64,000 nucleotides of DNA, taken from NCBI RefSeq assembly GCF_003991905.1, contig NZ_RSCL01000017.1:186001-250000 (forward strand). Reading direction: 5' to 3'. This stretch comes from Dulcicalothrix desertica PCC 7102. Lineage in GTDB: Bacteria; Cyanobacteriota; Cyanobacteriia; Cyanobacteriales; Nostocaceae. Below are positions 1 to 64,000 of this stretch, in pieces (position 1 is the first letter of the stretch; each line of letters begins with the position of its first letter). Under the pieces are notes generated by a model. It made no database searches and was not told the origin of the DNA. It saw nothing but the letters and a program-made list of their open reading frames with translations. The position numbers and the translations under genes are program-made.

Positions 1-1
1 T

Positions 2-277
2 AGAAGCAGAGACATACCCTTAACTATTGATGATGCGGATGAGTGGTTTACTAACGTTGTAAACACAAAAATCAAAGACAAGTATCAAAATGGCGAATTA
101 CCTAGTACTTTAAAGTTGGAAAATCTAGACAGAAATACAGTTCGCAAACTTGAGAAGACTTATTTGGCAACTCCTGCACTAGAACACGTATATGTAGATA
201 ACGACTTACGACTGGTGAAAACTCAACGCGAGCAAAATCAGCGACCTAGTTATACAATTGCAATTCGCAGACGGTAA
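2..277 (+). CDS. C-terminal end of an unrecognised protein (cut by window start)
   Basis: An open frame enters the window and ends at a TAA at 275-277, giving about 91 residues. The piece is hydrophilic and charged, with an acidic stretch (IDDADEWF) near its start and a very basic end (IAIRRR). No domain is recognised and most of the protein lies outside the window. The continuous frame and ordinary cyanobacterial codon use support it being real coding sequence, probably the tail of a larger gene. No function is proposed. Confidence 0.5.
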   Translation, partial: RSRDIPLTIDDADEWFTNVVNTKIKDKYQNGELPSTLKLENLDRNTVRKLEKTYLATPALEHVYVDNDLRLVKTQREQNQRPSYTIAIRRR

Positions 278-341
278 TATTTCTTTAAGTGCGGCGCCGA
301 CGACTCTTATACAGTTGTAACAAGAGCCTTTAAGTAGAGAA

Positions 342-490
342 TTATGGAAAATTTGGGTTTAAAACCCCGTCATAACGGACGGCTTTTGAAGATGTTTGTA
401 TATATTTTTTAATAATTTCAATTGGCGCACCTCCTAGTCTCGCTTTTCTTAAAGGGTTGTCAACATTTACAGACCTATGTATACTTTAAT
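342..490 (-). pseudogene. TnpA (Y1 transposase) C-terminal remnant
   Basis: Reading leftward, about 45 codons end at a stop at 342-344 and contain GGAPIEIIKKYIQ, which resembles the final helix region of IS200/IS605 Y1 transposases in cyanobacteria. The catalytic HUH and Tyr regions are absent. It lies head-to-head with the tnpB fragment. The match is by eye over a short segment, so the assignment is tentative. Confidence 0.4.
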
Positions 491-536
491 TGACAGACCA
501 AATATAGCACAAGCCGGATACAAGAGGTGATAACGG

Positions 537-905
537 TTGGGAAAATCTAAAAAAGATAAATGTTTGATGGGGATACAGCAAAACCTAATATATTGTGATG
601 CAGACACAAAAGCTATTTTGACGTTTCTTTTAGATGGAGACTCCCTGCCCGAACATGGTAAAAAACCAGTCGGTTGGAAAGCGTCTGGAAGAAGATATCC
701 ACGTGGTTTGTATCGTACAAAAAACGGTAGTTTAATTAATGCTGACCTACAGGCGGCAGCTAATATTTTACGCAAAGTAGCCGGAAACTTAGGCATTGAC
801 CTAAGCAGACTGGGTAGGTGCTGCTTGACCAGCACTTCTAGAGTTCGTATTTGGGCAACCAAATTGGGCTTGACGAAAAAGAATCCCCTTAGCCAGGGGA
901 GTTAG
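537..905 (+). pseudogene. TnpB C-terminal remnant (IS605 accessory nuclease)
   Basis: The fragment carries LDGDSLPEHG, then SGRRYPRGLYRTKNG, then INADLQAAANILRKVA, the order found at the end of TnpB where the last RuvC acidic residue sits in NAD. The expected zinc-finger Cys residues just before LDGD are not visible, and the upstream residues do not fit TnpB well, so there is both truncation and decay. The N-terminal two-thirds of a normal protein of about 400 residues is missing. It ends beside the right-end hairpin at 885-899. Non-functional. Confidence 0.75.
884..900 (+). repeat. Right-end hairpin of the IS605 remnant
   Basis: A 5-bp stem TCCCC/GGGGA with a 7-nt loop lies at the tnpB stop codon, matching the subterminal palindrome that single-strand Y1 transposases recognise at element ends. 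Confidence 0.5.
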
Positions 906-909
906 TCAA

Positions 910-1485
910 ATGGCTCAATTAACGCAAAAAGTTAAAGAACTGATTACAAAAGCGAGAATTGTCAGCTTTGCCCAATGGCAACAAACGCACCCAAGCGAAG
1001 CTGTACAGATATTCCAAGCAGCAGATGACGCAGGCAAGTATCTGACAGATGAAGAGTTAACTTTTATTGAGTCGCTCACACCGCAGAGCAGTGAATTTAT
1101 TTCGGTTGTGAAATACTTACGCGACCATGTTACTGAAATTATAGATGAAGCCCGTGAACAAGTTTTAACTACTTTTCCTGATATTACTAGTCCGGGTGGT
1201 GGTCTTTATCCAAGCGAGCGGACAGCGGCTTGTTGGCGTGATTTTTGGCACTTTGAGCGCTGTATTACTTACGGTCTTGCTGGGCAACATGTTGAATATA
1301 CTAGTCCTGAAGGGTTGCATTATATGAAGCTATTGTATCAAGAGTTACAAGTACCTTTAGATGCGATGGTGGTGGGACTAGAAGGACTGAAAGCTGCAAG
1401 TTTAAAAAGATGTAAAGAAAGTCAACTATCTCTGGCGCCATATTTTGACCATTTAATTCAAAAAATGGCAGCTTTTAAGAATTAA
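910..1485 (+). CDS. Divergent phycobiliprotein-like globin (phycobilisome protein family)
   Basis: 191 residues with the central signature of phycobiliproteins: a PGGGLYPSERTAACWRDFWH segment aligning with the PGG-NCYTNRRMAACLRD segment of beta subunits, so the bilin-attachment Cys (here C108) and the Arg-Asp pair (R110, D111) are kept. The rest is far from PC, PE or APC subunits and the length exceeds a normal subunit (160-185 residues). It is followed about 95 bp later by a CpcS-type lyase gene, a sensible partner for attaching a bilin to this Cys. It may be a bilin-binding accessory or sensor protein rather than an antenna subunit; the function is inferred. No linker genes are adjacent. 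It starts five bases after the IS605 remnant. Confidence 0.75.
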   Translation: MAQLTQKVKELITKARIVSFAQWQQTHPSEAVQIFQAADDAGKYLTDEELTFIESLTPQSSEFISVVKYLRDHVTEIIDEAREQVLTTFPDITSPGGGLYPSERTAACWRDFWHFERCITYGLAGQHVEYTSPEGLHYMKLLYQELQVPLDAMVVGLEGLKAASLKRCKESQLSLAPYFDHLIQKMAAFKN

Positions 1486-1578
1486 GTGTGGTTATGAGCT
1501 TGTTGTAAGCTGCGTGAAGGCTACGCTTGTTACTTGCTTCGTTGTAAAATTGTTGATAGCCTTCACGCACCCTACTCT

Positions 1579-2133
1579 ATGTCTACCTCAGAATTTCAAC
1601 AATTTTTTGATGATTGTGTTGGTAACTGGTCTACTGAACGTACATATCATTATTTGACACAGCAAGAAGTCGAGCGTTCACACACCAAGTTTGTCATTGA
1701 ACCAATAACAGAGTCGCTTAAGCTGAAAGTACTTGCAGATAATGCTTTTAGCGTCCCACCTCATGTTGACAGTTTACCTGGGTATCATCTCAAGTTTGAA
1801 ACTGTTTCAGAAAAAGGTGAGAAAGTTTCGCAGCAGTTGAATATGTTATTTGTGACACAAGAACAAGAGTCAAATTCTTTACAAGGAAAATATTTAAGAG
1901 ACCGCGCTTACGAGGAAGAGCGACCAATTATTGCTGATTTTCGCTTTGATAACACTAAGCGTGAACTATTGATGACTACTAATTATACTCGTGTAATCGC
2001 GGTTGACTCTATTACCATGATTAATCCGAGTTTACGTATTCGACGCATCTTAACATATCGGCGCCCGACAGAAGGAGAAGCTCTATCGGATGTTGTATTG
2101 GTGGGGTTTGGAGTTGAGCAGAAGGTAATATGA
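1579..2133 (+). CDS. cpcS-like: CpcS/CpeS-type phycobiliprotein chromophore lyase
   Basis: The start is placed at MSTSEFQQFF, which aligns with the family N-terminus; upstream codons in frame look non-conserved. Features of the 10-stranded lipocalin-like lyase family are FFDDCVGNWSTERTYHYL near the N-terminus and VDSITMINPSLRIRRIL near the C-terminus. Members attach phycocyanobilin or phycoerythrobilin to the conserved alpha-helix Cys (Cys84-type) of phycobiliproteins. At 184 residues it is near normal length. It lies just downstream of a phycobiliprotein-like gene whose Cys108 is the matching position, so the two probably work together. Which bilin it carries cannot be told from sequence alone. 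Confidence 0.82.
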   Translation: MSTSEFQQFFDDCVGNWSTERTYHYLTQQEVERSHTKFVIEPITESLKLKVLADNAFSVPPHVDSLPGYHLKFETVSEKGEKVSQQLNMLFVTQEQESNSLQGKYLRDRAYEEERPIIADFRFDNTKRELLMTTNYTRVIAVDSITMINPSLRIRRILTYRRPTEGEALSDVVLVGFGVEQKVI

Positions 2134-2886
2134 GTCAGTAGGGGGAGTCTCTATTCCCTCTGGTATAAGAAAAATTTACAATTTTTAATAAATATCGTTC
2201 CAAAGGCATACGAAAATTAAAATAGGGAAAGATGTTTTTAAGTATATAACTTGCAAATCATCGCTACCAAGGCATTTTCAGTGCTTGCGCGGATGTTGTC
2301 TTTGGTCATAAATTATCATGTATTTACTAATTAAACATCACCCGCAAGGGACTTAAGATGGCAAGTTTTAGATATCGATGATAAAGTGTAAGTAGTTATA
2401 CCCTAATTCAAAAAAGCGATTATCCGCGCGATAGTTGGCATGTAACACAGTTAAAGTGATTTATTTCAAGGGAGGGAATTTTGATGTATGGTATAGCAAT
2501 TACTATTTAATCGTTTGTCGCAAACTATACAAAGTATTGCTCGAATTGGAGGAAAGTTGTAAACGTAACGATGTCTTCACTAGATATTAAAGACAAAAAT
2601 AGCTTCGCAGTTAACTTTTGTTTCTGCTTGAATCGTGCTTGCTATGACTTTAATTTTTAGTTATAAAGATTAAGTTGTAAAAGGGCATGGTCATAAGCAA
2701 CTCAAGATTTTAAATATTTTAATCTACTTTTAAAACTTGTTTTGTGATGAGTATTATTCAATTCCTTGAACTATCGTTTGGACGATGGCGGTCGCAACGT
2801 AATTCGTTGAAGATAAGAGAATATTAAATTTTGAAAAATTTAGGCTACAACAATATAGTAAACATTTCTTTTTGGTTTTTTTTGAT
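2134..2886. other. 750-bp non-coding gap before the CpeT/CpeR genes
   Basis: AT-rich DNA with stops in all frames and no recognisable domain, tRNA or hairpin-plus-T-run terminator. A good Shine-Dalgarno string (AAGGGAGGGAATT, around 2468) is followed by an ATG but the frame stops after eight codons. It probably holds the promoter of the downstream genes and perhaps the scar of lost phycobilisome genes. Confidence 0.4.
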
Positions 2887-3294
2887 ATGACTATATCACT
2901 GACCAGTCAGAGTGCAAATACTAGTGATTTGTTGACTCTAGCACAGTGGATGGCGGTAAATTTTAGTAATCCTAATCTTCGGAAAGCGAATTCTAAACAA
3001 TATGCCCACATCCACGTTTTTCGACCTTTACCATTCAATTGCTTTATTGCCATTGGCTTTTACTCCGAGCAAGTTTATGATTATGGTTTATGGGCGCCAT
3101 ATTCGATGGTGTTTACTCGCGTTGGTGACGTATTTAGGAGGGATGTAGAACCAGACAATACTTGGGATAGCCTAGATAAAGGCATGGATGTAGAAACTCC
3201 GGAACAAATATGGGGTTCAAGACCAGGGCCTTTATGTTTTGAAAAGAAACAAAACTTTGCAAACGAAGTACCTGCGGTGAGCGATTTATGTTAA
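2887..3294 (+). CDS. cpeT-like: CpeT/CpcT-type bilin lyase with internal in-frame deletions
   Basis: The N-terminal block (LAQWMAVNFSN, AHIHVFRPLPF, GFYSEQVYDYGLWAPY) and the C-terminal block (SLDKGMDVETPEQIWGS, GPLCFEKKQNFANEVP) match CpcT/CpeT well. Between them the protein runs straight from LWAPY into SMVFTRVGDVFRRDVEP and then into TWDSLDKG. By comparison with family members of about 200 residues, two segments of roughly 55 and 25 residues are missing, without a frameshift. The family attaches bilin to Cys-155-type sites of beta subunits through a beta-barrel cavity, which these losses would gut. It is therefore probably inactive, or has been re-purposed as a short protein. Its stop overlaps the first possible start of cpeR. 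Confidence 0.75.
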   Translation: MTISLTSQSANTSDLLTLAQWMAVNFSNPNLRKANSKQYAHIHVFRPLPFNCFIAIGFYSEQVYDYGLWAPYSMVFTRVGDVFRRDVEPDNTWDSLDKGMDVETPEQIWGSRPGPLCFEKKQNFANEVPAVSDLC

Positions 3295-3320
3295 TGCAAT
3301 TAGAAACAAAGAGTGCCAAA

Positions 3321-3626
3321 ATGTTGCCGCCACAGGCTGAAAGAAAGATGCGTTGCTGGGTTCGCAGTCGCCATCTGATTTGTTCGGGTCACTTTTTCAT
3401 ATTTGAAACTGTGGAATACACGACTATTGAGCGCTTTGCAGAATGTGTTGCAGCGCTGGGAGGCACTTTAATCTCAGTTGAACCTATCAACAAAATCTGG
3501 ATGGGTGCCCATCGTCAAGTGATTCTTTATCAAGCCAAAGCGAGTTTACATACTCCTCATCACACCTTGAAACAATACTGGATTAAATACGGTGGTTTCT
3601 ATACCCGTTTTGATGAGCGATGTTAA
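3321..3626 (+). CDS. cpeR: CpeR-like phycoerythrin operon activator
   Basis: From MLPPQAERKM the 101-residue protein has the CpeR pattern: RSRHLICSGHFFIFETVEYT, then CVAALGGTLISVEP, then QVILYQAKASLHTPHH. Earlier in-frame ATGs at 3288 and 3294 would add 9-11 residues and overlap the cpeT stop, but the MLPP start fits the family better. In Fremyella-type strains cpeR is the last gene of cpeCDESTR and is needed for cpeBA expression. Here it directly follows the damaged cpeT-like gene with no linker genes nearby. All core residues appear intact, so the regulator may have outlived its operon or may act elsewhere in the genome. Confidence 0.75.
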   Translation: MLPPQAERKMRCWVRSRHLICSGHFFIFETVEYTTIERFAECVAALGGTLISVEPINKIWMGAHRQVILYQAKASLHTPHHTLKQYWIKYGGFYTRFDERC

Positions 3627-3780
3627 TGTAATATTTAATCATTGACCAATTAATTTCATTGATGTACAACTTTATCGCTAATAGCTGGTGGCTAGTTTTT
3701 TGCCTGTGGTTGACTATTAGTCATTGGTTATTAGCAATATTATAGAAACCTAGAAAGTCGGTTTCTATATAGCCACTAAA

Positions 3781-4566
3781 CTAAATTGGTTTTTCCAAAA
3801 ATAGTAACGAGATAAAGAAATCACACATAAAGATAGCGACCCAAGAACTAACAACTGCTGCGGTTGCCGCTTCTCCAACTTGCTTAACACCTCCTCTAGT
3901 CACCAGTCCCCAACTACAACTATTAACGGCAACCATCGTGCCAAAAAGAAATGCCTTGAGTAAAACGATTAGTAAATCAGATGTTGATAAAAGCGTTCTA
4001 ATTGACTCTAAAAAAACTTCTGGAGCAATTTGGTAAAACTGTGCGGCAACAAAAATACCACCAAGAACTCCCACCACTAAACCAAAAATAGTAGCAATGG
4101 GCACCATCAAGGAACAGGCTATCACTCTTGGAACAACTAAATAATTAATTGGGTCAGTTTTGAGCATATAAAGAGCATCAATTTGCTCAGTAACTTTCAT
4201 CGCACCTATTTCTGCTGCAAAAGCTGAACCTACTTGTCCTGCAATAATGCTTGATGTTAAAATCGGCGCTAATTCTCGACAAAAAGCTAAAGCAAAGGCG
4301 CCTCCAACGCTTTCTACAGCACCATACTTAACTAACTCCCTCGCAGTTTGAATTGTAAAAATCATACCTGCAAAAAAGTTAACAAGTAACACAGGAGACA
4401 AAGAACCAGGGCCAACTTTGACCATGTGTTCCATAACCTTGCTGTAACAGGTTTTTCCTTGAATAAAGCGTAACCAAACTTGACCGAACAGTAGTACAGA
4501 TGCAATGAAATGTACAAAGCCATTTAGGGAATTGACGCTTTGCTTTTGTTGCAATTTTATAGCCAT
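3781..4566 (-). CDS. MlaE-family ABC transporter permease
   Basis: About 261 residues with five or so hydrophobic segments and the family hallmarks FFAGMIFTIQTARELVKYGA, FCRELAPILTSSIIAGQVGSAFAAEIGAMKV and TEQIDAL. MlaE-type permeases are the membrane part of importers or exporters of phospholipids and other lipids across the envelope, working with an MlaF ATPase and an MlaD protein; neither lies next to it here. A TTG start would add seven residues; the ATG at 4566 is preferred. It is convergent with cpeR and appears to be a single-gene unit. Confidence 0.85.
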   Translation of the reverse strand: MAIKLQQKQSVNSLNGFVHFIASVLLFGQVWLRFIQGKTCYSKVMEHMVKVGPGSLSPVLLVNFFAGMIFTIQTARELVKYGAVESVGGAFALAFCRELAPILTSSIIAGQVGSAFAAEIGAMKVTEQIDALYMLKTDPINYLVVPRVIACSLMVPIATIFGLVVGVLGGIFVAAQFYQIAPEVFLESIRTLLSTSDLLIVLLKAFLFGTMVAVNSCSWGLVTRGGVKQVGEAATAAVVSSWVAIFMCDFFISLLFLEKPI

Positions 4567-4587
4567 TATCACAAAGTATTTTTGCAA

Positions 4588-4946
4588 CTATGTTAGCGTG
4601 AATTTTGTAGATTGTTGTAAAGACATAATTCTTATATGTATAGACACCTGTGGGAATTGTATCTTTACACGTTAAAAGTCAACAACACAGGAACATCTTA
4701 ACAATTCTTAACAATATCTATATCTATAAGGATAAAAATTGACGAAATATATAGATAAGTCTTTAGGAACGAGATATGAGCGACCAACAACCAACACCAA
4801 CTCTTCTCTCTATGTGGTAATAGTCTCTGTGGTAAAAAAATCTTATACTACAGAGGCGCCTATAAAAATTCACTATAAAAAAAATTATGCTTAACTCGCA
4901 TCCAGCATCAAACATAGTTTAGGATAGGAGAAAGTGAGGTAAAAAC
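4588..4946. other. Divergent intergenic region between permease and Uma2 gene
   Basis: AT-rich sequence without coding potential. The end nearest 4947 has an AGGAGAAAGTGAGG stretch giving a strong ribosome binding site for the Uma2 gene. No other structure was seen. Confidence 0.4.
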
Positions 4947-5499
4947 ATGACTATAACCAGAGCCAAATGGACAGTTGATGATTACCATCAGATGATTGAG
5001 AAAGGGATATTATCTGGGCGCCGCGTTGAATTGTTAAAAGGGGAAATTGTAGAAATGGCTCCAGAGCGAGAACCACATGCTGTATATAGTAGTTCTGCTG
5101 TTGAGTATTTACGTTTAAGGTTGGGCGAACGAGCAACAATTAGAGAAGGACACCCAATTACACTACCTAATGATTCGGAACCAGAACCAGATATAGCAGT
5201 CGTTGTTCCTCCTCTTGCACAATATCTAGCCCATCATCCATATGTAGAAGATATTTATTGGGTAGTGGAATACTCAAATACTACTTTGGAAAAAGATTTA
5301 GGAGCGAAAAAAGAAGCATATGCTTTTATCTGGTATTCGTGAGTATTGGGTTGTTGATTTACAAAATTCACAACTCATCGTTTTTCGTAACCCAAGTTCA
5401 AATCAATACCTTTCAGAGGTAAAATTAACTACTGGTTTTATTTCACCTCAAGATTTTCCGAACATACAGCTAGAAGTACAAAAAATGTTCAGTGTATAG
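4947..5499 (+). pseudogene. Uma2-family (DUF820) putative endonuclease, one-base frameshift
   Basis: The first 127 codons give the N-terminal Uma2 fold with VELLKGEIVEMAPE, EPEPDIAVV and IYWVVEYSNTTLEKDLGAKKEAYA. The frame then runs into a stop at 5340-5342. Dropping one T from the TTTT run at 5324-5327 restores LSGIREYWVVDLQNSQLIVF and the rest of the family up to a TAG at 5497-5499. Uma2 proteins belong to the PD-(D/E)XK nuclease superfamily and are very numerous in cyanobacteria; their role is unclear. The break lies in a homopolymer, so slippage or sequencing error are both possible. Without correction the product lacks its last third. Confidence 0.85.
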
Positions 5500-5517
5500 G
5501 TATGGTAAGTTAGTTTT

Positions 5518-6612
5518 TCAAGCAAGCCAAGAAGCTCTAACTACCTCTGGAATACGAAGATTATCAAGAGCAGCTTCGCTGATGGTGATTCTACGTTCTT
5601 GCGCCAATAATTTTAAAGTTTCGTTAGGAGTTGCTATATTTTTAGCTATTTCTCTCAATACTAACCGATGCTCATTTTCAACTAGCGCCATTTGCTTGAG
5701 CGTTTTTTGTGGTGTTTTTCTATTACCTGCAACGTAAATGCGTATTTTGCGGATATCAGATGTTGATAAGTTTTCTAGTGCATAAGGATTGACTTCATGA
5801 CTTGATGCAATCCAAGTAAGGAAAGATTCAGCATCTTCGCGCTGCTTGAATTTATTTAAAAGGGCATCTATAATTTGTGCAGGCGCCTTTCGATTAGAAA
5901 TAACGCCTAAATTTACATCAAGACTTCGGTCGTTAGCTAAATTTAATATTGATTTTATCGAGATATTAGGGTTTTGGGCAACACTAGAGCGAACATAGGA
6001 ACTTTTATCTACTACCAATTTCTCTAATATGTGAACTGGTGCATTCCGATTAAACGCAATACCATAGCGGGCATGTTCATGATTATCTATTGCTAACTGC
6101 TCTAAAATATCTAACGGTGTGTTAGGATGTTTAGCGATACAGAAACGAACCGACGAGTCGCAATACATGATGAACTGTTGCAATACTTTTACAGGCGCCA
6201 AACCATCGTATGTCTCTTCTAAAAGAATTCCTTTATCAGAATAACAATGCTCTAAAATATAATCACGCAAACTGATAATTGTATTTAAAGGGATTTGTTG
6301 AAAAAAATTTGGATTTTCTAGCAGTAACAGCGACAATATAGGGTTTTTGAGAAATTCAAGAGGAAATCTCTTGCCTAGGTTACACAATATTTCTGTTGGA
6401 GTGTTGGGATTAGCTGTAACATTAGCCAAAATAATATTATCCCTGCGTCTTGCCATGATTTCAAGCAATTCTGGTGGGGAAGTTGGATTTCCTGCAATTA
6501 AGCGTGCTAAATCCAGATTTTTTTGGGATAACTCTTGAAGACGTTCAAAGGAAATACCATCACTCGTCACTTCCTTTACCAGGCTATCAAAATCAGGCAA
6601 CTTTGCTTTCAT
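5518..6612 (-). CDS. Leucine-rich-repeat-variant (LRV) protein
   Basis: 364 residues built from repeats of the form NPNTPxxILxxLAxDxxxxVRxxVA, for example NPTSPPELLEIMARRRDN, KHPNTPLDILEQLAIDNHEHARYGIAFN and NPNISIKSILNLANDRSLDV. This is the LRV pattern of alternating alpha and 3-10 helices that makes a right-handed superhelix used for binding. No signal peptide, Cys cluster or catalytic motif is present, so it is probably a cytoplasmic scaffold. The partner is unknown. It lies close to, and on the same strand as, the amylase gene, with a short dispersed repeat (GGGCAGTGCCCACCC, around 6640) between them. Confidence 0.8.
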   Translation of the reverse strand: MKAKLPDFDSLVKEVTSDGISFERLQELSQKNLDLARLIAGNPTSPPELLEIMARRRDNIILANVTANPNTPTEILCNLGKRFPLEFLKNPILSLLLLENPNFFQQIPLNTIISLRDYILEHCYSDKGILLEETYDGLAPVKVLQQFIMYCDSSVRFCIAKHPNTPLDILEQLAIDNHEHARYGIAFNRNAPVHILEKLVVDKSSYVRSSVAQNPNISIKSILNLANDRSLDVNLGVISNRKAPAQIIDALLNKFKQREDAESFLTWIASSHEVNPYALENLSTSDIRKIRIYVAGNRKTPQKTLKQMALVENEHRLVLREIAKNIATPNETLKLLAQERRITISEAALDNLRIPEVVRASWLA

Positions 6613-6663
6613 ACTCGGATATTAAATGATATTTGTTTGGTGGGCAGTGCCCACCCTACTATT

Positions 6664-8157
6664 TTATTTACCAAATAATGCTTTTAAATCCAAACCGGAA
6701 TCTTGTACCCAAACTGATACAGAACCACCTTTACAACGAAACTCAGCCCAACCTTGGTCATTGGTATAAATTGGCTCTTTGATATGTTCGGTGATATCAA
6801 TAAATTTGGTTTTGCGTTTACCAACTTCCATCCATTTGGAACCCTCGGCGCCATCACTCATAATAACAGCCATCGCTTTAGGGTGTTTTTCATTACCTAA
6901 GCGTGTCCAGCCGATAGTATTAAAGTGGTCAAAGTATTCGTATTGCGAACCGTGAGCGTAATGTTGACGCGCGTAGAGTAATTTATCGATTATCCAACGA
7001 TGTGAAGGCATGTGGATATCATATCCTTTGTCGTTGTAATCGGCGCCGTAGTAATCGGCATGGAAAACGCAAGGATATCCTTGATCGCGTAGTAAGATTA
7101 TTGCGTATGCAAGAGGTTTAAACCAAGGTTCAACAACAGACTCTAGTGCTTGCAGTGGTTGAGAATCATGGTTTTCTACGAATGTAACAGCATGAGTTGA
7201 GCGTTGTTGCATTAAAGTGCCATCTAAAATGCGACGCATATCGTAGTTACCACCCGACTTGCTAGCATAGTGAAAGTTGTAATGTAAACTCACATCGAAG
7301 ACTGACATCCTGGCGCCAACCGAGTCGATATACCACTTTAGAGTATCAACATCGGGAACCCAGTACTCACCAACAACGAATAAATCTTTACCAACATGCT
7401 TTTCTAAATCATCCAACCACTGGGGAAAGAACCAAGAGGAAATATGTTTTATCGCATCTAAACGAAATCCATCAACACCAGTTGTATCTAAATACCACTT
7501 ACCCCAATCAGTAATTTCACGGCGTACCCATTCATCCTGAAAGTCTAAATCGCAACCCATTAGATAAGCAAAATTGCCTTTTTCAAGAGCCACATAATCA
7601 TCAAATCTTTTACCCTCTACCAAATAAACAGTACTGCGGTCATCAGATTTATACTCGTTGTAATCAACACCATCGAAATGCCACCAATGCCATTCAAACT
7701 GAGAATACTTGTTTTGGCGCCCAGGAAAATGAAAATGAGTATAGCTTTTAATTTCTTCTAAACCACCTTTGGGACTTTGCCTATTATCCTGCCGGAAAGG
7801 GGTAGCTTTAAAGACTTCGGCAGAGTCGGCGCCTATTTTATGATTAAGAACAGCATCAGCGTAAACTTGTATCCCTTCACGATGGAGTGCTTTAATCGCA
7901 TCGAGATACTGTTGACGAGTTCCATACTTAGTGCGAACAGACCCTTTTTGGTCAAACTCTCCTAAATCATATAAATCATAAACACCATAACCAACATCGT
8001 ATCCTCCCCCAGTTCCTTTATAAGCAGGAGGCAACCACATTGCCGTGAAACCCTTCTTCTTCAACTCATTGGCATTGTTTTTCACCTGATTCCAAAGAGT
8101 ACCGTCGCTACTGTTGTACCAGTGGAAGTACTGCATTATCACGCCGTTAATTGCCAT
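6664..8157 (-). CDS. amy: GH13 alpha-amylase (cytoplasmic, liquefying-type)
   Basis: 497 residues with all four GH13 conserved regions: DAVLNHK, GFRLDAIKH with the nucleophile D234, VVGEYW with the acid/base E264, and FVENHDSQ with D331. The N-terminus MAINGVIMQYFHWY aligns with the start of mature bacillary liquefying amylases (GH13_5) and no signal peptide precedes it, so the enzyme is intracellular. It hydrolyses alpha-1,4 bonds in glycogen or maltodextrins, consistent with turnover of the cyanobacterial glycogen store. The length matches the family's usual 480-510 residues. The gene stands alone, reading toward the LRV gene. Confidence 0.95.
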   Translation of the reverse strand: MAINGVIMQYFHWYNSSDGTLWNQVKNNANELKKKGFTAMWLPPAYKGTGGGYDVGYGVYDLYDLGEFDQKGSVRTKYGTRQQYLDAIKALHREGIQVYADAVLNHKIGADSAEVFKATPFRQDNRQSPKGGLEEIKSYTHFHFPGRQNKYSQFEWHWWHFDGVDYNEYKSDDRSTVYLVEGKRFDDYVALEKGNFAYLMGCDLDFQDEWVRREITDWGKWYLDTTGVDGFRLDAIKHISSWFFPQWLDDLEKHVGKDLFVVGEYWVPDVDTLKWYIDSVGARMSVFDVSLHYNFHYASKSGGNYDMRRILDGTLMQQRSTHAVTFVENHDSQPLQALESVVEPWFKPLAYAIILLRDQGYPCVFHADYYGADYNDKGYDIHMPSHRWIIDKLLYARQHYAHGSQYEYFDHFNTIGWTRLGNEKHPKAMAVIMSDGAEGSKWMEVGKRKTKFIDITEHIKEPIYTNDQGWAEFRCKGGSVSVWVQDSGLDLKALFGK

Positions 8158-8268
8158 AATTTACACCTATATATAGGTCAATGTTGCAAATTATGACTTT
8201 AGCTCGTTAATTGGTCAAGCTGATTTAATCACTTGGGCACCAAATTAATCGTAAAAAATTATATACAC

Positions 8269-8297
8269 GTAGAGACGCGATTTAATCGCGTCTCTAC
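8269..8297. repeat. Dispersed palindrome, GTAGAGACGCGA family
   Basis: A near-perfect inverted repeat: GTAGAGACGCGA and its complement with a 5-nt centre. Related copies occur at 61529-61555 and 58666-58692, and part of one lies inside the MITE at 54659-54750. Confidence 0.7.
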
Positions 8298-8371
8298 AAC
8301 GCACAATTTTTACGTCGGGTTGCGTGAACGGATACAATAATATTAAGGTTTTAAAATATCACCCGGTTTGT

Positions 8372-8908
8372 TTATAGAGCAGGCGCCTCAAGTTTAAATA
8401 ACTCAAGCTTCATATTATAATATTTAGTTGTACTACCTAATGGAACCATTCCCAACCTTTGAGTAACTCTTATTGATGCTGTGTTATGCTCGTTGACAAT
8501 CGAGTAAATTTCGCGTAGCTTCAAAACGTTAAACCCGTAATTAAGAATAGCTTTTGCTGCTTCCGTCGCATAACCTTTACCCCATGCGGATTTTTTCAAA
8601 TGCCAGCCAATTTCATAATCTGCTGTAAATTGTCCATCATTCTCTTTTAAAAGTATTAAAACAATAGTTCCGACAATTTCTCCAGTTTCTTTAAGAACCA
8701 TTGCCCATAAACCAGTACCATTATTAAGCTGATTAGCTATTTTTACCCATCGCTCTAGTATATTTACCACTTGTTCAATGTCTAAAGCTTTAGTTATGAG
8801 AAAGCGAGTCACTTCGGGGTCACTATACATCTCTAAAGCTTGCTCTGCATCTTCTTTCGGCACCCAAGTACGAATAATTAAACGCTCAGTTTCAGTTATA
8901 ACAGTCAT
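8372..8908 (-). CDS. GNAT N-acetyltransferase (RimJ/RimL-like)
   Basis: About 178 residues with an N-terminal TERLIIRTWVPKDA-type start, the acetyl-CoA pyrophosphate-binding loop KSAWGKGYATEA, and the late REIYSIVNEHNTASIRVTQRLGM segment typical of RimJ/RimL-like acetyltransferases. Such enzymes move an acetyl group from acetyl-CoA to protein N-termini, antibiotics or small amines; the substrate is not predictable here. A TTG start three codons upstream is possible, but the ATG at 8908 fits the family better. It lies 40 bp downstream of a methyltransferase gene on the same strand and may be co-transcribed with it. Confidence 0.88.
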   Translation of the reverse strand: MTVITETERLIIRTWVPKEDAEQALEMYSDPEVTRFLITKALDIEQVVNILERWVKIANQLNNGTGLWAMVLKETGEIVGTIVLILLKENDGQFTADYEIGWHLKKSAWGKGYATEAAKAILNYGFNVLKLREIYSIVNEHNTASIRVTQRLGMVPLGSTTKYYNMKLELFKLEAPAL

Positions 8909-8948
8909 ATTCAGCAATGTATATTATTTTGCACTTCAAATTAAGTAA

Positions 8949-9530
8949 TTACTTAACTGCAACTACAGTCATTGCGACATCTTTGATTAAATTACAATAA
9001 ATTTCGCTCTCTTTGAGTAAGAATTCTTTATCAGAAGCGTTATTAGGATAACATTCATACCATACCTCACTGGGAGTATACTCAACATCTATTAACTCAA
9101 AGTCAACATCCAGGTACAAAGCAAGTAAAGTAAAAGCTTTGCCGCACGCTTTCCATTCTTTGTTAAGTCGCTTTGAAAACATGCTTAAACCAACAGGTGT
9201 AATAGGACGAACATGAGTAGGGTCATGGAAAAACCTATCGCTACGATGATGAGGAACTGTAATATGTATTTCGGCGCCTGCTTTACAAATTCGATACAGT
9301 TCTTGAATTATTTTCAGATACACCTGGGTTTGCTGTCCCAAATGCTCTAACACATGATGCATCCTAATTTCAGCAACACTATTATCTTCCCAAGGATAAG
9401 GAAACGTTTCCAAATCAAATTTTAAGTCAGGGTTGCCAAACTTATCAACATTTAGATAACCATCGAGAAGATTGGCGCCGCATCCAAGATTTAATCGTAA
9501 ATTATTCATATTGACGGTTTCTTGTAGCAT
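8949..9530 (-). CDS. SAM-dependent methyltransferase-like protein
   Basis: 193 residues with a Rossmann motif I (LNLGCGANLLDGYLNVD) near the N-terminus, the motif II/post-I region (LKFDLETFPYPWEDNSVAEI), a conserved MHHVLEHL and ITVPHH. This is the pattern of short class I methyltransferases often found in polysaccharide or glycan gene sets. The target is unknown and no glycosyltransferase is nearby. A second ATG (MNNLRLNLG) seven codons in is an alternative start. The C-terminal end (IKDVAMTVVAVK) is a plausible final strand. Confidence 0.8.
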   Translation of the reverse strand: MLQETVNMNNLRLNLGCGANLLDGYLNVDKFGNPDLKFDLETFPYPWEDNSVAEIRMHHVLEHLGQQTQVYLKIIQELYRICKAGAEIHITVPHHRSDRFFHDPTHVRPITPVGLSMFSKRLNKEWKACGKAFTLLALYLDVDFELIDVEYTPSEVWYECYPNNASDKEFLLKESEIYCNLIKDVAMTVVAVK

Positions 9531-9606
9531 AGGCGTCCCCGCCTGTGCTGTTATATAATTTTATTTACCACAGAGACACAGAGCGCACAGAGAGAATAAG
9601 AGCTAT

Positions 9607-9745
9607 TTAAATATTTAAACCAAATGTGTCAGAAATTTGTTCTGAACTGGCGCCTACTTTCTGCAATTGTGGAACAAGCTTTAGTTTTTCCACTAATTGT
9701 ACTAGTTCAGATGGATTAATATTTTGGGAATATTGCTGTAATTCC
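9607..9745 (-). pseudogene. Short C-terminal gene remnant in the 9.5-10.1 kb gap
   Basis: About 45 codons are open leftward, reading LQQYSQNINPSELVQLVEKL and ending DTFGLNI before a TAA, with normal amino-acid composition and a GGCGCC site. A stop lies just upstream and no start is seen. It looks like the tail of a lost gene. The rest of the 9531-10124 gap holds one dispersed repeat (GTGAGCAGTGCCCACCC near 9780) and AT-rich DNA. Confidence 0.3.
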
Positions 9746-10124
9746 CCTTATATCTTGCACCTTCTCAACAAGGGTAAGGTGAGCAGTGCCCACCCTACGT
9801 AAGAATAGTATAGATTGTTTACTGAGTTAACAGCAAACACACGTAATACTTCCGTTCTTTACAATCTTTAATAATTACTGCGCTAACAACTTAACTTTAG
9901 TCTAGTGTAATTTATTTAAATATGTGCTTAACGTATAACTGAATTAAAACTCAATTGGAAAGATAATACAAGTAATGCTGATAAAGCAGAGAAATAAGAT
10001 TTAATTTTGTTGAGACAAAAAGGTTATGTCACTCACGCATGTTAAAATTTTAGACTAAACGAGGGTAATAATTATTAATTATTGTGTAACAGATAACTGT
10101 TAGCTATAGTCAATACGAGGATAT

Positions 10125-11468
10125 ATGACAAATAAGCAAATTCAGAAACTCAAAGCTCCTAAGTTTATTCAACAAATTGAGTCAACCTTAAAACCATTAG
10201 AGTTTTTAGACCGTTGTGCTAAAAATTATGGTGACATTTTTTTTACTAATTCATTTGGCGATTTAGAAACTTTAGTTGTTAGTCACCCCCAGGATATTCA
10301 AGAGTTATTTAATCCCGTAAATAAAATTCTTGATGCTCCTGGCACCGCCAACGAAATCTTCAAACCTCACCTTGGAGAAAACTCAATCATGATGCAAGAT
10401 GGTGAGCGCCATCAAAAACAGCGTAGGCTAGTTATGCCTCCCTTTCATGGAGAACAAATGCTCAGTTACGGGCGCCAGATTTGTGAGATTACCCAACAAG
10501 TGATGCAACACCTTAAACCTGGTGAAACTTTTATTGCTCGTGATTTATGTGAAGAAATTACCATGACGATTATTTTAAAAGTAGTCTTTGGTATTGAGCA
10601 GCAAGCAAGATTTCAAAAATTGGAAAATTTAATGACAACCTGGTTGTCGTTGACTAGCTCACCACTCGGCGCCACTATTTTACTGCTTCCATTTTTGCAA
10701 AAAGATTTAGGTGCTTGGAGTCCTTGGGGAAAATATCGCCGTTTACGACAACAGATTGATGAACAACTAATGGCGGAAATATTAGAGCGGCGCCAAAAAG
10801 TTCAATTAAATAGTCGTGATGTTCTGAGTTTGCTAATACAAGCAGGATATGACGATGGGGAGAGCATGACTAATCTCGAATTAAGAGATAATCTCTTAAC
10901 TCTACTTAATGCTGGTCATGAAACAACTGCTACTAGCATCGCTTGGGCTTTATACTGGATTTATCAACAACCAGAAATTTATCAAAAAGTGTTGCATGAA
11001 TTACAAGGTTTAGATACTCCCGACCCACTTAAAATTACTCAACTTCCTTATCTAACAGCAATTTGTCAAGAAACTTTACGGATTTATCCTGTATCTGTTT
11101 TTACTTTTCCTCGCATTACTCTACGGTCTATTAATTTGAGAGGGCATCATATTGCTTCTGGGACGTATGTTATGCCTTGTATTTACTTAACTCATCAGCG
11201 AGAAGATTTATATCCCCAACCAAAAAAATTTCAACCTGAAAGATTTATTAATCGTAAATACTCATCTTACCAATTTTTGCCTTTTGGAGGAGGTTCTCGT
11301 CAATGTCTAGGTCAAGTATTCGCTTTGTTTGAAATGAAATTAATTTTGGCGACGATTCTCTTAAATTATCAGTTGAAATTAGAGGAGGTCGCACCTGTTG
11401 CTCCAACACGTCGAGGTTTTTTAATAAGTCCTCAAAGCGGAATAAAAATGAGTTTAGAGCGCGTTTGA
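10125..11468 (+). CDS. Cytochrome P450 (CYP110-like)
   Basis: 447 residues containing every P450 landmark in order: helix I LLNAGHETTATSIAWAL with the Gly-His-Glu-Thr-Thr oxygen-activation motif, ETLRIYP (ExxR), QPERFINRKY and the heme loop FLPFGGGSRQCLGQ with the thiolate Cys at about residue 394. The sequence resembles the cyanobacterial CYP110 family, which oxidises fatty acids and terpenes. No membrane anchor is visible. It needs ferredoxin/reductase partners, none of which is adjacent, and there is no neighbouring terpene synthase. It is a monocistronic gene with long gaps on both sides. Confidence 0.94.
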   Translation: MTNKQIQKLKAPKFIQQIESTLKPLEFLDRCAKNYGDIFFTNSFGDLETLVVSHPQDIQELFNPVNKILDAPGTANEIFKPHLGENSIMMQDGERHQKQRRLVMPPFHGEQMLSYGRQICEITQQVMQHLKPGETFIARDLCEEITMTIILKVVFGIEQQARFQKLENLMTTWLSLTSSPLGATILLLPFLQKDLGAWSPWGKYRRLRQQIDEQLMAEILERRQKVQLNSRDVLSLLIQAGYDDGESMTNLELRDNLLTLLNAGHETTATSIAWALYWIYQQPEIYQKVLHELQGLDTPDPLKITQLPYLTAICQETLRIYPVSVFTFPRITLRSINLRGHHIASGTYVMPCIYLTHQREDLYPQPKKFQPERFINRKYSSYQFLPFGGGSRQCLGQVFALFEMKLILATILLNYQLKLEEVAPVAPTRRGFLISPQSGIKMSLERV

Positions 11469-11681
11469 TTTAGTAGTGATAATACCAATGTTTATCGTTG
11501 GTTCGTGTTGTCCCTCCGACTGGCGCCTTAAACGCTTGTCATTGCAGGCGTATAGATACACTACTCGCATGAGCAGCTAGTGTACGGCATGAAGTCAATA
11601 AACGGCGCCAAACCATATTTCATGAGAAGTTTTGATAATAGAATGATTGGTTGACGAGGTTTGTCGTTATCATCCCTGCTA

Positions 11682-11906
11682 TTAATTTCCGAAGCGAAGT
11701 ATCCGCGCGCGCCAGCTAATAGTATCAATATCTTTATTTAATTCTCTCAAAGTACCTTTTAATACTTTATTGTTCATTTCTACTGGCAAGTTATCAAAGA
11801 TTTTGTCTAGCGCTTCTGGTTCGCGGCGCCGGGAATAATCCACTGCTTGTCCAATTAATTGGTCGAGTTTAGTGGGCTGGGTTTTACCGAATCCTCTAGA
11901 TGCCAT
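11682..11906 (-). CDS. Small conserved-looking hypothetical protein (74 aa)
   Basis: A compact basic protein beginning MASRGFGKTQPTKLDQLIGQ and ending WRARILRFGN. The charged helices and the lack of competing ORFs suggest a real gene. No family is recognised and no partner is obvious; the P450 gene is convergent with it. Confidence 0.5.
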   Translation of the reverse strand: MASRGFGKTQPTKLDQLIGQAVDYSRRREPEALDKIFDNLPVEMNNKVLKGTLRELNKDIDTISWRARILRFGN

Positions 11907-12147
11907 AAATATCTGTGTTTTTTCAAATTATCATGCAAAGCGCGAGTATATGAGAGGCGCCTGTAACTATTTTATAAGAAAAATGCTAACTTAGTATTTG
12001 ATTCATTTGAGATTCTAAGAAGATTAATTCCTTCTACGAATCGAATTCCACCATTGAGCAATATTTGATGGTGGTTTTACTTTCAGGCGCCTATTCAAGT
12101 TAAAATTATTCTCCGCCGCAAAAAATACATATGTAATTACTTTATCA

Positions 12148-13416
12148 TTATTGACAAACAGCCTCTAATTGTTCCATAGCTATGTTTTTTATGTTATGGG
12201 CGTTTGCACCAGGTATAAGAGACTCTTCGTAACGACAAATAAAACACATGTTCTGCTTAAGTGTAGCAACACCTATAAAAAGTGGTAGAGATTTTCTTCC
12301 TGTAGCCATCAAATAAAGTTCCTGTAGCTGTAATTTTCCGAACTGCTGTTTAATATTTAAATTTCCTAAATTAGTAATTGCAATATCTATTTCTACTTTA
12401 CTTCTAGTATCTACTGAAGAACCACTTGTATTAAAGTTACTAGATAATAAAGCTCTTGCTTTTAGTACATTGTCAAATAATTTTCCATCCGCTATGAATT
12501 GATTGAGTTTATACTTAACTTCACGTGCTAAATCCCAAAAATCGGTCTTTTGGCTTAATCGATGAGCAATTATTGGTCGAGCAATATATTCACCTAGATT
12601 TTCGTTAACCGGGATAGTTAAATGATTGCGGATATTTAATGGTGTATGACATCTAAGGGTAATTTCGTTAGAAGAGTTTACTTCTGTAGCAATTGCTAAA
12701 AGAAATGCAGCACATAAAGCACCGTGAACAGAGGTTTTTTCTTTTTGGCAACAAGCTGCAAGAACCGTACTTTTTGCAGAACATAAAGTCCAACTAAACA
12801 AGCGCATTGGAAGTTTTTCTGAAGTATTTTCTTGATGATTTCGATAATTCGCTGTTAATATAGATTCAGCTTCTATCGAATTAGGCAAATTTTCCTCAAC
12901 CCAACTATCTGAAATATTAGGGATAATTTCATCAACAGGAGGCAAATCTGGTAAAAGCTCACGAGGGCTGCCTGGTTCACCAATAAATTGCAAGATATCT
13001 CGGATAAGATAAGCTCCTGATAAACCGTCACCAATGCAATGATGAAAAGTAATTATTAGGTTAGAAACATCAGGTGAGTGCAGTAATAGTACGCGCAGCA
13101 GGGGTTCTTCGCTCCAATTTAAAGGGTGACGTAATTCTTCTACCATCTGCCGACACCAATGTTCTTCTCCCTGTCTCTCAATTATTTGCAGTGCAATGGG
13201 TGGAACATTTTCTGAGGAAAATTCTGGCTGCAAAAGATTATTAGTGACTATTTTTAATTGTAACCGAGAATGGCGAAGTTTTAGCCAAGCCAGAGCTTCA
13301 GTTAATAAATCAATAGGAAATGACCCTTTAACCGTTGCTGACAAGCTAACATTTTCCAGGCTGTTCTTGTATGACGACCACATCAAATATTCTGATGCTG
13401 AAAGAATGCGATTCAT
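12148..13416 (-). CDS. Condensation-domain acyltransferase (PapA5-like)
   Basis: 422 residues forming a single NRPS-type condensation domain. The active-site motif HHxxxDG is present as HHCIGDGLSG (residues 125-131), with an upstream helix ASEYLMWSSYKN and a latch-region FNTSG. Stand-alone proteins of this shape are acyltransferases such as PapA5 that esterify alcohols or amines with CoA- or carrier-bound acyl groups. There is no carrier, adenylation or ketosynthase gene next to it, so the acyl donor is unknown. The gene contains no GGCGCC site over its 1.27 kb, which is mildly unusual here and could indicate recent gain, although gaps of this size also arise by chance. Confidence 0.75.
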   Translation of the reverse strand: MNRILSASEYLMWSSYKNSLENVSLSATVKGSFPIDLLTEALAWLKLRHSRLQLKIVTNNLLQPEFSSENVPPIALQIIERQGEEHWCRQMVEELRHPLNWSEEPLLRVLLLHSPDVSNLIITFHHCIGDGLSGAYLIRDILQFIGEPGSPRELLPDLPPVDEIIPNISDSWVEENLPNSIEAESILTANYRNHQENTSEKLPMRLFSWTLCSAKSTVLAACCQKEKTSVHGALCAAFLLAIATEVNSSNEITLRCHTPLNIRNHLTIPVNENLGEYIARPIIAHRLSQKTDFWDLAREVKYKLNQFIADGKLFDNVLKARALLSSNFNTSGSSVDTRSKVEIDIAITNLGNLNIKQQFGKLQLQELYLMATGRKSLPLFIGVATLKQNMCFICRYEESLIPGANAHNIKNIAMEQLEAVCQ

Positions 13417-13491
13417 AATTTATAATTACAAGAATTTAGAGGTATGCTTTAAAATTTAATATTCATCAATTTGCTATTTTTTTTACATGGC

Positions 13492-13662
13492 TCAAGTGTA
13501 TTCAAGTAAATCAACTTGTGTACTCACCACTAAATCTATTTGTTGCAAAACATTTGAAGCCAGCTGACGTTTTCTAAAACGCTCTTCAGCAGGAATCCGC
13601 TTATCTAAGGCTAACCAGTACAGCCAAACATTAGAATCTACAAAACACCGTGACCCATTCAT
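13492..13662 (-). pseudogene. vapC-like: Truncated PIN-domain toxin (VapC-like)
   Basis: It begins with ATG at 13662, two bases after the antitoxin stop, and reads MNGSRCFVDSNVWLYWLALD, the first PIN strand with its metal-binding Asp, then ASNVLQQIDLVVSTQVDLL. It stops after 56 residues at 13492, whereas VapC toxins are 130-140 residues and need three or four acidic residues spread along the chain. The later acidic residues are missing, so it should not cleave RNA. Confidence 0.7.
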
Positions 13663-13664
13663 AA

Positions 13665-13898
13665 CTAGCGTTCGTTAGCCTCTTCACGACTTAAAAAATT
13701 TTCAATTTCAATGGGATTACTTGCAAGTTCAGCCAAAAACCCAGTATCAACTATTCGCTTCTTCTTCTCTTTTTTTAAAACAACAACTTTGACAGCTTCA
13801 GCCTCTATAACATCATTTTGATAGGCTTGAGGAATCTCTATTATCCCATCCTTAACCGTAACTTTAAATTCAATAGACTGCATTATTTGCTTCTCCAT
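13665..13898 (-). CDS. Antitoxin-like partner of the truncated PIN toxin
   Basis: 77 residues; QSIEFKVTVKDGIIEIPQAYQND looks like an AbrB/VapB-type N-terminal beta structure, followed by a basic patch (KKEKKKRIVDTGFL) and an acidic C-terminal tail that would bind the toxin. The second ATG (13883) has a well-spaced GGAG upstream and may be the real start. It is translationally coupled to the toxin fragment. It probably persists as an orphan antitoxin. Confidence 0.6.
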   Translation of the reverse strand: MEKQIMQSIEFKVTVKDGIIEIPQAYQNDVIEAEAVKVVVLKKEKKKRIVDTGFLAELASNPIEIENFLSREEANER

Positions 13899-14313
13899 CA
13901 GAACTAAAATTATCTAAGCTCTAACCTTAATTGTAAAGTCAAGCTTTAATGTTTGGCTTGTAATTCAATATAAAGCATATTGAAGAGCCATTACTTATAA
14001 CACAGAGTGAGAGCATTCTTAGAAACCAATGCGTTCAGTATCTGCCTACTTGCTATATTATATCGTTTACTCTTTACATCAAGAAGTATATAGCTTTTAA
14101 GTTATATTTGCAATAAAAATATACTATTAATTACCATTCGGTGCTACTGGTTTACAGTTAACCAGTAGTACCATCATTAATTTATAACCTAAGCTGTGAT
14201 TAAGCTGTTTGTTGGGTCATCCTATGGGAAACTCTGTTTACGTTCCTCGACACCAACCTACAACCTAAAGCAACATGGTTATAAAAAATATACGTACTGC
14301 ACAGGCGGGACGC
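13899..14313. other. Intergenic stretch with no gene seen
   Basis: AT-rich DNA between the antitoxin promoter side and the DUF4336 remnant. A plus-strand frame across 14196-14390 is judged to be chance because it overlaps the better-supported DUF4336 fragment and has no recognisable composition. One inverted motif (ACTGGTT/AACCAGT near 14147-14168) is present. Confidence 0.35.
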
Positions 14314-14709
14314 CTATGCTACGAACTGTTTATATCCTTGTTTTAACTTTGCTTTGGCGCCTGTTTCAACAATACTACCGTGAGCCATAATAACTTTATC
14401 AAAGTCCCACTCAAATACTTTTTGAAATGATTGTTTTACTTTTTGTGTTTCTTTTGATGCAAGTTTTTCTAAAAAAGATGGCGCCAGTTTTCCGTATATT
14501 CCCAGTAACCTTGCAGCTAGCTGCGTTTTAAAAGTAAAGTTGCCATCAAAATGAAAAGCAGTATCGGTAAGTATCAAAGTACGACTATCTCTATGGAAAA
14601 ATACGTATTCGTTGAGTGGTGAGGCGCCGTTTATATCAAGAACTTTAAATCCATCTATTAATAGATAATCTACTTGATTTTCAAGACTCCCGTTATTATC
14701 TGCAATAAA
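14314..14709 (-). pseudogene. DUF4336 protein, N-terminally truncated
   Basis: The open frame runs leftward from just after a TGA at 14710-14712 and has the DUF4336 C-terminal half: LNEYVFFHRDSRTLILTDTAF, FKTQLAARLLGIYGKLAPS and FDKVIMAHGSIVETGAKAKL. This family belongs to the metallo-beta-lactamase fold; the late His (AHGS) is kept but the N-terminal metal-binding part is absent. No ATG precedes the conserved part. It is divergent from the TetR gene and ends next to its operators, so the regulator's original target may have been this lost gene. Confidence 0.7.
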
Positions 14710-14736
14710 TCACTCATGGAAAACTGAGATAATATA

Positions 14737-14751
14737 CATACTGTTGGTATG
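14737..14751. promoter_or_regulatory. TetR operator box 1
   Basis: CATAC-N5-GTATG palindrome (centre TGTTG). It lies in the divergent region between the DUF4336 remnant and the TetR gene. The same palindrome recurs 26 bp downstream. Confidence 0.7.
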
Positions 14752-14762
14752 AATTTAAGATA

Positions 14763-14777
14763 CATACTGTTTGTATG
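14763..14777. promoter_or_regulatory. TetR operator box 2, overlapping the start codon
   Basis: CATAC-N5-GTATG palindrome (centre TGTTT), whose last three bases are the ATG of the TetR gene. Repressor bound here would block both transcription and the 5' end of any near-leaderless mRNA, pointing to autorepression. Confidence 0.7.
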
Positions 14778-15386
14778 CCTGTCAAGCCCCGTCAAACGAA
14801 GAAACGTACTAAAGCTGAACAATCTGCTGAAACTCGCGCGATGTTTATAAGTGTTGCACGAGAGTTATTTACGTCTCAAACTTATGCGAACACTAGTACT
14901 GAACAAATTTTGTTAAGTACAAATGTAACTCGCGGCGCCTTGTATCATCAATTTGCTGATAAAGCTGATTTACTACGTGCGGTATGCGAGCAGATTCAGC
15001 AAGAGATAGTAAAAGATATAAATGCAGCAATCGAAAAAGCAAAAGATTCGTTTGATGCACTAATTATTGGGTGCGATGCATTTCTAGAAGCTGTCGCCAA
15101 ACCTGATATACAACAGATTTGGTTGATTGATGCACCAGCAGTTTTAGGTTGGGAAGAGTGGAACCGTTTAGATAGAGAGTATGGGTTTGGATTATTACTA
15201 GAGGGAGTCAAACAAGCAATTAAGGATGGATACCTGAAATCTAAATCTTCTGAAGTTGTAGCTGTAGTGCTGAATGGTGCCATTAATGAAGGTGTAATTT
15301 GGGCTGCGCGCTCACATAATCCAGTCGAAAAGCTAGCAGAAGTTCGTAGTGCTTTGCATGAAATATTACAGGGGTTACGTATTTAA
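14775..15386 (+). CDS. TetR/AcrR-family transcriptional repressor
   Basis: 203 residues. A basic N-terminal arm (KPRQTKKRTKAEQ) precedes a typical TetR helix-turn-helix: FISVARELFTSQTYANTSTEQIL, then VTRGALYHQFADKADLLRAV. The C-terminal ligand domain contains WLIDAPAVLGWEEWNRLD, close to regulators of the YcdC/AcrR sort whose ligands vary. Two matching palindromes (14737-14751 and 14763-14777) sit immediately upstream, and the second contains the start codon, so the gene is probably autorepressed and nearly leaderless. The divergent DUF4336 gene, now broken, is the likely second target. Confidence 0.9.
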   Translation: MPVKPRQTKKRTKAEQSAETRAMFISVARELFTSQTYANTSTEQILLSTNVTRGALYHQFADKADLLRAVCEQIQQEIVKDINAAIEKAKDSFDALIIGCDAFLEAVAKPDIQQIWLIDAPAVLGWEEWNRLDREYGFGLLLEGVKQAIKDGYLKSKSSEVVAVVLNGAINEGVIWAARSHNPVEKLAEVRSALHEILQGLRI

Positions 15387-15483
15387 CTTGAATAAATTAA
15401 TTTGGAAGTTAACACGAGCGCCAGAACTTTAGTATTATTAGTAACTATTGTTTATCTAAATATAAAGAGGTAAAAAATATAGT

Positions 15484-17382
15484 ATGCTTGTCCTACGCGA
15501 TTACCAAGAGGAACTCGTGTCAAAAACGCTTGGCGCCTGGTCTGGTGGAACTCGGAAAGTTTTACTACAACTCAGCACAGGTGGTGGTAAAACAGTTATT
15601 TTTGCAGCAATAGCTTCTCAGTTCGCACGGCACCAAGAAGGAGTTTTAGTTATTGCCCACCGCGAAGAATTGATTTTACAAGCTGCATCTAAGTTGGAAT
15701 CTGTTACTTCCCAGGCGCCGGGTATTATTAAAGCTGGCTATAAACCAACTGACTCATTAATACAGGTCGGTAGTATTCAAACTCTTGCGCGTCGTAAAAA
15801 TTACCCAGGCGCCGGATTGGTGATAATAGACGAAGCTCACCATGCGAGTGCAAATAGTTATCGTAAATTAATTGAAGCTTACCCGAATGCATTGATTCTG
15901 GGAGTAACTGCGACACCACGACGGGAAGATGGTTACGGACTGCGTGATGTATTCGATGAGTTAATTTGTTCTATTAGTACTAAGGAATTAATCGCGTTTG
16001 GCTATTTGACTGATTATAGGTTAATTGCAGGATTTAAGTACTCAAAGCATAAAGTACCAAAAAAGCGTGATTTCACAAAGAAGGAATTATCCGAAGTTGC
16101 CCAAGACTACAAACCCGAAGAAGTTTTAAAGCAATGGAATAATTTTGGTGATAATAAGAAAACTATAATATTCGCGGTTGATGTAGCACACTCCAAATCT
16201 ATAACTACTCGATTTTGCATGAATAGTATTGCTTGCGAACACATTGATGGAGAAACACCCCAAGACGAACGTAAGGAAATTTTAGATAGATTCCGTAAAG
16301 GCGCCACACAAGTAATATCTAACTGTGCCATTTTAACCGAGGGATTCGATTGTCCCGATTCGGAAGTCGTAATTATCGCGCGTCCAACGACAAGCGTTAC
16401 CTTATGGTTACAAATGATAGGGCGTGTATTACGTCCTTATCCTGGTAAAACTCATGCTGTCATTATAGATATGACTGATAACTGGTATCGGTTGGGGCGC
16501 CCATGTGACCATCGCGAATGGAGTTTAGAACCTGTTACATGTGACCCCGATACAATGGGCGCCCGTTGTTGTTCTAGTTGCCATCACGTATTTAAACCGA
16601 TGCCCGCCTTAATTCGTACATTTGAGATTTTTAATACGAAACAGTGCGAATTTGTCACTACTTATGAAGCTGATTGTGCTAACTGTGGTAAACCGCTTCG
16701 ATGGGTATTAGAAGAGGGGCGAGTCGTAGAAGGTGGTGGTACACCTATGATTGCTTCATGTGAAGGCGCCGAATGGTTGGAAGTTCCAGCTAGTGTACGT
16801 CCTGCGGTGTTACGTCCTATTGTTGAGAATAAAAAAAGAAAATATCGAGGTAATAAAACATATACAGAAAAAGTCCAAGCTATTAAATACTGGATTGAAG
16901 AAAACATCGACGTAAATTTAGATGAAATTAAATATGCCCTAACTTTAATGGATTTGAAGGCATCACAGCCGTTTGTACTCAGTAATGTATTTGCGTCTAT
17001 TGCTAATAAAATAAGAACATCTTCTGATTGGGACGATGTAGTTCAATATATGTCTTCTCGTTCTGATGATTTAAAAAAAGCAGTTTGGGAAAAATTTAGT
17101 ATAGAAGAAAAACAGAAGTTAACTAGATGGAAAAATCGTTACACCGAAGAACTCGCTGTCTGGGGAAGTGAAGAAAATCTTAGGGTGATACAAAAAGATT
17201 TGGAAGCATGTGAAAAATTTGAGATGTTCGAGGAATTGTGGCAAATATACAATAAAACAGCAATACGCGATGCCTCGAAGCGCATTACTGGAGAAAAAGG
17301 CGCCGATGTACAAAGATGGATTTCGAGAATGGATTATTTAAGAGAATTAAACAGCATCAATAAAAACGGCGTCTTTTCTTGA
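15484..17382 (+). CDS. SF2 DEAD/DEAH-box helicase with zinc-ribbon tail
   Basis: 632 residues. The helicase core is complete: Q-like start RDYQEELV, Walker A STGGGKT (31-37), DEAH box IIDEAHH (116-119), motif III GVTATP, then the second RecA domain with TEGFDCPD and motif VI QMIGRVLRP. After the core come paired Cys motifs (CCSSCHH and CANCGK, about 35 residues apart) likely to bind zinc, followed by a helical C-terminus. The layout resembles RadD/YejH-like DNA repair helicases and phage-type helicases. Substrate is not defined. It sits between the TetR gene and a convergent metallophosphoesterase; no restriction or defence genes flank it, so a repair role is more likely than immunity. Confidence 0.88.
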   Translation: MLVLRDYQEELVSKTLGAWSGGTRKVLLQLSTGGGKTVIFAAIASQFARHQEGVLVIAHREELILQAASKLESVTSQAPGIIKAGYKPTDSLIQVGSIQTLARRKNYPGAGLVIIDEAHHASANSYRKLIEAYPNALILGVTATPRREDGYGLRDVFDELICSISTKELIAFGYLTDYRLIAGFKYSKHKVPKKRDFTKKELSEVAQDYKPEEVLKQWNNFGDNKKTIIFAVDVAHSKSITTRFCMNSIACEHIDGETPQDERKEILDRFRKGATQVISNCAILTEGFDCPDSEVVIIARPTTSVTLWLQMIGRVLRPYPGKTHAVIIDMTDNWYRLGRPCDHREWSLEPVTCDPDTMGARCCSSCHHVFKPMPALIRTFEIFNTKQCEFVTTYEADCANCGKPLRWVLEEGRVVEGGGTPMIASCEGAEWLEVPASVRPAVLRPIVENKKRKYRGNKTYTEKVQAIKYWIEENIDVNLDEIKYALTLMDLKASQPFVLSNVFASIANKIRTSSDWDDVVQYMSSRSDDLKKAVWEKFSIEEKQKLTRWKNRYTEELAVWGSEENLRVIQKDLEACEKFEMFEELWQIYNKTAIRDASKRITGEKGADVQRWISRMDYLRELNSINKNGVFS

Positions 17383-17409
17383 ATTAAAGGCGCCTTTAAG
17401 AGCGGGTAT

Positions 17410-18225
17410 TTAGGGAGATTTCTTTTGTACAAGTACAATGACTCTGCTATCTGATTTAACGACTTGAATACCGTTTTTTAGTACTATCATGGGAATTTTC
17501 CAGTACGAGTGACCGCAAATAACCAGTAGCTTAGTATTTTTATTTATTTCTTCTAGCTCTAATCTTATAGAACTTTTGCCAAGTAAGTTGTGCCTTGGAT
17601 AGTCGGGACCTTCGTGTAATACTAAAATGTCAGGCGCCTGTTTGACTAGTTCTCTAATTTCGTGGATAAAGTCATTTTCACGGCGCCGAAATGGTTTACT
17701 TGGTCTTCCAATAATTCCAGAAACACCTGCTATATTTAGTTCACCGTTTTTTGCTATCTCACCATCAAGGTAGTAAATACCCTTAGTTTGCTTGAAAAGC
17801 TGAATATCTTCTTCTGCCGTCCCAAAACTATCGTGGTTGCCTGCTACTCCTGCAACCCAGCGAAATTGGCGCCTAAAAGCGTGCCATACTTCGCGTACAT
17901 CTCCAACTACTCCACTACGCTTATTGGTTTCAGCGTATAAATCGCCTGCTAGTATAACACCCGTGTTTTTTAGTGATGGTATTTTTTGCTGAAGAGCTAG
18001 GTTTTCTAGTTCTTCGAGGACAAGATGACCTACGAGTTGTTGATTTTTTGGGTCTATTCCTTGTAAATCGCTGGTTACAATAATCGCATCTAAATGATTT
18101 GGTAGAACATCTACCTCCCCTATTAATATAGGTATATATTTCTCAACCAAACAGACACCACCAGAGGCTACTGTTAAGTAGCGTACCTGATGAATCGGTT
18201 TGTGTGAGATTTCTAGGATGTACAT
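17410..18225 (-). CDS. Calcineurin-like metallophosphoesterase
   Basis: 271 residues with the dinuclear-metal motifs AGDLYAE, GVAGNHDSFG and VICGHSYWK in the right order. The first 60 residues (up to DAIIVTSDLQGIDPKNQ) supply the first Asp-containing strand. The family includes phosphoprotein phosphatases, nucleotide phosphodiesterases and RNA-ligase-associated enzymes; the substrate is not evident. It is convergent with the helicase, with only 27 bp between the stop codons and a GGCGCC-containing inverted sequence in that gap. Confidence 0.88.
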   Translation of the reverse strand: MYILEISHKPIHQVRYLTVASGGVCLVEKYIPILIGEVDVLPNHLDAIIVTSDLQGIDPKNQQLVGHLVLEELENLALQQKIPSLKNTGVILAGDLYAETNKRSGVVGDVREVWHAFRRQFRWVAGVAGNHDSFGTAEEDIQLFKQTKGIYYLDGEIAKNGELNIAGVSGIIGRPSKPFRRRENDFIHEIRELVKQAPDILVLHEGPDYPRHNLLGKSSIRLELEEINKNTKLLVICGHSYWKIPMIVLKNGIQVVKSDSRVIVLVQKKSP

Positions 18226-18315
18226 TGGATATATAATTTTTATTTATAAGTTACCGCATCCACTTAATATAGCCACACTTAATATTATTTCACATGATAG
18301 TATAAAAAACGCCGT

Positions 18316-18369
18316 CGTTGTAAGCACTTCAGTGCTTGTCATAATTTAAGCACTGAAGTGCTTACAACG
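18316..18369. repeat. Perfect 22-bp inverted repeat with 10-nt loop
   Basis: Arms 18316-18337 and 18348-18369 are exact reverse complements, and each arm contains the shorter palindrome AAGCACTTCAGTGCTT. Two GTTCAACGA direct repeats follow. It lies upstream of ycf46 and downstream of no terminating gene, so it is more likely a dispersed element than a terminator. Confidence 0.85.
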
Positions 18370-18487
18370 AGTTCAACGAGTTCAACGAGTGTGCCATAAT
18401 ACTACTATGTACTACAAATAATCACAAGGGCGCCTGTCGCCAATTTCCCATTCTCAACGGTGCAATACTTCCCCACGAGGAATCATA

Positions 18488-20110
18488 ATGGATAACATGC
18501 ATCAAAATGGAGCATTAGACAGCCAACAGCGTTATGCAGCTTTGGTTGAACAGTTAGATTTGATGATACGCGCGCGGTATCCGCTTCTTTATTTAATATG
18601 TGTAGAAGAAGAACCTGTTGAGGAAGTATTAACGCAAGTGGCAAAGCGAGCGCAACCCCAAAGGCAAGTTTTGTTCTGGGATATTGTCAGGGGTTGGAGC
18701 GACAATAATGCTGATAAAGGTTCGGTGATGGCTGCTTTGGGGCGAATTGCTAAAGCCGATGCTCAAACGGCTACAATGTTTGTGCTGCGTGATTTGCATC
18801 CGTTTATCAAAAATCCGACTACAGAGAAAAGTGCCCCTATAGTACGAGAACTGCGGAATTTAACGCGGGAGTTAAAGCGCGCGCGTAAGACTATAGTTGT
18901 TACTAGCCACACATTAGACATTCCTGACGAGTTGCAGCAAGAGTTGACGGTGGTTGATTTTCCACTACCCAGCGTACAAGAAATAAATTATTTAATCGAG
19001 CAGCTAGTAGTACCAGACAAATTAAATATAGATGGGTTAGCGCGCGAACAGTTAGTTAAAGCTTGTCAAGGTTTGAGTCGAACTCGTATATCTAGGGTTT
19101 TGGCAAAAGCGCTAGCAGCTAAACAGCAAGTTAACGAAACAGATATTGATGGTGTTTTAGAAGAGAAAAAGCAAGCAGTTCGCCAAACTGGTATTTTAGA
19201 GTTTTTTACTCCGAGTGAATCTTTAAAACGGGTTGGTGGGTTAGACCAACTCAAGCAATGGGTACTAATGCGTCAAGATGCTTTTACTGACGAAGCGAGA
19301 CGATATGGTATTCCCAATCCGAAAGGGATGTTACTTGTAGGTATTCAAGGAACTGGAAAATCTCTAAGTGCCAAAACTATCGCTCATGAATGGCGCCTAC
19401 CTTTATTGCGGCTTGATTCTGGGCGCCTATTTGGTGGTATCGTCGGTGAAAGCGAAAGTCGTGTGCGCCAAATGATTCAACTAACCGAAGCAATGGCGCC
19501 TTGTGTATTATGGATAGACGAAATCGATAAAGCCTTTGGTAATATTACCAGCGGTGTTGATGGTGACTCTGGAACATCACGGAGAGTATTTGGTAGTTTA
19601 ATTACCTGGATGCAAGAAAAAACCAGCCCAGTATTTATTGTCGCAACAGCCAATAACGTCCAAATATTACCCGCTGAGTTATTACGAAAAGGTCGATTTG
19701 ATGAAATATTCTTTTTAAACCTGCCCAACGAAGCTGAACGGCAAGAAATATTTAAAGTTCACTTACAGCGCTTACGTCCGAGTCGCTTGCGTGAATTCAA
19801 CTTGCCAGCACTAGCAAAACAAACAAATAATTTTAGCGGCGCCGAAATCGAGCAAGTAATAATCGATGCCATGCACCAAGCATTTTCCACAAGAATTAAC
19901 GGACACCGACGTGACTTCAACACCGAAGATATACTACAAGCAACATCGCAAACAGTTCCATTAGCAGCAATAGCGCGCGACCAAATAGAAGCACTCAAAC
20001 AATGGGCAGCACAAGCAGGCGCCAGAGCAGCATCAAACGATATTCAATTAGTAGAGGAGTTAAAACAGTATTCAACACAACAAGGAATCGGGCCATTAGA
20101 AGTAGATTAA
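18488..20110 (+). CDS. ycf46: Ycf46-type AAA+ ATPase
   Basis: 540 residues. An N-terminal P-loop-like but degenerate domain (residues 20-230) precedes a canonical AAA+ module: Walker A GIQGTGKS (285-292), pore-loop region RLFGGIVGESESRVRQ, Walker B VLWIDEIDKA, sensor 1 VATANN, Arg fingers in RKGRFDE and a C-terminal lid (NNFSGAEIEQVIIDAM). This is the Ycf46 architecture known from plastid and cyanobacterial genomes, where its loss affects growth under CO2 or light change; its substrate is unresolved. Two DUF1257 (Ycf35) genes follow on the same strand. These families are frequently found together, often with DUF2997, and a DUF2997 gene lies elsewhere in this window at 59795-60007. Confidence 0.93.
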   Translation: MDNMHQNGALDSQQRYAALVEQLDLMIRARYPLLYLICVEEEPVEEVLTQVAKRAQPQRQVLFWDIVRGWSDNNADKGSVMAALGRIAKADAQTATMFVLRDLHPFIKNPTTEKSAPIVRELRNLTRELKRARKTIVVTSHTLDIPDELQQELTVVDFPLPSVQEINYLIEQLVVPDKLNIDGLAREQLVKACQGLSRTRISRVLAKALAAKQQVNETDIDGVLEEKKQAVRQTGILEFFTPSESLKRVGGLDQLKQWVLMRQDAFTDEARRYGIPNPKGMLLVGIQGTGKSLSAKTIAHEWRLPLLRLDSGRLFGGIVGESESRVRQMIQLTEAMAPCVLWIDEIDKAFGNITSGVDGDSGTSRRVFGSLITWMQEKTSPVFIVATANNVQILPAELLRKGRFDEIFFLNLPNEAERQEIFKVHLQRLRPSRLREFNLPALAKQTNNFSGAEIEQVIIDAMHQAFSTRINGHRRDFNTEDILQATSQTVPLAAIARDQIEALKQWAAQAGARAASNDIQLVEELKQYSTQQGIGPLEVD

Positions 20111-20219
20111 ACCAACCGAAAATACCGTAGGGGCGGGTTAACCCACAATCCAAAACCAAAATTACAATCTTACTAAACCCGCCCCCAAAACCCATACACA
20201 CAACAACCCAAAATAAATT

Positions 20220-20594
20220 ATGTCACATTTTACAACCATCAAAGTACAAATCAAAAACGGCGAAGTATTACACCAAGTATTGCAAGAACTAGGGCACAAA
20301 GTCGAATGTAACACCAAAGTACGAGGATATCACGGAGATACCACCCAAGCCGAATATGTAATTCGTCAAAACAACGGTTACGACCTAGGATTTCGGCGCA
20401 GTGGCGATAATTATGAAATCGTCGCCGACTTTTGGGGCGCCCAGATTAACCAGCAAAAATTTGTGAACTCAATTACACAAAAATATGCTCATAAAACCTT
20501 AATGGCAACAGTACAGGAACAAGGATTTAATATCGAAGAAGAAGAAGTTCTACAAGATGGAACCGTAAGAGTTGTTGTTGGTAGATGGGCATAA
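20220..20594 (+). CDS. ycf35: DUF1257 (Ycf35) protein, copy 1
   Basis: 124 residues starting MSHFTTIKVQIKNGEVL, with the family pattern of a central LGFRRSGDNYEIVADFWG and a C-terminal QEQGFNIEEEEVLQDGTVRVVV. It follows ycf46 by 110 bp. DUF1257 is a small alpha/beta family without known catalytic residues. It is often encoded beside Ycf46 and DUF2997 and is probably an adaptor or substrate of the AAA+ protein. Confidence 0.9.
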   Translation: MSHFTTIKVQIKNGEVLHQVLQELGHKVECNTKVRGYHGDTTQAEYVIRQNNGYDLGFRRSGDNYEIVADFWGAQINQQKFVNSITQKYAHKTLMATVQEQGFNIEEEEVLQDGTVRVVVGRWA

Positions 20595-20602
20595 TATACC
20601 CG

Positions 20603-20651
20603 CCTTGGATTCAAATCCAAGGCTGATAGCCGAAGTCCATTAAAATGGACT
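20603..20651. repeat. Two adjacent stem-loops between the DUF1257 genes
   Basis: CCTTGGATT/AATCCAAGG (20603-20622) is followed at once by AGTCCATT/AATGGACT (20634-20651). Both are short-loop palindromes without a T-tract. They look like a dispersed intergenic element or an mRNA-processing site that could separate expression of the two copies. Confidence 0.55.
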
Positions 20652-20714
20652 GAGTATATCTAATATTTCTTTGTGTCCTTTGTGCCTTTGTGGTTCATTA
20701 TTTAAACTAACACT

Positions 20715-21122
20715 ATGTCACACTTTACAAGTATCAAAACCCAAATCAAAAATCGTGATGCATTAGTTACAGCATTATCAGATGTTGGATTTAAAAACAT
20801 CGAACTTCACGAAACAGCACAACACCTATATGGCTATCAAGGTGACGTGCGCGAACAAACAGCAGAAGTAATAATACGGCGCCAATACATCGGTAGCTCC
20901 AGCAATGATATTGGTTTTAAACAACAAACAGACGGACAATTTGAAGCAATAATCTCCGAATACGACCGACATCAATATAATCAACAATGGATGAACAAGC
21001 TAATGCAGCGCTACGGTTATCACGCATTAAAAGCAACCGCACAAGAACAAGGATTTACAATAGAAGAAGATGAAGTCATGCAAGACGGTACAGTGAAAGT
21101 TGTTGTCGCACGCTGGGCATAG
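20715..21122 (+). CDS. DUF1257 (Ycf35) protein, copy 2
   Basis: 135 residues, a paralogue of copy 1: MSHFTSIKTQIKNRDAL at the start and QEQGFTIEEDEVMQDGTVKVVV at the end, with an extra segment of about 11 residues (GYQGDVREQTAEVIIRRQYI region) in the middle. Divergence between the copies is large enough that each probably has its own partner. It completes a ycf46-DUF1257-DUF1257 unit. Confidence 0.9.
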   Translation: MSHFTSIKTQIKNRDALVTALSDVGFKNIELHETAQHLYGYQGDVREQTAEVIIRRQYIGSSSNDIGFKQQTDGQFEAIISEYDRHQYNQQWMNKLMQRYGYHALKATAQEQGFTIEEDEVMQDGTVKVVVARWA

Positions 21123-21141
21123 ATGCATAATACATTGGTTC

Positions 21142-21195
21142 TTTATTGTCATTCTGAGCGTAGCGTAAACGGAGTTTTCCCGCAGGGTAGAATCT
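21142..21195. repeat. Dispersed repeat, TGTCATxCTGAG family
   Basis: TTGTCATTCTGAGCGTAGCG followed by TTTTCCCGCAGGGTAGAATCT resembles the copies at 32192-32290 and 52815-52870. It is intergenic and non-coding, in the 286-bp gap between the DUF1257 and DUF4258 genes; the remainder of that gap is AT-rich. Confidence 0.5.
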
Positions 21196-21300
21196 AAAGT
21201 TTGATTGTATATGTAAGATAAATAATTCGATAGCTAACTGCATTCGTGGCGAGAATGGATATTTTTATCAAACTGCCTAAAAGTCATCATTGCTCTAATC

Positions 21301-21413
21301 AAAATTTTATGTATCTAATTATACTAAATTGTTAGTACTAAAATAAGACTAGAACTCAAAAATCGGTTAAAATATAGGCATCGGCGCCTATATTCAGTCA
21401 ACTATTTTATGAG
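21301..21413 (+). repeat. Leader duplication, copy A
   Basis: About 110 bp upstream of the DUF4258 gene aligns base for base, at an 840-bp offset, with 22141-22253 upstream of the next ORF: shared landmarks are ATTATACTAAA, AAATAAGACTAGAA, GTTAA, GGCGCCTATA and the ends TTATGAGCAT/TTATAAGCAT. It probably carries a promoter. Confidence 0.8.
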
Positions 21414-21660
21414 CATTAAGTTGCATCCCCACGCTCAAGCACGATTAATCGAACGTGGTGTAACAGAGGAAGAAGTGATAAGTACTGTTGAGGGAGGTGT
21501 TAACTTTCCTGCTCAACTTGGTAGAACTGGGTTTAGGTGTAATTTTGTTTTTAATGCTGAGTGGGGTGGAAAGTTTTACAGTACGAAAAAAGTGGAGGTT
21601 ATAGCAGTACAAGAAGCTGAAGACTGGTTGGTTATAACAGTTATTGCCAAGTATTTTTAA
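21409..21660 (+). CDS. DUF4258 protein (RelE/HigB-like toxin fold candidate)
   Basis: 83 residues: LHPHAQARLIERGVTEEEVISTVEGG, then the Cys- and Trp-containing middle, then KVEVIAVQEAEDWLVITVIAKYF. This HAxxRxxERG pattern belongs to DUF4258, a family often described as toxin-like. It is followed 13 bp later by a DUF2283 gene, a frequent partner, so the two resemble a small toxin-antitoxin-like operon. Toxicity is inferred from family and context only. Confidence 0.8.
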   Translation: MSIKLHPHAQARLIERGVTEEEVISTVEGGVNFPAQLGRTGFRCNFVFNAEWGGKFYSTKKVEVIAVQEAEDWLVITVIAKYF

Positions 21661-21673
21661 GAGGATAAAGTAT

Positions 21674-21913
21674 ATGAAAATTACCTATGACCCAAGATAT
21701 AATATTGCTTATATACATCTAAGAGAAAAAAAAGCACAAGTAAATACAATTCAAGTCAGCGAAGAAATGAATGTTGATATTGCTCCGGATGGAACAATTT
21801 ATGGAATTGAACTTCTCAATGCTAATCAACAGTTATCGTTGGATGAGCAGGGTAAATTGACTGTTGTTAATGAAGCATTGGGAGAATCTTCTGAGATTAA
21901 ACTATTAATTTGA
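21674..21913 (+). CDS. DUF2283 protein, partner of DUF4258
   Basis: 79 residues starting MKITYDPRYNIAYIHLREK, with VDIAPDGTIYGIELLNA, the DUF2283 signature. An AGAGGATAAAG ribosome site precedes the ATG at 21674; the longer frame from 21644 overlaps the previous gene and is not needed. Pairs of DUF4258 and DUF2283 are common in cyanobacteria. The DUF2283 member is the presumed antitoxin. Confidence 0.85.
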   Translation: MKITYDPRYNIAYIHLREKKAQVNTIQVSEEMNVDIAPDGTIYGIELLNANQQLSLDEQGKLTVVNEALGESSEIKLLI

Positions 21914-22120
21914 AGTTTGAGAAGCTATTTATATTACATGCAAAAATGTCGGTGCAAGATATGAGATACGGACATTTACTAGAAGGTGTGGTGGTTAATT
22001 TTTCTGGGCTTGGTTGTAAAAATGTACTGGGAAATCTATAATCTAAAGGTTGAGGTTTACAAATACGTTTAAATTTTCCTGTTCGCCAATCCCAAGCGTT
22101 AATACTACTATCTTCTTATT
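21897..22120 (-). pseudogene. WD40-repeat C-terminal remnant
   Basis: Leftward reading gives DSSINAWDWRTGKFKRI, a WD-repeat final strand, followed by a low-complexity tail ending in a TAA inside the antisense of DUF2283. No start or further repeats remain. It may be the end of a WD40 gene removed when the leader at 22141 was duplicated. Confidence 0.4.
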
Positions 22121-22140
22121 TACACTGCTTTTATCTACTG

Positions 22141-22253
22141 ATATACATATGTATTAAATTATACTAAACTCATTTTGCTCAAATAAGACTAGAATTCAAA
22201 AAAACGTTAAGATATTGCCGAGGCGCCTATACTAGTAAGCTATCTTATAAGCA
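22141..22253 (+). repeat. Leader duplication, copy B
   Basis: Second copy of the sequence at 21301-21413, about 70-75 percent identical by eye, placed before an unrelated short ORF. It suggests that an 840-bp duplication or promoter capture took place. Confidence 0.8.
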
Positions 22254-22537
22254 TGTTTGTTGCTCCCGGCAAGGATGATACAATGTTTGACCAATGGATA
22301 GTAGACAGTGCCGATGATTTTTACAATGATATCGAAATTCCAAGTACTGTTAAAAAAGTTTTGTTTTTAATTTATGCAGAAAGAAGGAAAGGGAAAACTA
22401 TTATACAAATTAGGGATGCATTGAATGCAATGGGGTACGAAATAAGCAAAAAAGATGTGCGCGGGGTTTTAAGCGTACACGAACAATATACAGGAGTCGA
22501 TATGCAGTTGAATTGGTATGGTAATTTTAATGCTTAA
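22253..22537 (+). CDS. Hypothetical protein behind the duplicated leader
   Basis: 94 residues starting MFVAPGKDDTMFDQWIVDSA; an internal ATG (MFDQW) is an alternative start. The middle (KKVLFLIYAERRKGKTIIQI, then GYEISKKDVRGVL) has the spacing of a winged-helix-like or HTH domain, but no family is recognised. It begins at the position corresponding to the DUF4258 start in copy A, so its expression may come from the duplicated promoter. Confidence 0.5.
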   Translation: MFVAPGKDDTMFDQWIVDSADDFYNDIEIPSTVKKVLFLIYAERRKGKTIIQIRDALNAMGYEISKKDVRGVLSVHEQYTGVDMQLNWYGNFNA

Positions 22538-22595
22538 TTGATTGACGCGCGTGAACTTGAACTATTAAAACAGAAAGTGAGTTATCTATCTAAGG

Positions 22596-23159
22596 TCAAA
22601 TAATTCCGCAGCTATCTAATTTTTCAGCGAGTGCGGACATTTTTCTGCAACCTGTCCAAAAATCGCCTAAACCCCAACCCGGGAGCGCACCTCCACGTGG
22701 TAAATGTCCAGCAGGCGCCTTTAAATTAAATGTAACATCGTTCCAGTGTAGCCATTTCTCGTTAACATACCATCCTACAGACTCGCCAAAACGGCACCAA
22801 GCGTCCCAGTCGGGTTCTGATGTATTGCTCACAGCTTGCCAAATTTGCTTTTGAATAGTAAAGCCAAAACGACCGTTACTGTTTTTTAACCAGAGATTAT
22901 TAATAATTTGTAATTTTTCGCAATCAAAGTTATTGATATTGAGTTCAGAAAGAGAACCTTGGTCTGTACGGTTCGCTAATTTCAACATTATTACTGTGGT
23001 CTCTAAATCAGCTTGTTCCCACATCCCTTGTTCGAGGAAATTTTTTAAGTTTCGGTGTGATCTTGCAAAATCTCCCAATACTGCACCATACTGTGGTGGT
23101 GGCACTTGCCCACCAAGTACTGCATCAAATTCGCGTGGTTGATTGGAATGTTCTGGCAT
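22596..23159 (-). CDS. GUN4-domain protein with N-terminal VLGG tag
   Basis: 187 residues. The first 30 carry the tag NQPREFDAVLGG, a PPP linker, and a second, altered repeat AVLGD. After a short helical region comes a GUN4 domain: LWLKNSNGRFGFTIQKQIW, FGESVGWYVNEKWLHW, FNLKAPAGHLP. GUN4 domains bind porphyrins; the chlorophyll-pathway GUN4 activates Mg-chelatase, but many cyanobacterial GUN4-domain fusions are signalling proteins. The tag matches three other genes at 60196, 61720 and 63216, so this protein belongs to that set rather than to chlorophyll synthesis. It lies 1.5 kb from the ycf46/DUF1257 genes. Confidence 0.85.
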   Translation of the reverse strand: MPEHSNQPREFDAVLGGQVPPPQYGAVLGDFARSHRNLKNFLEQGMWEQADLETTVIMLKLANRTDQGSLSELNINNFDCEKLQIINNLWLKNSNGRFGFTIQKQIWQAVSNTSEPDWDAWCRFGESVGWYVNEKWLHWNDVTFNLKAPAGHLPRGGALPGWGLGDFWTGCRKMSALAEKLDSCGII

Positions 23160-23435
23160 TGTGTAAGTCCTATATACTTATAGCTTCAATTTTTTACTAA
23201 GTAATTTCTGAAAAGTTTATATTATAGGGTAGGCAAGATGTTTGTAAAATTAGTCACATCAATCAATACGTTAATCTGGTTTTAATAAATAACTTTTGTA
23301 TTTTTGATGTATCAGTGTTTAAAATTACCATCGTTGTTAAGTATCTGCTGTTATTCTATATATGGATATGGAAATTTTATTTATATAGAAACAATTACAT
23401 TTTCTGCTATTGAATAGTAAAATAACGAGGTAAAC

Positions 23436-24125
23436 ATGGGTCAAACAGTCTGGATTGCAAGACACGGTATTCGACTCGACTTTGTTAATCCTGCCTGGTT
23501 GAAAACTGCCGAGCGTTTCTATGATTCGCCACTTTCGGTTGATGGTTTTAAACAAGCTCAAGCATTAGGAAGATATTTGAAGGGTAAAGAAGTCGTTCAC
23601 ATATTTTGTTCCCCGTTTCTACGTACAGTACAAACAGCCCATTGTATTGCCGAAATACTTGATTTGCAAGTCAAAGTTGAATCGGGTTTGAGTGAGTTTT
23701 TATTCCCTTTATGGTTACCACCAGGCGCCGAGGAATTTTCAATCGAGAAATTAGCGGTATTATTTCCGCGTATTGACCAGAAATATACTTCGTTTGTTCG
23801 GGCAAAGTATCCTGAAATTACCTTGCAGCAAATACGAGAGCGTGCTGGTAACACTGCCGATAATTTAGTTAAACACTTTTCTGAGACAATATTAATAGTT
23901 GGGCATGAAGCTTCGGTAGTTGGAGCAGTCCAAGGATTAGTTAATCAGGTGCCTTCTTTGAATGCTTCAAAATTATGTTGTTTATTCAAAGTTGTCCAAA
24001 GCGATTTAGAGTGGAATCTAGAGAATCACGATTATACACCAAACCCAGAAGGTGATTCATCTCATTTACCATTGACTTACTATCGAAACCACCTGAAACG
24101 GCGCCTTCAAACTATATGGGATTAA
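23436..24125 (+). CDS. Histidine phosphatase (phosphoglycerate-mutase-like)
   Basis: 229 residues with the RHG motif (IARHGIR) at the N-terminus, SPLSVDGFKQAQALG, SPFLRTVQTAHCIAE and the second catalytic His in LIVGHEASVVG. This is the branch that includes SixA/UBASH3-like phosphatases rather than glycolytic mutases. The substrate is unknown. It ends 34 bp before the lipid-kinase gene on the same strand and may be co-expressed with it. Confidence 0.88.
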   Translation: MGQTVWIARHGIRLDFVNPAWLKTAERFYDSPLSVDGFKQAQALGRYLKGKEVVHIFCSPFLRTVQTAHCIAEILDLQVKVESGLSEFLFPLWLPPGAEEFSIEKLAVLFPRIDQKYTSFVRAKYPEITLQQIRERAGNTADNLVKHFSETILIVGHEASVVGAVQGLVNQVPSLNASKLCCLFKVVQSDLEWNLENHDYTPNPEGDSSHLPLTYYRNHLKRRLQTIWD

Positions 24126-24159
24126 TTTATTTTATCCCGTTAAAGCTCGTTATTTGAAC

Positions 24160-25782
24160 ATGAATATGTATAAACATGCCCATGTCATCGTTAACCCGAA
24201 AAATGACCGTTATATAATTGATAGAATCACCTATCTAATCAAAAAAGCAAATCTCGACTGGCAGGTATTTACTACAACGCAGCAACCAAATAGTGCTTAT
24301 ATCTTAGCAAAACAAGCTATTGCATTAAAAGTTGATGCCGTAATTGTCTATGGTGGAGACGGGACAATTATGGAATGTGCAAGCGCTACAGTGAATCAAA
24401 TTCCTCTAGGTATTCTTCCAGGTGGAACTCTCAATATTGTAGCACACGCACTCAATATTCCACTGAATTTAGAAGCAGCTTTCGCACTTATATATCAAGG
24501 TAATAATATTATTAGATATATAGATGTTGGTGAAATATCAAGTCATGATATAACAAACAAAACATTCTTAGTGCGTGCATCATCAGGTTACGAAGCTGCA
24601 TCAGTGGCAAATACCTCTCACGAAGCAAGAAAAAGAGAGGGACAAGATATAGCGTTTGCTAGAACATATATATGGGAATTGTTAAAAAACCGTTTTTCTA
24701 ATTGCCAGTTCAAATTAACTATTGACGGCAAAACTATCAAAGTTCGTGCCCAAGAATGCATTATCGCCAATTCTGGGATTTTAAAACGTGAACCGAACAA
24801 CATCATGGCTCTGGATAATTGGAGCGAATCCTCTTGTGATATTGAAGATGGTTTACTTAATATAATACTTCTAAATATTCAAGGTTTAAACATAAAAGTT
24901 GTTGATCAACACGTAGCAAAAGAAATTATCATCAACGCATCTCCACCGCAAAATGTACAGTGCGATGGAGAATTTATTGGTCAAACACCGCTAACTGTTA
25001 AAGTTTTAGCAAACGCTCTCAGTATTATTAGTCCAGCTAATTATACACAAAAGACAAATGTAACAAAAAGTTATAAACCTAGATACACTTACCAAGAAGT
25101 TATAAGAAAAAGACAATTTCCAAAAAACTTTATTTATCGACAAAGCAATAATAATTACATAACAAGCCTTGCATACGGAAACGGCAAATGGACAATTATA
25201 GTATCAAATAACACTGATTTTTGCGACCAAATTTATATATCTAGCGTTGAGTTTCCATCATATGAAATCCAAAAATACTGGGAACAAGATTTTTATATAA
25301 CTAGTTTGGCATATGGCAATGGAAAATGGGTTGTTATTATGTCCAAGCAAACTATATATAGTTATCAGAACTATCAGACTTATATAATTGACACATACCC
25401 ACGCGAGAATCTGCTTCAAGAACAATTAAAAATTGGATTATCTATTACTGCTGTAGCATACGGAAACGGGCAATGGGTTATAGTGATATCTGTAGGAACT
25501 GGTATTGCCAACCAAACTTACTTTATCAAAGAAAATTTTCCTGCACTCAGTCTACGTGAAAGCTTAGTTAAGAACCACCGATACATTACGTCTCTTGCAA
25601 GTGACGGGCAAAAGCTGCTGATAATAGCATCCCAAGATACTAATTTTTCAAAACAAGTATATGTAACAAGAACTTATTTCCCAAAAGAGGCAATTCAAGA
25701 ATATCTTATGCAATCTTACTTTATTACCGATATTATATATAGATATGGAAGTTGGACAGTAGTACTGAGTGCTTTGCATTAA
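24160..25782 (+). CDS. Diacylglycerol-kinase-type lipid kinase fused to DUF7477-like repeats
   Basis: Residues 1-300 form a YegS/LCB5-type catalytic domain: HVIVNPKN, the nucleotide loop VYGGDGTIMECA, GILPGGTLNIVAHAL, and the C-terminal QNVQCDGEFIGQTPLTV. Residues about 325-540 hold five repeats built on YITSLAYGNGKWVVIMS, spaced about 43-49 residues; the fourth and fifth are degenerate. This repeat resembles DUF7477, a propeller-like module best known beside kinases in plants and some bacteria. The kinase makes phosphatidic acid or a similar lipid; the repeats may bind protein or glycan. No signal peptide is seen. A TTG two codons upstream is not needed. Confidence 0.8.
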   Translation: MNMYKHAHVIVNPKNDRYIIDRITYLIKKANLDWQVFTTTQQPNSAYILAKQAIALKVDAVIVYGGDGTIMECASATVNQIPLGILPGGTLNIVAHALNIPLNLEAAFALIYQGNNIIRYIDVGEISSHDITNKTFLVRASSGYEAASVANTSHEARKREGQDIAFARTYIWELLKNRFSNCQFKLTIDGKTIKVRAQECIIANSGILKREPNNIMALDNWSESSCDIEDGLLNIILLNIQGLNIKVVDQHVAKEIIINASPPQNVQCDGEFIGQTPLTVKVLANALSIISPANYTQKTNVTKSYKPRYTYQEVIRKRQFPKNFIYRQSNNNYITSLAYGNGKWTIIVSNNTDFCDQIYISSVEFPSYEIQKYWEQDFYITSLAYGNGKWVVIMSKQTIYSYQNYQTYIIDTYPRENLLQEQLKIGLSITAVAYGNGQWVIVISVGTGIANQTYFIKENFPALSLRESLVKNHRYITSLASDGQKLLIIASQDTNFSKQVYVTRTYFPKEAIQEYLMQSYFITDIIYRYGSWTVVLSALH

Positions 25783-25786
25783 AAGG

Positions 25787-25864
25787 TTATATTTTCGCAA
25801 TTCGTCTTGCTTCTCTTTCTCCAGATAAGAAGGCGCCGTGAACTGTAGCTGCATATTTGCGCCA
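25787..25864 (-). pseudogene. Flavin amine oxidase C-terminal scrap
   Basis: Leftward reading gives WRKYAATVHGAFLSGEREAR followed by RIAKI and a stop. The pattern YAATVHGAxLSGxREA is the FAD-contacting C-terminus of flavin monoamine oxidases. The rest of the gene is missing; an unrelated inverted repeat (GAGACCG/CGGTCTC, 25880-25902) and Ig-like sequence follow. Confidence 0.6.
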
Positions 25865-25920
25865 AGTTTACTAGTTGTAGAGACCGAATTAAATACGGTC
25901 TCATCTCACATCTGTTCGGG

Positions 25921-26930
25921 CTATAAATCGCGACAAATAGGTAATTGCGGAAACTCACTTCGAGACTCATTAGACACACATAGTAATGGGTTTGTGTTTC
26001 CTACATTCTCCTCTTCCTTATTGTTTTCGATTTGACCTTGTAAATCTTGACCTAGGGGTACTAAATTTTCTTGCAAAATCGTTTCGAGTTGATTAGTTAA
26101 ATTAAAATTGGCTCCTTGGGCAACACCGTTAATGTAAACACTGATTATGTAGCTACCTGGTATTGTATTTGCTGTCACAGGTATGGAAACCTGAGCATTT
26201 TTATTACTACTCAATGTGCTAGCTGTGATACTACCAGAAGCTCCCGATGTCGGTACGGTAAAAGTAATACTGGCATTGGCAACAGCATTACCGTACTGGT
26301 CTGTGACTAGTGCTTGCAAGTCGGTTGCAAATTGTCTGTTCACAACGGTGCTTTGGTTGTTTCCTGCTGTTGGAATAATTTTACTTGGTTTATCTGGGTT
26401 ATTGGTTAAGTTAAATTGAGCGCTGGCGCCACTATCACCTAAACTGACAGTGTAACCACCAGCAATTGTGTTTGCCTTCACTGGAATTGAAACCTGACCG
26501 TTGATGTCTGTAGTAACAGTATTACTCGTGACAGCAGAAGCTCCCTTACTTGGTGCATTGAAAGTTATTTTGGCATTAGGAACAACGTTACCGTACTGGT
26601 CTAGAACTAATGCTTGCAAATTTGTTGCAAACGTAGTGTTAACTGTGGTGGTTTGATTGTTTCCTGCCTTTGCGGTAATACTTGCAGGTATATCTGCTTG
26701 GTTTGTTAAATTAAAGCTAGTAGAGTTAGCTATGGCATTACTGCTAACGTTGACATTATAATTACCCGCAGTTGTATTTGCCCTAGCTGTTACACTTGCT
26801 TTTCCAGAGGTATTAATTATTGCTTGATTTGCACTTAGATTTGCACTGGCGCCTCCCGATGGTGCAGTGTAAGTTACAACACCACCTGCAACTCTATCTG
26901 CCTTGCTACCAATCGTGCAAATAGCCCTTC
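25921..26930 (-). pseudogene. Ig-like (Big_1/invasin-type) repeat protein, 5' end lost
   Basis: Three tandem Ig-like repeats of about 105 residues are readable leftward, each with LQALVxDQYGNxV, xITFxxPxxGASG and an AGGYTVS/PGSYIIS strand. The open frame has no start codon; it runs into the end of an unrelated ABC-transporter gene near 26,900, where two reading frames overlap. The intact C-terminus (PLLCVSNESRSEFPQLPIC) stops at 25921. Such repeats stiffen surface adhesins; with no signal peptide or anchor left, this is a fragment. Confidence 0.7.
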
Positions 26931-27082
26931 TTGCTGTAAGAGTTCCGTAAAATTACCTACTTGAATAATTTGACCATCTGCAATTACATAAATTCGGTCA
27001 GTATTGCAAATAGTGCTTAAACGATGGGCTATTACTATTCGTGTTGCTTGTAATTTGTTTAAGCTGTTGGTGACGATTCTTC
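26874..27082 (-). pseudogene. NHLM-type bacteriocin ABC exporter, C-terminal fragment
   Basis: About 69 codons read NKLQATRIVIAHRLSTIC, then TDRIYVIADGQIIQVGNF and EGLFARLVARQ. This is the switch-His (AHRLST) and D-loop-distal end of an ABC ATPase, with the ending typical of peptide exporters that accompany NHLP leader peptides. The Walker A part and membrane domain are missing. Its end is fused out of frame to the Ig-like fragment. Confidence 0.65.
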
Positions 27083-27124
27083 ATTCTTTGTGCAAACAAC
27101 CTGGAATATATATCCTACAAGTCG

Positions 27125-27322
27125 CATACATTTTATGTAGATGGGGAATACGTAACGGTCTTGGGGCATGAACGTTGTAGGGTAAAGGTAACAGAGCGCA
27201 TCTTCGATAATGATTTGGTACAGGTGGTGAGGGTGGTAAATGGCAAGGTGGTCAAGTTTTTAGAATTCAGCGATACCGCCGCCATGCAGGCTGGCTTCCT
27301 TCCTAGGGCAAGTGCATCTTAA
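27125..27322 (+). pseudogene. SnoaL/NTF2-like protein, C-terminal fragment
   Basis: The frame HTFYVDGEYVTVLGHERCRV, then VVNGKVVKFLEFSDTAAMQA, is the C-terminal half of a ketosteroid-isomerase-like NTF2 fold. There is no start codon or first helix, and the sequence upstream is scrambled ABC-transporter DNA. Confidence 0.6.
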
Positions 27323-27326
27323 AGTT

Positions 27327-27700
27327 TCACATTCGTGGTGAAATTTCATGAGAAAAAGGTTTCAGGAATAGTTCAGCTTCAGCTTTTCTTCGTTTCAAAA
27401 GTCCTTGCTCAACATTTGTTCGGGGATTGCAATACTTGATGAAAGTTTCGCTGATTTTCGGCCAATCGCGATCCGTTAAGACTTTAGTCATTGAATTAAA
27501 TTTTGGAGAACCGTAGAATTTACTCCCCAAATTGTAGCCAAAGCTGAGTAATGCTCCTTGCTGATTAGGGTTTAGTTCGCCCCAACAAGGAATTTTATAT
27601 TTATAAGGCAGATTTGAACTTCCCGTGCTAACTCGGGGTCTTGACTCAAATAATCAAACTTAAAGGATTGGTTAAGCTTAATAATATCTTGAAGTTTCAT
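27327..27700 (-). pseudogene. GH24-like lysozyme, frameshifted
   Basis: An ATG at 27700 gives MKLQDIIKLNQSFKFDYLSQ, then a frameshift near 27,620 moves into SSNLPYKYKIPCWGELNPNQ and QGALLSFGYNLGS, ending WPKISETFIKYCNPRTNVEQ and GLLKRRKAEAELFLKP. The ending NVEQGLLKRRKAEAELFL is shared with phage-type lysozymes and with the intact gene at 30331. The catalytic Glu region is not present in recognisable form. Non-functional. Confidence 0.65.
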
Positions 27701-27908
27701 ATTTTTTCCTATTAATTGTCGTTTAGTAGCTCAGAAAACTTTATATTCACCCCAGCAAGTTATCATTGAGAATGATTATATGCTCAACATAAATTAGAGT
27801 TATAAGAATTCTTATTGCCGTAGCGTTAATGTAAAGAATTTGACAAGACACTCAAGAAATTGAAAATTGATACTTTTGGAGCACGTCGTTACATGCTCCT
27901 GATTCATT

Positions 27909-28112
27909 TTAATGCATTACTGCCTTGAAACCGATTAGTCCCTCTCCCTCGTAGGTCATGGTGCCATTGAGCGTCATCCCACCGTCATTAGAGGTGGCGC
28001 TTAGTTGAACTACCTTCTGCTGCCCAGTTCGGCCACCAACTACCCAATTACCACCAAAATTCCAAGGGGCATCTTCCCCTCCCCACTGGTTTTCTACCGA
28101 ATACTGTGCCAT
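27909..28112 (-). CDS. Single-repeat OAA-family mannose-binding lectin
   Basis: 67 residues matching one repeat of Oscillatoria agardhii agglutinin: VENQWGGEDAPWN, GGNWVVGGR, GGMTLNGTMTYEGEGLIGF. Trp10, Arg28 and the loop Glu (position 57, one residue longer than OAA) correspond to sugar-contacting residues. OAA itself has two such repeats and each binding site takes residues from both, so this monomer must dimerise to build complete sites, or have altered binding. Homologues bind high-mannose glycans. It is intact with a normal ATG in an otherwise decayed region and may be a defence or competition protein. There is no signal peptide. Confidence 0.85.
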   Translation of the reverse strand: MAQYSVENQWGGEDAPWNFGGNWVVGGRTGQQKVVQLSATSNDGGMTLNGTMTYEGEGLIGFKAVMH

Positions 28113-28284
28113 AGGTTTGTCTCCTTGTTGGTATGTTTATAAACTGGTATTATTGACTGTCACTGTCAAATCCGGCGCCTAATTGATTGAAAAGTGTTTC
28201 ACCTGTGTTTGGCACTTGCCGAAACTTGCGGATAACCAAGTGAAGCTAGCTTAAAGTAAGGCTGAAGTTTTATGATTGGAAACT

Positions 28285-28947
28285 GTGCGCCGTGGTACGC
28301 ACTGAATGAATTGCCAACGAAGTTGGTTGGAGTTTGGGGTAAACGACTCCAAGGCGAACAACTAACCTAGACCCGAAAGGGCGAGGGGACAAGAGCATGT
28401 TCGTAAAGCGGAGAGTAACAGAAAACGTGTATGTCACAGCTCTGCAACGCCTGAATGATATGGCTAAAGCTGTATTGCTTGAACCCTAATATCCTGCGGT
28501 GGAACTTCACATCCTTCGGTACCACGTTTATACACCGATGTTTGAGGTAGTCATTAAATCAGGTTTCTTTAATGATACACCCTGACCTCAAAGCGATGAG
28601 TAATGAACTCATTCAAGGATATGAGTAGGAGCCTAAGTCGTTCTTTATACGTTTATCAGTGACGGAACATGGGATTGCCTAACGGACGCGAGTCCTACGG
28701 TAACGGAGTTCTAATAGTAGTCGTGGGAGTTACGCCCCACCAGGGAAAGCGGGAGAGCCGCTTACAGGGCAAAGTAGAACAGGTGAATTGATGTCTTGTT
28801 GTAAGGTACGCGAGATGCGGATAGCCAATAACAAAGTAAGCATCAATACACTGGAGAGCGGAGTGATACGGAAACGGTCATGCTCCGTTCGGAGGGGGGT
28901 GGTTGGAAAAGTGCCAGTAATGGTAACTCGCTGGCTACCTACCCTAC
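28285..28947 (+). ncRNA. Group II intron lacking its reverse-transcriptase ORF
   Basis: The 5' end GTGCGCCGTGGTACGCAC fits the conserved GUGYG start of bacterial group II introns. Domain V is clear at 28856-28893: GAGCGGAG, a GAAA-containing tip (CGGAAACGG) and CTCCGTTC, followed by GGAGGGGGG. A domain VI-like stem (GCCAG/CTGGC) follows, and the predicted 3' end is CCCTAC (AY ending) at 28947. Only about 660 nt lie between the ends, so the usual 1.7-kb intron-encoded protein in domain IV is absent. It would need a helper enzyme in trans. The exact 3' end is uncertain by several bases. It contains no GGCGCC. Confidence 0.8.
28856..28893 (+). ncRNA. Group II intron domain V
   Basis: Catalytic hairpin with stems GAGCGGAG/CTCCGTTC and inner GATACGG/CGGTCAT, GAAA loop and two-base bulge spacing as in bacterial introns. 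Confidence 0.8.
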
Positions 28948-29165
28948 TTCACGCACGGTTATTGTACTAAGTTGCGTTCAAACGTAGTATTCAGCGATTC
29001 TTACCAGAATGGTATACAAGGAAGCAATCTTACCGACTCGCACTACTACATTAGAATGCAACTTAGTATTAGGGAAGTATTTCAGGGTGCCCCCTAATCT
29101 GACCCGCTTTACTAATTCTCAATCAAAAGAGGGTAGAACAGTTTTAATCTTAGTTTTAAGATTAA

Positions 29166-29480
29166 TTAAATTTTGTCTAAGCCTCCATTCCCTTTCAAGC
29201 TAAAGGTACCATCAGGATTTATTAGTAATTCAATTACTCCTCCCCCTTCATATCGAAATACCCAAACAGAAGAACGAGACGTGATAACTACTCCCCAAGT
29301 TGCCTTACCAGGTCCTAAAGGTTTATCACCAATGTCTACAAATCTGAGACTATCTTTATCCCCGATTTCGACTGTTGCACAGCCTAAAACATCACTACTG
29401 GTGAAGCTTCCTTTGTTGTAGTCGCGTTTTACTGATACATGACCGTCGTAATTGTTTTGAACCTTTATGTTGTATGCCAT
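29166..29480 (-). CDS. Small beta-rich hypothetical protein (104 aa)
   Basis: MAYNIKVQNNYDGHVSVKRD opens a protein of alternating short strands with many Gly, Asp and Val residues, ending PDGTFSLKGNGGLDKI. The look is of a compact beta-sandwich such as a small lectin or shell protein; no family is recognised. It has no signal peptide. It lies just downstream of the group II intron and on the same strand as the OAA lectin and lysozyme genes, so a shared defence or contractile-system role is possible. Confidence 0.5.
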   Translation of the reverse strand: MAYNIKVQNNYDGHVSVKRDYNKGSFTSSDVLGCATVEIGDKDSLRFVDIGDKPLGPGKATWGVVITSRSSVWVFRYEGGGVIELLINPDGTFSLKGNGGLDKI

Positions 29481-29884
29481 TGTTTTGTCTGTCCTGTTTT
29501 ATTCTTGTCAGATCGGAATTAAGCTATTATTCAATTGAATTAAAATCTACAAATTTGATAATTCGTGCTATCTCAAAAGAGTAGTTAGCACGCATTATCT
29601 AAATAATCTCCGTAAATAATTCAACAAAATAAGTTTAAGTTACTATTTTTATATTTGACTACTAATGGCCATTAGGAATTTATAAACTTATGGTGTATTG
29701 GGCGTAAGCATCTGTTTTACTGTTATTATAATTCTGATAACTACCGTCACTAAATTATCGAGAAAGGCTATGGTTCCCTCAGCATCTAATCTCAACTTTA
29801 GTCCATTATAAATTATGTAAATATTATAATTACTAACCCATTTAGATTTATTTATTTACCACTAAAACGCCGGATGCCATTGAG
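29481..29884. other. AT-rich intergenic region, nothing identified
   Basis: No frame, palindrome or RNA element was recognised between the hypothetical protein and the eCIS fragment. Confidence 0.4.
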
Positions 29885-30289
<405 letters not shown>

Positions 30290-30330
30290 AGCACTTAGTA
30301 TTTTGTAAAATTTAACATAAAGATTGTAAA

Positions 30331-30966
30331 TTAACCCTTCACGGCTTTTTCAATCAAAGCGGCTTCAGCTTCTCGACGACGAGCCATACCCTTTTCAATT
30401 TCCTGTCCTTTCCACAAATCCTTCATCGCACGAATTTGTTCGGCAATCCCTTTCAAATCTTTCTTTGGTACAAGGTCGCGAATGTTACGCATTTGTAGCC
30501 GACTTAACCCAGGAGGCTTATCTTCCATACCCCCACCCCGATTATAAACAAGGCTTACTAATGCCCCTTGTGCATCTGCTGGTAAATTTTCTAGTCCGGG
30601 AAATGCTATACGTGTGGTTTTGTAATACTTTGGTACAGTTACATTTTGAAACACATCCCATACAATTTCCCAAGGAATAACAATATCTTTAACGCTATCT
30701 AAAATATCTTTTGCTTTCACACCTTTTAAACCGCAACATACCTTCAAGCGCTCCAATGAAGCTTTGTCTAAGCGCTGCCAATTTTGTAAAAAGTCTGGTT
30801 GAATGCTGTATCCCAAATCATAACCAATGCCAATAGTAATTCCAGATTCGCCCTTGGGCCACTCTGGATTTTTATAATTCTTCTCATAGCTGGCTTTACC
30901 GCCAACTTCAAACTCTAGTATCAAATTAATCGCTTTTTCCGAAATTATAGATTTTGCATCCGGCAT
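30331..30966 (-). CDS. Phage-type lysozyme / pesticin-like muramidase
   Basis: 211 residues with INLILEFEVGGKASYEKNY, then KGESGITIGIGYDLGY, a GALVSLVYNRGGG segment and the ending GMARRREAEAALIEKA. This is the layout of GH24-like and pesticin-like lysozymes, where a Glu near the N-terminus (in LEFEVGG) and an Asp/Thr in the beta sheet act on peptidoglycan. No signal peptide is present, so release needs lysis or a dedicated secretion device. It lies directly beside eCIS and peptidoglycan-binding debris, suggesting it was cargo or spike-associated in a former injection system. The frame is intact. Confidence 0.8.
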   Translation of the reverse strand: MPDAKSIISEKAINLILEFEVGGKASYEKNYKNPEWPKGESGITIGIGYDLGYSIQPDFLQNWQRLDKASLERLKVCCGLKGVKAKDILDSVKDIVIPWEIVWDVFQNVTVPKYYKTTRIAFPGLENLPADAQGALVSLVYNRGGGMEDKPPGLSRLQMRNIRDLVPKKDLKGIAEQIRAMKDLWKGQEIEKGMARRREAEAALIEKAVKG

Positions 30967-31078
30967 ATATTTAACCCAGTAGTAAATTAACAGTGCGTAA
31001 GATAGAAGCGTAGTTGCGTTAGCACAACTACGAACAAACCGTTAGTGTTTCTGATTTCTTTTTTGTTGTTTAATAAAG

Positions 31079-31240
31079 TTACTGTTGTATTCTAGAACAA
31101 CCCTGCAGAGCCAAAGAAAAAATGTCATTTAGAACGACTAGTTCAGATGTCATATCACAAGCCTTTAGCCGAGATAATTCTTTCCAAGTAGCGGCGCCAA
31201 CAACACCATCAGCTTTTGTCCAATATACACCAATAAAACT
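31079..31240 (-). pseudogene. Peptidoglycan-binding (PF01471-like) fragment A
   Basis: About 50 codons with VYWTKADGVVGAATWKEL, the helix-turn pattern of PG_binding_1 domains (DGxxGxxTW), followed by a non-conserved tail and TAA. A stop lies just upstream. It may be the second half of the domain whose first half lies at 31767-31891. Confidence 0.5.
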
Positions 31241-31300
31241 CTATCTAGTATTACGTCTGATGGCAACATTTAACCAACATTCCAGGCTTACAAGCCATTT

Positions 31301-31708
31301 TTAGTCGGAACGTACAACTTTCTCCTTTGATACCTTGCCTTCCTTGGAAGTAATTGTTAGTAATTTCTTCTCAGTATCTAATGTATAGTTAGTGCCATTA
31401 GTTGTAACAGCAGAATATACAGGATGTTTATTACTGGCTAAAGGTAGAGTAGTAATCTTACTTTTTCTTGTGGTGCGAAATGCTAACACACTAACTTCCT
31501 TTCCTGGTTGACCACAAAGATTGATATCATGTTTTGTCGTGACGATAGTCGCAGAACGCTCCATTCCCTTGGGGCAGATAAAAAACTTCGGTTTCGTACC
31601 CCTAGTTTGAGCGTTTGTAGCTGGTATCAATAGAACAAGAGTTCCCGCACTAATGAAAACTAGTTTCAGTAACTGTTTGTAATTAAATTGAAATTTCACA
31701 TTTTTCAT
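31301..31708 (-). CDS. Secreted hypothetical protein with signal peptide
   Basis: 135 residues. Positively charged start (MKNVKFQFNYKQLLK), hydrophobic core LVFISAGTLVLLIPATNAQT and a probable cleavage after TNA give a Sec signal peptide. The mature part has two Cys (FICPKGMERS, INLCGQPG), which may pair, and a Lys- and Thr-rich tail. No domain is recognised. It is inserted between the two peptidoglycan-binding fragments, and is probably periplasmic or extracellular. Confidence 0.65.
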   Translation of the reverse strand: MKNVKFQFNYKQLLKLVFISAGTLVLLIPATNAQTRGTKPKFFICPKGMERSATIVTTKHDINLCGQPGKEVSVLAFRTTRKSKITTLPLASNKHPVYSAVTTNGTNYTLDTEKKLLTITSKEGKVSKEKVVRSD

Positions 31709-31766
31709 ATGGATGCGTTAGTACATATATTCTGGCATTGTTAGCAGGAAGCTCATGATGAGAGTA

Positions 31767-31891
31767 ATCTTAGGTGGACAGCAGTTGCGCTCTGTGCGCG
31801 CGGCAGATTTGAGAGTTCTTAAACTTAATTGCAATTCAGTAACGGTGGCGCCAGTTGAACCTTGTTGTAATCTAAATAATGTGGTAGACAT
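31767..31891 (-). pseudogene. Peptidoglycan-binding (PF01471-like) fragment B
   Basis: The ATG at 31891 begins MSTTLFRLQQGSTGATVTEL, the start of PG_binding_1 domains (LxxGSxGxxVxxLQ). The reading goes on for about 20 more codons with decreasing resemblance. With fragment A it suggests a disrupted N-terminal binding module. Confidence 0.5.
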
Positions 31892-32432
31892 GGCTTTAAT
31901 TATTCAATGTGTTTATTGACACCTGGTTACTACAGCTATGGTTTCAGTAGTTATGGTAACTATTCAAATACTTTTTTTACCAGAACCTTAGCTTGTGGTT
32001 AATATTAAGAGGTATTATTACATACTGCAACTAATGGACATTAGGAATTTTTAAAGTTGTCTTCATTACATACTCCCATCAATAAATATTAAAATTTGAT
32101 AAATTTATGTTGTTATAATTACAATAATATAGCATAATTACAGGGACTTTATAGTGCTAGGAGAAGCCCACAAAATAATTGATCCAATGTTGTCATGCTG
32201 AGGAACGAAGCATCTCAAAGCGTGATGTAAACGTAGTTTTGCCGCTTTATTAGCATATCCGCGAGATTCTTCACTGCGTTCAGAATGACCGAAGAGCATT
32301 TTTTTAGTGGAGTTCTCTAGAAGTAAACTGACCCTAGATGACGCTAGTACTATTGTCGTAATTTATACTAAAATAATTATTGCATATTGTTAATAATATT
32401 TATACCAGCGAAATGGAGAATAATTCGTAGTT
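31892..32432. other. Intergenic region with a dispersed TGTCATGCTGAG repeat
   Basis: 32192-32290 holds a repeat running from TGTCATGCTGAGGAACGAAG to a terminal GCGTTCAGAATGAC, ends that are loosely complementary. The rest is AT-rich and probably contains the promoter of the giant kinase gene. Confidence 0.5.
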
Positions 32433-35400
32433 ATGCTAATGATTCCTGGTATTTTAATTACTGCGAAAATATACGAAAGTTCTAATTCTTTAGTTTACCG
32501 AGGTATCAGGAAGCACGATAATCAACCTGTTGTTCTCAAAATCTTAAACTCAGCCTATCCTACGCCAGAGTTACTCAGTAGATATAAGCAGGAATTCGAC
32601 ATAGCATACAATTTAGAGCTAGCAGGAGTAATTAAGCCTTATAGTTTAGAGAAATATCAAAATACTTTAGTAATTGTCTTTGAAGATTTTGGGGGAGAGT
32701 CTTTAAAGATACTAATGTCAGAACGTAGATTCAGCATAGAAGAATTTTTGAAAATTGCTATAAAAATTTGTGCAGCTTTAGGACAAATTCACGCGGCTAA
32801 TATTATCCATAAAGATATTAATCCCTCTAATATAGTTTTCAATCCAGCGACTGGAGAACTCAAAATTATTGATTTTGGAATTTCTAGTCTTTTATCGTGC
32901 GAAAATCCCATAATTTGCAATCCCAGTATTTTAGAAGGCACTTTGGCATATATATCGCCAGAACAAACGGGTAGAATGAATCGATTAGTCGATTACCGTA
33001 CCGATTTTTACTCCGCCGGCGCCACTTTTTATGAACTGCTAACCCAGAAACTACCTTTTGAAACATTAGATGCAATAGAATTAGTTTACTCTCACATTGC
33101 CAAACAACCTCGGCGCCTAGAAACTTTAAACCCAGATATTCCCCAGGAATTAGCAGAGTTGGTAATGAAACTTTTAGCGAAAAATGCTGATGATAGATAT
33201 AAAAGTGCTTATGGTATTCAAAAAGATTTAGAGTATATATTAAATAATTTTCACTCCAAAATTAAACTTAATAATTTTACACTAGCCAAAAAGGATGTTT
33301 ATGGTAAACTACATATTTCGCAAAAATTGTACGGAAGAGAGTCAGAGATTAAAGCTCTAATATCAGCCTTTGAGCGCCCAGAACTCAGAATAAAAATGAT
33401 ATTAGTTTCTGGTTATTCGGGAATTGGAAAAACGGCTTTAGTACGAGAAATATATCAACCTCTTATCAAATTTAAAGGTTACTTTATTGCTGGAAAATTT
33501 GACCAGTTAGGGCGCCACATACCATATAGTTCTTTGATTCAAGCTTTACAATCTTTAATTCAACAGGTATTAACTGAGAGTAACGAAAAAATAGCTGAGT
33601 GGCGAGAAAAAATTTTAGTTGCTGTCGGTGAACAAGGCAAAATTATTACTGATGTAATTCCCGAATTAGGACTTATTATTGGCGAACAGCCGAATGCTGC
33701 AGAACTAGAATCGGCAGAATCGCAAAATCGTTTTAATCTATTATTCCAAAAGTTTATCAGCGTTTTTACAATAAGTAAACAACCTATAGTATTATTTTTA
33801 GATGACTTGCAGTGGGCAGATTCTGCATCATTAAAACTAATTAAATTACTGATAACAAATACTGATAGCGGACTATTATTGATTGGGGCATATCGCGACA
33901 ATGAAGTGAGTCCGACTCATCCTTTACTATTGACAATAGATGAAATCAAACAAGCTGAATATATTGTTAACCATATTTCTTTAACACCTTTAGATTTAAA
34001 TAATATCAGTCAATTAATAGCAGATACCTTTAACTGCACAATCGAAAGAGCAAAGCCACTAACTGCATTAATTCTCGATAAAACTGCTGGTAATCCATTT
34101 TTTATAAATGAGTTTTTAAAATTCATTGATACACAAAAATTACTCAAATTTGATTTAGAAAAAGGAGAATGGCATTGGGATTTAGAACAAATTAAATCAG
34201 CAAAAATTACAGATAATGTTGTTGAATTAATGTCGAGTAAAATCCAACAACTTCCAAGAGCGACACAACAAGTTTTAAAGCTAGCTGCTTGTATAGGTAA
34301 TCAATTCGATTTAAATACATTGTCCATTGTATGTGAACAATCGCTATTATCAACAGCCTCTGAAGTTTGGCAAGCGATTATAGAGGGGCTTATTTTGCCA
34401 ATTGGTAATGACTATAAGTTATTAGCGGTAGCTGAACATGGTGATAATTTCAAAGTCAGATATAAGTTTTTACATGACCGAGTACAGCAAGCTGCTTATT
34501 CGCTGATTACCGAAGATGTTAAAAATTCACTTCATTGGCAAATCGGGCAACTATTACTAAATAATACTTCACCAACAGCCTTAGAAGAAAAAATATTTGA
34601 TATTGTTAATCATTTGAATATTGGTATTGAATCAAAAGAGTTAAGTTTACGCGAAGAAAAAGATGAATTAGCACGCTTAAACTTGATTGCAAGCAAAAAA
34701 GCTAAGGCATCGTCGGCAAATCAACTAGCCTTTAATTATTTACAATCCGGAATGCGATTGTTATTTAGTGATAGCTGGACTCAACAGTATAATCTTACAC
34801 TATCGCTTTACGAAGAGTCTGCCGAAGTTGCTTATTTACAAGCAAACTTTAACCAGATGGAGAAATTTGTAGATGTAGTTACGCAACAAGCTACAAATAT
34901 TTTAGACAAGGTGAAAGTGTATGAAGTAACAATTTTGGCGTATATCGCTCAGAGCAAATGCGTTGAAGCTATCAGTGTCGGGTTAGAAATTTTAGAATTA
35001 CTGGGAGTCAAATTACCCAGAAAGCTCAACCAAATTAATGTTGTAATTTTATTGTTGCGGGCAAAGCTAATGTTGAGGCGCCACAAAACTGCCAGCTTAA
35101 TTGATTTGCCTCAGATGTCCCATCTACAGTATAAAGCAGCGATGCGTATTCTTAACAAAATAATATCTCCTGCTTATACAGCCGCTCCAAATTTACTGTT
35201 ACAGATTGTATTTACACAGATTCGCTTATCTCTTAAGTTCGGGAATACTGCTGAATCGGCTTTTGCCTATGGCAGTTATGGATTTATTCTCTGTGGTGTT
35301 GTGGGAGATATTAAATCAGGTTATCAATTCGGGCAACTAGCATTAGACTTATTAGAGCGACAAGACGCAAGAGAAATTAAGGCTAAAACAGTATTTATCG

Positions 35401-38111
35401 CGCATGGTCTGATTAAACATTGGCTAGAACCTGCTCAAAAAACCCTAGACTCATTGCTAGAAAGTTACGTCATTGGTTTGGAGACTGGAGACTTAGAATA
35501 TGGCGCCTATTCATCTATGTTTTACTGTTTTCAAGCATTTCTCGCTGGCAAGGAGTTAACAAAACTTAAGCTAGAAATGGAGAACTACTCCGAGGTTATG
35601 CTTCAACTTGGACAAGAAAGAAGTGTAGAAATTCTCCAACCATTTTATCATGCAGTTATTAATTTAGTAAATCTGTCACAAGATTACCCTAGCGTGATAG
35701 ATGGCACCTCAATAGAGGTAAAATTAATGAATAATCAAAATGCTAACGCGCGTGCTGCAATATATCATATACACTTTGTCAAATTAATGCTTCACTATTT
35801 ATTTGGCAATTATTCTCAGGCAATAGCAAATGCAAAACTTGCTGAACAGTATATAGATTCCAGCATTTCAACTCCAGTTATTCCAAATTTTTATTTTTAT
35901 GATTCTTTAACGCATCTAGCACTAATTATAAATAATCCTAAATTGCGCTCAAAAAAAATAATTCAAAAAGTTAAGTCAAACCAGAAAAAAATGCGGGAAT
36001 GGGCTTCTTTTGCTCCAGATAATTATCTACATAAATTTTATTTAGTTGAAGCAGAATACTTGAGAGCTATAAATAAAGATACTCAAGCAATAGAATATTA
36101 TAGCAAAGCCATTAAACTAGCTGAAAAAAATGAATATCTCCATGAAGAAGCATTAGCCCATGAACTCGCTGCTAAATTTTATCTAACTCATGACTCAGAG
36201 ATTGCTGCCCAAGCATATATTGTCAATGCTTACCATTGTTATCGGCAATGGGGCGCCAGTAATAAAGTAAAATATTTAGAGTCTCAATATCCAAATTTAC
36301 TTTCTATCAAGATTAAAGAAAAAACAATAGATATTTTTGATACAAATACTTCTCATGCAGGAAGTAATCAACAATTAGATATCACAACTGTAGTTAGAGC
36401 ATCTCAAGCCATTTCTAATGAAATTATGCTTCCGAACCTTCTTTCTAATCTCATGAAAATAGTTATGGAAAATGCCGGAGCGCAAAATGGATATTTGATT
36501 ACGTCAAAAAATCAGGAACTTCTCTTAGAAGTAACTGTCAATGCAGAAACAGATTGGCAAGTAGTGCAACAATACATTCCAGTAACCGCGAGCCAAAATT
36601 TGCCAGCTACGCTAATTAACTATGTAGTTAGAACTCAAGAGACTGTTGTAGTTAATGATGCGACACATGATGAACGTTTTCAGTATGACTCTTATATAAT
36701 TAATCATAAAGTTAAATCTGCCCTTTGTATACCAATTATTAGTCAAGGCGATTTAATTAGTATTATTTACTTAGAAAATAATTTAATTAGTGGAGCTTTT
36801 ACAGAAGATAGGTTAGAAATATTACAGCTATTATCTTATCAAGTTGCTATTTCTTTAGAAAATGCCAGACTATATGAAAAATTAGAGTCATATTCACGCA
36901 ACTTAGAACAAGAAGTGCAAAAACGGACTTGTGAATTGCAATTAAAAAATGAGCAGCTTAACAAAAACGAGCGGCAATTTCAAAATATGGCGGCAAATGT
37001 CCCAGGAGCAATTTATCGCTATGTAGTGCATCCTGATAGCTCAGATGCATTTATTTATATCAGTTCGAGTTGTGAGGATATTTTTGAAGTGGCGCCAAGA
37101 GAATGTCAACAAGATGCTAAAATTTTATGGAGAATGGTACATCAAGATGATTTATTATTTCTCAAAACTTCAATTGCTAACTCCGCTAAAAATCTAGAAG
37201 CACTATCCTGGGAAAGACGAATAATTACACCATCTGGTAAGCTGAAGTGGATACAAAATATTTCTCGACCAGAACTACAGATAAATGGAGATGTTATTTG
37301 GGATGGTGTACTTATAGACATTACTGACCGCAAACAGGCAGAAGTAGAAATTATTACAGCTTTAGCGAAAGAAAAAGAGCTAGCCGAACTTAGGTCACGA
37401 TTTATTTCTATGACATCCCATGAATTTCACACTCCGTTAAATATAATTAATTCTTCAGCACAGTTGTTAGAACGCTATGAATGGAGTCGAGAGGAGCAGT
37501 TAGAGCAATTACACAGTATTCGTCAAGGGGTTAAACTAATGACCCAACTAATAGATGGAATATTAGATATAGCCAGGACTGACCCAGAAAAACTGCACTT
37601 TAATCCAATTAAAATAGATTTAGTTGAGTTTTGTTATAACTTAATTAAAGAAATAGAAATAGGAGTCAAGAACGCTTACCAAATACAGTTTACTCATGAA
37701 AGTCTTGATTACAGTGATAACTACAATGCTTATGTAGACCCAATACTTTTAAAGCTAATGATGAGCAATTTACTTTCCAACGCCATTAAATATTCACCCC
37801 AAGGTGGAAAAATACAGTTAAAGTTACAGCGCTTGGTAAACTGTATTGTTTTTGAAGTAGAAGACTGTGGTATTGGTATTCCCGTCAAAGACCAAGCTCA
37901 ACTATTTAGCCAATTTTATCGAGCTAGCAATGTTGCTTCCATTCCAGGGACAGGGTTAGGGCTAGCCATCGTAAAGAAATGTGTAGATTTACATAACGCT
38001 ACTGTCACATTTATTAGTAAGATTGGAATAGGAACTATTTTTAAAGTTACTTTACCTATACCAATAGATGGCATAAATAATACAAATGAAGAAAAAAGTT
38101 TTAGTAATTGA
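32433..38111 (+). CDS. Giant hybrid Ser/Thr kinase - AAA - GAF - PAS - histidine kinase
   Basis: 1892 residues. Ser/Thr kinase domain at about 10-270 (Lys in PVVLKILN, IIHKDINPSNIVF, IIDFGIS). A PknK-like AAA/STAND domain begins near 300 (Walker A YSGIGKTALV; LFLDDLQWAD). A long helical TPR-like region spans about 720-1310, then GAF at about 1325-1480, coiled coil, PAS at about 1512-1630, HisKA with H1663 (SMTSHEFHTPLN) and HATPase_c (SNLLSNAIKYS, VEDCGIGIP, GTGLGLAIVKK). All catalytic motifs are intact. Such multi-sensor kinases (HstK-like) are typical of filamentous cyanobacteria and can act in heterocyst or stress signalling. The response regulator gene overlaps its end by 26 bp, so the pair is translationally coupled. 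Confidence 0.95.
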   Translation: MLMIPGILITAKIYESSNSLVYRGIRKHDNQPVVLKILNSAYPTPELLSRYKQEFDIAYNLELAGVIKPYSLEKYQNTLVIVFEDFGGESLKILMSERRFSIEEFLKIAIKICAALGQIHAANIIHKDINPSNIVFNPATGELKIIDFGISSLLSCENPIICNPSILEGTLAYISPEQTGRMNRLVDYRTDFYSAGATFYELLTQKLPFETLDAIELVYSHIAKQPRRLETLNPDIPQELAELVMKLLAKNADDRYKSAYGIQKDLEYILNNFHSKIKLNNFTLAKKDVYGKLHISQKLYGRESEIKALISAFERPELRIKMILVSGYSGIGKTALVREIYQPLIKFKGYFIAGKFDQLGRHIPYSSLIQALQSLIQQVLTESNEKIAEWREKILVAVGEQGKIITDVIPELGLIIGEQPNAAELESAESQNRFNLLFQKFISVFTISKQPIVLFLDDLQWADSASLKLIKLLITNTDSGLLLIGAYRDNEVSPTHPLLLTIDEIKQAEYIVNHISLTPLDLNNISQLIADTFNCTIERAKPLTALILDKTAGNPFFINEFLKFIDTQKLLKFDLEKGEWHWDLEQIKSAKITDNVVELMSSKIQQLPRATQQVLKLAACIGNQFDLNTLSIVCEQSLLSTASEVWQAIIEGLILPIGNDYKLLAVAEHGDNFKVRYKFLHDRVQQAAYSLITEDVKNSLHWQIGQLLLNNTSPTALEEKIFDIVNHLNIGIESKELSLREEKDELARLNLIASKKAKASSANQLAFNYLQSGMRLLFSDSWTQQYNLTLSLYEESAEVAYLQANFNQMEKFVDVVTQQATNILDKVKVYEVTILAYIAQSKCVEAISVGLEILELLGVKLPRKLNQINVVILLLRAKLMLRRHKTASLIDLPQMSHLQYKAAMRILNKIISPAYTAAPNLLLQIVFTQIRLSLKFGNTAESAFAYGSYGFILCGVVGDIKSGYQFGQLALDLLERQDAREIKAKTVFIAHGLIKHWLEPAQKTLDSLLESYVIGLETGDLEYGAYSSMFYCFQAFLAGKELTKLKLEMENYSEVMLQLGQERSVEILQPFYHAVINLVNLSQDYPSVIDGTSIEVKLMNNQNANARAAIYHIHFVKLMLHYLFGNYSQAIANAKLAEQYIDSSISTPVIPNFYFYDSLTHLALIINNPKLRSKKIIQKVKSNQKKMREWASFAPDNYLHKFYLVEAEYLRAINKDTQAIEYYSKAIKLAEKNEYLHEEALAHELAAKFYLTHDSEIAAQAYIVNAYHCYRQWGASNKVKYLESQYPNLLSIKIKEKTIDIFDTNTSHAGSNQQLDITTVVRASQAISNEIMLPNLLSNLMKIVMENAGAQNGYLITSKNQELLLEVTVNAETDWQVVQQYIPVTASQNLPATLINYVVRTQETVVVNDATHDERFQYDSYIINHKVKSALCIPIISQGDLISIIYLENNLISGAFTEDRLEILQLLSYQVAISLENARLYEKLESYSRNLEQEVQKRTCELQLKNEQLNKNERQFQNMAANVPGAIYRYVVHPDSSDAFIYISSSCEDIFEVAPRECQQDAKILWRMVHQDDLLFLKTSIANSAKNLEALSWERRIITPSGKLKWIQNISRPELQINGDVIWDGVLIDITDRKQAEVEIITALAKEKELAELRSRFISMTSHEFHTPLNIINSSAQLLERYEWSREEQLEQLHSIRQGVKLMTQLIDGILDIARTDPEKLHFNPIKIDLVEFCYNLIKEIEIGVKNAYQIQFTHESLDYSDNYNAYVDPILLKLMMSNLLSNAIKYSPQGGKIQLKLQRLVNCIVFEVEDCGIGIPVKDQAQLFSQFYRASNVASIPGTGLGLAIVKKCVDLHNATVTFISKIGIGTIFKVTLPIPIDGINNTNEEKSFSN

Positions 38112-38832
38112 AGATGAAAAACTAAGTCGTAATAATTTAGTCAAAATCTTGCGAGCAGAAGCATTTGAACCAATAAGTGTAGAAAGCGGCGCCATAGGCA
38201 TACAAGTTGCGATTGAGCAAGAGCCAGACATAATTATTTGTGATATCATGATGCCTGATATGGATGGTTACGAAGTGTTAAGATTTTTGAGACAAGAGCC
38301 AAGCACAACTTTAATTCCTTTCATTTTTCTAACCGCCAAAACAGAACGAACCGACATGCGTCAGGGCATGAACTTAGGTGCCGACGATTATCTTACAAAA
38401 CCATTTGAAATTGATGAATTATTAGAAGCAATTTCCACAAGATTTAAGCGACAAGATGTACTTGAGAAATACGTACAAACTTTGCTTCTTCAACTACAGC
38501 AATCTCCAGATATCAACAATGCCTTAAAAGTTAATCCCACCTGGAATATAGAAAAATTATACGTAGATTTATCACAAGCCAAGCAACAATTGAAAGATTC
38601 TAATCGGCAGCTAAAGCTGACACAGTTAGAAAAAGCTTGTTTACTACAAATTTTGAGTGGTCATAGTCCTAGTATTATTGCTACCCAACTCAATCGAGAC
38701 CCAAATGGGCTAGCGGTTGATTTATCTAGAGGTTTATACCGCTACATTGAAGCATTAACAGGTGGCAAACTAAAAAATTGGCGAGATATTCCCTTGTTGC
38801 TCTCACAAAAGGGATATTTAAGCAATATTTGA
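38086..38832 (+). CDS. Response regulator with C-terminal vMAP-N-like HTH
   Basis: 248 residues. The receiver domain has DE acidic residues, phosphoacceptor D53 (IIICDIMMPDMDG), conserved T/S (FLTAK) and K (TKPF). A coiled helix follows, then residues about 180-248 (LEKACLLQILSGHSPSIIAT, then LAVDLSRGLYRYIEAL) look like the predicted N-terminal helix-turn-helix module seen in vWA-MoxR-associated and other cyanobacterial STAND/WD40 proteins, rather than a usual OmpR or NarL DNA-binding domain. It overlaps the giant kinase gene by 26 bp and is the obvious phosphotransfer partner. Output is probably protein-protein, not certain. Confidence 0.9.
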   Translation: MKKKVLVIEDEKLSRNNLVKILRAEAFEPISVESGAIGIQVAIEQEPDIIICDIMMPDMDGYEVLRFLRQEPSTTLIPFIFLTAKTERTDMRQGMNLGADDYLTKPFEIDELLEAISTRFKRQDVLEKYVQTLLLQLQQSPDINNALKVNPTWNIEKLYVDLSQAKQQLKDSNRQLKLTQLEKACLLQILSGHSPSIIATQLNRDPNGLAVDLSRGLYRYIEALTGGKLKNWRDIPLLLSQKGYLSNI

Positions 38833-38861
38833 ACCCTTGAGGGCGCCGAATTTCTGAAAAT

Positions 38862-40523
38862 TTATTTTTTTGGCATTAAATTAGGAGCTTTAGCACGTAT
38901 TTTTGAGAGTGAAACAGCTACCGCACCACGAACATCTTGGTCTGAGTCGGTATTTCCTGCTAATAAATAGCGTATGGTTTCTTTTGTAGGAGTGCGGATA
39001 TCTCCCAAAGCATAAGCAGCAGCAACACGCACGTTTTTATCTGGATTTTTGAGAGCATTACCAAGATAGGGGAGAACTGTAGATTTGTTAGCATGAACGT
39101 TAATTAAAGTAGAAACAACATCTGTACGTATTAGTGCATCTTTATCTTGTAACATAGCTGCAATCTGTGGAGATACTGATTTTGCTTGTTCTCCCATAGA
39201 GCTTAGAGCATAAAGAGCAGATTTACGCACATCGCTGTTTAAGTCTTTGAGCGCGCGCGTTAGTTCGGGTATAGCAGCTTTGGCAATGGTGCCCATATTT
39301 AAAGACTTTGCTGCTGCGTTGCGAACTAGAGGATTATTATCTTTGAGTAGCTGTGTGAGTTGAGGAATTAGGGTTTTTGCTTTACCGCTAAACTCAATTG
39401 CTCGAATTGCATTTTCCCGTACTTTCGCATCAGAATCTTTAAGAGCAGCTGTAAGTTCGGGAAGTGCTGGTGCTGCTAGTTCACCCATATCACCTAAAGC
39501 ACTAGCAGCGTAACTCCGTACTCTTGGGTTCGGGTGTTTAAGTGCATTCCGCAAGTCGGGTATTGCTGCGGCGCCTATTTTACCTAAAGCATAAGCGGCG
39601 CCACGTTGTAAATTTTCATTCTCTGAAAGCAAAGCGGCAATCATTTCTTTTAAAGGACGAATTTCTCCTAAAGCTTCAGCAGCCATTTGGCGAACACCTT
39701 CATCGGGGTCTTTTAAAGCGTCAATTAAAGCGGGTACTGTAGATTTTGCCTTGGCACCGACTAATCTTAAAGTAACAACAGCATTTCTTCGCACTCGTGC
39801 ATCTGTATCTTTCAACCCAGCAGTAATCACTTTTATTGTTTCTGGATTGTTGGTTCGTCCTAAAGATGCAATTGCCGCACCTCTAATTTGGGGATTTGGG
39901 TTTTTGGTGGCAGCAATTAGTTCTGGTGTTTCGCCAATTTGAAGTAAAGCTTGAACCGCATTGTAAATTAGGGTTGCATCTGGGTCATCAAGGATAGCAA
40001 TTAAGCCAGGAACCGCAGCACGAGCATCTGTTCCTAATGCTTCAAATACTCTAATTATACTAACACGTATATTATTATCTTTATCTTTAAGAGTTTCTGC
40101 AAGTTGAGGTACGACAGATTTTGTCGCTTTACCCATATTTCCTAAAGCAAAAACTGCATTTGCACGTACATTTGTATCTGAGTCCTTGAGCAATAATGCT
40201 AAATCTGGTACTGCAACAGAAGCAACTGCACCTATTCTCCCTAAAGCAAAAGCGGCGCCACTTCGCAGGCGCGCATTAGGACTTTTCAAAGCATTTCTTA
40301 ACGCTGGTACTGCCTCAGTTCCCCGTTTACTCAGAGCTTCAGCTGCTTTTAGCCACTGCTGTTCGTTCGACGATTGTAATTGTTCAATTAGAGGATTCAC
40401 ATTACTTCTAGTTTGTGCCCAACTTGTACTATTAATAACCGAAGGCGATATTAAACATAGTGAGATAGCAAAAGTACAACCTAATACTTTTGCACTAGGT
40501 CTCTGAATAAATTTATTCAACAT
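38862..40523 (-). CDS. Exported HEAT-repeat protein (PBS-lyase-like repeats)
   Basis: About 553 residues from MLNKFIQRPS. A hydrophobic segment (VLGCTFAISLCLISPSVI) and an AQT site after SWAQ indicate a Sec signal peptide. The rest is an array of some 14 HEAT units of the type AVPALRNALKSPNARLRSGA and AALALGRIG. There is no catalytic motif, so this is a periplasmic or outer scaffold. The antisense frames across it are artefacts of the repeats. It is convergent with the response regulator and has its 5' end back to back with the thrS attenuators. Confidence 0.88.
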   Translation of the reverse strand: MLNKFIQRPSAKVLGCTFAISLCLISPSVINSTSWAQTRSNVNPLIEQLQSSNEQQWLKAAEALSKRGTEAVPALRNALKSPNARLRSGAAFALGRIGAVASVAVPDLALLLKDSDTNVRANAVFALGNMGKATKSVVPQLAETLKDKDNNIRVSIIRVFEALGTDARAAVPGLIAILDDPDATLIYNAVQALLQIGETPELIAATKNPNPQIRGAAIASLGRTNNPETIKVITAGLKDTDARVRRNAVVTLRLVGAKAKSTVPALIDALKDPDEGVRQMAAEALGEIRPLKEMIAALLSENENLQRGAAYALGKIGAAAIPDLRNALKHPNPRVRSYAASALGDMGELAAPALPELTAALKDSDAKVRENAIRAIEFSGKAKTLIPQLTQLLKDNNPLVRNAAAKSLNMGTIAKAAIPELTRALKDLNSDVRKSALYALSSMGEQAKSVSPQIAAMLQDKDALIRTDVVSTLINVHANKSTVLPYLGNALKNPDKNVRVAAAYALGDIRTPTKETIRYLLAGNTDSDQDVRGAVAVSLSKIRAKAPNLMPKK

Positions 40524-40597
40524 ATATAATTTAAGTAATATTACTCGTTTTGACACAAAAATCTCCAAATAGTTCCGAATTTAATCCAAAAGTTGTA

Positions 40598-40625
40598 TTG
40601 ACAATTGATTGAAATTTGTTTAAAT
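40598..40625 (+). promoter_or_regulatory. Candidate promoter for the thrS leader transcript
   Basis: TTGACA at 40598 and TTAAAT at 40620, spaced 16 bp, are oriented toward the two attenuators and thrS. The -10 is imperfect. A start about 10 bp later would place leader peptide 1 close to the RNA 5' end. Confidence 0.45.
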
Positions 40626-40663
40626 GGGATTATAGGCTCAAATAATTTATCATCTTAATACTC

Positions 40664-40726
40664 ATGATTATTAGCTTAGTCACAACCACCATAACTACTC
40701 GAACTACCAGCCACAGAGGGTTGTGA
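40664..40726 (+). CDS. Threonine leader peptide 1 (thrS attenuator)
   Basis: A 20-residue ORF, seven of whose residues are Thr, in three runs: VTTTITT then RTTS, ending HRGL and TGA. Its last codons (AGA GGG TTG) are the segment that pairs with 40758-40765. A ribosome finishing translation would mask this segment; one stalled at the Thr codons would leave it free. It is the first of two such units in front of thrS and far too short for ordinary gene finders. Confidence 0.8.
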   Translation: MIISLVTTTITTRTTSHRGL

Positions 40727-40765
40727 AACGTTGCGCGTGCGTATCTAAGCAATGATTCAACCCTC
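40716..40765 (+). promoter_or_regulatory. Antiterminator pairing of attenuator 1
   Basis: GAGGGTTG (40716-40723, end of leader ORF 1) is an exact complement of CAACCCTC (40758-40765), which is also the left arm of terminator 1. The two structures are mutually exclusive. Confidence 0.8.
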
Positions 40766-40790
40766 CAGGCGCCATTCCAGAGGGTTTTTT
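40759..40790 (+). terminator. Attenuator terminator 1
   Basis: Stem AACCCTC/GAGGGTT followed by a six-T run. The loop contains GGCGCC. Confidence 0.85.
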
Positions 40791-40802
40791 AGTAATTTTT
40801 CT

Positions 40803-40888
40803 TCTTGTGGAGCGGGCATCCCGAACCGCCCTCAGCTTTGAAAAATGTCCTAAGTCTGAAACAGGCAAGGATGCCTGTTCCACAAGAG
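40803..40888. repeat. MITE-like inverted repeat between the two attenuators
   Basis: Outer arms TCTTGTGGAGCGGGCATCC and GGATGCCTGTTCCACAAGA match as inverted repeats at 17 of 19 positions. It is one copy of a family seen at 42321, 48641, 52972, 56971 and 63107. It separates the two attenuator units and may have been inserted after they duplicated. Confidence 0.75.
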
Positions 40889-40914
40889 ATGTTCTTAAAT
40901 TTATTATTCCCAAT

Positions 40915-40986
40915 ATGAAGAATCTCAAAACCATTACAACTACTACCACTACTACCACTATCACACCTGGAGGGGTTGTGACGTAA
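40915..40986 (+). CDS. Threonine leader peptide 2 (thrS attenuator)
   Basis: A 23-residue ORF with 11 Thr codons, eight of them consecutive (ACA ACT ACT ACC ACT ACT ACC ACT), preceded by MKNLKTI and followed by ITPGGVVT and TAA. The CCT GGA GGG GTT codons near its end form the antiterminator strand. Use of ACA, ACT and ACC together suggests it senses the charging of the tRNA-Thr pool, not one isoacceptor. Confidence 0.92.
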   Translation: MKNLKTITTTTTTTTITPGGVVT

Positions 40987-41017
40987 TTAACTGCGTTCAT
41001 CACCGAACCCCTCCAGG
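40966..41017 (+). promoter_or_regulatory. Antiterminator pairing of attenuator 2
   Basis: CCTGGAGGGGTT (40966-40977) pairs over all 12 bases with AACCCCTCCAGG (41006-41017). The latter also forms the left arm of terminator 2, so the two folds exclude each other. Confidence 0.88.
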
Positions 41018-41040
41018 CGCCAAGCTTAGAGGGGTTTTTT
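41006..41040 (+). terminator. Attenuator terminator 2
   Basis: Eight-bp stem AACCCCTC/GAGGGGTT with GGCGCC in the loop and a six-T tail, ending 31 bp before the thrS start codon. Confidence 0.9.
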
Positions 41041-41070
41041 AATTTCAAAATTTGAACAAGGAGTAAATCA

Positions 41071-42273
41071 ATGTACGACCATAGAGAAATAGCAAGAGCA
41101 ATGGATTTGTTTCATTTTGAAGAACACAGTCCCGGTATGATTTTTTGGCATCCGATGGGTTGGCGCCTGTATCGTGTAATAGAAGATTACATGCGCGGAG
41201 TATATGAATCATATGGATTTCTAGAAGTGCGCTCACCCATAGCACTAAGTCGCGCGCTGTGGGAAAAATCAGGTCACTGGGAAAAATTCCGCGAAGGCAT
41301 CTTCGTAGTCGGTAGCTTAGATAAAGACAAAGAAGACTTAACTCCAGATTATGCATTAAAGCCAATGTCATGCCCTGCACATGTGGGTATCTATAAATCT
41401 GCAAGGCGAAGTTATCGGGAAATGCCTATCAGGTTAATGGAGTTTGGCATGGTTCACCGCAACGAACCATCAGGAACACTATCTGGTTGTATGCGGTTAC
41501 GTCAGTTTGTTCAAGACGATGTTCATATATTTTGTCAGGAAGCAGACATTCAAAACGAGATTCGTAACTTCTTGAATATGGTAAGTGAAGTCTACAAAGC
41601 ATTTGGATATGAGAAGTTTTCCATTAAAATTTCTCTACGACCAGAAAAACGCCTTGGTTCAGATGCTCTTTGGGATAAAGCAGAAGGCGCCCTTAGAGAT
41701 GCATGTGAAGCGCTTAAATACGCATACGAACTATTGCCAGGTGAAGGCGCCTTCTATGGCCCCAAAATCGAAGTCAGCTTAGAAGACCACCTTGGACGCT
41801 CATGGCAGTGCGGTACAATTCAAGTAGACTTTAACTTGCCCCAAATATTTGACCTTGCTTTTGTTAACAGTGAGGGAATATTTGAACAACCTGTAATGTT
41901 GCATCAAGCAGTTCTAGGTTCAATCGAACGCTGGATAGGAATACTCTTAGAAAGTCATGGAGCTTTACCTTTATGGTTGGCGCCAGTTCAAGTTGCAGTC
42001 GCACCAATATCCGATAAATCTGCTCAATGGGCTTTATATGTAGCATCTAAATTAAGGCGTAACGGTGTTAGAGTCGAACTAGCAAAGCGCGACGCAACAA
42101 TTTCTAAAAAGATTCGTGAACTATTTGAACGCAAAATTCCTTTAATTGCTGTTGTTGGAGAACAAGAAGCAGCCAAAGGTACAGTAAATCTTAGGCGCCT
42201 GGGTGTTTCTGGTCAACAAGAGATTGAATTATTAGACTTGGAGCAGGAATTAAGAAACCTGGTTTCTCACTGA
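41071..42273 (+). CDS. thrS: Threonyl-tRNA synthetase lacking TGS and editing domains
   Basis: 400 residues instead of about 640; the protein begins at the catalytic domain (LFHFEEHSPGMIFWHPMGW). Class II motifs are present and the active-site zinc ligands are C101 (KPMSCPAH), H129 (GMVHRNEPSG) and H278 (PVMLHQAVLGS). The C-terminal anticodon domain (LAPVQVAVAPISD to the end) is complete. Loss of the N-terminal TGS and editing (N2) domains means Ser-tRNA-Thr cannot be hydrolysed in cis; in Anabaena an editing-less ThrRS works together with a second, editing-proficient enzyme. Two tandem Thr attenuators lie upstream, and the AAGGAG ribosome site starts at 41057. Confidence 0.95.
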   Translation: MYDHREIARAMDLFHFEEHSPGMIFWHPMGWRLYRVIEDYMRGVYESYGFLEVRSPIALSRALWEKSGHWEKFREGIFVVGSLDKDKEDLTPDYALKPMSCPAHVGIYKSARRSYREMPIRLMEFGMVHRNEPSGTLSGCMRLRQFVQDDVHIFCQEADIQNEIRNFLNMVSEVYKAFGYEKFSIKISLRPEKRLGSDALWDKAEGALRDACEALKYAYELLPGEGAFYGPKIEVSLEDHLGRSWQCGTIQVDFNLPQIFDLAFVNSEGIFEQPVMLHQAVLGSIERWIGILLESHGALPLWLAPVQVAVAPISDKSAQWALYVASKLRRNGVRVELAKRDATISKKIRELFERKIPLIAVVGEQEAAKGTVNLRRLGVSGQQEIELLDLEQELRNLVSH

Positions 42274-42320
42274 ACATAAAAATCTACAATGCGCGTCAAT
42301 ATTGGCGCCATTGTAAATAA

Positions 42321-42350
42321 TAGGACGGGCAGGATGCCCATCCCACAAGA
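42321..42350. repeat. Dispersed repeat half-element (GGGCAGGATGCCC family)
   Basis: ACGGGCAGGATGCCCATCCC then ACAAGA, the right arm of the element described at 40803-40888, lies between thrS and the convergent pentapeptide gene. Confidence 0.7.
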
Positions 42351-42378
42351 TAAAGTAGAATGTTGGGAAGTCGGGACT

Positions 42379-44193
42379 TTAGATGAAGTCGAAGTCATTA
42401 GCAGTGATGTTTGTTACACCAGCAACAGTAATGCTATTTCCAGCACCAAACGCTGTAGAGGTGATAATCGAGTTGCCAGCACTGACATTGATAGATAAAT
42501 TGTTAAAGCCAATTCCAAAGCTGACCAGATCAATTATGTCAGCTCCATTTCTGAAGCCATTAATAGTATCGACACCGAAACCACTAGAAAAGATTAGTTT
42601 GTCTGCTCCAGCACCACCATTCAGGCTGTCATTACCAGCCCGACCAATAAGAATATCCTCTCCGTCTCCACCAATCAGACTATCTGCACCTGCACCGCCA
42701 TCTAAGTAATCATTCCCAGCTTGACCAGTCAAGGTGTCATTTCCTTGATTGCCAAACATGTTATCATTACCGCCACTTCCTGTGATATTGTTATTAGCTG
42801 ATGTTCCTACATAAAGACCTATTGCATTAGTTGCTGTTGCACCTGTGAAATCGGCATTGAGCAGATTAACATTGGTAAAGTTGGCATTGGACACGTTGGC
42901 ATTGGTAAAATTAGCGCCAACTGCTGAACCATCCAAAAAGTTTGCGCCGTTTAGGTTTGCACCCGTCAGATCGGCACCATTGAGTTGGGCAGAGCTTAAA
43001 GTTGCCCCAGTCATATTCGCATTATCAAATTGGGCGTTATTTAGGTTGGCACTGGTGAGGTCTGCTTCGGTCAAATTGGCACCAACTAGGAGAGTCGAGC
43101 CATTACCCTCAGTTAATTTCAGATTCGCATCACTTAAATTTGCTCCCGTTAAATTAGTACCGCGAATCTTTGTATTCTCCAAAAAAGCGTTATTTAATTC
43201 AACACCACCTGTGAGATTTGCTCCATCCAAGGAACCCAAGCCGAGGTTGAGTCCCGTCATCTTTGCGCCAATAGCTGTGGCATTGGTCAAATCTCCACCT
43301 GCTAAATTAGCCCCTGAAAGGTCTGTTCGATAAGAGGTACCGTTTGGTGAAACAAAGGTATTGAGGTTTGCGCCAACCAATTCTAGGTCTTCTGCAATCA
43401 AGTTCTGCATTTTGGCGCCACGCAAATCTGCTCCGTTTAGATTGGTATCGGGCAAAATGGCGCCTGTTAAATCGGTCTGAGTAGCAGAACCGTTAGGATT
43501 GACAAAAGCACTAAAATTAGAGCCTGACATATTCACATCTTCTGCCCTGAACCCAGCCATGTCGGCGCCTCGGAAGCTTAAAGCTGCTGCCTGAGCTTGT
43601 TGAGTTGGGTTCGTATCTGTAATCGCAACTCCACTTAAATCAGCTAAATCAAAGATGGAGTTTTGCAAGGTCGCATCTGTGAAATTAGTTAAGGTAAAGT
43701 TTGCACCCGTTGCATTAGTATTAACAAAGCGAATGCTTTCAATGTCGGCACTTTGGAAATTAGCTCTTGTGACGTTGGCGCCTTCAAAGTCTGCCCCTTT
43801 AAGCTTGGTACTGATTAATTGTGCGTCAGTTAGGTTCGCGTTCCTGAGATTATTAACAGTTCCATCCGGTTCACCACTTAGGTCGGCTTCGTTCAAAATT
43901 GCATTGGTTAAGTTGGCGCCACTAAGGTTTACTCCATTGAAGACAGCCAGAGAAAGGTTAGCGTTGGTAAAGTTAGCACCAGTAGCAATCACATCGCTTA
44001 AAGTTGCCTCTCGAAAATCGGTGCTAACCAAAGTAGTATTAATCAATTTGGTGGGAATATCATCTGCTGTCCCAGCAACTCCATCTGGTCCAAGAGCTGA
44101 CCTTAAAGTTGATTTGAAAAAATTAGCATTAGTTAGATTCTGACCGCTAAAGTCTTGCCCTTCTATAGTTTGGTTACTGAAATTCTGTGACAT
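42379..44193 (-). CDS. Pentapeptide-repeat protein with RTX calcium-binding C-terminus
   Basis: About 604 residues from MSQNFSNQTIEGQDFS. Residues 10-450 are pentapeptide repeats (A[DN]LXX, for example GADLTGANLNGANF) forming a beta-helix. Residues about 460-530 hold hemolysin-type nonapeptides (GGNDNMFGNQGND, GGAGADSLIGGDGED) that bind Ca, and a C-terminal beta-roll closing (VAGVTNITANDFDFI). This is the form of type I secreted cyanobacterial surface proteins, with a C-terminal uncleaved signal. No transporter genes are near. Many long antisense frames in this interval are produced by the repeat codons and are not genes. Confidence 0.9.
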   Translation of the reverse strand: MSQNFSNQTIEGQDFSGQNLTNANFFKSTLRSALGPDGVAGTADDIPTKLINTTLVSTDFREATLSDVIATGANFTNANLSLAVFNGVNLSGANLTNAILNEADLSGEPDGTVNNLRNANLTDAQLISTKLKGADFEGANVTRANFQSADIESIRFVNTNATGANFTLTNFTDATLQNSIFDLADLSGVAITDTNPTQQAQAAALSFRGADMAGFRAEDVNMSGSNFSAFVNPNGSATQTDLTGAILPDTNLNGADLRGAKMQNLIAEDLELVGANLNTFVSPNGTSYRTDLSGANLAGGDLTNATAIGAKMTGLNLGLGSLDGANLTGGVELNNAFLENTKIRGTNLTGANLSDANLKLTEGNGSTLLVGANLTEADLTSANLNNAQFDNANMTGATLSSAQLNGADLTGANLNGANFLDGSAVGANFTNANVSNANFTNVNLLNADFTGATATNAIGLYVGTSANNNITGSGGNDNMFGNQGNDTLTGQAGNDYLDGGAGADSLIGGDGEDILIGRAGNDSLNGGAGADKLIFSSGFGVDTINGFRNGADIIDLVSFGIGFNNLSINVSAGNSIITSTAFGAGNSITVAGVTNITANDFDFI

Positions 44194-44208
44194 ATTACAC
44201 CTTGACAA

Positions 44209-45092
44209 AAAATTAATTGGTTGGATATTTAAGGACTTAAGCCAGTTTTATATTTCCACTGTGGAGCAACCAGTTAATGTAGTCCAAAGCGGAAAAATTG
44301 TTTACGACTTATACAACTGGTACACAAAACTGTGAGATGTAGGACGCAACGAAAAAACTCCAGTGCTGTACCTGCTTCATTTTGTTATTGATGCTTTGCG
44401 TGTCTTCTTAAAGCATTAATTAAAAGCATGTTTGTCAAATCTATACTTTTATCTTAATGCAAAGTAAAAGAAATAGATTTAACTTTCCAAATCACAAGAA
44501 AAGTCAAAATTATATTAAGTTAGAAAAAATTTATAAAAATTAAATTAACTTAAAATTTTTCTTTTCAAAAATTAATATAGTTTCATTAACTGTATCTTGT
44601 CAATGCTAAAATCATGAGAAAATTCTCATAAAACAAAATGTTTATTAATTAAATTGTATTTATTTATACTGCAATTTTTAATTTAACTAGAAGATAATTG
44701 AAGTAGTATTAATTAAAATAATTGTTGTCTCTGACTTTACAGAATAATCATTCAGTTAGCGAGTAAGTATTTTTAAACCTTTGAACTACTACATTTATCA
44801 CTTCATGGATAAGGTTTATGCAAATCATAAATAAAATCTATGAAGATGTAGAGACCGTAAACTTACAGTCTCTACACCTCTGTGTTTATAAAATGATGGC
44901 GCCTAACTTACATCTTGCCGCATTCGCGGCGGAGCTTAAAGAAACCGGGCTTATAACGAAAAATCAACGTTTTATAGCAAAGTCTTTGTCAAGAAGCCCG
45001 GTTTCTAGGACTGGTGCATTCCGGTGAGCTAATCCTTGATTCGCTCCCCTAAACTCTTCTATATTGAAAAGAAGTGAGAAAAGAACCAGCTA
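44209..45092. other. 880-bp non-coding region with two inverted repeats
   Basis: Low-GC sequence upstream of the pentapeptide gene. GTAGAGAC/GTCTCTAC (44849-44876) and AGAAACCGGGCTT/AAGCCCGGTTTCT (44940-44952, 44994-45006) are the only structures seen. A plus-strand ORF at 44818-45027 lies across these palindromes and is not considered a gene. Confidence 0.55.
44940..45006. repeat. 13-bp inverted repeat (AGAAACCGGGCTT)
   Basis: Exact inverted arms at 44940-44952 and 44994-45006 enclosing 41 bp; looks like a small dispersed element. Confidence 0.7.
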
Positions 45093-45320
45093 TTAAGCGA
45101 CTAAAATGTCGCTAGCGGTTATAGTTGGCATACCTTGTAGTAATGCAAACTCACCACCAGTACCAAATCCATTCGCGGCGCCATTTGTGTCGTAGAATAA
45201 TTTACCGCTACCCGTACTGTAGGTGATAAAAGCATTACTGTTATCGGCTGCAGCATCATTTGCAACAATGCTAAACTCACCAGCAGAAATTTGCCCACCA
45301 TTTTGAGGGGGAAGTAGCTG
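45093..45320 (-). pseudogene. RTX protein C-terminal remnant cut by the IS607 element
   Basis: Leftward reading gives ISAGEFSIVANDAA, then AFITYSTGSGKLFYDTNGAA and GEFALLQGMPTITASDILVA before TAA. This is the standard C-terminus of Ca-binding cyanobacterial RTX proteins (FxYxxxTGxLFYDxNG, then xTASDxxI). The nonapeptide part is missing; the open frame breaks at about 45,320, close to the beginning of the IS607 remnant. Confidence 0.75.
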
Positions 45321-45402
45321 TAATTAATTTTATGGACAGGTGTTGACAATTATGCCCAAATAGGTAATAATAAACTGGTAGCCTATATCAGTTGAGTTTG
45401 AT

Positions 45403-46044
45403 ATGGAGAACAGTTCAGGGGCAATAGTTAGTATTGGAGATGCCGCTTCGGAGTTAGGCATCTCGGTAAAAACATTAAGACGGTGGGCAGATTCAGGAAA
45501 AATACGTTCCGAGCGTTCTCCAACGGGACAAAGAAGATTTTATTTATCAGATATTAAGCGAATAACGCCACGGGATTTAAAACAGTTAGATTCACGTGTG
45601 ACTATTAATTATGCTCGTGTTTCTAGTAATGATCAAAAACAAGACTTAGTAAGACAAGTGCAGGCTTTAGAGTCTTTTAGTGCATCGAATGGCTGGCAAT
45701 TTGAAACGATTCAAGACCTAGGAAGTGGATTAAATTACCAAAAAAAAGGCTTACAAAAACTGTTAAAGCGGATACTGTCTGGAGAGATTGGTCGGCTAGT
45801 AATAACACATAAAGATAGGCTTTTACGATTTGGAGCAGAACTCGTATTTGCAATGTGTGAAGAGTATGAGGTCGAGGTAGTAATTATTAACAAATCCTCT
45901 GAGGAGGTAACATTTGAACAAGAACTAGTTTCAGATATGATTGAATTAGTGACAGTATTTTCAGCAAGGCTTTATGGCGCAAGAAGCAAAAAAAATAAAC
46001 AGATGATTGATGGGATCACGTCTGTAATTGAGGAGGTGAAGTAA
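45403..46044 (+). CDS. tnpA: IS607 TnpA serine recombinase
   Basis: 213 residues. The N-terminal MerR-like helix-turn-helix (SIGDAASELGISVKTLRRWA) binds the ends; the resolvase domain has the catalytic Ser at about S74 (INYARVSSNDQKQDL), the arginines in RQVQALESF and HKDRLLRFG, and ends in the usual basic helix. The length and frame are normal. The next gene starts at the base after the stop codon. Without an intact second end the element may be immobile, but the recombinase itself looks active. Confidence 0.92.
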   Translation: MENSSGAIVSIGDAASELGISVKTLRRWADSGKIRSERSPTGQRRFYLSDIKRITPRDLKQLDSRVTINYARVSSNDQKQDLVRQVQALESFSASNGWQFETIQDLGSGLNYQKKGLQKLLKRILSGEIGRLVITHKDRLLRFGAELVFAMCEEYEVEVVIINKSSEEVTFEQELVSDMIELVTVFSARLYGARSKKNKQMIDGITSVIEEVK

Positions 46045-46800
46045 ATGCCTACAGTTTATCGGTCATATGTAACTCAGATAGAAAACAATTTCAAGGGCGA
46101 AACTGATGCGATAAAAATGTTAGAGTCATTATCTCCAATTGCAGCGGAGATGTCTAAGATGGCATTGATTGGCTTAGAGAATAATATGGAGAGAGGTTCA
46201 TTAAATTCTCAAATACAAAATGCCTTTAGAGTCAACAAGCGCTATGCCAATAGTGTGATTAGTTTTGTTGCAGGAGAATTAGATTCAGCCACCAAATCAA
46301 GACAAGCACATATTGAAATATTCGATTCAAAAATCACATCGATCTTTGAGGAAATTCAACGATTAAACAAAAGACTAAAATTGCATAGAGAGTACGTTCA
46401 TGCTGTAGAGAAACGTAATAAGGCAATCAAATATCCGGTTTTAACTAAATCTGGAAAACCCAAAAAAGTACCAGAAATTAAGAAAAAACCTTCCTTTGAT
46501 AATGCTTGTCCCATTAATGGAAAATCTCATGGTAAGACCTATTTACAGCTAGCAAAACAGCAATTGTTCCAAAAAAAACGCCAACTACAAATGTACCTAG
46601 ATCGAAAATCCAAAGTGATTAAAACTAAAGTTCAGGTAAATTTGGGTAATTTAGGTAAAGTTGCTTTTGTAGGTAGTACTTCGGAAAGTAGTGGGAATCA
46701 GATATGTCAACTCACACCCCTTTTCGTGCCAACCTTAACAATTCGTGTTCCCTATTTCTTAGAAGAAACTTTTGGTGAATATGTGACTTTACCACTCCAC
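46045..46800 (+). pseudogene. tnpB: TnpB of IS607, N-terminal part
   Basis: The start VYRSYVTQIENNFKGETDAI and the later blocks SFDNACPINGKSHGKTYLQL and LTIRVPYFLEETFGEYVTL fit the beginning and wedge region of IS607-type TnpB. After about LPL (near 46,800) the frame reads nonsense into antisense IS4 DNA. The whole RuvC nuclease core is lost. Confidence 0.8.
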
Positions 46801-47492
46801 AAAATCAATGAATATACATCTTGCCATAATCCAACATTACGATAAAAAGCCGCTTCCCCTTTTTGGGGATAAATTGAAGATGCTTCTATTATGTGGCGCC
46901 TGATTCCATGTAACTTTGTGTCACAAGTTATACGTATGCAATAATACCAATTACTTGCTTGCAACCAACTTAAAAAATCATGATTAGCAAAACCTCGATC
47001 TGCGAGCATCATTACATCAGGATGATGGCGTAGTAACCATCTAGCTTTGCGTAACATCGGTTCGTATTCATTAAATGCGACTGTTGCGCTACCATGCTCC
47101 AATACACGCCACAGTAATGGGATTGCCCGACCACAACAAACTACTGAGATATGAATCATACAAAATCGGTTCCATAACACGGTAGTATCAATAGCTAAAT
47201 ATAATCGATGGTTCTGCCAGTCTTTTAAGGCTGACATTGCCAATGGTAAATACAACTTTTCAACACGAACCCTTTTATTTTCCAAGAATCGGCGCCATCT
47301 ACGCTCAAAGCTTTGAGCTTGTTCTGCTAACGAATGTACGTAGGGTTCCCATGCGCTCAAACTTAACTGTCCACTGTATATTAATCCATTAATCATCCAA
47401 GCTAGGGTTTTTAAATGGCGCAAGTCGCAGTAAGTACAGTATTGACGTAGATATCCAAATATCTGACTATATAGTTGGGTCGAGTTTGACAT
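46790..47492 (-). pseudogene. IS4-like transposase, 3' part lost
   Basis: The reading starts MSNSTQLYSQIFGYLRQYCT and holds the DDE motifs AIDTTVLWNRF and MLADRGFANHDFLSWLQAS, then WYYCIRITCD. It ends abruptly near WQDVYSLILWSG, where TnpB DNA begins on the other strand. IS4-family proteins have another 80 or more residues with the catalytic Glu in a YxxR-x6-E motif. The transposase is therefore inactive, and the two truncated elements seem to have been joined by a deletion. Confidence 0.8.
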
Positions 47493-47681
47493 GATGCACT
47501 TGGTAGTAGTGTGGTAACTTTACCATCTCATGTTTCTTGACCCTTTTATTAAATGCCCTGATTTTACAGGGTTTTCTAGACTTCTGTCAGGCAGTCAGGG
47601 TTGCATCATGACTATAGAAAGCAGCACACATCTAACTACATTGCTTTTTTGAGTAATCATTAATAAAGGAGAATAAACAAG

Positions 47682-48602
47682 ATGTATTATTCAATAGACT
47701 TAGCTGGCAAAGTATACCCAAATCCAAATTATGTACAAACACGTAAACGGATTAATAGCCTAGTGGATAAATATTTATCTACAGGAATTTTGTACTCTAG
47801 ACTCCATGACTTACCAACACAGTTTGAAAATCCTCATCAACGTCATTGGCAACCTATTGATTGGAAAGCAGTTAGTGATGAGCAAATTGTTGGAGTGGGC
47901 AAAAATTTATTTATAACCTTCCTTGCCAATGCCGCAGAAATCGAAACACCTATCCGTCATTATGCTCTAGAGAGTCGAGATTACTTACAAACAGTGCATC
48001 CACAACTCGCGCGCTTTATGGGAGGCGCCTTAACTGAAGATGGAAAAATATTAGAAATTGGTGTCTGGGAAAAAGAAGAACGTCAACATGCACCTGTGTT
48101 TCAGAAAATATACGAGAAACTCACGCATCAAAAATTACAAGCTAAACCAAATACTGTTCAAGGTTATCAACAAAGCCATGACTTACGACAAGACGTATAT
48201 AGTCATGTACTTAGCCGTATAGCAACCGAGTGGAGCGCAACATCTTTGTATTTATGGTTAATGGCACATTCAACAGGAGAATTACAACACGCTATTGCAC
48301 AACCTTTACAAGATGAAATAAATCATTTAGCAAAGTTTTGGGGAATTGGCATCTGGGCTTTTGGTGATTCTTACATAACTCGTCTCAAGGGAATGACTAA
48401 AACTTTAATCGATTTACTTAATCATCATCAAAGCGAACGTACTCACAGTGTTGAATTTGGATTCACCAATGCATTATATGCTGTTGAGTTGATGTTCACA
48501 TTTACACGAGTAATGGCACGCTTAAATTACTGGCATAAATCTTTAAATCTTACTTATTTAGAGAATCTCTTTGGACAGGCGCCTGTCTTTGCATTGCCAT
48601 AA
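47682..48602 (+). CDS. Ferritin-like diiron protein (acyl-ACP desaturase-like fold)
   Basis: 306 residues. Likely diiron ligands lie in four helices: AAEIETPIRHYALE, EIGVWEKEERQHAPVF (ExxH), RIATEWSATSLYLW and PLQDEINHLAKFWG (ExxH). This spacing resembles acyl-ACP desaturases and related long-chain diiron oxygenases. The family in cyanobacteria is not well characterised. An AAAGGAGAATAAAC ribosome site precedes the ATG. The stop codon falls within the first copy of a 19-bp tandem repeat. Confidence 0.75.
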   Translation: MYYSIDLAGKVYPNPNYVQTRKRINSLVDKYLSTGILYSRLHDLPTQFENPHQRHWQPIDWKAVSDEQIVGVGKNLFITFLANAAEIETPIRHYALESRDYLQTVHPQLARFMGGALTEDGKILEIGVWEKEERQHAPVFQKIYEKLTHQKLQAKPNTVQGYQQSHDLRQDVYSHVLSRIATEWSATSLYLWLMAHSTGELQHAIAQPLQDEINHLAKFWGIGIWAFGDSYITRLKGMTKTLIDLLNHHQSERTHSVEFGFTNALYAVELMFTFTRVMARLNYWHKSLNLTYLENLFGQAPVFALP

Positions 48603-48650
48603 TCTTGTAAAACTGCCATAATCTTGTAAAACTGCCATAATCTTGTGGAA
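48595..48650 (+). repeat. 19-bp tandem repeat (x3) at the end of the ferritin-like gene
   Basis: TGCCATAATCTTGTAAAAC is repeated at 48595 and 48614, and its first 14 bases at 48633, which then runs into the dispersed element CTTGTGGAACGGGCATCCC. The first copy contains the last codons and the TAA stop of the gene. Confidence 0.85.
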
Positions 48651-48670
48651 CGGGCATCCCTGCCCGTCCT
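48641..48670. repeat. Dispersed repeat half-element (TCTTGTGGAACGGGCATCCC)
   Basis: Left-arm copy of the element at 40803-40888, here followed by TGCCCGTCC so that it forms a GGGCATCCCTGCCC hairpin. Confidence 0.7.
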
Positions 48671-49336
48671 GTAGATTGGGTTATTTACTTAAATGCGTCA
48701 ACTCAGAGCCATTAAAAAAATCTAACCTCAATCAAACGGCGCCTAAATTTTGAAGACATGCATTTAATATCAAGCTAGTTGCTGTAAATATAGATTATTT
48801 TTCAAGAGTATCGTTTTGTAAAATTTATAAATTTTAAGTGACATAACAAAATTCAGTATAATCACATAAAATATTTATTCTGAGTTACATAAGTATATGT
48901 AGAAAATCAGTGTAGAGATAACTATATCTTTAGTATGAGTGGTATATTTTTCCTCGCAAGCTAAATATTTATATGCAAGTTATTCAATCGTAGACTGTAG
49001 TTAACTTTGCTCGATTTACGAGAACTTTATATTTTCATCGCAAAATTTTTATATTAATGCGTACTTTTGCTCTATTGCGACTTTGTATACCCGTAAATTA
49101 GTGTATAAATATGAACTCATTACGGATTCCCTTTGTTGTTTAATATCCATAAAAAGCATGTTATGGGCATCGTATTTTATGTTTCAATACGATATAACGA
49201 AGTTAAGTTGGTGGCAGACAACTTCGTCAAACAATATTCCTTCCTTGCATTCGTGAAATCCGCACGCAAATTTTAATTTTGACGAACATATCCTTTCTAG
49301 CTCCTCCTCCGCACTCTCTTTAAAAAGGATAAAACC
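48671..49336. other. 665-bp AT-rich intergenic region upstream of a response regulator
   Basis: No coding frame or strong palindrome was seen. A direct ATTTTAT-rich background and a purine-rich TTTAAAAAGGATAAAACC ribosome site just before 49337 are the only notable items. The length suggests a long 5' leader or several promoters. Confidence 0.4.
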
Positions 49337-49990
49337 ATGTCAGAACAGGAAAATTACAATATTGTCTCACGCTTACAACTTCTCATGCAATATTTACAGG
49401 CTTTAGACCAAGAGGATATCCAAACCGCCAACAACATTTTTGGTATAATTCACTCGGATGCTCGAATGAAAAATATTATTTCAGAAATAAATATTGCTTA
49501 TCAGCAAGAGGATTCGAGGTCAGAGATTCTGAGAAATACTAAATTGTTAACAGGAAAAGTTCGGTTGGCAATTATAGAAGGCAATGACATTATTCGCACT
49601 GGTATTCGGATAATACTATCAGAGAGTCCAGATATAGAAGTTGTCGGTGAAGCCACTTCTTATTTTGAGGCTTTATTGCTTTTACAACAGCAACAACCAG
49701 ATGTCGCAATTATTAATATTGACTTACCTGGTAAAAATGGCATTGAATTAATGCGAGAGTTGCAACAAAGCAATAATCGTGTTAAATCAATAATTCTATC
49801 CAGATACAAAAATGTAGAAACTGTCTTGTCTGCTTTTGCAGCAGGCGCCAACTCTTATTGCATGAAAGACATTAAAGTCAATCATTTACTTGAAGCTATC
49901 CATACTACACACATTGGTAAAAAATGGATAGACCCCCTACTTTCAGATGTTGTATTAGAAATATTACAAACTCACGTCGAAAGTACTTAA
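49337..49990 (+). CDS. Response regulator without output domain
   Basis: 217 residues. Residues 1-72 are helical and non-conserved; the receiver starts at VRLAIIEGNDIIRTGIRIIL, has the phosphoacceptor D129 (AIINIDLPGKNG) and the conserved K in SYCMKDI. NarL-type regulators have this receiver followed by a GerE helix-turn-helix, but the protein ends just after ILQTHVEST without one. It probably acts by protein contact. The helical N-terminus is unusual and may be the output or dimerisation part. Confidence 0.85.
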   Translation: MSEQENYNIVSRLQLLMQYLQALDQEDIQTANNIFGIIHSDARMKNIISEINIAYQQEDSRSEILRNTKLLTGKVRLAIIEGNDIIRTGIRIILSESPDIEVVGEATSYFEALLLLQQQQPDVAIINIDLPGKNGIELMRELQQSNNRVKSIILSRYKNVETVLSAFAAGANSYCMKDIKVNHLLEAIHTTHIGKKWIDPLLSDVVLEILQTHVEST

Positions 49991-50069
49991 ATGGGCGCGG
50001 TATTTTTAACACCTAAAGTTACCTAAAGTTCCTGGGAGATGCTTACAAACATTTCCCAGGAATGATGGA

Positions 50070-50480
50070 TCAAGCAACCTTTTCGCAGTTAATCATCCAC
50101 GGAGTTCCAAATTGATCAACCAACATGCCAAAGCGGACAGACCAGAAGGTTTGATCTATTGGCATCTTCACTTTTCCGTTTTCTGCCAGAGCGTGAAAAA
50201 TGCGTTCTGCCTCCTCTGGTGATTCAATGCTGACTTGTACATAAAAGCCTTGGGGTGTTTCAAAGTGTTCATCAGGACTATCAGACCCCATTAATAATCT
50301 ATCGCCTAAATCAAGGCAAGCGTGCATGATTTTATCATGCCATTCGATGGGTACATGTTCTGTCGGAGGCGCCTCCCGGTGGGTCATCATCGTAACAATT
50401 TTGCCGCCAAAACATTGCTGATAGAACTTGAACGCTGCTTCACAGTTGCCACTAAACATGAGATAAGGATTAATTTTCAT
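50070..50480 (-). CDS. VOC-family PhnB-like protein
   Basis: 136 residues of the glyoxalase/PhnB fold: INPYLMFSGNCEAAFKFYQQ, HACLDLGDRLLMGSDSP, and FGMLVDQFGTPWMINCE. Members bind a metal or small ligand and lack a fixed function. It is the third gene of a divergent operon with a DGPF protein and an NTF2-like protein, opposite an ECF sigma factor, which is a known regulatory neighbourhood. Confidence 0.85.
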   Translation of the reverse strand: MKINPYLMFSGNCEAAFKFYQQCFGGKIVTMMTHREAPPTEHVPIEWHDKIMHACLDLGDRLLMGSDSPDEHFETPQGFYVQVSIESPEEAERIFHALAENGKVKMPIDQTFWSVRFGMLVDQFGTPWMINCEKVA

Positions 50481-50501
50481 TTTTATGCTCCTTTAATTGG
50501 C

Positions 50502-50945
50502 TTATGGGTTGAGCGTAAATGCAGCTTGAGAAGTCTCTGGATTAAATGGGACTGAGAGATGTTCGTGTAGTATTTGCCATTCGCCTTGATTTTTCTGGCA
50601 AACAGCAGTGACGCGCATCCATGTTTGCATTGCCGGATGGTTTTCTTCGCCTGTAAAGCGAAATAGCCAATGTGCAACTGCTAAGTCTTCGCTGACAGTA
50701 ATGTTGAGGTCTCGTGTTTCCATCTCAAAGGTGTCTGGAAAGTAAGGTAAACATTCAGACCATACTTGGCGCCAAGCTATTTTCCCTTGGGTTTGAAACG
50801 GAGGTTTGACATCAAAGACAACGATATCGTTAGCATAATGAGACATGATTTGGTCAACATTTTTACTGCAAATGGCACGTTGTTGATCGGAAATTAATTG
50901 GCGAACCTGAGCTTCGTTATGGGTTATTGTAGTATTGGTAGTCAT
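50502..50945 (-). CDS. SnoaL/DUF4440-like NTF2-fold protein
   Basis: 147 residues; QVRQLISDQQRAICSKNVDQIMSHYANDIVVFD is the typical first helix and strand, and AVAHWLFRFTG and ILHEHLSVPF complete the cone-shaped fold. It may bind a hydrophobic substrate. It lies between the DGPF and PhnB-like genes, 20-40 bp from each, so it is in the same transcript. Confidence 0.85.
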   Translation of the reverse strand: MTTNTTITHNEAQVRQLISDQQRAICSKNVDQIMSHYANDIVVFDVKPPFQTQGKIAWRQVWSECLPYFPDTFEMETRDLNITVSEDLAVAHWLFRFTGEENHPAMQTWMRVTAVCQKNQGEWQILHEHLSVPFNPETSQAAFTLNP

Positions 50946-50983
50946 TTGAGTTTCTCCTTTTAGGTTGAAGTTAAGCGCAATTA

Positions 50984-51340
50984 CTAATTATTTGGTATAC
51001 CCGCAACTTCAATTACGGGTCGAATTTCAACGGTGCCAAATTGGGCGCCTGGAATTTGAGCGGCAATATCGATTGCTTCATCAAGGTTTTGGGCATTAAT
51101 TAGAAAGAACCCACCCAATTGTTCACGGGTTTCAGCAAACGGTCCATCAGTCACGAGCGGTTTGCCATCGCGTACTCGGACACTGGTTGCCGTTGCTACA
51201 GGGTGGAGCGGGGCGGTTGCTAGATACTGCCCATTCGAGTTGAGTTGCTGCGCGAGGCGTGCGGATTTTTCATAACAATGCTCCCTCTCAGTATCGCTCA
51301 TGGCATTTTCTTCCAGGTAAATCAGCAGCACATATTTCAT
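50984..51340 (-). CDS. DGPF/YCII-related protein
   Basis: 118 residues with the name-giving motif as TDGPFAETREQLGGFFLI and a YCII-type N-terminus (MKYVLLIYLEENAM). DGPF proteins are the signature neighbours and targets of ECF42-type sigma factors. It is the first gene of the minus-strand operon, read from two identical-looking promoter boxes at 51388-51414 and 51488-51514. Confidence 0.9.
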   Translation of the reverse strand: MKYVLLIYLEENAMSDTEREHCYEKSARLAQQLNSNGQYLATAPLHPVATATSVRVRDGKPLVTDGPFAETREQLGGFFLINAQNLDEAIDIAAQIPGAQFGTVEIRPVIEVAGIPNN

Positions 51341-51387
51341 GAGTTTGCCTCCCCTTGTTTCCGGTTTTTGTTTCCCTTTGTAAGTAA

Positions 51388-51414
51388 GTCGAACGGCATT
51401 GCCTCAAATCGACA
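51388..51414 (-). promoter_or_regulatory. Putative ECF42-type promoter 1 (toward the DGPF operon)
   Basis: On the minus strand TGTCGA (51414-51409), 16 bp, then TCGAC (51392-51388). This fits the TGTCGA/CGAC-type motif reported for ECF42 sigma factors and points at the DGPF gene. Confidence 0.65.
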
Positions 51415-51487
51415 CCTCACCAAAAAAAATTTTATGATTAGGTAGGGTCGTGGTTTACCTCCATTGTTTCCCTATATAAGTAAGTCG

Positions 51488-51514
51488 AACGGCACTACCT
51501 CAAATCGACATCTC
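51488..51514 (-). promoter_or_regulatory. Putative ECF42-type promoter 2 (exact 100-bp repeat of promoter 1)
   Basis: The same TGTCGA-N16-TCGAC box lies exactly 100 bp away in the same orientation, within a duplicated segment of about 65 bp that shares TAAGTAAGTCGAACGGCA. Confidence 0.65.
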
Positions 51515-51538
51515 GGCAAAAATTTTTTATCAACAGCT

Positions 51539-52807
51539 ATGGTTTCAAATCCAAAATCAGATGTAACCCAAGCTATCAACTCCCTTTATCGATTTGAGTG
51601 GGGTCGGATTGTCGCTACCTTGATCCGCTTGGTTGGAGATTTTGACCTAGCACAAGAGGCAGCGCAAGAAGCTTTTACAGCTGCCGTAAATCAGTGGCAG
51701 TCCACAGGAGTTCCCGCTCTCCCCCGTGCATGGATTATCAAAACAGCCCGATATAAAGCTATTGATCGTCTACGGCGCCAAACGAGGCAACAGGAAAAAC
51801 TGGAATGGTACGCTGCATCTGGTTTAATTCCAACAACCGAGGAGCCAAACTACGACAGCGATGAAATACCCGACGATAGGCTAAAACTGATTTTCACTTG
51901 CTGCCACCCAGCACTAGCCATCGAGTCTCAAGTTGCTTTGACGCTGCGGTTATTAGGTGGACTCGAAACAGACGAAATTGCACGCGCATTTCTAGTACCT
52001 ACAGCGACAATGGCACAACGAATTGTACGAGCCAAGCGCAAAATTCGGGATGCGGGTATTCCATACAAAGTACCAGACACAAGCGATTTACCAGCGCGCG
52101 TAGAAGCAGTGTTAACGGTAATCTATCTCATTTTCAACGAAGGCTACGCAGCTACAAGAGGCGAGACAATGGTGAGAGCCGACCTCTGTACAGAAGCCAT
52201 CCGCTTGTGTCGCTTAGTGAGAGAGTTGATGGCGCCACAACCCCCAACAGAAGTAACGGCATTACTTGCGCTCATGTTACTACACGACTCCCGGCGTGAT
52301 GCTCGTCTTGATGAGGCAGGCGATATTATTTTACTTGAAGATCAAAATCGTCAGCGCTGGAACCAACAACAAATAGCAGACTCACTACCACTAGTTGAAG
52401 AAGCACTGCGGAGTAAACCTAGTGCATTTGCCATACAAGCAGCAATTGCAGCACTACATTGTCAGGCACCACGGGCAGAAGAAACAGACTGGTTGCAGAT
52501 TGTCCACCTTTACGATTTACTTGAACGCTTGCAGCCCTCGCCAATTGTATCGCTCAACCGAGCAGTCGCAATATCAATGGTAGAAAATCCTCAAACAGCA
52601 CTCGAACTCATCGATAAACTTGCCCCCCAACTTAACGACTACCATCTATTTCATGCTACACGTGCCGACCTGCTGCGTCGTATCGGCGCCACAACATCAT
52701 CTGCACAAAGTTACACCAAAGCGCTTGCACTAGTCACTAATGACAGCGAACGTCGCTTTCTAGAGCGTCGGTTACGCGAAGTTCAAATTTATACTACAAA
52801 CAATTAA
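51539..52807 (+). CDS. ECF42-like sigma factor with C-terminal DUF6596/TPR extension
   Basis: 422 residues from MVSNPKSDV; upstream codons contain the promoter repeats and are not conserved. Sigma region 2 spans RFEWGRIVATLIRLVGDFDL to PRAWIIKTARYKAIDRLRRQ; region 4 spans ESQVALTLRLLGGLETDEIA to ATMAQRIVRAKRKIRDAG. The next 230 residues (NEGYAATRGE, ALLALMLLHDSRRDARLDEA, then helical repeats to the end) are the long extension typical of ECF42, which is thought to replace an anti-sigma factor. It sits divergent from a DGPF operon, the standard context. Confidence 0.9.
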   Translation: MVSNPKSDVTQAINSLYRFEWGRIVATLIRLVGDFDLAQEAAQEAFTAAVNQWQSTGVPALPRAWIIKTARYKAIDRLRRQTRQQEKLEWYAASGLIPTTEEPNYDSDEIPDDRLKLIFTCCHPALAIESQVALTLRLLGGLETDEIARAFLVPTATMAQRIVRAKRKIRDAGIPYKVPDTSDLPARVEAVLTVIYLIFNEGYAATRGETMVRADLCTEAIRLCRLVRELMAPQPPTEVTALLALMLLHDSRRDARLDEAGDIILLEDQNRQRWNQQQIADSLPLVEEALRSKPSAFAIQAAIAALHCQAPRAEETDWLQIVHLYDLLERLQPSPIVSLNRAVAISMVENPQTALELIDKLAPQLNDYHLFHATRADLLRRIGATTSSAQSYTKALALVTNDSERRFLERRLREVQIYTTNN

Positions 52808-52814
52808 AATCTAG

Positions 52815-52870
52815 ACTATTGTCATGCTGAGGAACGTTAACGCAGTTTTCCCGAAGGGTAGCATCTTAAA
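52815..52870. repeat. Dispersed repeat, TGTCATGCTGAG family
   Basis: TTGTCATGCTGAGGAACG, then TTTTCCCGAAGGGTAGCATC, as at 21142 and 32192. Confidence 0.6.
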
Positions 52871-52971
52871 GAGTTTGACTTTGTTTAAAAGTAAAGTTCT
52901 AACCCGTTGTTGGTATAAAAAAATATGTTAAATTTGAAGGTATAGCGTTTCCTGTTCTCATGAAGTATATA

Positions 52972-53002
52972 AGGACGGGCAAGGATGCCCATCCCACAAG
53001 AG
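52972..53002. repeat. Dispersed repeat half-element (GGGCAAGGATGCCC family)
   Basis: ACGGGCAAGGATGCCCATCC followed by CACAAGAGA, the right-arm type seen at 40888 and 42350. Confidence 0.7.
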
Positions 53003-53069
53003 ATTTATTGATTTAATTTGTACCTCACTGGACTAAGAACGGCTAAATATAATATTCGATTATTAATAA

Positions 53070-54023
53070 TCAACGAGAAAAATATTCTACTATCTTTTTG
53101 ATAAACTGAGATAGCATGTCGATTTTTCTCTCTTCGGACTGGGAGAGTTGCCGCAAGCTTTCCTGTTTGATCTGCTCAAGGGTATCTGCTTGGGTCAAAT
53201 TATGGAGATGGTTAATACCTTCATTAACACCTTCTAAAATCAACGTCTGACTATTTTTTTTAACCTCATATCCTATTAGTTCTAATGTTTGTTGTCCCCG
53301 GTCTATTAAATTATCAGGTGAAGCGTTAAGTGTTCTAGCAAATATTTCTTTGACAGCTTCTGCATATTCAACAACTTCTATATTCATGTCCGTTAATGAA
53401 TCAATGACAATTAGTTCTTTCGTGCTATCTTGGATAAAAATATTACCAATATTGCCCAAAGCACTTTCCACTTCTCCAATTCCGGGAAGTTGCCAAAAAA
53501 TGAATCGGTCAACGTTTCTGACAAGAAGGTCAAACACCAATAGCTTACCTAAATCCTTGAAAAATTTTCGACCGGCGCCATTAAGTTGTTCATCAGTACC
53601 ATACCAATCTATCAGGTTTTTCGAGGTTATATCCCTTAAAGAGCGACCTTTCAAGTTTTCCATTAAAAAAAATGTAGGAGAAGAATCCAAATTTAGAGTA
53701 CGCTTTTCAATTAGCTCGAAATCTCGTTCATATTCATTTTTCTGCTCTTCTTGTTTTTGAGTTTCTCTCAGGTTTCTGTTAATGCTTTCTATTTCTGGCT
53801 TAATATATCTTATAATTTCTTCATATTGTTGATTTTCAGGACAGAAAGCTTTGATTTCAGGAGTGTTTAAATCAAAGCTTTCTGCTAACAATGATAAAAA
53901 TAGTTCTGAGTATGGACTATCAGGTGCTTTTAAAACTTGCTTTGTTTGCCCATCACTGATGAAATACACTCCATCTTGCCCGTACTCCGATCTAATAACA
54001 TATTTGAGGCGATTCCATCTCAT
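53070..54023 (-). CDS. Actin-fragmin-kinase-like protein
   Basis: 317 residues. A short strand-rich start (GQDGVYFISDGQTKQVLKAP) could carry the ATP-binding Lys; SPTFFLMENLKGRSLRDI looks like a kinase hinge. FDLLVRNVDRF (catalytic loop, Asp and Asn), GNIGNIFIQ and ELIVIDSLTDMN (metal-binding Asp) follow. This resembles the PI3K-like actin-fragmin kinase catalytic domain, otherwise known from Physarum and from scattered bacteria. A Glu-rich insertion of about 40 residues (RETQKQEEQKNEYERDFE) lies between lobes. Substrate unknown; the neighbouring 80-residue gene may be a partner. Confidence 0.6.
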   Translation of the reverse strand: MRWNRLKYVIRSEYGQDGVYFISDGQTKQVLKAPDSPYSELFLSLLAESFDLNTPEIKAFCPENQQYEEIIRYIKPEIESINRNLRETQKQEEQKNEYERDFELIEKRTLNLDSSPTFFLMENLKGRSLRDITSKNLIDWYGTDEQLNGAGRKFFKDLGKLLVFDLLVRNVDRFIFWQLPGIGEVESALGNIGNIFIQDSTKELIVIDSLTDMNIEVVEYAEAVKEIFARTLNASPDNLIDRGQQTLELIGYEVKKNSQTLILEGVNEGINHLHNLTQADTLEQIKQESLRQLSQSEERKIDMLSQFIKKIVEYFSR

Positions 54024-54118
54024 TAGTAATACTACCCACTACAAAAAACAGTTCCAGAGTAAATTCTGTGCTAACCTAGAGTTGTAATTTAATAATAAAA
54101 ACTTTACTATTATACAGT

Positions 54119-54361
54119 ATGGAAAGCCAAACTAAGCACGATATCAACGAATTGATAGAACTCGTAGAACTGGCAACTCCAGATTCACTTAACATTGCGG
54201 AAGCTATTCTAAGAAACAACCATGAAATAGATATTTCAGAACTTCAAAGTTTACGCGAAGCTCTCTACCTAAGCCTAAACGATAAGAAAAATGATTGGCT
54301 TTCTGATAATGTTGTAAAAATTAAAACAAGAATTATAGCTTCTTTAGTACAAAAAATCTAG
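54119..54361 (+). CDS. Small helical hypothetical protein (80 aa)
   Basis: MESQTKHDINELIELVELAT opens an acidic, mostly helical protein ending IKTRIIASLVQKI. It is divergent from the kinase-like gene with a 95-bp gap that must hold both promoters. No family is recognised. The intact frame and balanced composition support a real gene. Confidence 0.5.
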   Translation: MESQTKHDINELIELVELATPDSLNIAEAILRNNHEIDISELQSLREALYLSLNDKKNDWLSDNVVKIKTRIIASLVQKI

Positions 54362-54561
54362 GCTATCAATGAAGTTCCTACAGAAGCAAAATAAGGCAAG
54401 CTTAAGTGAGTGCAAATTTTGCGGGCGCCTGCTTGCTCATTCTTTCCACAGCCAAAGGGCAGAGTAGCCATACAACTTCAAGGCAAAATAGCAAATATAA
54501 GTACTTTACGATAAAATAAGCGTGAATAAGTCACGAAAAACTTCCTCATGCATCCAAAATT

Positions 54562-54675
54562 ATGCTTGTAGACTTTACAGTCCAAAACTACCGTTCCATC
54601 AAAGAACCTGCTCAAAAAATTTTAATTGCTTGTGAGGGAAGTAAAACAGAACCTATCCCAATACTGCTCGGTTAA
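54562..54675 (+). pseudogene. RloA/RloB-type defence gene scar, interrupted by a MITE
   Basis: The ATG at 54562 gives MLVDFTVQNYRSIKEPAQ, the start of AAA ATPases of the RloA/OLD-like group, and then KILIACEGSKTEPIP, the start of RloB proteins (LIxCEGxKTE). The two are joined in frame, so nearly all of the ATPase and most of RloB have been deleted. The RloB part ends at a 91-bp inverted-repeat element. A short frame after it (54817-54937, IIAEYEQHPIENDEEANGKG) may be the RloB tail. Confidence 0.6.
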
Positions 54676-54750
54676 CGTATGTTCTTACGTGACATGTCAC
54701 GTCTCTACGGGGGTTTTACGTTTCGCAATTGCCTTAACCGAGCAGTATTG
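54659..54750. mobile_element. 92-bp MITE with perfect 17-bp terminal inverted repeats
   Basis: CAATACTGCTCGGTTAA (54659-54675) and its exact complement (54734-54750) bound a non-coding core that contains a CGTGACATGTCACG palindrome. The element provides the TAA stop of the RloA/B scar. Confidence 0.85.
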
Positions 54751-54816
54751 AAAGTGGTGGTTATCGTCTCATTTATTATGTGAAAACGGAAACGAGCATT
54801 ATTTTATTAACTATTT

Positions 54817-54937
54817 ATACGCGCATCAGAACAAGCTGATGTTGCAGCAGATATCGTTAGGGGTATTATTGCCGAATATGAACAACATCCGATTGAAAAT
54901 GATGAAGAAGCAAATGGTAAGGGAACAGGCGTTTGAT
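54817..54937 (+). pseudogene. Tail fragment after the MITE
   Basis: FIRASEQADVAADIVRGIIA continues to EYEQHPIENDEEANGKGTGV and a TGA. The composition is protein-like but there is no start. It could be the remaining end of RloB or of an unrelated gene. Confidence 0.35.
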
Positions 54938-55039
54938 TAATTGAAATATCCGCAATGCTTGCGTATATTTTCCTAGGTTATACAAAGCCTGAACCATGAC
55001 CAATCATTTTATCCAAGTCATATATTTTGCCATTTTTGA

Positions 55040-55387
55040 TTACTCCGACTCATCCTCAAAGTCTACTGTTATTAAGCGTAAATCTTCTGTATAATATAAA
55101 GTTGCAAAAAAGTATTTAGGAATGACTACTCCGTTTCGGTGTCTTTCAACCCCTCCTATTGCGACTTTGCTAACATAATGATTACCAAAACCAGTTTCAT
55201 AATTATTCATAATGAATCTTTTTGTAATCACCTCAATTGGCGTATTTTTAGGAGGAACTTCCTCACAAGCTAAATTACTAAAACCTCCTTTTTCTAGCTC
55301 CGAGTTGAAAGCGCAGCTAACATCTTCTAAAATTTTTTTATCAGGCAATAAGTTGTTAATTAATTCCACCAAAGTAACTGTATTCAT
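55040..55387 (-). CDS. Hypothetical protein, possible immunity partner
   Basis: 115 residues with a helical start (MNTVTLVELINNLLPDKKIL) and a strand-rich end (FFATLYYTEDLRLITVDFED). It is acidic and follows the toxin-like gene at 55432 by about 45 bp on the same strand, the place expected for an immunity gene. No family is recognised, so the role rests on context. Confidence 0.5.
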   Translation of the reverse strand: MNTVTLVELINNLLPDKKILEDVSCAFNSELEKGGFSNLACEEVPPKNTPIEVITKRFIMNNYETGFGNHYVSKVAIGGVERHRNGVVIPKYFFATLYYTEDLRLITVDFEDESE

Positions 55388-55431
55388 ATTTACCTCATAA
55401 TTGATTTATATTTGATATGTGATTGCTTGTT

Positions 55432-56130
55432 TTAGAGGTGATCGGAAAGCTCACTAAATATAATTCTTCCGTCTACTTCTCTACCTAATAATCTACTACC
55501 ACTTCCCATAATTTTTAATTCATGGGTATAACCTCGTACCTCTCCTATGAGTGATTTTATACCAGCAGCATTTTTAGCGCTCCTAGCCATACCATTTTCC
55601 AATGCACTTACAAACTGCTTTAAAGATTTCTTTGAAGTAGCTCCTTTATATAAATCTTCTAACAACTCAATTGTAATCTCTGCTGGAAGGGGTGAATCAA
55701 TTCGAGAACGAGAGGCAAGTTCGTAAAACTCCGTTACCTTATTTTGTGCATCAGTAAAATTTGTAAAATCACTAATATCATACTTTTTACTTATATTGCT
55801 TAAAGTTCCAGCAATATCATTAAACCTCTGTAAAGCTAAATTGTAAGGTATCACTCTGGCATTAAGTTCTGCTTCTAATATAGCAATTCTCTCTTTAAGG
55901 CGCCTAAAACGTTGTCGAAGGTTTCTGGTTTGGTTTATTGCCGGAATATTCTCAAAAATACTATCAAGAGCCTGAGTCATTTTTTGGCAAACTGAGCAAA
56001 GTATAATTTCAACCATTACACCATTACGTACCAGCTTTAGGGTATGAACACTGTTGCCAAGCCTAATTTGAGTTTGGGCTAAAATTTCTGTTTCCACTGC
56101 AATTAAATCAACTTCAACAGTTTCTGACAT
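55432..56130 (-). CDS. Possible polymorphic-toxin-like protein
   Basis: 232 residues. A CSVCQKM pair lies near residue 45, then a long coiled-coil region (RNLRQRFRRLKERIAILEAE), then a C-terminal part reading GYTHELKIMGSGSRLLGREV and ending DGRIIFSELSDHL. That ending resembles short nuclease toxin tips (HELKxxGxGSRLxG, then a D/N-G-xIxF strand). No secretion signal is present. The following small gene could be its immunity protein. The toxin idea is a weak inference; a structural role is also possible. Confidence 0.45.
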   Translation of the reverse strand: MSETVEVDLIAVETEILAQTQIRLGNSVHTLKLVRNGVMVEIILCSVCQKMTQALDSIFENIPAINQTRNLRQRFRRLKERIAILEAELNARVIPYNLALQRFNDIAGTLSNISKKYDISDFTNFTDAQNKVTEFYELASRSRIDSPLPAEITIELLEDLYKGATSKKSLKQFVSALENGMARSAKNAAGIKSLIGEVRGYTHELKIMGSGSRLLGREVDGRIIFSELSDHL

Positions 56131-56283
56131 TGTTGCTCGTAATTGCCTAAAGGTGCTGAAACAACGATGTGTATGGAAGCTTGTGTAGTCAAACTAAAAG
56201 GGTCATCTTTGCTACGGTTTTAACCGCACGCGGGTGTGAGATGAATAAGAATATATCAAACACAGAATTCTCATGTCAATTAT

Positions 56284-56907
56284 CTAAATTACATTAATTA
56301 ATAGCGCTTCGTTATAAAGAGAAGCTTCCAGGTATAGATTTTTCCATCTGTCAAATTCCTCTTGGTATGACAAATTATATTTTTCCAACAAATATTTACC
56401 TTCTATTTTTCGTAGAATTTCCGCAAACTCTTTTACAAATAAAGATGGTATAAAGTAAAGATTGTACCAAGGGTAGTGAGAAAGATGTACTGCTACTGGT
56501 TCGCTACCGCGCGTGAACTGATGTATGTACTTATGTACACGAATATCAGTATTAAATTCTACATCCTCTAATTCTGAGATTAGCGCTGTTTCAATTACAT
56601 TACAGCAATTCTTCAAATTAGTTGCTCTGTTAGCAATATTTGGATATAAAAATTTGGCTAGTTCTAACTCCGCAATAAATTCTTTCCAAGTGTTTTCTGC
56701 TTCAACACGAGAGGTAAAGTTTTCTGCGTCAACTTCGCTGTCTAAAATATCATTTAAGTAAATTTCGTCTATTTCGGATGCATTAAATATTTTGAAGCTA
56801 AAAGGCGCCACTGCTTCAAAAATACAATACATTTTTTTATTTGAACGTAGGCGTTCAAGTAGTTGTGCTTGTTCCGGAATAGCTTGATATAAAACTGTAT
56901 ATCCCAT
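56284..56907 (-). CDS. Hypothetical protein (DUF1877-like start)
   Basis: About 207 residues from MGYTVLYQAIPEQAQLLERL, which resembles the beginning of DUF1877-type proteins, although the remainder is not recognised. An earlier in-frame ATG at 56958 would add 17 residues. The C-terminal part has aromatic-rich HLSHYPWYNLYFIPSLFV. A function cannot be given. Confidence 0.5.
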   Translation of the reverse strand: MGYTVLYQAIPEQAQLLERLRSNKKMYCIFEAVAPFSFKIFNASEIDEIYLNDILDSEVDAENFTSRVEAENTWKEFIAELELAKFLYPNIANRATNLKNCCNVIETALISELEDVEFNTDIRVHKYIHQFTRGSEPVAVHLSHYPWYNLYFIPSLFVKEFAEILRKIEGKYLLEKYNLSYQEEFDRWKNLYLEASLYNEALLINVI

Positions 56908-56970
56908 AGTGATACATAATTTCCCTGTTATTAAATTTATTGTCTCAAATAATTTCAACTATTAAATTAC

Positions 56971-57042
56971 TCTTATGGGGTGGGCATCCAAGCAAACGCC
57001 TTGTATGTTAGGAACGGGCAGGGATGCCCGTTCCACAAGAGT
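56971..57042. repeat. MITE-like inverted repeat (TCTTATGGGGTGGGCATCC family)
   Basis: Left arm TCTTATGGGGTGGGCATCC and right arm GGGATGCCCGTTCCACAAGA are imperfect inverted repeats. The element separates the hypothetical gene from the Hsp70 gene. Confidence 0.7.
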
Positions 57043-57082
57043 GATTACTTTTTCTGCAAGATTGGTTATTTTTCCTACAAGT

Positions 57083-58642
57083 TTATTTTAGTTTGGCGAT
57101 GGCGCCTTTTTCAACGAGCATTTTGCCTGTGAGTAGGTCTTTGACTGTTACAACTAATACTCGTTGTTCGTTGACTTCAAATTGTGCTTGTATTCTGTCT
57201 ATTCCTGTTTCTCCGGGTGGTTGGAGGTGTGCTACACATACTTGTTGATGGTGGGTTTCTAGGGAACGGTAGGTGTCTTGTTTTACTAAGTTACTACTGG
57301 TCATTCTACCGGATGCGTCGTATGTAACTTCTGCTTGAGATACTTCTGCTACTTCTCCTATATCTAAACGAATTTCTCGTTGTCCGTCACTTGCTACTTG
57401 TAGGGTTAATGGTTCCGATTTGGCGCCTGGATATTTTGCGCCTTTTTCTATGAGCGTATAATATGAGTAACTTTTGCTGTGTGGTTCCCAAAGTCGGATA
57501 GCATAGCTGTGACGCAGGTAATCATCGACTTCTGCCATTTCGCTTAATGCTAAGGCGCCATGTGCTACTGCTTCAAAGGGTTTGTCTAACTTAACTTTTT
57601 GCTTACCAAAGTAAGATACCACTAGTTGCTGCACGGCGGGTATCTGACAAGTACCTCCAACGAGTAAAACTTGTTCGATGTTGGTTTTGCTAATTCCTTT
57701 GGTTAAAGCTACGGATAATACTTCATCTATTGCTTGCCGTAATTGCTCTAATAATTGCTGATTTTCTAAGATATCTGCTAATTCGTCCCGGTTTAACTGT
57801 AATTCGTGGGACATAAAGTTCTCATCGTCAAACCAAGATTCTTTCGCTTCCTCAGTTGTGGAAAGTCGAATTTTTAAACTTTCGGCAAGTTCCAGCAGGT
57901 TCATATATCCAATTTCCCCTACTGCAGAGCGTGAGGCGCCTGTTTTTTGGAGATAATGTTCAACAATCCAGTTATCTACGTCAACACCACCAACGAATGC
58001 ATCTGACTTTGCGATAACTTCCGCTTTGACTGCTTGCTGTTCAGATGCTGGTTTTACGGTACGTACTAAACTTAAATCGAGAGTACCACCACCAAAGTCA
58101 ATTACTAATACAAGCGTTCCTGGGCGCCGAACTGCATAACCAAGTGCAGCAGCAGTAGACTCATCGACTATTTGTAAATTTGGAATATTTAATTTATCGG
58201 CAACACTACGAAACCAATCGAGGTATCGTTCAAAGGCGCCGACTGGTACTGTAAATATAGCTTGAGTAGGTTGGAGTTGTTCAGAGACTTGGCGCCAAAC
58301 TTCTTGAAGAAAAGTTTCAGAAATAGCTTCTGCTGAATAACTATTACCATCTAACAAACGGGGAGGTGGCACAAAATCTGCTGCTAAGTCGCGTTTGAAA
58401 GTGCGAAACGCGCGTTCGGGTTGAGAAAATCCTAAACGCTTTGCTCGTACCGTCTCCCCAAACATGAAGCGATTTTGACCTTCGACAAATACTAGTGAAG
58501 GGACTACAGTTACCGCTTCTCCCCCAATTTCAAAGCGTCTTGATATATCGCCAAATTTAAGAGTTCTGGGAGTTTGCGTAATCAGGTCTTTCGTGCAAAC
58601 TACCGTGTTGCTAGTACCAAAATCAATAACTACTGTAGTCAT
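57083..58642 (-). CDS. Hsp70-family (DnaK-like) ATPase
   Basis: 519 residues. The actin-like ATPase fold has phosphate 1 VIDFGTSNTVV, phosphate 2 LVIDFGGGTLDLSLV, connect SVADKLNIPNLQIVDESTAA and adenosine motif VLLVGGTCQIPAVQ. The C-terminal 150 residues form a short, diverged beta-sandwich (LTLQVASDGQREIRLDIGEV) instead of the full DnaK substrate domain and lid. It is thus a specialised Hsp70 rather than the housekeeping DnaK. Upstream in the same orientation lie a GrpE-like membrane protein and a DUF2997 gene, pointing to a dedicated chaperone module; tandem repeats at 58685-58982 separate them. Confidence 0.9.
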   Translation of the reverse strand: MTTVVIDFGTSNTVVCTKDLITQTPRTLKFGDISRRFEIGGEAVTVVPSLVFVEGQNRFMFGETVRAKRLGFSQPERAFRTFKRDLAADFVPPPRLLDGNSYSAEAISETFLQEVWRQVSEQLQPTQAIFTVPVGAFERYLDWFRSVADKLNIPNLQIVDESTAAALGYAVRRPGTLVLVIDFGGGTLDLSLVRTVKPASEQQAVKAEVIAKSDAFVGGVDVDNWIVEHYLQKTGASRSAVGEIGYMNLLELAESLKIRLSTTEEAKESWFDDENFMSHELQLNRDELADILENQQLLEQLRQAIDEVLSVALTKGISKTNIEQVLLVGGTCQIPAVQQLVVSYFGKQKVKLDKPFEAVAHGALALSEMAEVDDYLRHSYAIRLWEPHSKSYSYYTLIEKGAKYPGAKSEPLTLQVASDGQREIRLDIGEVAEVSQAEVTYDASGRMTSSNLVKQDTYRSLETHHQQVCVAHLQPPGETGIDRIQAQFEVNEQRVLVVTVKDLLTGKMLVEKGAIAKLK

Positions 58643-58684
58643 GTTTTTTAGTTAGGAGTTAGGAATTGTAGAGACGTGACATGT

Positions 58685-58759
58685 CACGTCTGTACAGGAA
58701 TTATTTGTTCACGTCTGTACAGGAATTATTTGTTTACGTCTGTACAGGAGTTATTTGTC
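58685..58759. repeat. 25-bp tandem repeat (x3)
   Basis: Units at 58685, 58710 and 58735 (CACGTCTGTACAGGAATTAT then TTGTT); the third has three differences. Confidence 0.9.
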
Positions 58760-58861
58760 TGTAGGTTGGGTAATGCTGTGCAAAACCCAATAGAATAACC
58801 ATTATTGATGTTGAATTAAATGCAATAAAACTAATCAGGCTTTCCATGCTACTCATAATTC

Positions 58862-58982
58862 CTGTACGGGCGGGTTTATCTACATCCTGGTAAAATAGAA
58901 AATCTAGGTGAACCCGCCCCTGCTGTACGGGCGGGTTTATCTACATCTGGTAAAATAGAAAATCTAGGTGAACCCGCCCCTC
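58862..58982. repeat. 60-bp tandem repeat (x2) with palindromic ends
   Basis: Units 58862-58922 and 58923-58982, differing by a single-base indel and the final base. Each starts with GTACGGGCGGGTTT and ends with AACCCGCCCC, so it can form a hairpin. A related IR lies at 20129-20187. Confidence 0.9.
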
Positions 58983-58991
58983 CTAACTTTC

Positions 58992-59786
58992 TTATGCACC
59001 ACCAGGTAATGTTCGACTTACCTTAGCAGGACATAGAATTTTTCCTTGATGCTGATACCCTACAAACCTGACGTAAACTTGTTCTCCCTCGGCAATATCT
59101 GGATTATCTCTTTGATGTACTTGAGGGTTATACGCTACTTGTTCCCAAGGTTTACCAATTTGCTCATAACCCCATTCCTTAAGCAAATTATCAAGAGGTG
59201 CGAACATCGAAAGTAAATTCTTCGCTGGCAACTCAGGTTTGGCGCCTACCATTTGATGGATACTAGGGTAATTAGTCAGCAGCGACTGTAATTGGGCAAA
59301 TGTAGATTCGCGAAATGCTTCGGTTATCTCAAGTTTTTGTTGTTGCATTTCTTCATGCAGTCGTAAACCTTCTTTATATAAACTATCTACTTTTTCTTCT
59401 AACTGCTGCGCTTCGTTCTTTAACTGCTGGCATTTAATACGGTGTGCTTCTAGCTCAGGGTTTTCGACTGGTAAATTTAACTTGTCGAGTAATGTTCCCA
59501 AGGGTAATGAGAAAACCTTAGCAACAGTAGCAAGTTCATCAAACTTAAGACTTTTCCCATCTCCATAGCGTAACTGCCATAATGCAATGTCACTCAAACC
59601 TGATTTTTGCTGTAAATCTTTCCAACTCGAAATACCTGCTTGCTTCATCCAACCAAGCAATAATTCATCCCAGTTGCCAGCATTATGGCTTACCGATAAT
59701 AGCAACGACAAAAATCCAACACCGCTAATTATAACGGCGCCGACGGTAAGCAAAAAAGCAACATTATTCCAGCTAATTACTATCAT
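58992..59786 (-). CDS. Membrane-anchored GrpE-like protein with HTH and coiled coil
   Basis: 264 residues. N-terminal transmembrane segment (VAFLLTVGAVIISGVGFLSL), then a cro/C1-like helix-turn-helix (SWKDLQQKSGLSDIALWQLR), a coiled coil (residues 115-160), and a C-terminal part with LDNLLKEWGYEQIG, WEQVAYNPQVHQRDNPDIAE and VGYQHQGKILCPAKV, matching the GrpE beta-wing. GrpE releases ADP from Hsp70, so this is probably the exchange factor for the Hsp70 gene next to it. The combination of membrane anchor, HTH and GrpE is unusual. Confidence 0.8.
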   Translation of the reverse strand: MIVISWNNVAFLLTVGAVIISGVGFLSLLLSVSHNAGNWDELLLGWMKQAGISSWKDLQQKSGLSDIALWQLRYGDGKSLKFDELATVAKVFSLPLGTLLDKLNLPVENPELEAHRIKCQQLKNEAQQLEEKVDSLYKEGLRLHEEMQQQKLEITEAFRESTFAQLQSLLTNYPSIHQMVGAKPELPAKNLLSMFAPLDNLLKEWGYEQIGKPWEQVAYNPQVHQRDNPDIAEGEQVYVRFVGYQHQGKILCPAKVSRTLPGGA

Positions 59787-59794
59787 TGGATTTT

Positions 59795-60007
59795 TTACTG
59801 TTGTTTAAGAGACTGATTTTCTGCCTGTGTCTCGTGTTCTTCACCTTCGTAGTACTCAGGCAAAAGTTCTTGGTTTTCCACCTCTCCTAGCGCACTTTCA
59901 ATACCAGAAGTGCTTTCGGTGCAACCAGTACCCGAACCGTTAATCACAGTCTCCGTAATTTTACCGTCTTTGCCAATTTTGTACTCTATCTTTTGATACT
60001 CTGCCAT
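59795..60007 (-). CDS. DUF2997 protein
   Basis: 70 residues: EYQKIEYKIGKDGKITETVI followed by GSGTGCTESTSGIESALGEV is the DUF2997 signature, with a single Cys in the TGCTE loop. An acidic Gln/Glu-rich tail of about 25 residues (PEYYEGEEHETQAENQ) follows. DUF2997 genes are usually next to ycf46 and DUF1257 genes; here DUF2997 is instead 8 bp upstream of the GrpE-like gene, coupling it to the Hsp70 unit. It could be a small carrier or tag-like protein. Confidence 0.9.
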   Translation of the reverse strand: MAEYQKIEYKIGKDGKITETVINGSGTGCTESTSGIESALGEVENQELLPEYYEGEEHETQAENQSLKQQ

Positions 60008-60195
60008 AAACTTAATCCCCCTGTGTTTTATATATCTAGGGTTCTAACATTTTATTACCCGAATCAGCAATCATTGCCAATATCATAAAACACAAGTACT
60101 ATTAGATTTAAAAAGAAATTATAAAGTTAAATCTTGGCGCCGAATAATCTCGTCAATATAGGGAAACATAAGCACGAGTGCAAAGGTGAAGCATT

Positions 60196-61452
60196 ATGTC
60201 AAATAATCACAACCATCCCAGAGACTTCGACTCGGTACTAGGTGGGAATTTTCCACCACCAATAGATAGCGTAGTGCTAGGTGGAGTCGAGGGTATAAAG
60301 CGTCGTTTATCGAACCCAGTCGCAAAAACGCGAGTTGCCGCACTATTAGAAGCGCTCAACTACGGGGAAGAAGGATTAGATTTAGTAATTCAAAGTCTAC
60401 GCGACGAATCTAGTTTAGTACGGCGCCTTGCATATAAAATGCTAACTCGTAGCACGGCGCCGAAAATTCAAGAAGTGTTGCAAGCATATAAACCGTGGGT
60501 ATTAGAAGAACGCTTACCACAACATAAAAATCACCAAATGTTTGCAAATCGCGAAATTGCGGACTTTGACCAAGCTACAGGTATTGCAAACCCTATAAAT
60601 AAAGCTTATGCACTTCGCTGCGAGTATGACTCATCATCAGATGAGAAAAATATGGCAGAAAAAGTCACCGAATTATCAAATAACCCAAATGCAGGAAAAT
60701 TAGAAGTATTGGTCATTGGCATGTGGAACGAACCATATGAAAATAGTTCCAGCAGTATTATAGATGCTTTAGTAGAAGCCAAAAATCGCTTAACAAATCT
60801 TAAAGCTTTGTTTATAGGCGATATGAATAGTGAAGACTGTGAAATATCTTGGATAATACAAAGCGATATTAGTCCAATACTGCGCGCGTATCCTAATTTA
60901 GAAGTGTTACAAGTTCGAGGAGGAACACAATTAGCATTTAACCCTCCTGTACGGCATGATAACTTGAAAGCACTGGTTGTAGAGACAGGTGGGTTAAGTC
61001 GAGTTACCGTAGATGAAATATGTTCAATGAATTTACCAGCGTTAGAACATTTGGAAATATGGTTTGGTAGTGCTAACTATGGTGGAGACACTTGGATAGA
61101 AAATGTCAAGCCAATTATAGAAGATTTAATCTTTCCCAATTTGAATTATTTGGGGTTGTGTAATAGTGAGTTTAGTGATGAAATAGCTCATGCTGTTGTA
61201 TATTCCCCCTTACTTGACTCTATAAGTATACTTGACTTGTCAATGGGAACGTTAGGAAATGATGCAGCACAAGTTTTACTTGATTGTCCAAAAATCAATC
61301 ATCTTGATATGTTAAATTTAGATGATAATTTTTTGTCTACGGAAACACTCAAAAAGTTTTTCAAGCTTGATGTGGAAGTTTATTCTGATGAACAAAAGCA
61401 AGAAGAAAGAGATTATTACATTAATGGTCGCTACTGTTCGGTAGCTGAATAA
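60196..61452 (+). CDS. Tagged HEAT-LRR protein 1
   Basis: 418 residues. The N-terminal tag HPRDFDSVLGG-PPP-VVLGGVEGIKRRL (residues 7-37) is followed by a 60-residue HEAT-like unit (VAALLEALNYGEEGLDLVIQ, RRLAYKMLT) and a leucine-rich repeat part (KALFIGDMN, LPALEHLEIWFGSA, LDSISILDLSMGTLGNDAAQ). There is no signal peptide. It is divergent from the DUF2997-GrpE-Hsp70 unit (190-bp gap). The LRR part is probably the variable recognition end, with the tag and HEAT unit common to the family. It may be a client or sensor for the chaperone unit. Confidence 0.8.
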   Translation: MSNNHNHPRDFDSVLGGNFPPPIDSVVLGGVEGIKRRLSNPVAKTRVAALLEALNYGEEGLDLVIQSLRDESSLVRRLAYKMLTRSTAPKIQEVLQAYKPWVLEERLPQHKNHQMFANREIADFDQATGIANPINKAYALRCEYDSSSDEKNMAEKVTELSNNPNAGKLEVLVIGMWNEPYENSSSSIIDALVEAKNRLTNLKALFIGDMNSEDCEISWIIQSDISPILRAYPNLEVLQVRGGTQLAFNPPVRHDNLKALVVETGGLSRVTVDEICSMNLPALEHLEIWFGSANYGGDTWIENVKPIIEDLIFPNLNYLGLCNSEFSDEIAHAVVYSPLLDSISILDLSMGTLGNDAAQVLLDCPKINHLDMLNLDDNFLSTETLKKFFKLDVEVYSDEQKQEERDYYINGRYCSVAE

Positions 61453-61528
61453 ACTCACCCTTACCCTCTCCTAAGAAGATACTGCTGGCGATTCGGGGTG
61501 GTACCCATTATTTCATAAAAACGGACGT

Positions 61529-61555
61529 GTAGAGACGCGAAATTTCGCGTCTCTC
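61529..61555. repeat. Dispersed palindrome, GTAGAGACGCGA family
   Basis: GTAGAGACGCGAAATTTCGC then GTCTCTC, as at 8269-8297, in the gap between two tagged genes. Confidence 0.7.
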
Positions 61556-61719
61556 TCTATGTAAGTAGAAACTAATTGTCACCAAATATTATTAAAAATC
61601 TATCCAAGCTTAAATGCCGTGTAATTTCTCATCTACAAAAACATTATCGATATTCTCCCACATATCAATAAAAAACCAAATAAATACTTTAGACATTTAG
61701 AAAACACTACTATAAAACA

Positions 61720-62964
61720 ATGATTAATCACTCTAACCAACCTCAAGAATTTGACGCTGTAATTGGTGGAAACGCATCTCCAACTTTGAACGATGTAGTA
61801 TTAGGTGGAATTCAAGGTGTTAAAAAACGTTTGGAAAGCGAAGATGAGGAACAACAAGTAGCAGCACTTGAGGATGCGCTTAAATATGGGGATGCGGGTA
61901 TAGATTTGATAATAGAGACATTATACGACTCTTTCGACGAAATGCATAACCGTGCAGCTCGCTTGTTGCGGAAAGCTGGAATAAAAGGTAAGCAAGTATT
62001 ATTAGATTATGACCCTTGGTTATGGTTTACTACTTTCAAAGATTGGGAACCAGAAGATTTATATGATAGTGATATAGAAGAGGCTGCTGGTGGTATTGTG
62101 TATATAGTAGGAGGCAAGAGGCAATTACTAACTTTATTAAATAATTCAAAAGTTGGTTATATAGAAGCTATTAAAATTCAGAAGTATGTCAGAAAGTCAT
62201 ATACGAATAAATCAGTTCAAGATGTTGTAGATTTGCTCGTTGAAAAAAAGAATCCATTAAAAAATCTTCAAGCATTATTTGTTGGAGAGTTTTGCCAAAC
62301 ATATAATGTCAAATATAAAACATCTAAACTTGATGTATGTAGTATTTATCCTTTACTCAAAGCATATCCTTTTTTAGAATTACTACATATACGGGGACGC
62401 ATGGTTGAGGAAGATATTCTCAAAAATAATTCTCAATTATTGCAAATACGTAGCGCCAATGGGAATTCATTCACTCCCTCTAAAGCATTAGTACATAATC
62501 ACTTAAAAACTTTAATTGTCGAAGCAGCAGAAATAACTGAAAAAAATCTGACTAAAATTTGTAATCTTGACTTACCGTCTTTAGAATATTTTGAGTTGTG
62601 GCTAGGTCGCGGTAAACACTACAACATTAATTTAGATATTTTGGCGCCCATTCTTTCCGGCAAATCATTTCCCAACTTACTATTCCTAGCCATTAGAGGA
62701 ACAGCAAACACAAGTGAAATAGCTCAAGCCATAACAAAATCTCCAATATTAAACAAATTAAGAGTACTAGAACTAACAGACGGCAACCTAACTAATATCG
62801 GCGCCATTGCCCTACTAAAAACACCATCTGTCAACCGCTTACACACTCTTGACGTTTCCGGAAACCGCATAAACCCAGGAATGCTAGAACAACTCTCCCA
62901 ACTAAAATGCCGTGTACTCACAGGTTCTCAATTTAACGACCGTTACTACTCAATCTGGGAATAA
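61720..62964 (+). CDS. Tagged HEAT-LRR protein 2
   Basis: 414 residues, paralogous to the gene at 60196: tag NQPQEFDAVIGG, then VVLGGIQGVKKRL, HEAT-like unit (VAALEDALKYGDAGIDLIIE), then LRRs (NLDLPSLEYFELWLGRG, NKLRVLELTDGNLTNIGAIA, HTLDVSGNRINPGMLEQL). The C-terminal end (NDRYYSIWE) resembles the other copy's GRYCSVAE. The LRR portion has diverged far more than the tag, which suggests diversifying selection on the recognition part, to be tested. Confidence 0.82.
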   Translation: MINHSNQPQEFDAVIGGNASPTLNDVVLGGIQGVKKRLESEDEEQQVAALEDALKYGDAGIDLIIETLYDSFDEMHNRAARLLRKAGIKGKQVLLDYDPWLWFTTFKDWEPEDLYDSDIEEAAGGIVYIVGGKRQLLTLLNNSKVGYIEAIKIQKYVRKSYTNKSVQDVVDLLVEKKNPLKNLQALFVGEFCQTYNVKYKTSKLDVCSIYPLLKAYPFLELLHIRGRMVEEDILKNNSQLLQIRSANGNSFTPSKALVHNHLKTLIVEAAEITEKNLTKICNLDLPSLEYFELWLGRGKHYNINLDILAPILSGKSFPNLLFLAIRGTANTSEIAQAITKSPILNKLRVLELTDGNLTNIGAIALLKTPSVNRLHTLDVSGNRINPGMLEQLSQLKCRVLTGSQFNDRYYSIWE

Positions 62965-63106
62965 AATAGTACTACTCTCTCCATTCTCTTCCTGTGTGTC
63001 CATAAGGCGCCATTTACAATATACTCGCTTGCAATACATCCAGATGGAGAAACATTTCATGAATAATATAACTAACTTGCACTAATTTCTTGTGGGGTTG
63101 CACTAA

Positions 63107-63174
63107 TTTCTTATGGGGTGGGTATCCTTGCCCGCCCTATGTTTGGAACGGGCTTTCTATCCCATTCCACAAGA
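63107..63174. repeat. MITE-like element between tagged genes
   Basis: TTTCTTATGGGGTGGGTATC and CCCATTCCACAAGAG arms, with CCTTGCCCGCCC and GGAACGGGC inside; same family as 56971-57042. A second partial left arm (TTTCTTGTGGGGTTGCACTA) precedes it at 63087. Confidence 0.65.
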
Positions 63175-63215
63175 GATTAATAATTAAATTTGGCAAAATA
63201 AGTGCTAATCATAAA

Positions 63216-64000
63216 ATGAACAACCCTAACCAACCCAGAAAACACGATGCAGTACTCGGTGGACAGGCGCCTCCTCCCACACATGGTGTAATATTAGGAG
63301 GAATCGAAGGAGTTGAAAAACGTTTAGCAACCGGATTACCAGAATATCAAACTGCTGCACTCAACGATGCACTCAATTATGGAGACGCTGGTTTAAAGAT
63401 AATTCTCAAATCATTGCAAAATACTACAGGTAAAGTAAAATTATTAGCATACTCTCACTTACGCGCGCGCTCAGAAACCTGGGTACAAGAAGCACTCAAA
63501 GCTTATAACCAGTATGAATTTTTACAATGCGTTCATACTTTTAAAGGACAAAAATCCGAATTAGGTCAAGTTAATACGGTTGCTTTAAGTCCAGATAATC
63601 AATTAGTCTACGCAACAAAATCACTATACTATGCAACTTTAAACACACTAAAAAGCCAGGATGTGCAAGTAAAGAAACAACCTCGTTTATTTGAGTGCAG
63701 TCAAAATAGTGAAATTAATTGTGTTGTAATTAGTCCTGATGGTAAACGAATGATTAGTGCTTGTTCGGACGGATGTATTACTGTATGGAATTTTAGTACA
63801 GGTAGACTGCTTAATCAATTTAAAGCACACTCTCGTTCAGTTAATGCTTTAGTAATTAATCCTTCAGAAAAAAAATTTATCAGTGCAGGCGCCGAAGGGT
63901 CTATCAAAACCTGGGATTTACATTCGTGTAAAGAACTTGGTACATTATTTTCAAAAGAATACAGCCGACAGTCAACTTACGCTATGAACATTATATCAAC
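63216..64000 (+). CDS. Tagged WD40 protein (runs past window end)
   Basis: At least 261 residues. Tag NQPRKHDAVLGG, PPP linker, VILGGIEGVEKRL, then the HEAT-like unit (AALNDALNYGDAGLKIILKS), then WD40 repeats (VNTVALSPDNQLVYAT, INCVVISPDGKRMISACSDG, VNALVINPSEKKFISAGAEG with KTWDL). The frame is still open at the window edge. The same N-terminal module here carries a beta-propeller instead of LRRs or GUN4, which makes the module's common function the interesting part. Confidence 0.85.
   Translation, partial: MNNPNQPRKHDAVLGGQAPPPTHGVILGGIEGVEKRLATGLPEYQTAALNDALNYGDAGLKIILKSLQNTTGKVKLLAYSHLRARSETWVQEALKAYNQYEFLQCVHTFKGQKSELGQVNTVALSPDNQLVYATKSLYYATLNTLKSQDVQVKKQPRLFECSQNSEINCVVISPDGKRMISACSDGCITVWNFSTGRLLNQFKAHSRSVNALVINPSEKKFISAGAEGSIKTWDLHSCKELGTLFSKEYSRQSTYAMNIIS

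Follow-up and report, generated by a model that had tools for sequence, protein, structure and literature searches.

Organization of the thrS3 locus

The window analysed here, a stretch of 64,000 nucleotides from the cyanobacterium Dulcicalothrix desertica PCC 7102, contains a threonyl-tRNA synthetase (ThrRS) gene, thrS3, which is preceded by two tandem units. Each unit consists of a short threonine-rich ORF and a hairpin followed by a T tract (Table 1). In this genome of 11.4 Mb (G000) thrS3 is the third ThrRS gene; the other two are open frames of 667 and 626 aa, which show 42% and 40% identity to ThrRS3 over the shared part.

Table 1. Features of the thrS3 locus, given in window coordinates.
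Feature	Position	Strand	Description	Basis
Promoter-like -35/-10 site	40598..40625	+	TTGACA-16-TTAAAT, upstream of leader 1	Sequence
Leader peptide 1	40664..40726	+	ATG start; MIISLVTTTITTRTTSHRGL; 20 codons, 7 Thr	Read from sequence; Thr columns conserved
Segment A of unit 1	40716..40723	+	Antiterminator left strand, inside leader 1; GAGGGTTG	8-nt complement to segment B, CAACCCTC (40758..40765, left arm of hairpin 1)
Terminator 1	40758..40790	+	Arms B and C; T6 at 40785..40790	Sequence, folding
Leader peptide 2	40915..40986	+	ATG start; MKNLKTITTTTTTTTITPGGVVT; 23 codons, 11 Thr, 8 of them consecutive	Read from sequence; Thr columns conserved
Possible 1:2 protector hairpin	40962..40980	+	End of leader 2; CACACC / GGGGTTGTG	Alignment A1
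Segment A of unit 2	40966..40977	+	Antiterminator left strand; CCTGGAGGGGTT	12-nt complement to AACCCCTCCAGG (41006..41017, left arm of hairpin 2)
Terminator 2	41006..41040	+	Arms B and C; T6 at 41035..41040	Sequence, covariation
thrS3	41071..42273	+	ThrRS of 400 aa with 5 Thr; no domains besides the catalytic and the anticodon-binding one	Domain matches, TIGR00418, composition

At an E value of 0.001 ThrRS3 matched only PF00587, the class II catalytic core, and PF03129, the anticodon-binding domain; the N-terminal TGS and editing domains of full-length bacterial ThrRS were not found in this domain search. The first-pass annotation had described the gene as editing-less, which is borne out by this domain content. 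Against TIGR00418 (threonyl-tRNA synthetase) the protein scores 462 bits, above the equivalog cut-off of 383.65 bits. In all 36 orthologous loci (see below) the match to ThrRS3 begins at query residue 1 to 3 and a start codon is found at this place. We also considered a zinc-free replacement enzyme with a link to zinc as in Anabaena T2. In an alignment with a ThrRS chain of known structure, Cys101, His152 and His278 of ThrRS3 fall on Cys and His residues, which we take to be zinc ligands. Because these presumed ligand residues are matched, a zinc-free replacement is not suggested.

Direct reading of the upstream region reproduced both leader ORFs as first annotated, with their numbers of codons and threonines and the uninterrupted threonine run in the second. 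The same is true for the six-T tails of both hairpins and for the complementarity of 8 and 12 bp between each leader end and the left arm of the hairpin behind it. That thrS3 begins just past the second hairpin also stands, only the distance of 31 bp has to be corrected to 30 nt between the last T and the ATG at 41071. A generic promoter and terminator scan did not list either hairpin, probably owing to its loop limit of 8 nt. A Shine-Dalgarno-like box precedes thrS3 in 35/35 cases; in the window it begins about 18 nt past the last T.

Conservation of the two units

Orthologues of thrS3 were collected by protein search in three overlapping genome samples, the own genome included. The order sample contributes 11 carriers among 388 genomes (E 1e-115), the class sample 11 among 388 (1e-150) and the family sample 18 among 217 (1e-150). 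The 36 distinct loci belong to Cyanobacteria and include two plasmids of Acaryochloris marina MBIC10699. For 35 of the loci the available upstream sequence is 490 nt or longer, and all leader counts are based on these; L109, with 67 nt upstream, was excluded. Unit 1 is found in 35/35 and unit 2 in 33/35 of the upstream regions (32 by an automatic rule, L102 by a looser rule), and both units are kept across ThrRS3 proteins down to about 65% identity. The Thr codons and complementary arms, whose conservation in relatives had been named as a check on the first annotation, are retained to the same extent. In the two remaining loci leader and terminator of unit 2 were lost or decayed together: the unit has decayed in L103 and is replaced by repeat-like DNA in L108, and the decayed second ORFs of both loci were left out of the unit counts. 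In L104 the hairpin of unit 1 is not followed by a clear T tract. In L118 (G740) about 170 nt including a strong inverted repeat are inserted between leader 2 and its terminator, which represents a natural spacing test. The thrS3 gene of L105 (G550) is itself broken by an in-frame TAG.

On the sense strand of the 35 upstream regions we counted 68 short ORFs rich in Thr, a number that includes the decayed ORF of L103 and omits the second leader of L102, which falls below this counting rule. A terminator-like element follows 65 of them. No Thr-rich short ORF was found on the opposite strand of these regions. In 50 shuffles of the regions in 2-nt blocks the mean was 3.8 Thr-rich short ORFs, with 0.02 followed by a terminator.

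The nucleotide variation within the leaders carries a coding signature. At positions -5 to -10 before the Gly-Gly of leader 2 the entropy is 0.0–0.5 bits at base 1, 0.0–0.9 bits at base 2 and 1.0–1.3 bits at base 3 of the codon; the columns of the threonine run retain Thr and vary mainly at codon position 3. Leader 1 is less uniform, with certain columns mixing Thr with Ile, Arg or Pro. All 33 leaders 2 start with ATG, as do 32/35 leaders 1, the other three starting with GTG. Shine-Dalgarno-like boxes are rare upstream of the leaders and were seen for 0/35 leaders 1 and 7/33 leaders 2.

In 31/35 loci the motif TTGAC occurs in the 150 nt that precede leader 1; it is absent in L095, L096, L115 and L118. 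When up to four mismatches were allowed, a promoter-like site was found upstream of leader 1 in 32/35 loci, compared to 14.3 expected from shuffles. Between the two units such a site is present in only 5 loci.

Terminators and alternative pairing

Folding was carried out on 67 units. Unit 1 of L104, which has no clear T tract, was omitted from this set and from alignment A2; unit 2 of L118 with its long insertion was omitted from alignment A1. If the ribosome masks the RNA at the stop codon of the leader, 67/67 units are predicted to form a 3' hairpin, 7 to 19 pairs long, ahead of the T tract. The T run behind the hairpin comprises four T in 7 units and five or more in the other 60. Counted over the loci, a hairpin with at least four T is present in 34/35 units 1 and 33/33 units 2.

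The competing pairing was assessed on RNA ending just past segment B. A ribosome placed on the first clustered Thr codon allowed at least six pairs between leader end and B in 67/67 units, one placed on the last Thr codon in 51/67 units, both counts being made in generous windows of about 30 nt on each side. In 29/33 units 2 the A:B duplex ranks within the best 5% of synonymous recodings, but this is the case in just 15/34 units 1. The RNAalifold consensus of unit 1 is the A:B pairing, and each of its 6 pairs is kept in 32 to 34 of 34 rows. For terminator 2 we found 92.5% of cells paired and 18 cells changed on both sides; 0/500 shuffles were as high, which means that this terminator covaries more than shuffles do. 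In the antiterminator 79% of cells are paired and the core hardly varies at all, and its covariation is not above that of shuffles. The candidate 1:2 hairpin at the end of leader 2 has 96.2% of cells paired in alignment A1, with one pair changed on both sides, and is not part of the RNAalifold consensus of unit 1.

Folding of the leader RNA had been proposed along with the first annotation, and in the window both units switch in the minimum free energy (MFE) fold. When the full RNA was folded at equilibrium across the set, placing a ribosome on the first clustered Thr codon removed the terminator from the MFE structure in 18/67 units and placing it on any Thr codon in 31/67 units; with no ribosome the terminator is absent in 14/67 units. 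Since fewer than half of the units switch in such equilibrium folds, the co-transcriptional order of folding must matter. The order of synthesis is presumably important in known attenuators too. The two units present three features expected of a ribosome-mediated attenuator: a Thr-rich leader, an intrinsic terminator and an alternative pairing with segment A in the last leader codons.

Search for further targets and known RNA families

Covariance models of both units were used to look for further targets. Each model also detects the other unit, which shows that the two are alike, and no further unit was found in the own genome below an E value of 0.1. In 376 genomes of the order (388 in the protein search) the unit 1 model, run with stricter filters, gave 21 places in 11 genomes at E up to 0.001. 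Nine of the 11 genomes are carriers of an intact thrS3 according to the protein search, and the places are the same. The matches in the other two, G353 and G350, which were negative in the protein search, were rejected as new targets. The former lies close to the end of a contig, at a thrS3 truncated after about 111 residues (L235), the latter at a decayed thrS3 pseudogene which still has a remnant of unit 1 (L236). All 21 matches thus adjoin thrS3 or a remnant of it. Two thrS3 carriers, G380 and G381, are absent from the matches and were either outside the 376 genomes or missed.

No Thr-rich leader was found within 400 nt of the 17 ThrRS paralogues (0/17). The Rfam model of the enterobacterial threonine leader (RF00506, Thr_leader) gave 15.5 bits (E 4.5) in comparison to a gathering score of 55 bits, and no T-box was among the five Rfam matches up to E 5 in 40400–41200. 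A DNA pattern of six ACN codons proved useless as a specific screen, as only 3 of its 29 overlapping matches in the own genome belong to the leader.

Threonine content and codon choice

ThrRS3 is poor in the amino acid it is predicted to charge. Thr accounts for 1.46% of residues in the 36 orthologues, whose roughly 400 residues include between 3 and 10 Thr. The corresponding region of 17 cyanobacterial paralogues has 3.89% Thr, and 80 named homologues have 3.69%; the p-values of these composition comparisons treat related sequences as independent and serve as a guide only. In both comparisons none of the 20 residues is depleted as strongly as Thr. Ser is raised to 7.6%, compared to 4.9% in the paralogues and 4.6% in the named homologues. 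Seven alignment columns have Thr in at least half of the other ThrRS, and ThrRS3 keeps it throughout in one of these only. The replacements in the other six columns are mostly Ser, Val, Arg/Gln and Leu.

The remaining Thr codons of ThrRS3 are ACC or ACT in 39/213 cases (18%), in the paralogues in 137/250. In the leaders ACC and ACT make up 377/497 Thr codons (76%; 67 units). For six other four-codon boxes the NNC/NNT fraction in ThrRS3 lies between 0.53 and 0.57. Among the tRNA-Thr genes of the genome we found GGU once, UGU twice and CGU once in a list which may be incomplete (150 of 739 candidates scored). From the codon split and this tRNA-Thr set it appears that the sensor and the enzyme lean on different isoacceptors. 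The second tRNA-Thr UGU is located at L179 (G000:C2:248400-262600), where about 28 tRNA genes are densely arrayed on a single strand, including a tRNA-Leu AAG and one unassigned tRNA. This array resembles the tRNA arrays of Nostocales.

Origin of thrS3

We placed ThrRS3 in a tree of 93 rows, made up of 35 thrS3, 16 paralogues and 42 named sequences; L105 with its in-frame stop, the partial L251 and 38 of the 80 named homologues were left out. ThrRS3 forms one clade (100/100) on a long stem and joins alphaproteobacterial ThrRS among the sampled rows (99/92), apart from the paralogues of its own hosts. Its exact sister is uncertain because of the long branch. The host family of the window does not form one group inside the clade which, together with the plasmid copies and the patchy presence, suggests transfer of thrS3 between cyanobacteria. 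A thrS3-like protein was not among the best 80 of at least 579 relatives obtained in a scan of genome contigs, the identities ranging between 48 and 55%. A viral scan did not yield thrS3, the two relatives detected having 47 and 50% identity.

The two plasmids of Acaryochloris marina MBIC10699, pREC2 (L095) and pREC1 (L096), are typed as conjugative, and each carries thrS3 with both units. On pREC1 cysS is the next annotated gene upstream of thrS3 and folE is nearby; on pREC2 a Fur-family regulator is located near thrS3. No conserved neighbours were found in flanks of mostly 1.5 kb on each side, where the most widely shared ORF occurs in 4/36 loci.

A model for the control of thrS3

We propose that a single transcript would start near 40630 and run through leader 1, terminator 1, leader 2, terminator 2 and thrS3. 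As long as Thr-tRNA is charged, chiefly the GGU isoacceptor which reads ACC and ACT, the ribosome would reach the stop codon of the leader and cover segment A. B would then pair with C and RNA polymerase would terminate. If charging fails, the ribosome would stall in the threonine run, the uncovered segment A could pair with B while C is still to be synthesized, and RNA polymerase would continue. Antitermination would be needed in both units for transcription of thrS3. Judged by sequence, the units are very probably ribosome-mediated attenuators reading threonine codons; we are slightly less confident that both of them work as switches. The first-pass annotation had read the locus as threonine attenuation of thrS, a view that is supported and appears largely right.

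Two units in series may make the switch steeper, as had been suggested. Their presence may be explained no less well by a lower leak, as termination would be multiplied. Since leaks would multiply across the two units, an enzyme that lacks editing and is probably error-prone would be kept off as long as it is not required. ThrRS3 has shed Thr and mostly uses ACA or ACG for the rest, and could therefore be translated during a shortage of Thr-tRNA; this avoidance of Thr and of ACC/ACT in the enzyme goes beyond the first-pass annotation. The idea that ThrRS3 is an error-prone backup induced by uncharged tRNA-Thr, with the codon split being adaptive, is plausible, and we consider its chances to be about even. 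A more far-reaching proposal is that of a horizontally spreading, self-contained emergency module, in which two attenuators for the same signal, reading the charging of the GGU isoacceptor, are combined with an editing-less ThrRS whose gene is largely purged of the codons read by this isoacceptor. We put this forward tentatively, as it falls a little short of an even call.

The trigger might be a different one. thrS3 could encode an inhibitor-resistant ThrRS for self-protection, the attenuators sensing a poisoned housekeeping enzyme, and the auxiliary TrpRS of Streptomyces is said to be an inhibitor-resistant enzyme of this kind. A self-protection gene would fit the patchy distribution (11/388, 11/388 and 18/217 genomes of the overlapping samples), the plasmid copies and the failure of the host family to form one clade on the gene tree. 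The lack of conserved neighbours, with no flanking ORF shared by more than 4/36 loci, speaks against it and we regard it as unlikely. It is compatible with the attenuation of a backup enzyme, since the trigger alone differs.

It is also conceivable that one unit alone is a working switch and the other a relic or a plain terminator. Loci with only unit 1 intact (L108 and L103), the insertion of about 170 nt inside unit 2 of L118 and the unit 1 of L104 without a clear T tract point in this direction. However, each unit has its own leader, A, B and C, and both are kept in 33/35 loci with proteins down to about 65% identity, so that a single functional unit seems improbable. An effect of the hairpins on translation or on the stability of the mRNA, e.g. 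as sites of processing, instead of on transcription termination is highly improbable in our view: although the leaders mostly lack Shine-Dalgarno boxes, at least four T follow the hairpin in 67/68 units and neither hairpin of the window covers the Shine-Dalgarno box of thrS3. The least probable explanation is an action of the leaders via nascent peptides (e.g. the IAPGGT end) or via a general slow-down of translation instead of Thr-tRNA charging. Leader 2 ends do largely keep I-A/T-P-G-G-T at the residue level, but the end peptide common to both leaders is Gly-Gly only, which is already demanded by A:B pairing, both leaders have a Thr cluster cognate to the downstream enzyme, and base 3 of the Thr codons varies while the residue stays.

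Comparison with known systems

The enterobacterial thr operon leader (RF00506) resembles the units of thrS3 in its Thr-rich leader, its alternative hairpins and its terminator; it differs in that it controls threonine biosynthesis. Vecchione and Sello reportedly described in 2010 an auxiliary, antibiotic-resistant TrpRS of Streptomyces under ribosome-mediated transcriptional attenuation, which is similar to thrS3 in its proposed control. It concerns another amino acid and phylum, and is said to have a single unit and a full-length enzyme. Attenuators are described as known or proposed for pheST in gamma-proteobacteria and for trpS and leuS in Streptomyces (PMC1262725). Like thrS3 these are synthetase genes with a leader peptide, but those named in that source lie outside the Cyanobacteria. 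The thrS leader of S. lividans, which is likewise not cyanobacterial, lacks a clear terminator and has only two Thr codons (PMC8079986).

An arrangement of leader-peptide attenuators in tandem is already known from Salmonella mgtCBR, where two tandem leader ORFs are present in one mRNA leader; the authors call this a singular example (PMC3641672). The mgtCBR leader senses two different signals, ATP and Pro-tRNA, whereas both units of thrS3 carry Thr codons (PMC3641672). In Anabaena the ThrRS pair T1/T2 is similar to the present case in being a duplicated cyanobacterial ThrRS with a conditional second enzyme and impaired proofreading. T2 is however described as induced by low zinc via Zur, while thrS3 belongs to a truncated clade with Thr leaders (PMC4787780). 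At the time of a 2010 survey leader peptides were known only from Proteobacteria and Actinobacteria, to which the survey added one in bacilli (PMC2965389), and according to a 2016 study there are no reliable data on attenuation in cyanobacteria (PMC4833913). We did not find a system of the thrS3 type among open-access titles on cyanobacterial attenuation or thrS leader peptides.

If the model holds, thrS3 would be controlled by the first ribosome-mediated attenuator known in Cyanobacteria, and would show that the coupling of transcription and translation is used for gene control in this phylum. The module would provide a rescue enzyme which can be made exactly when the sensor codons are unreadable, and the absence of editing may permit Ser at Thr codons as a stopgap. 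According to the theory outlined in PMC1183508, starvation discharges some isoacceptors more than others, and it is the sensitive codons that are used in leaders. thrS3 would be a built-in case of selective charging, on sensor and effector alike, and the opposite codon choice of leader and enzyme would offer a sharp test of this theory outside E. coli. The loci would comprise a natural series circuit for one signal (33/35) as well as natural one-unit variants, which would make the contribution of the second attenuator directly testable.

An interspersed repeat around the locus

The window also contains an interspersed repeat with an end like GGATGCC(C/T)GTTCCACAAGA. It is located at 40803–40887 and at 42332, 48641, 52983 and 57022. 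Allowing up to three mismatches we counted six matches within the 64 kb, where 0.02 would be expected. An inverted pair of this type of repeat lies between the two attenuators, and similar DNA takes the place of unit 2 in L108.
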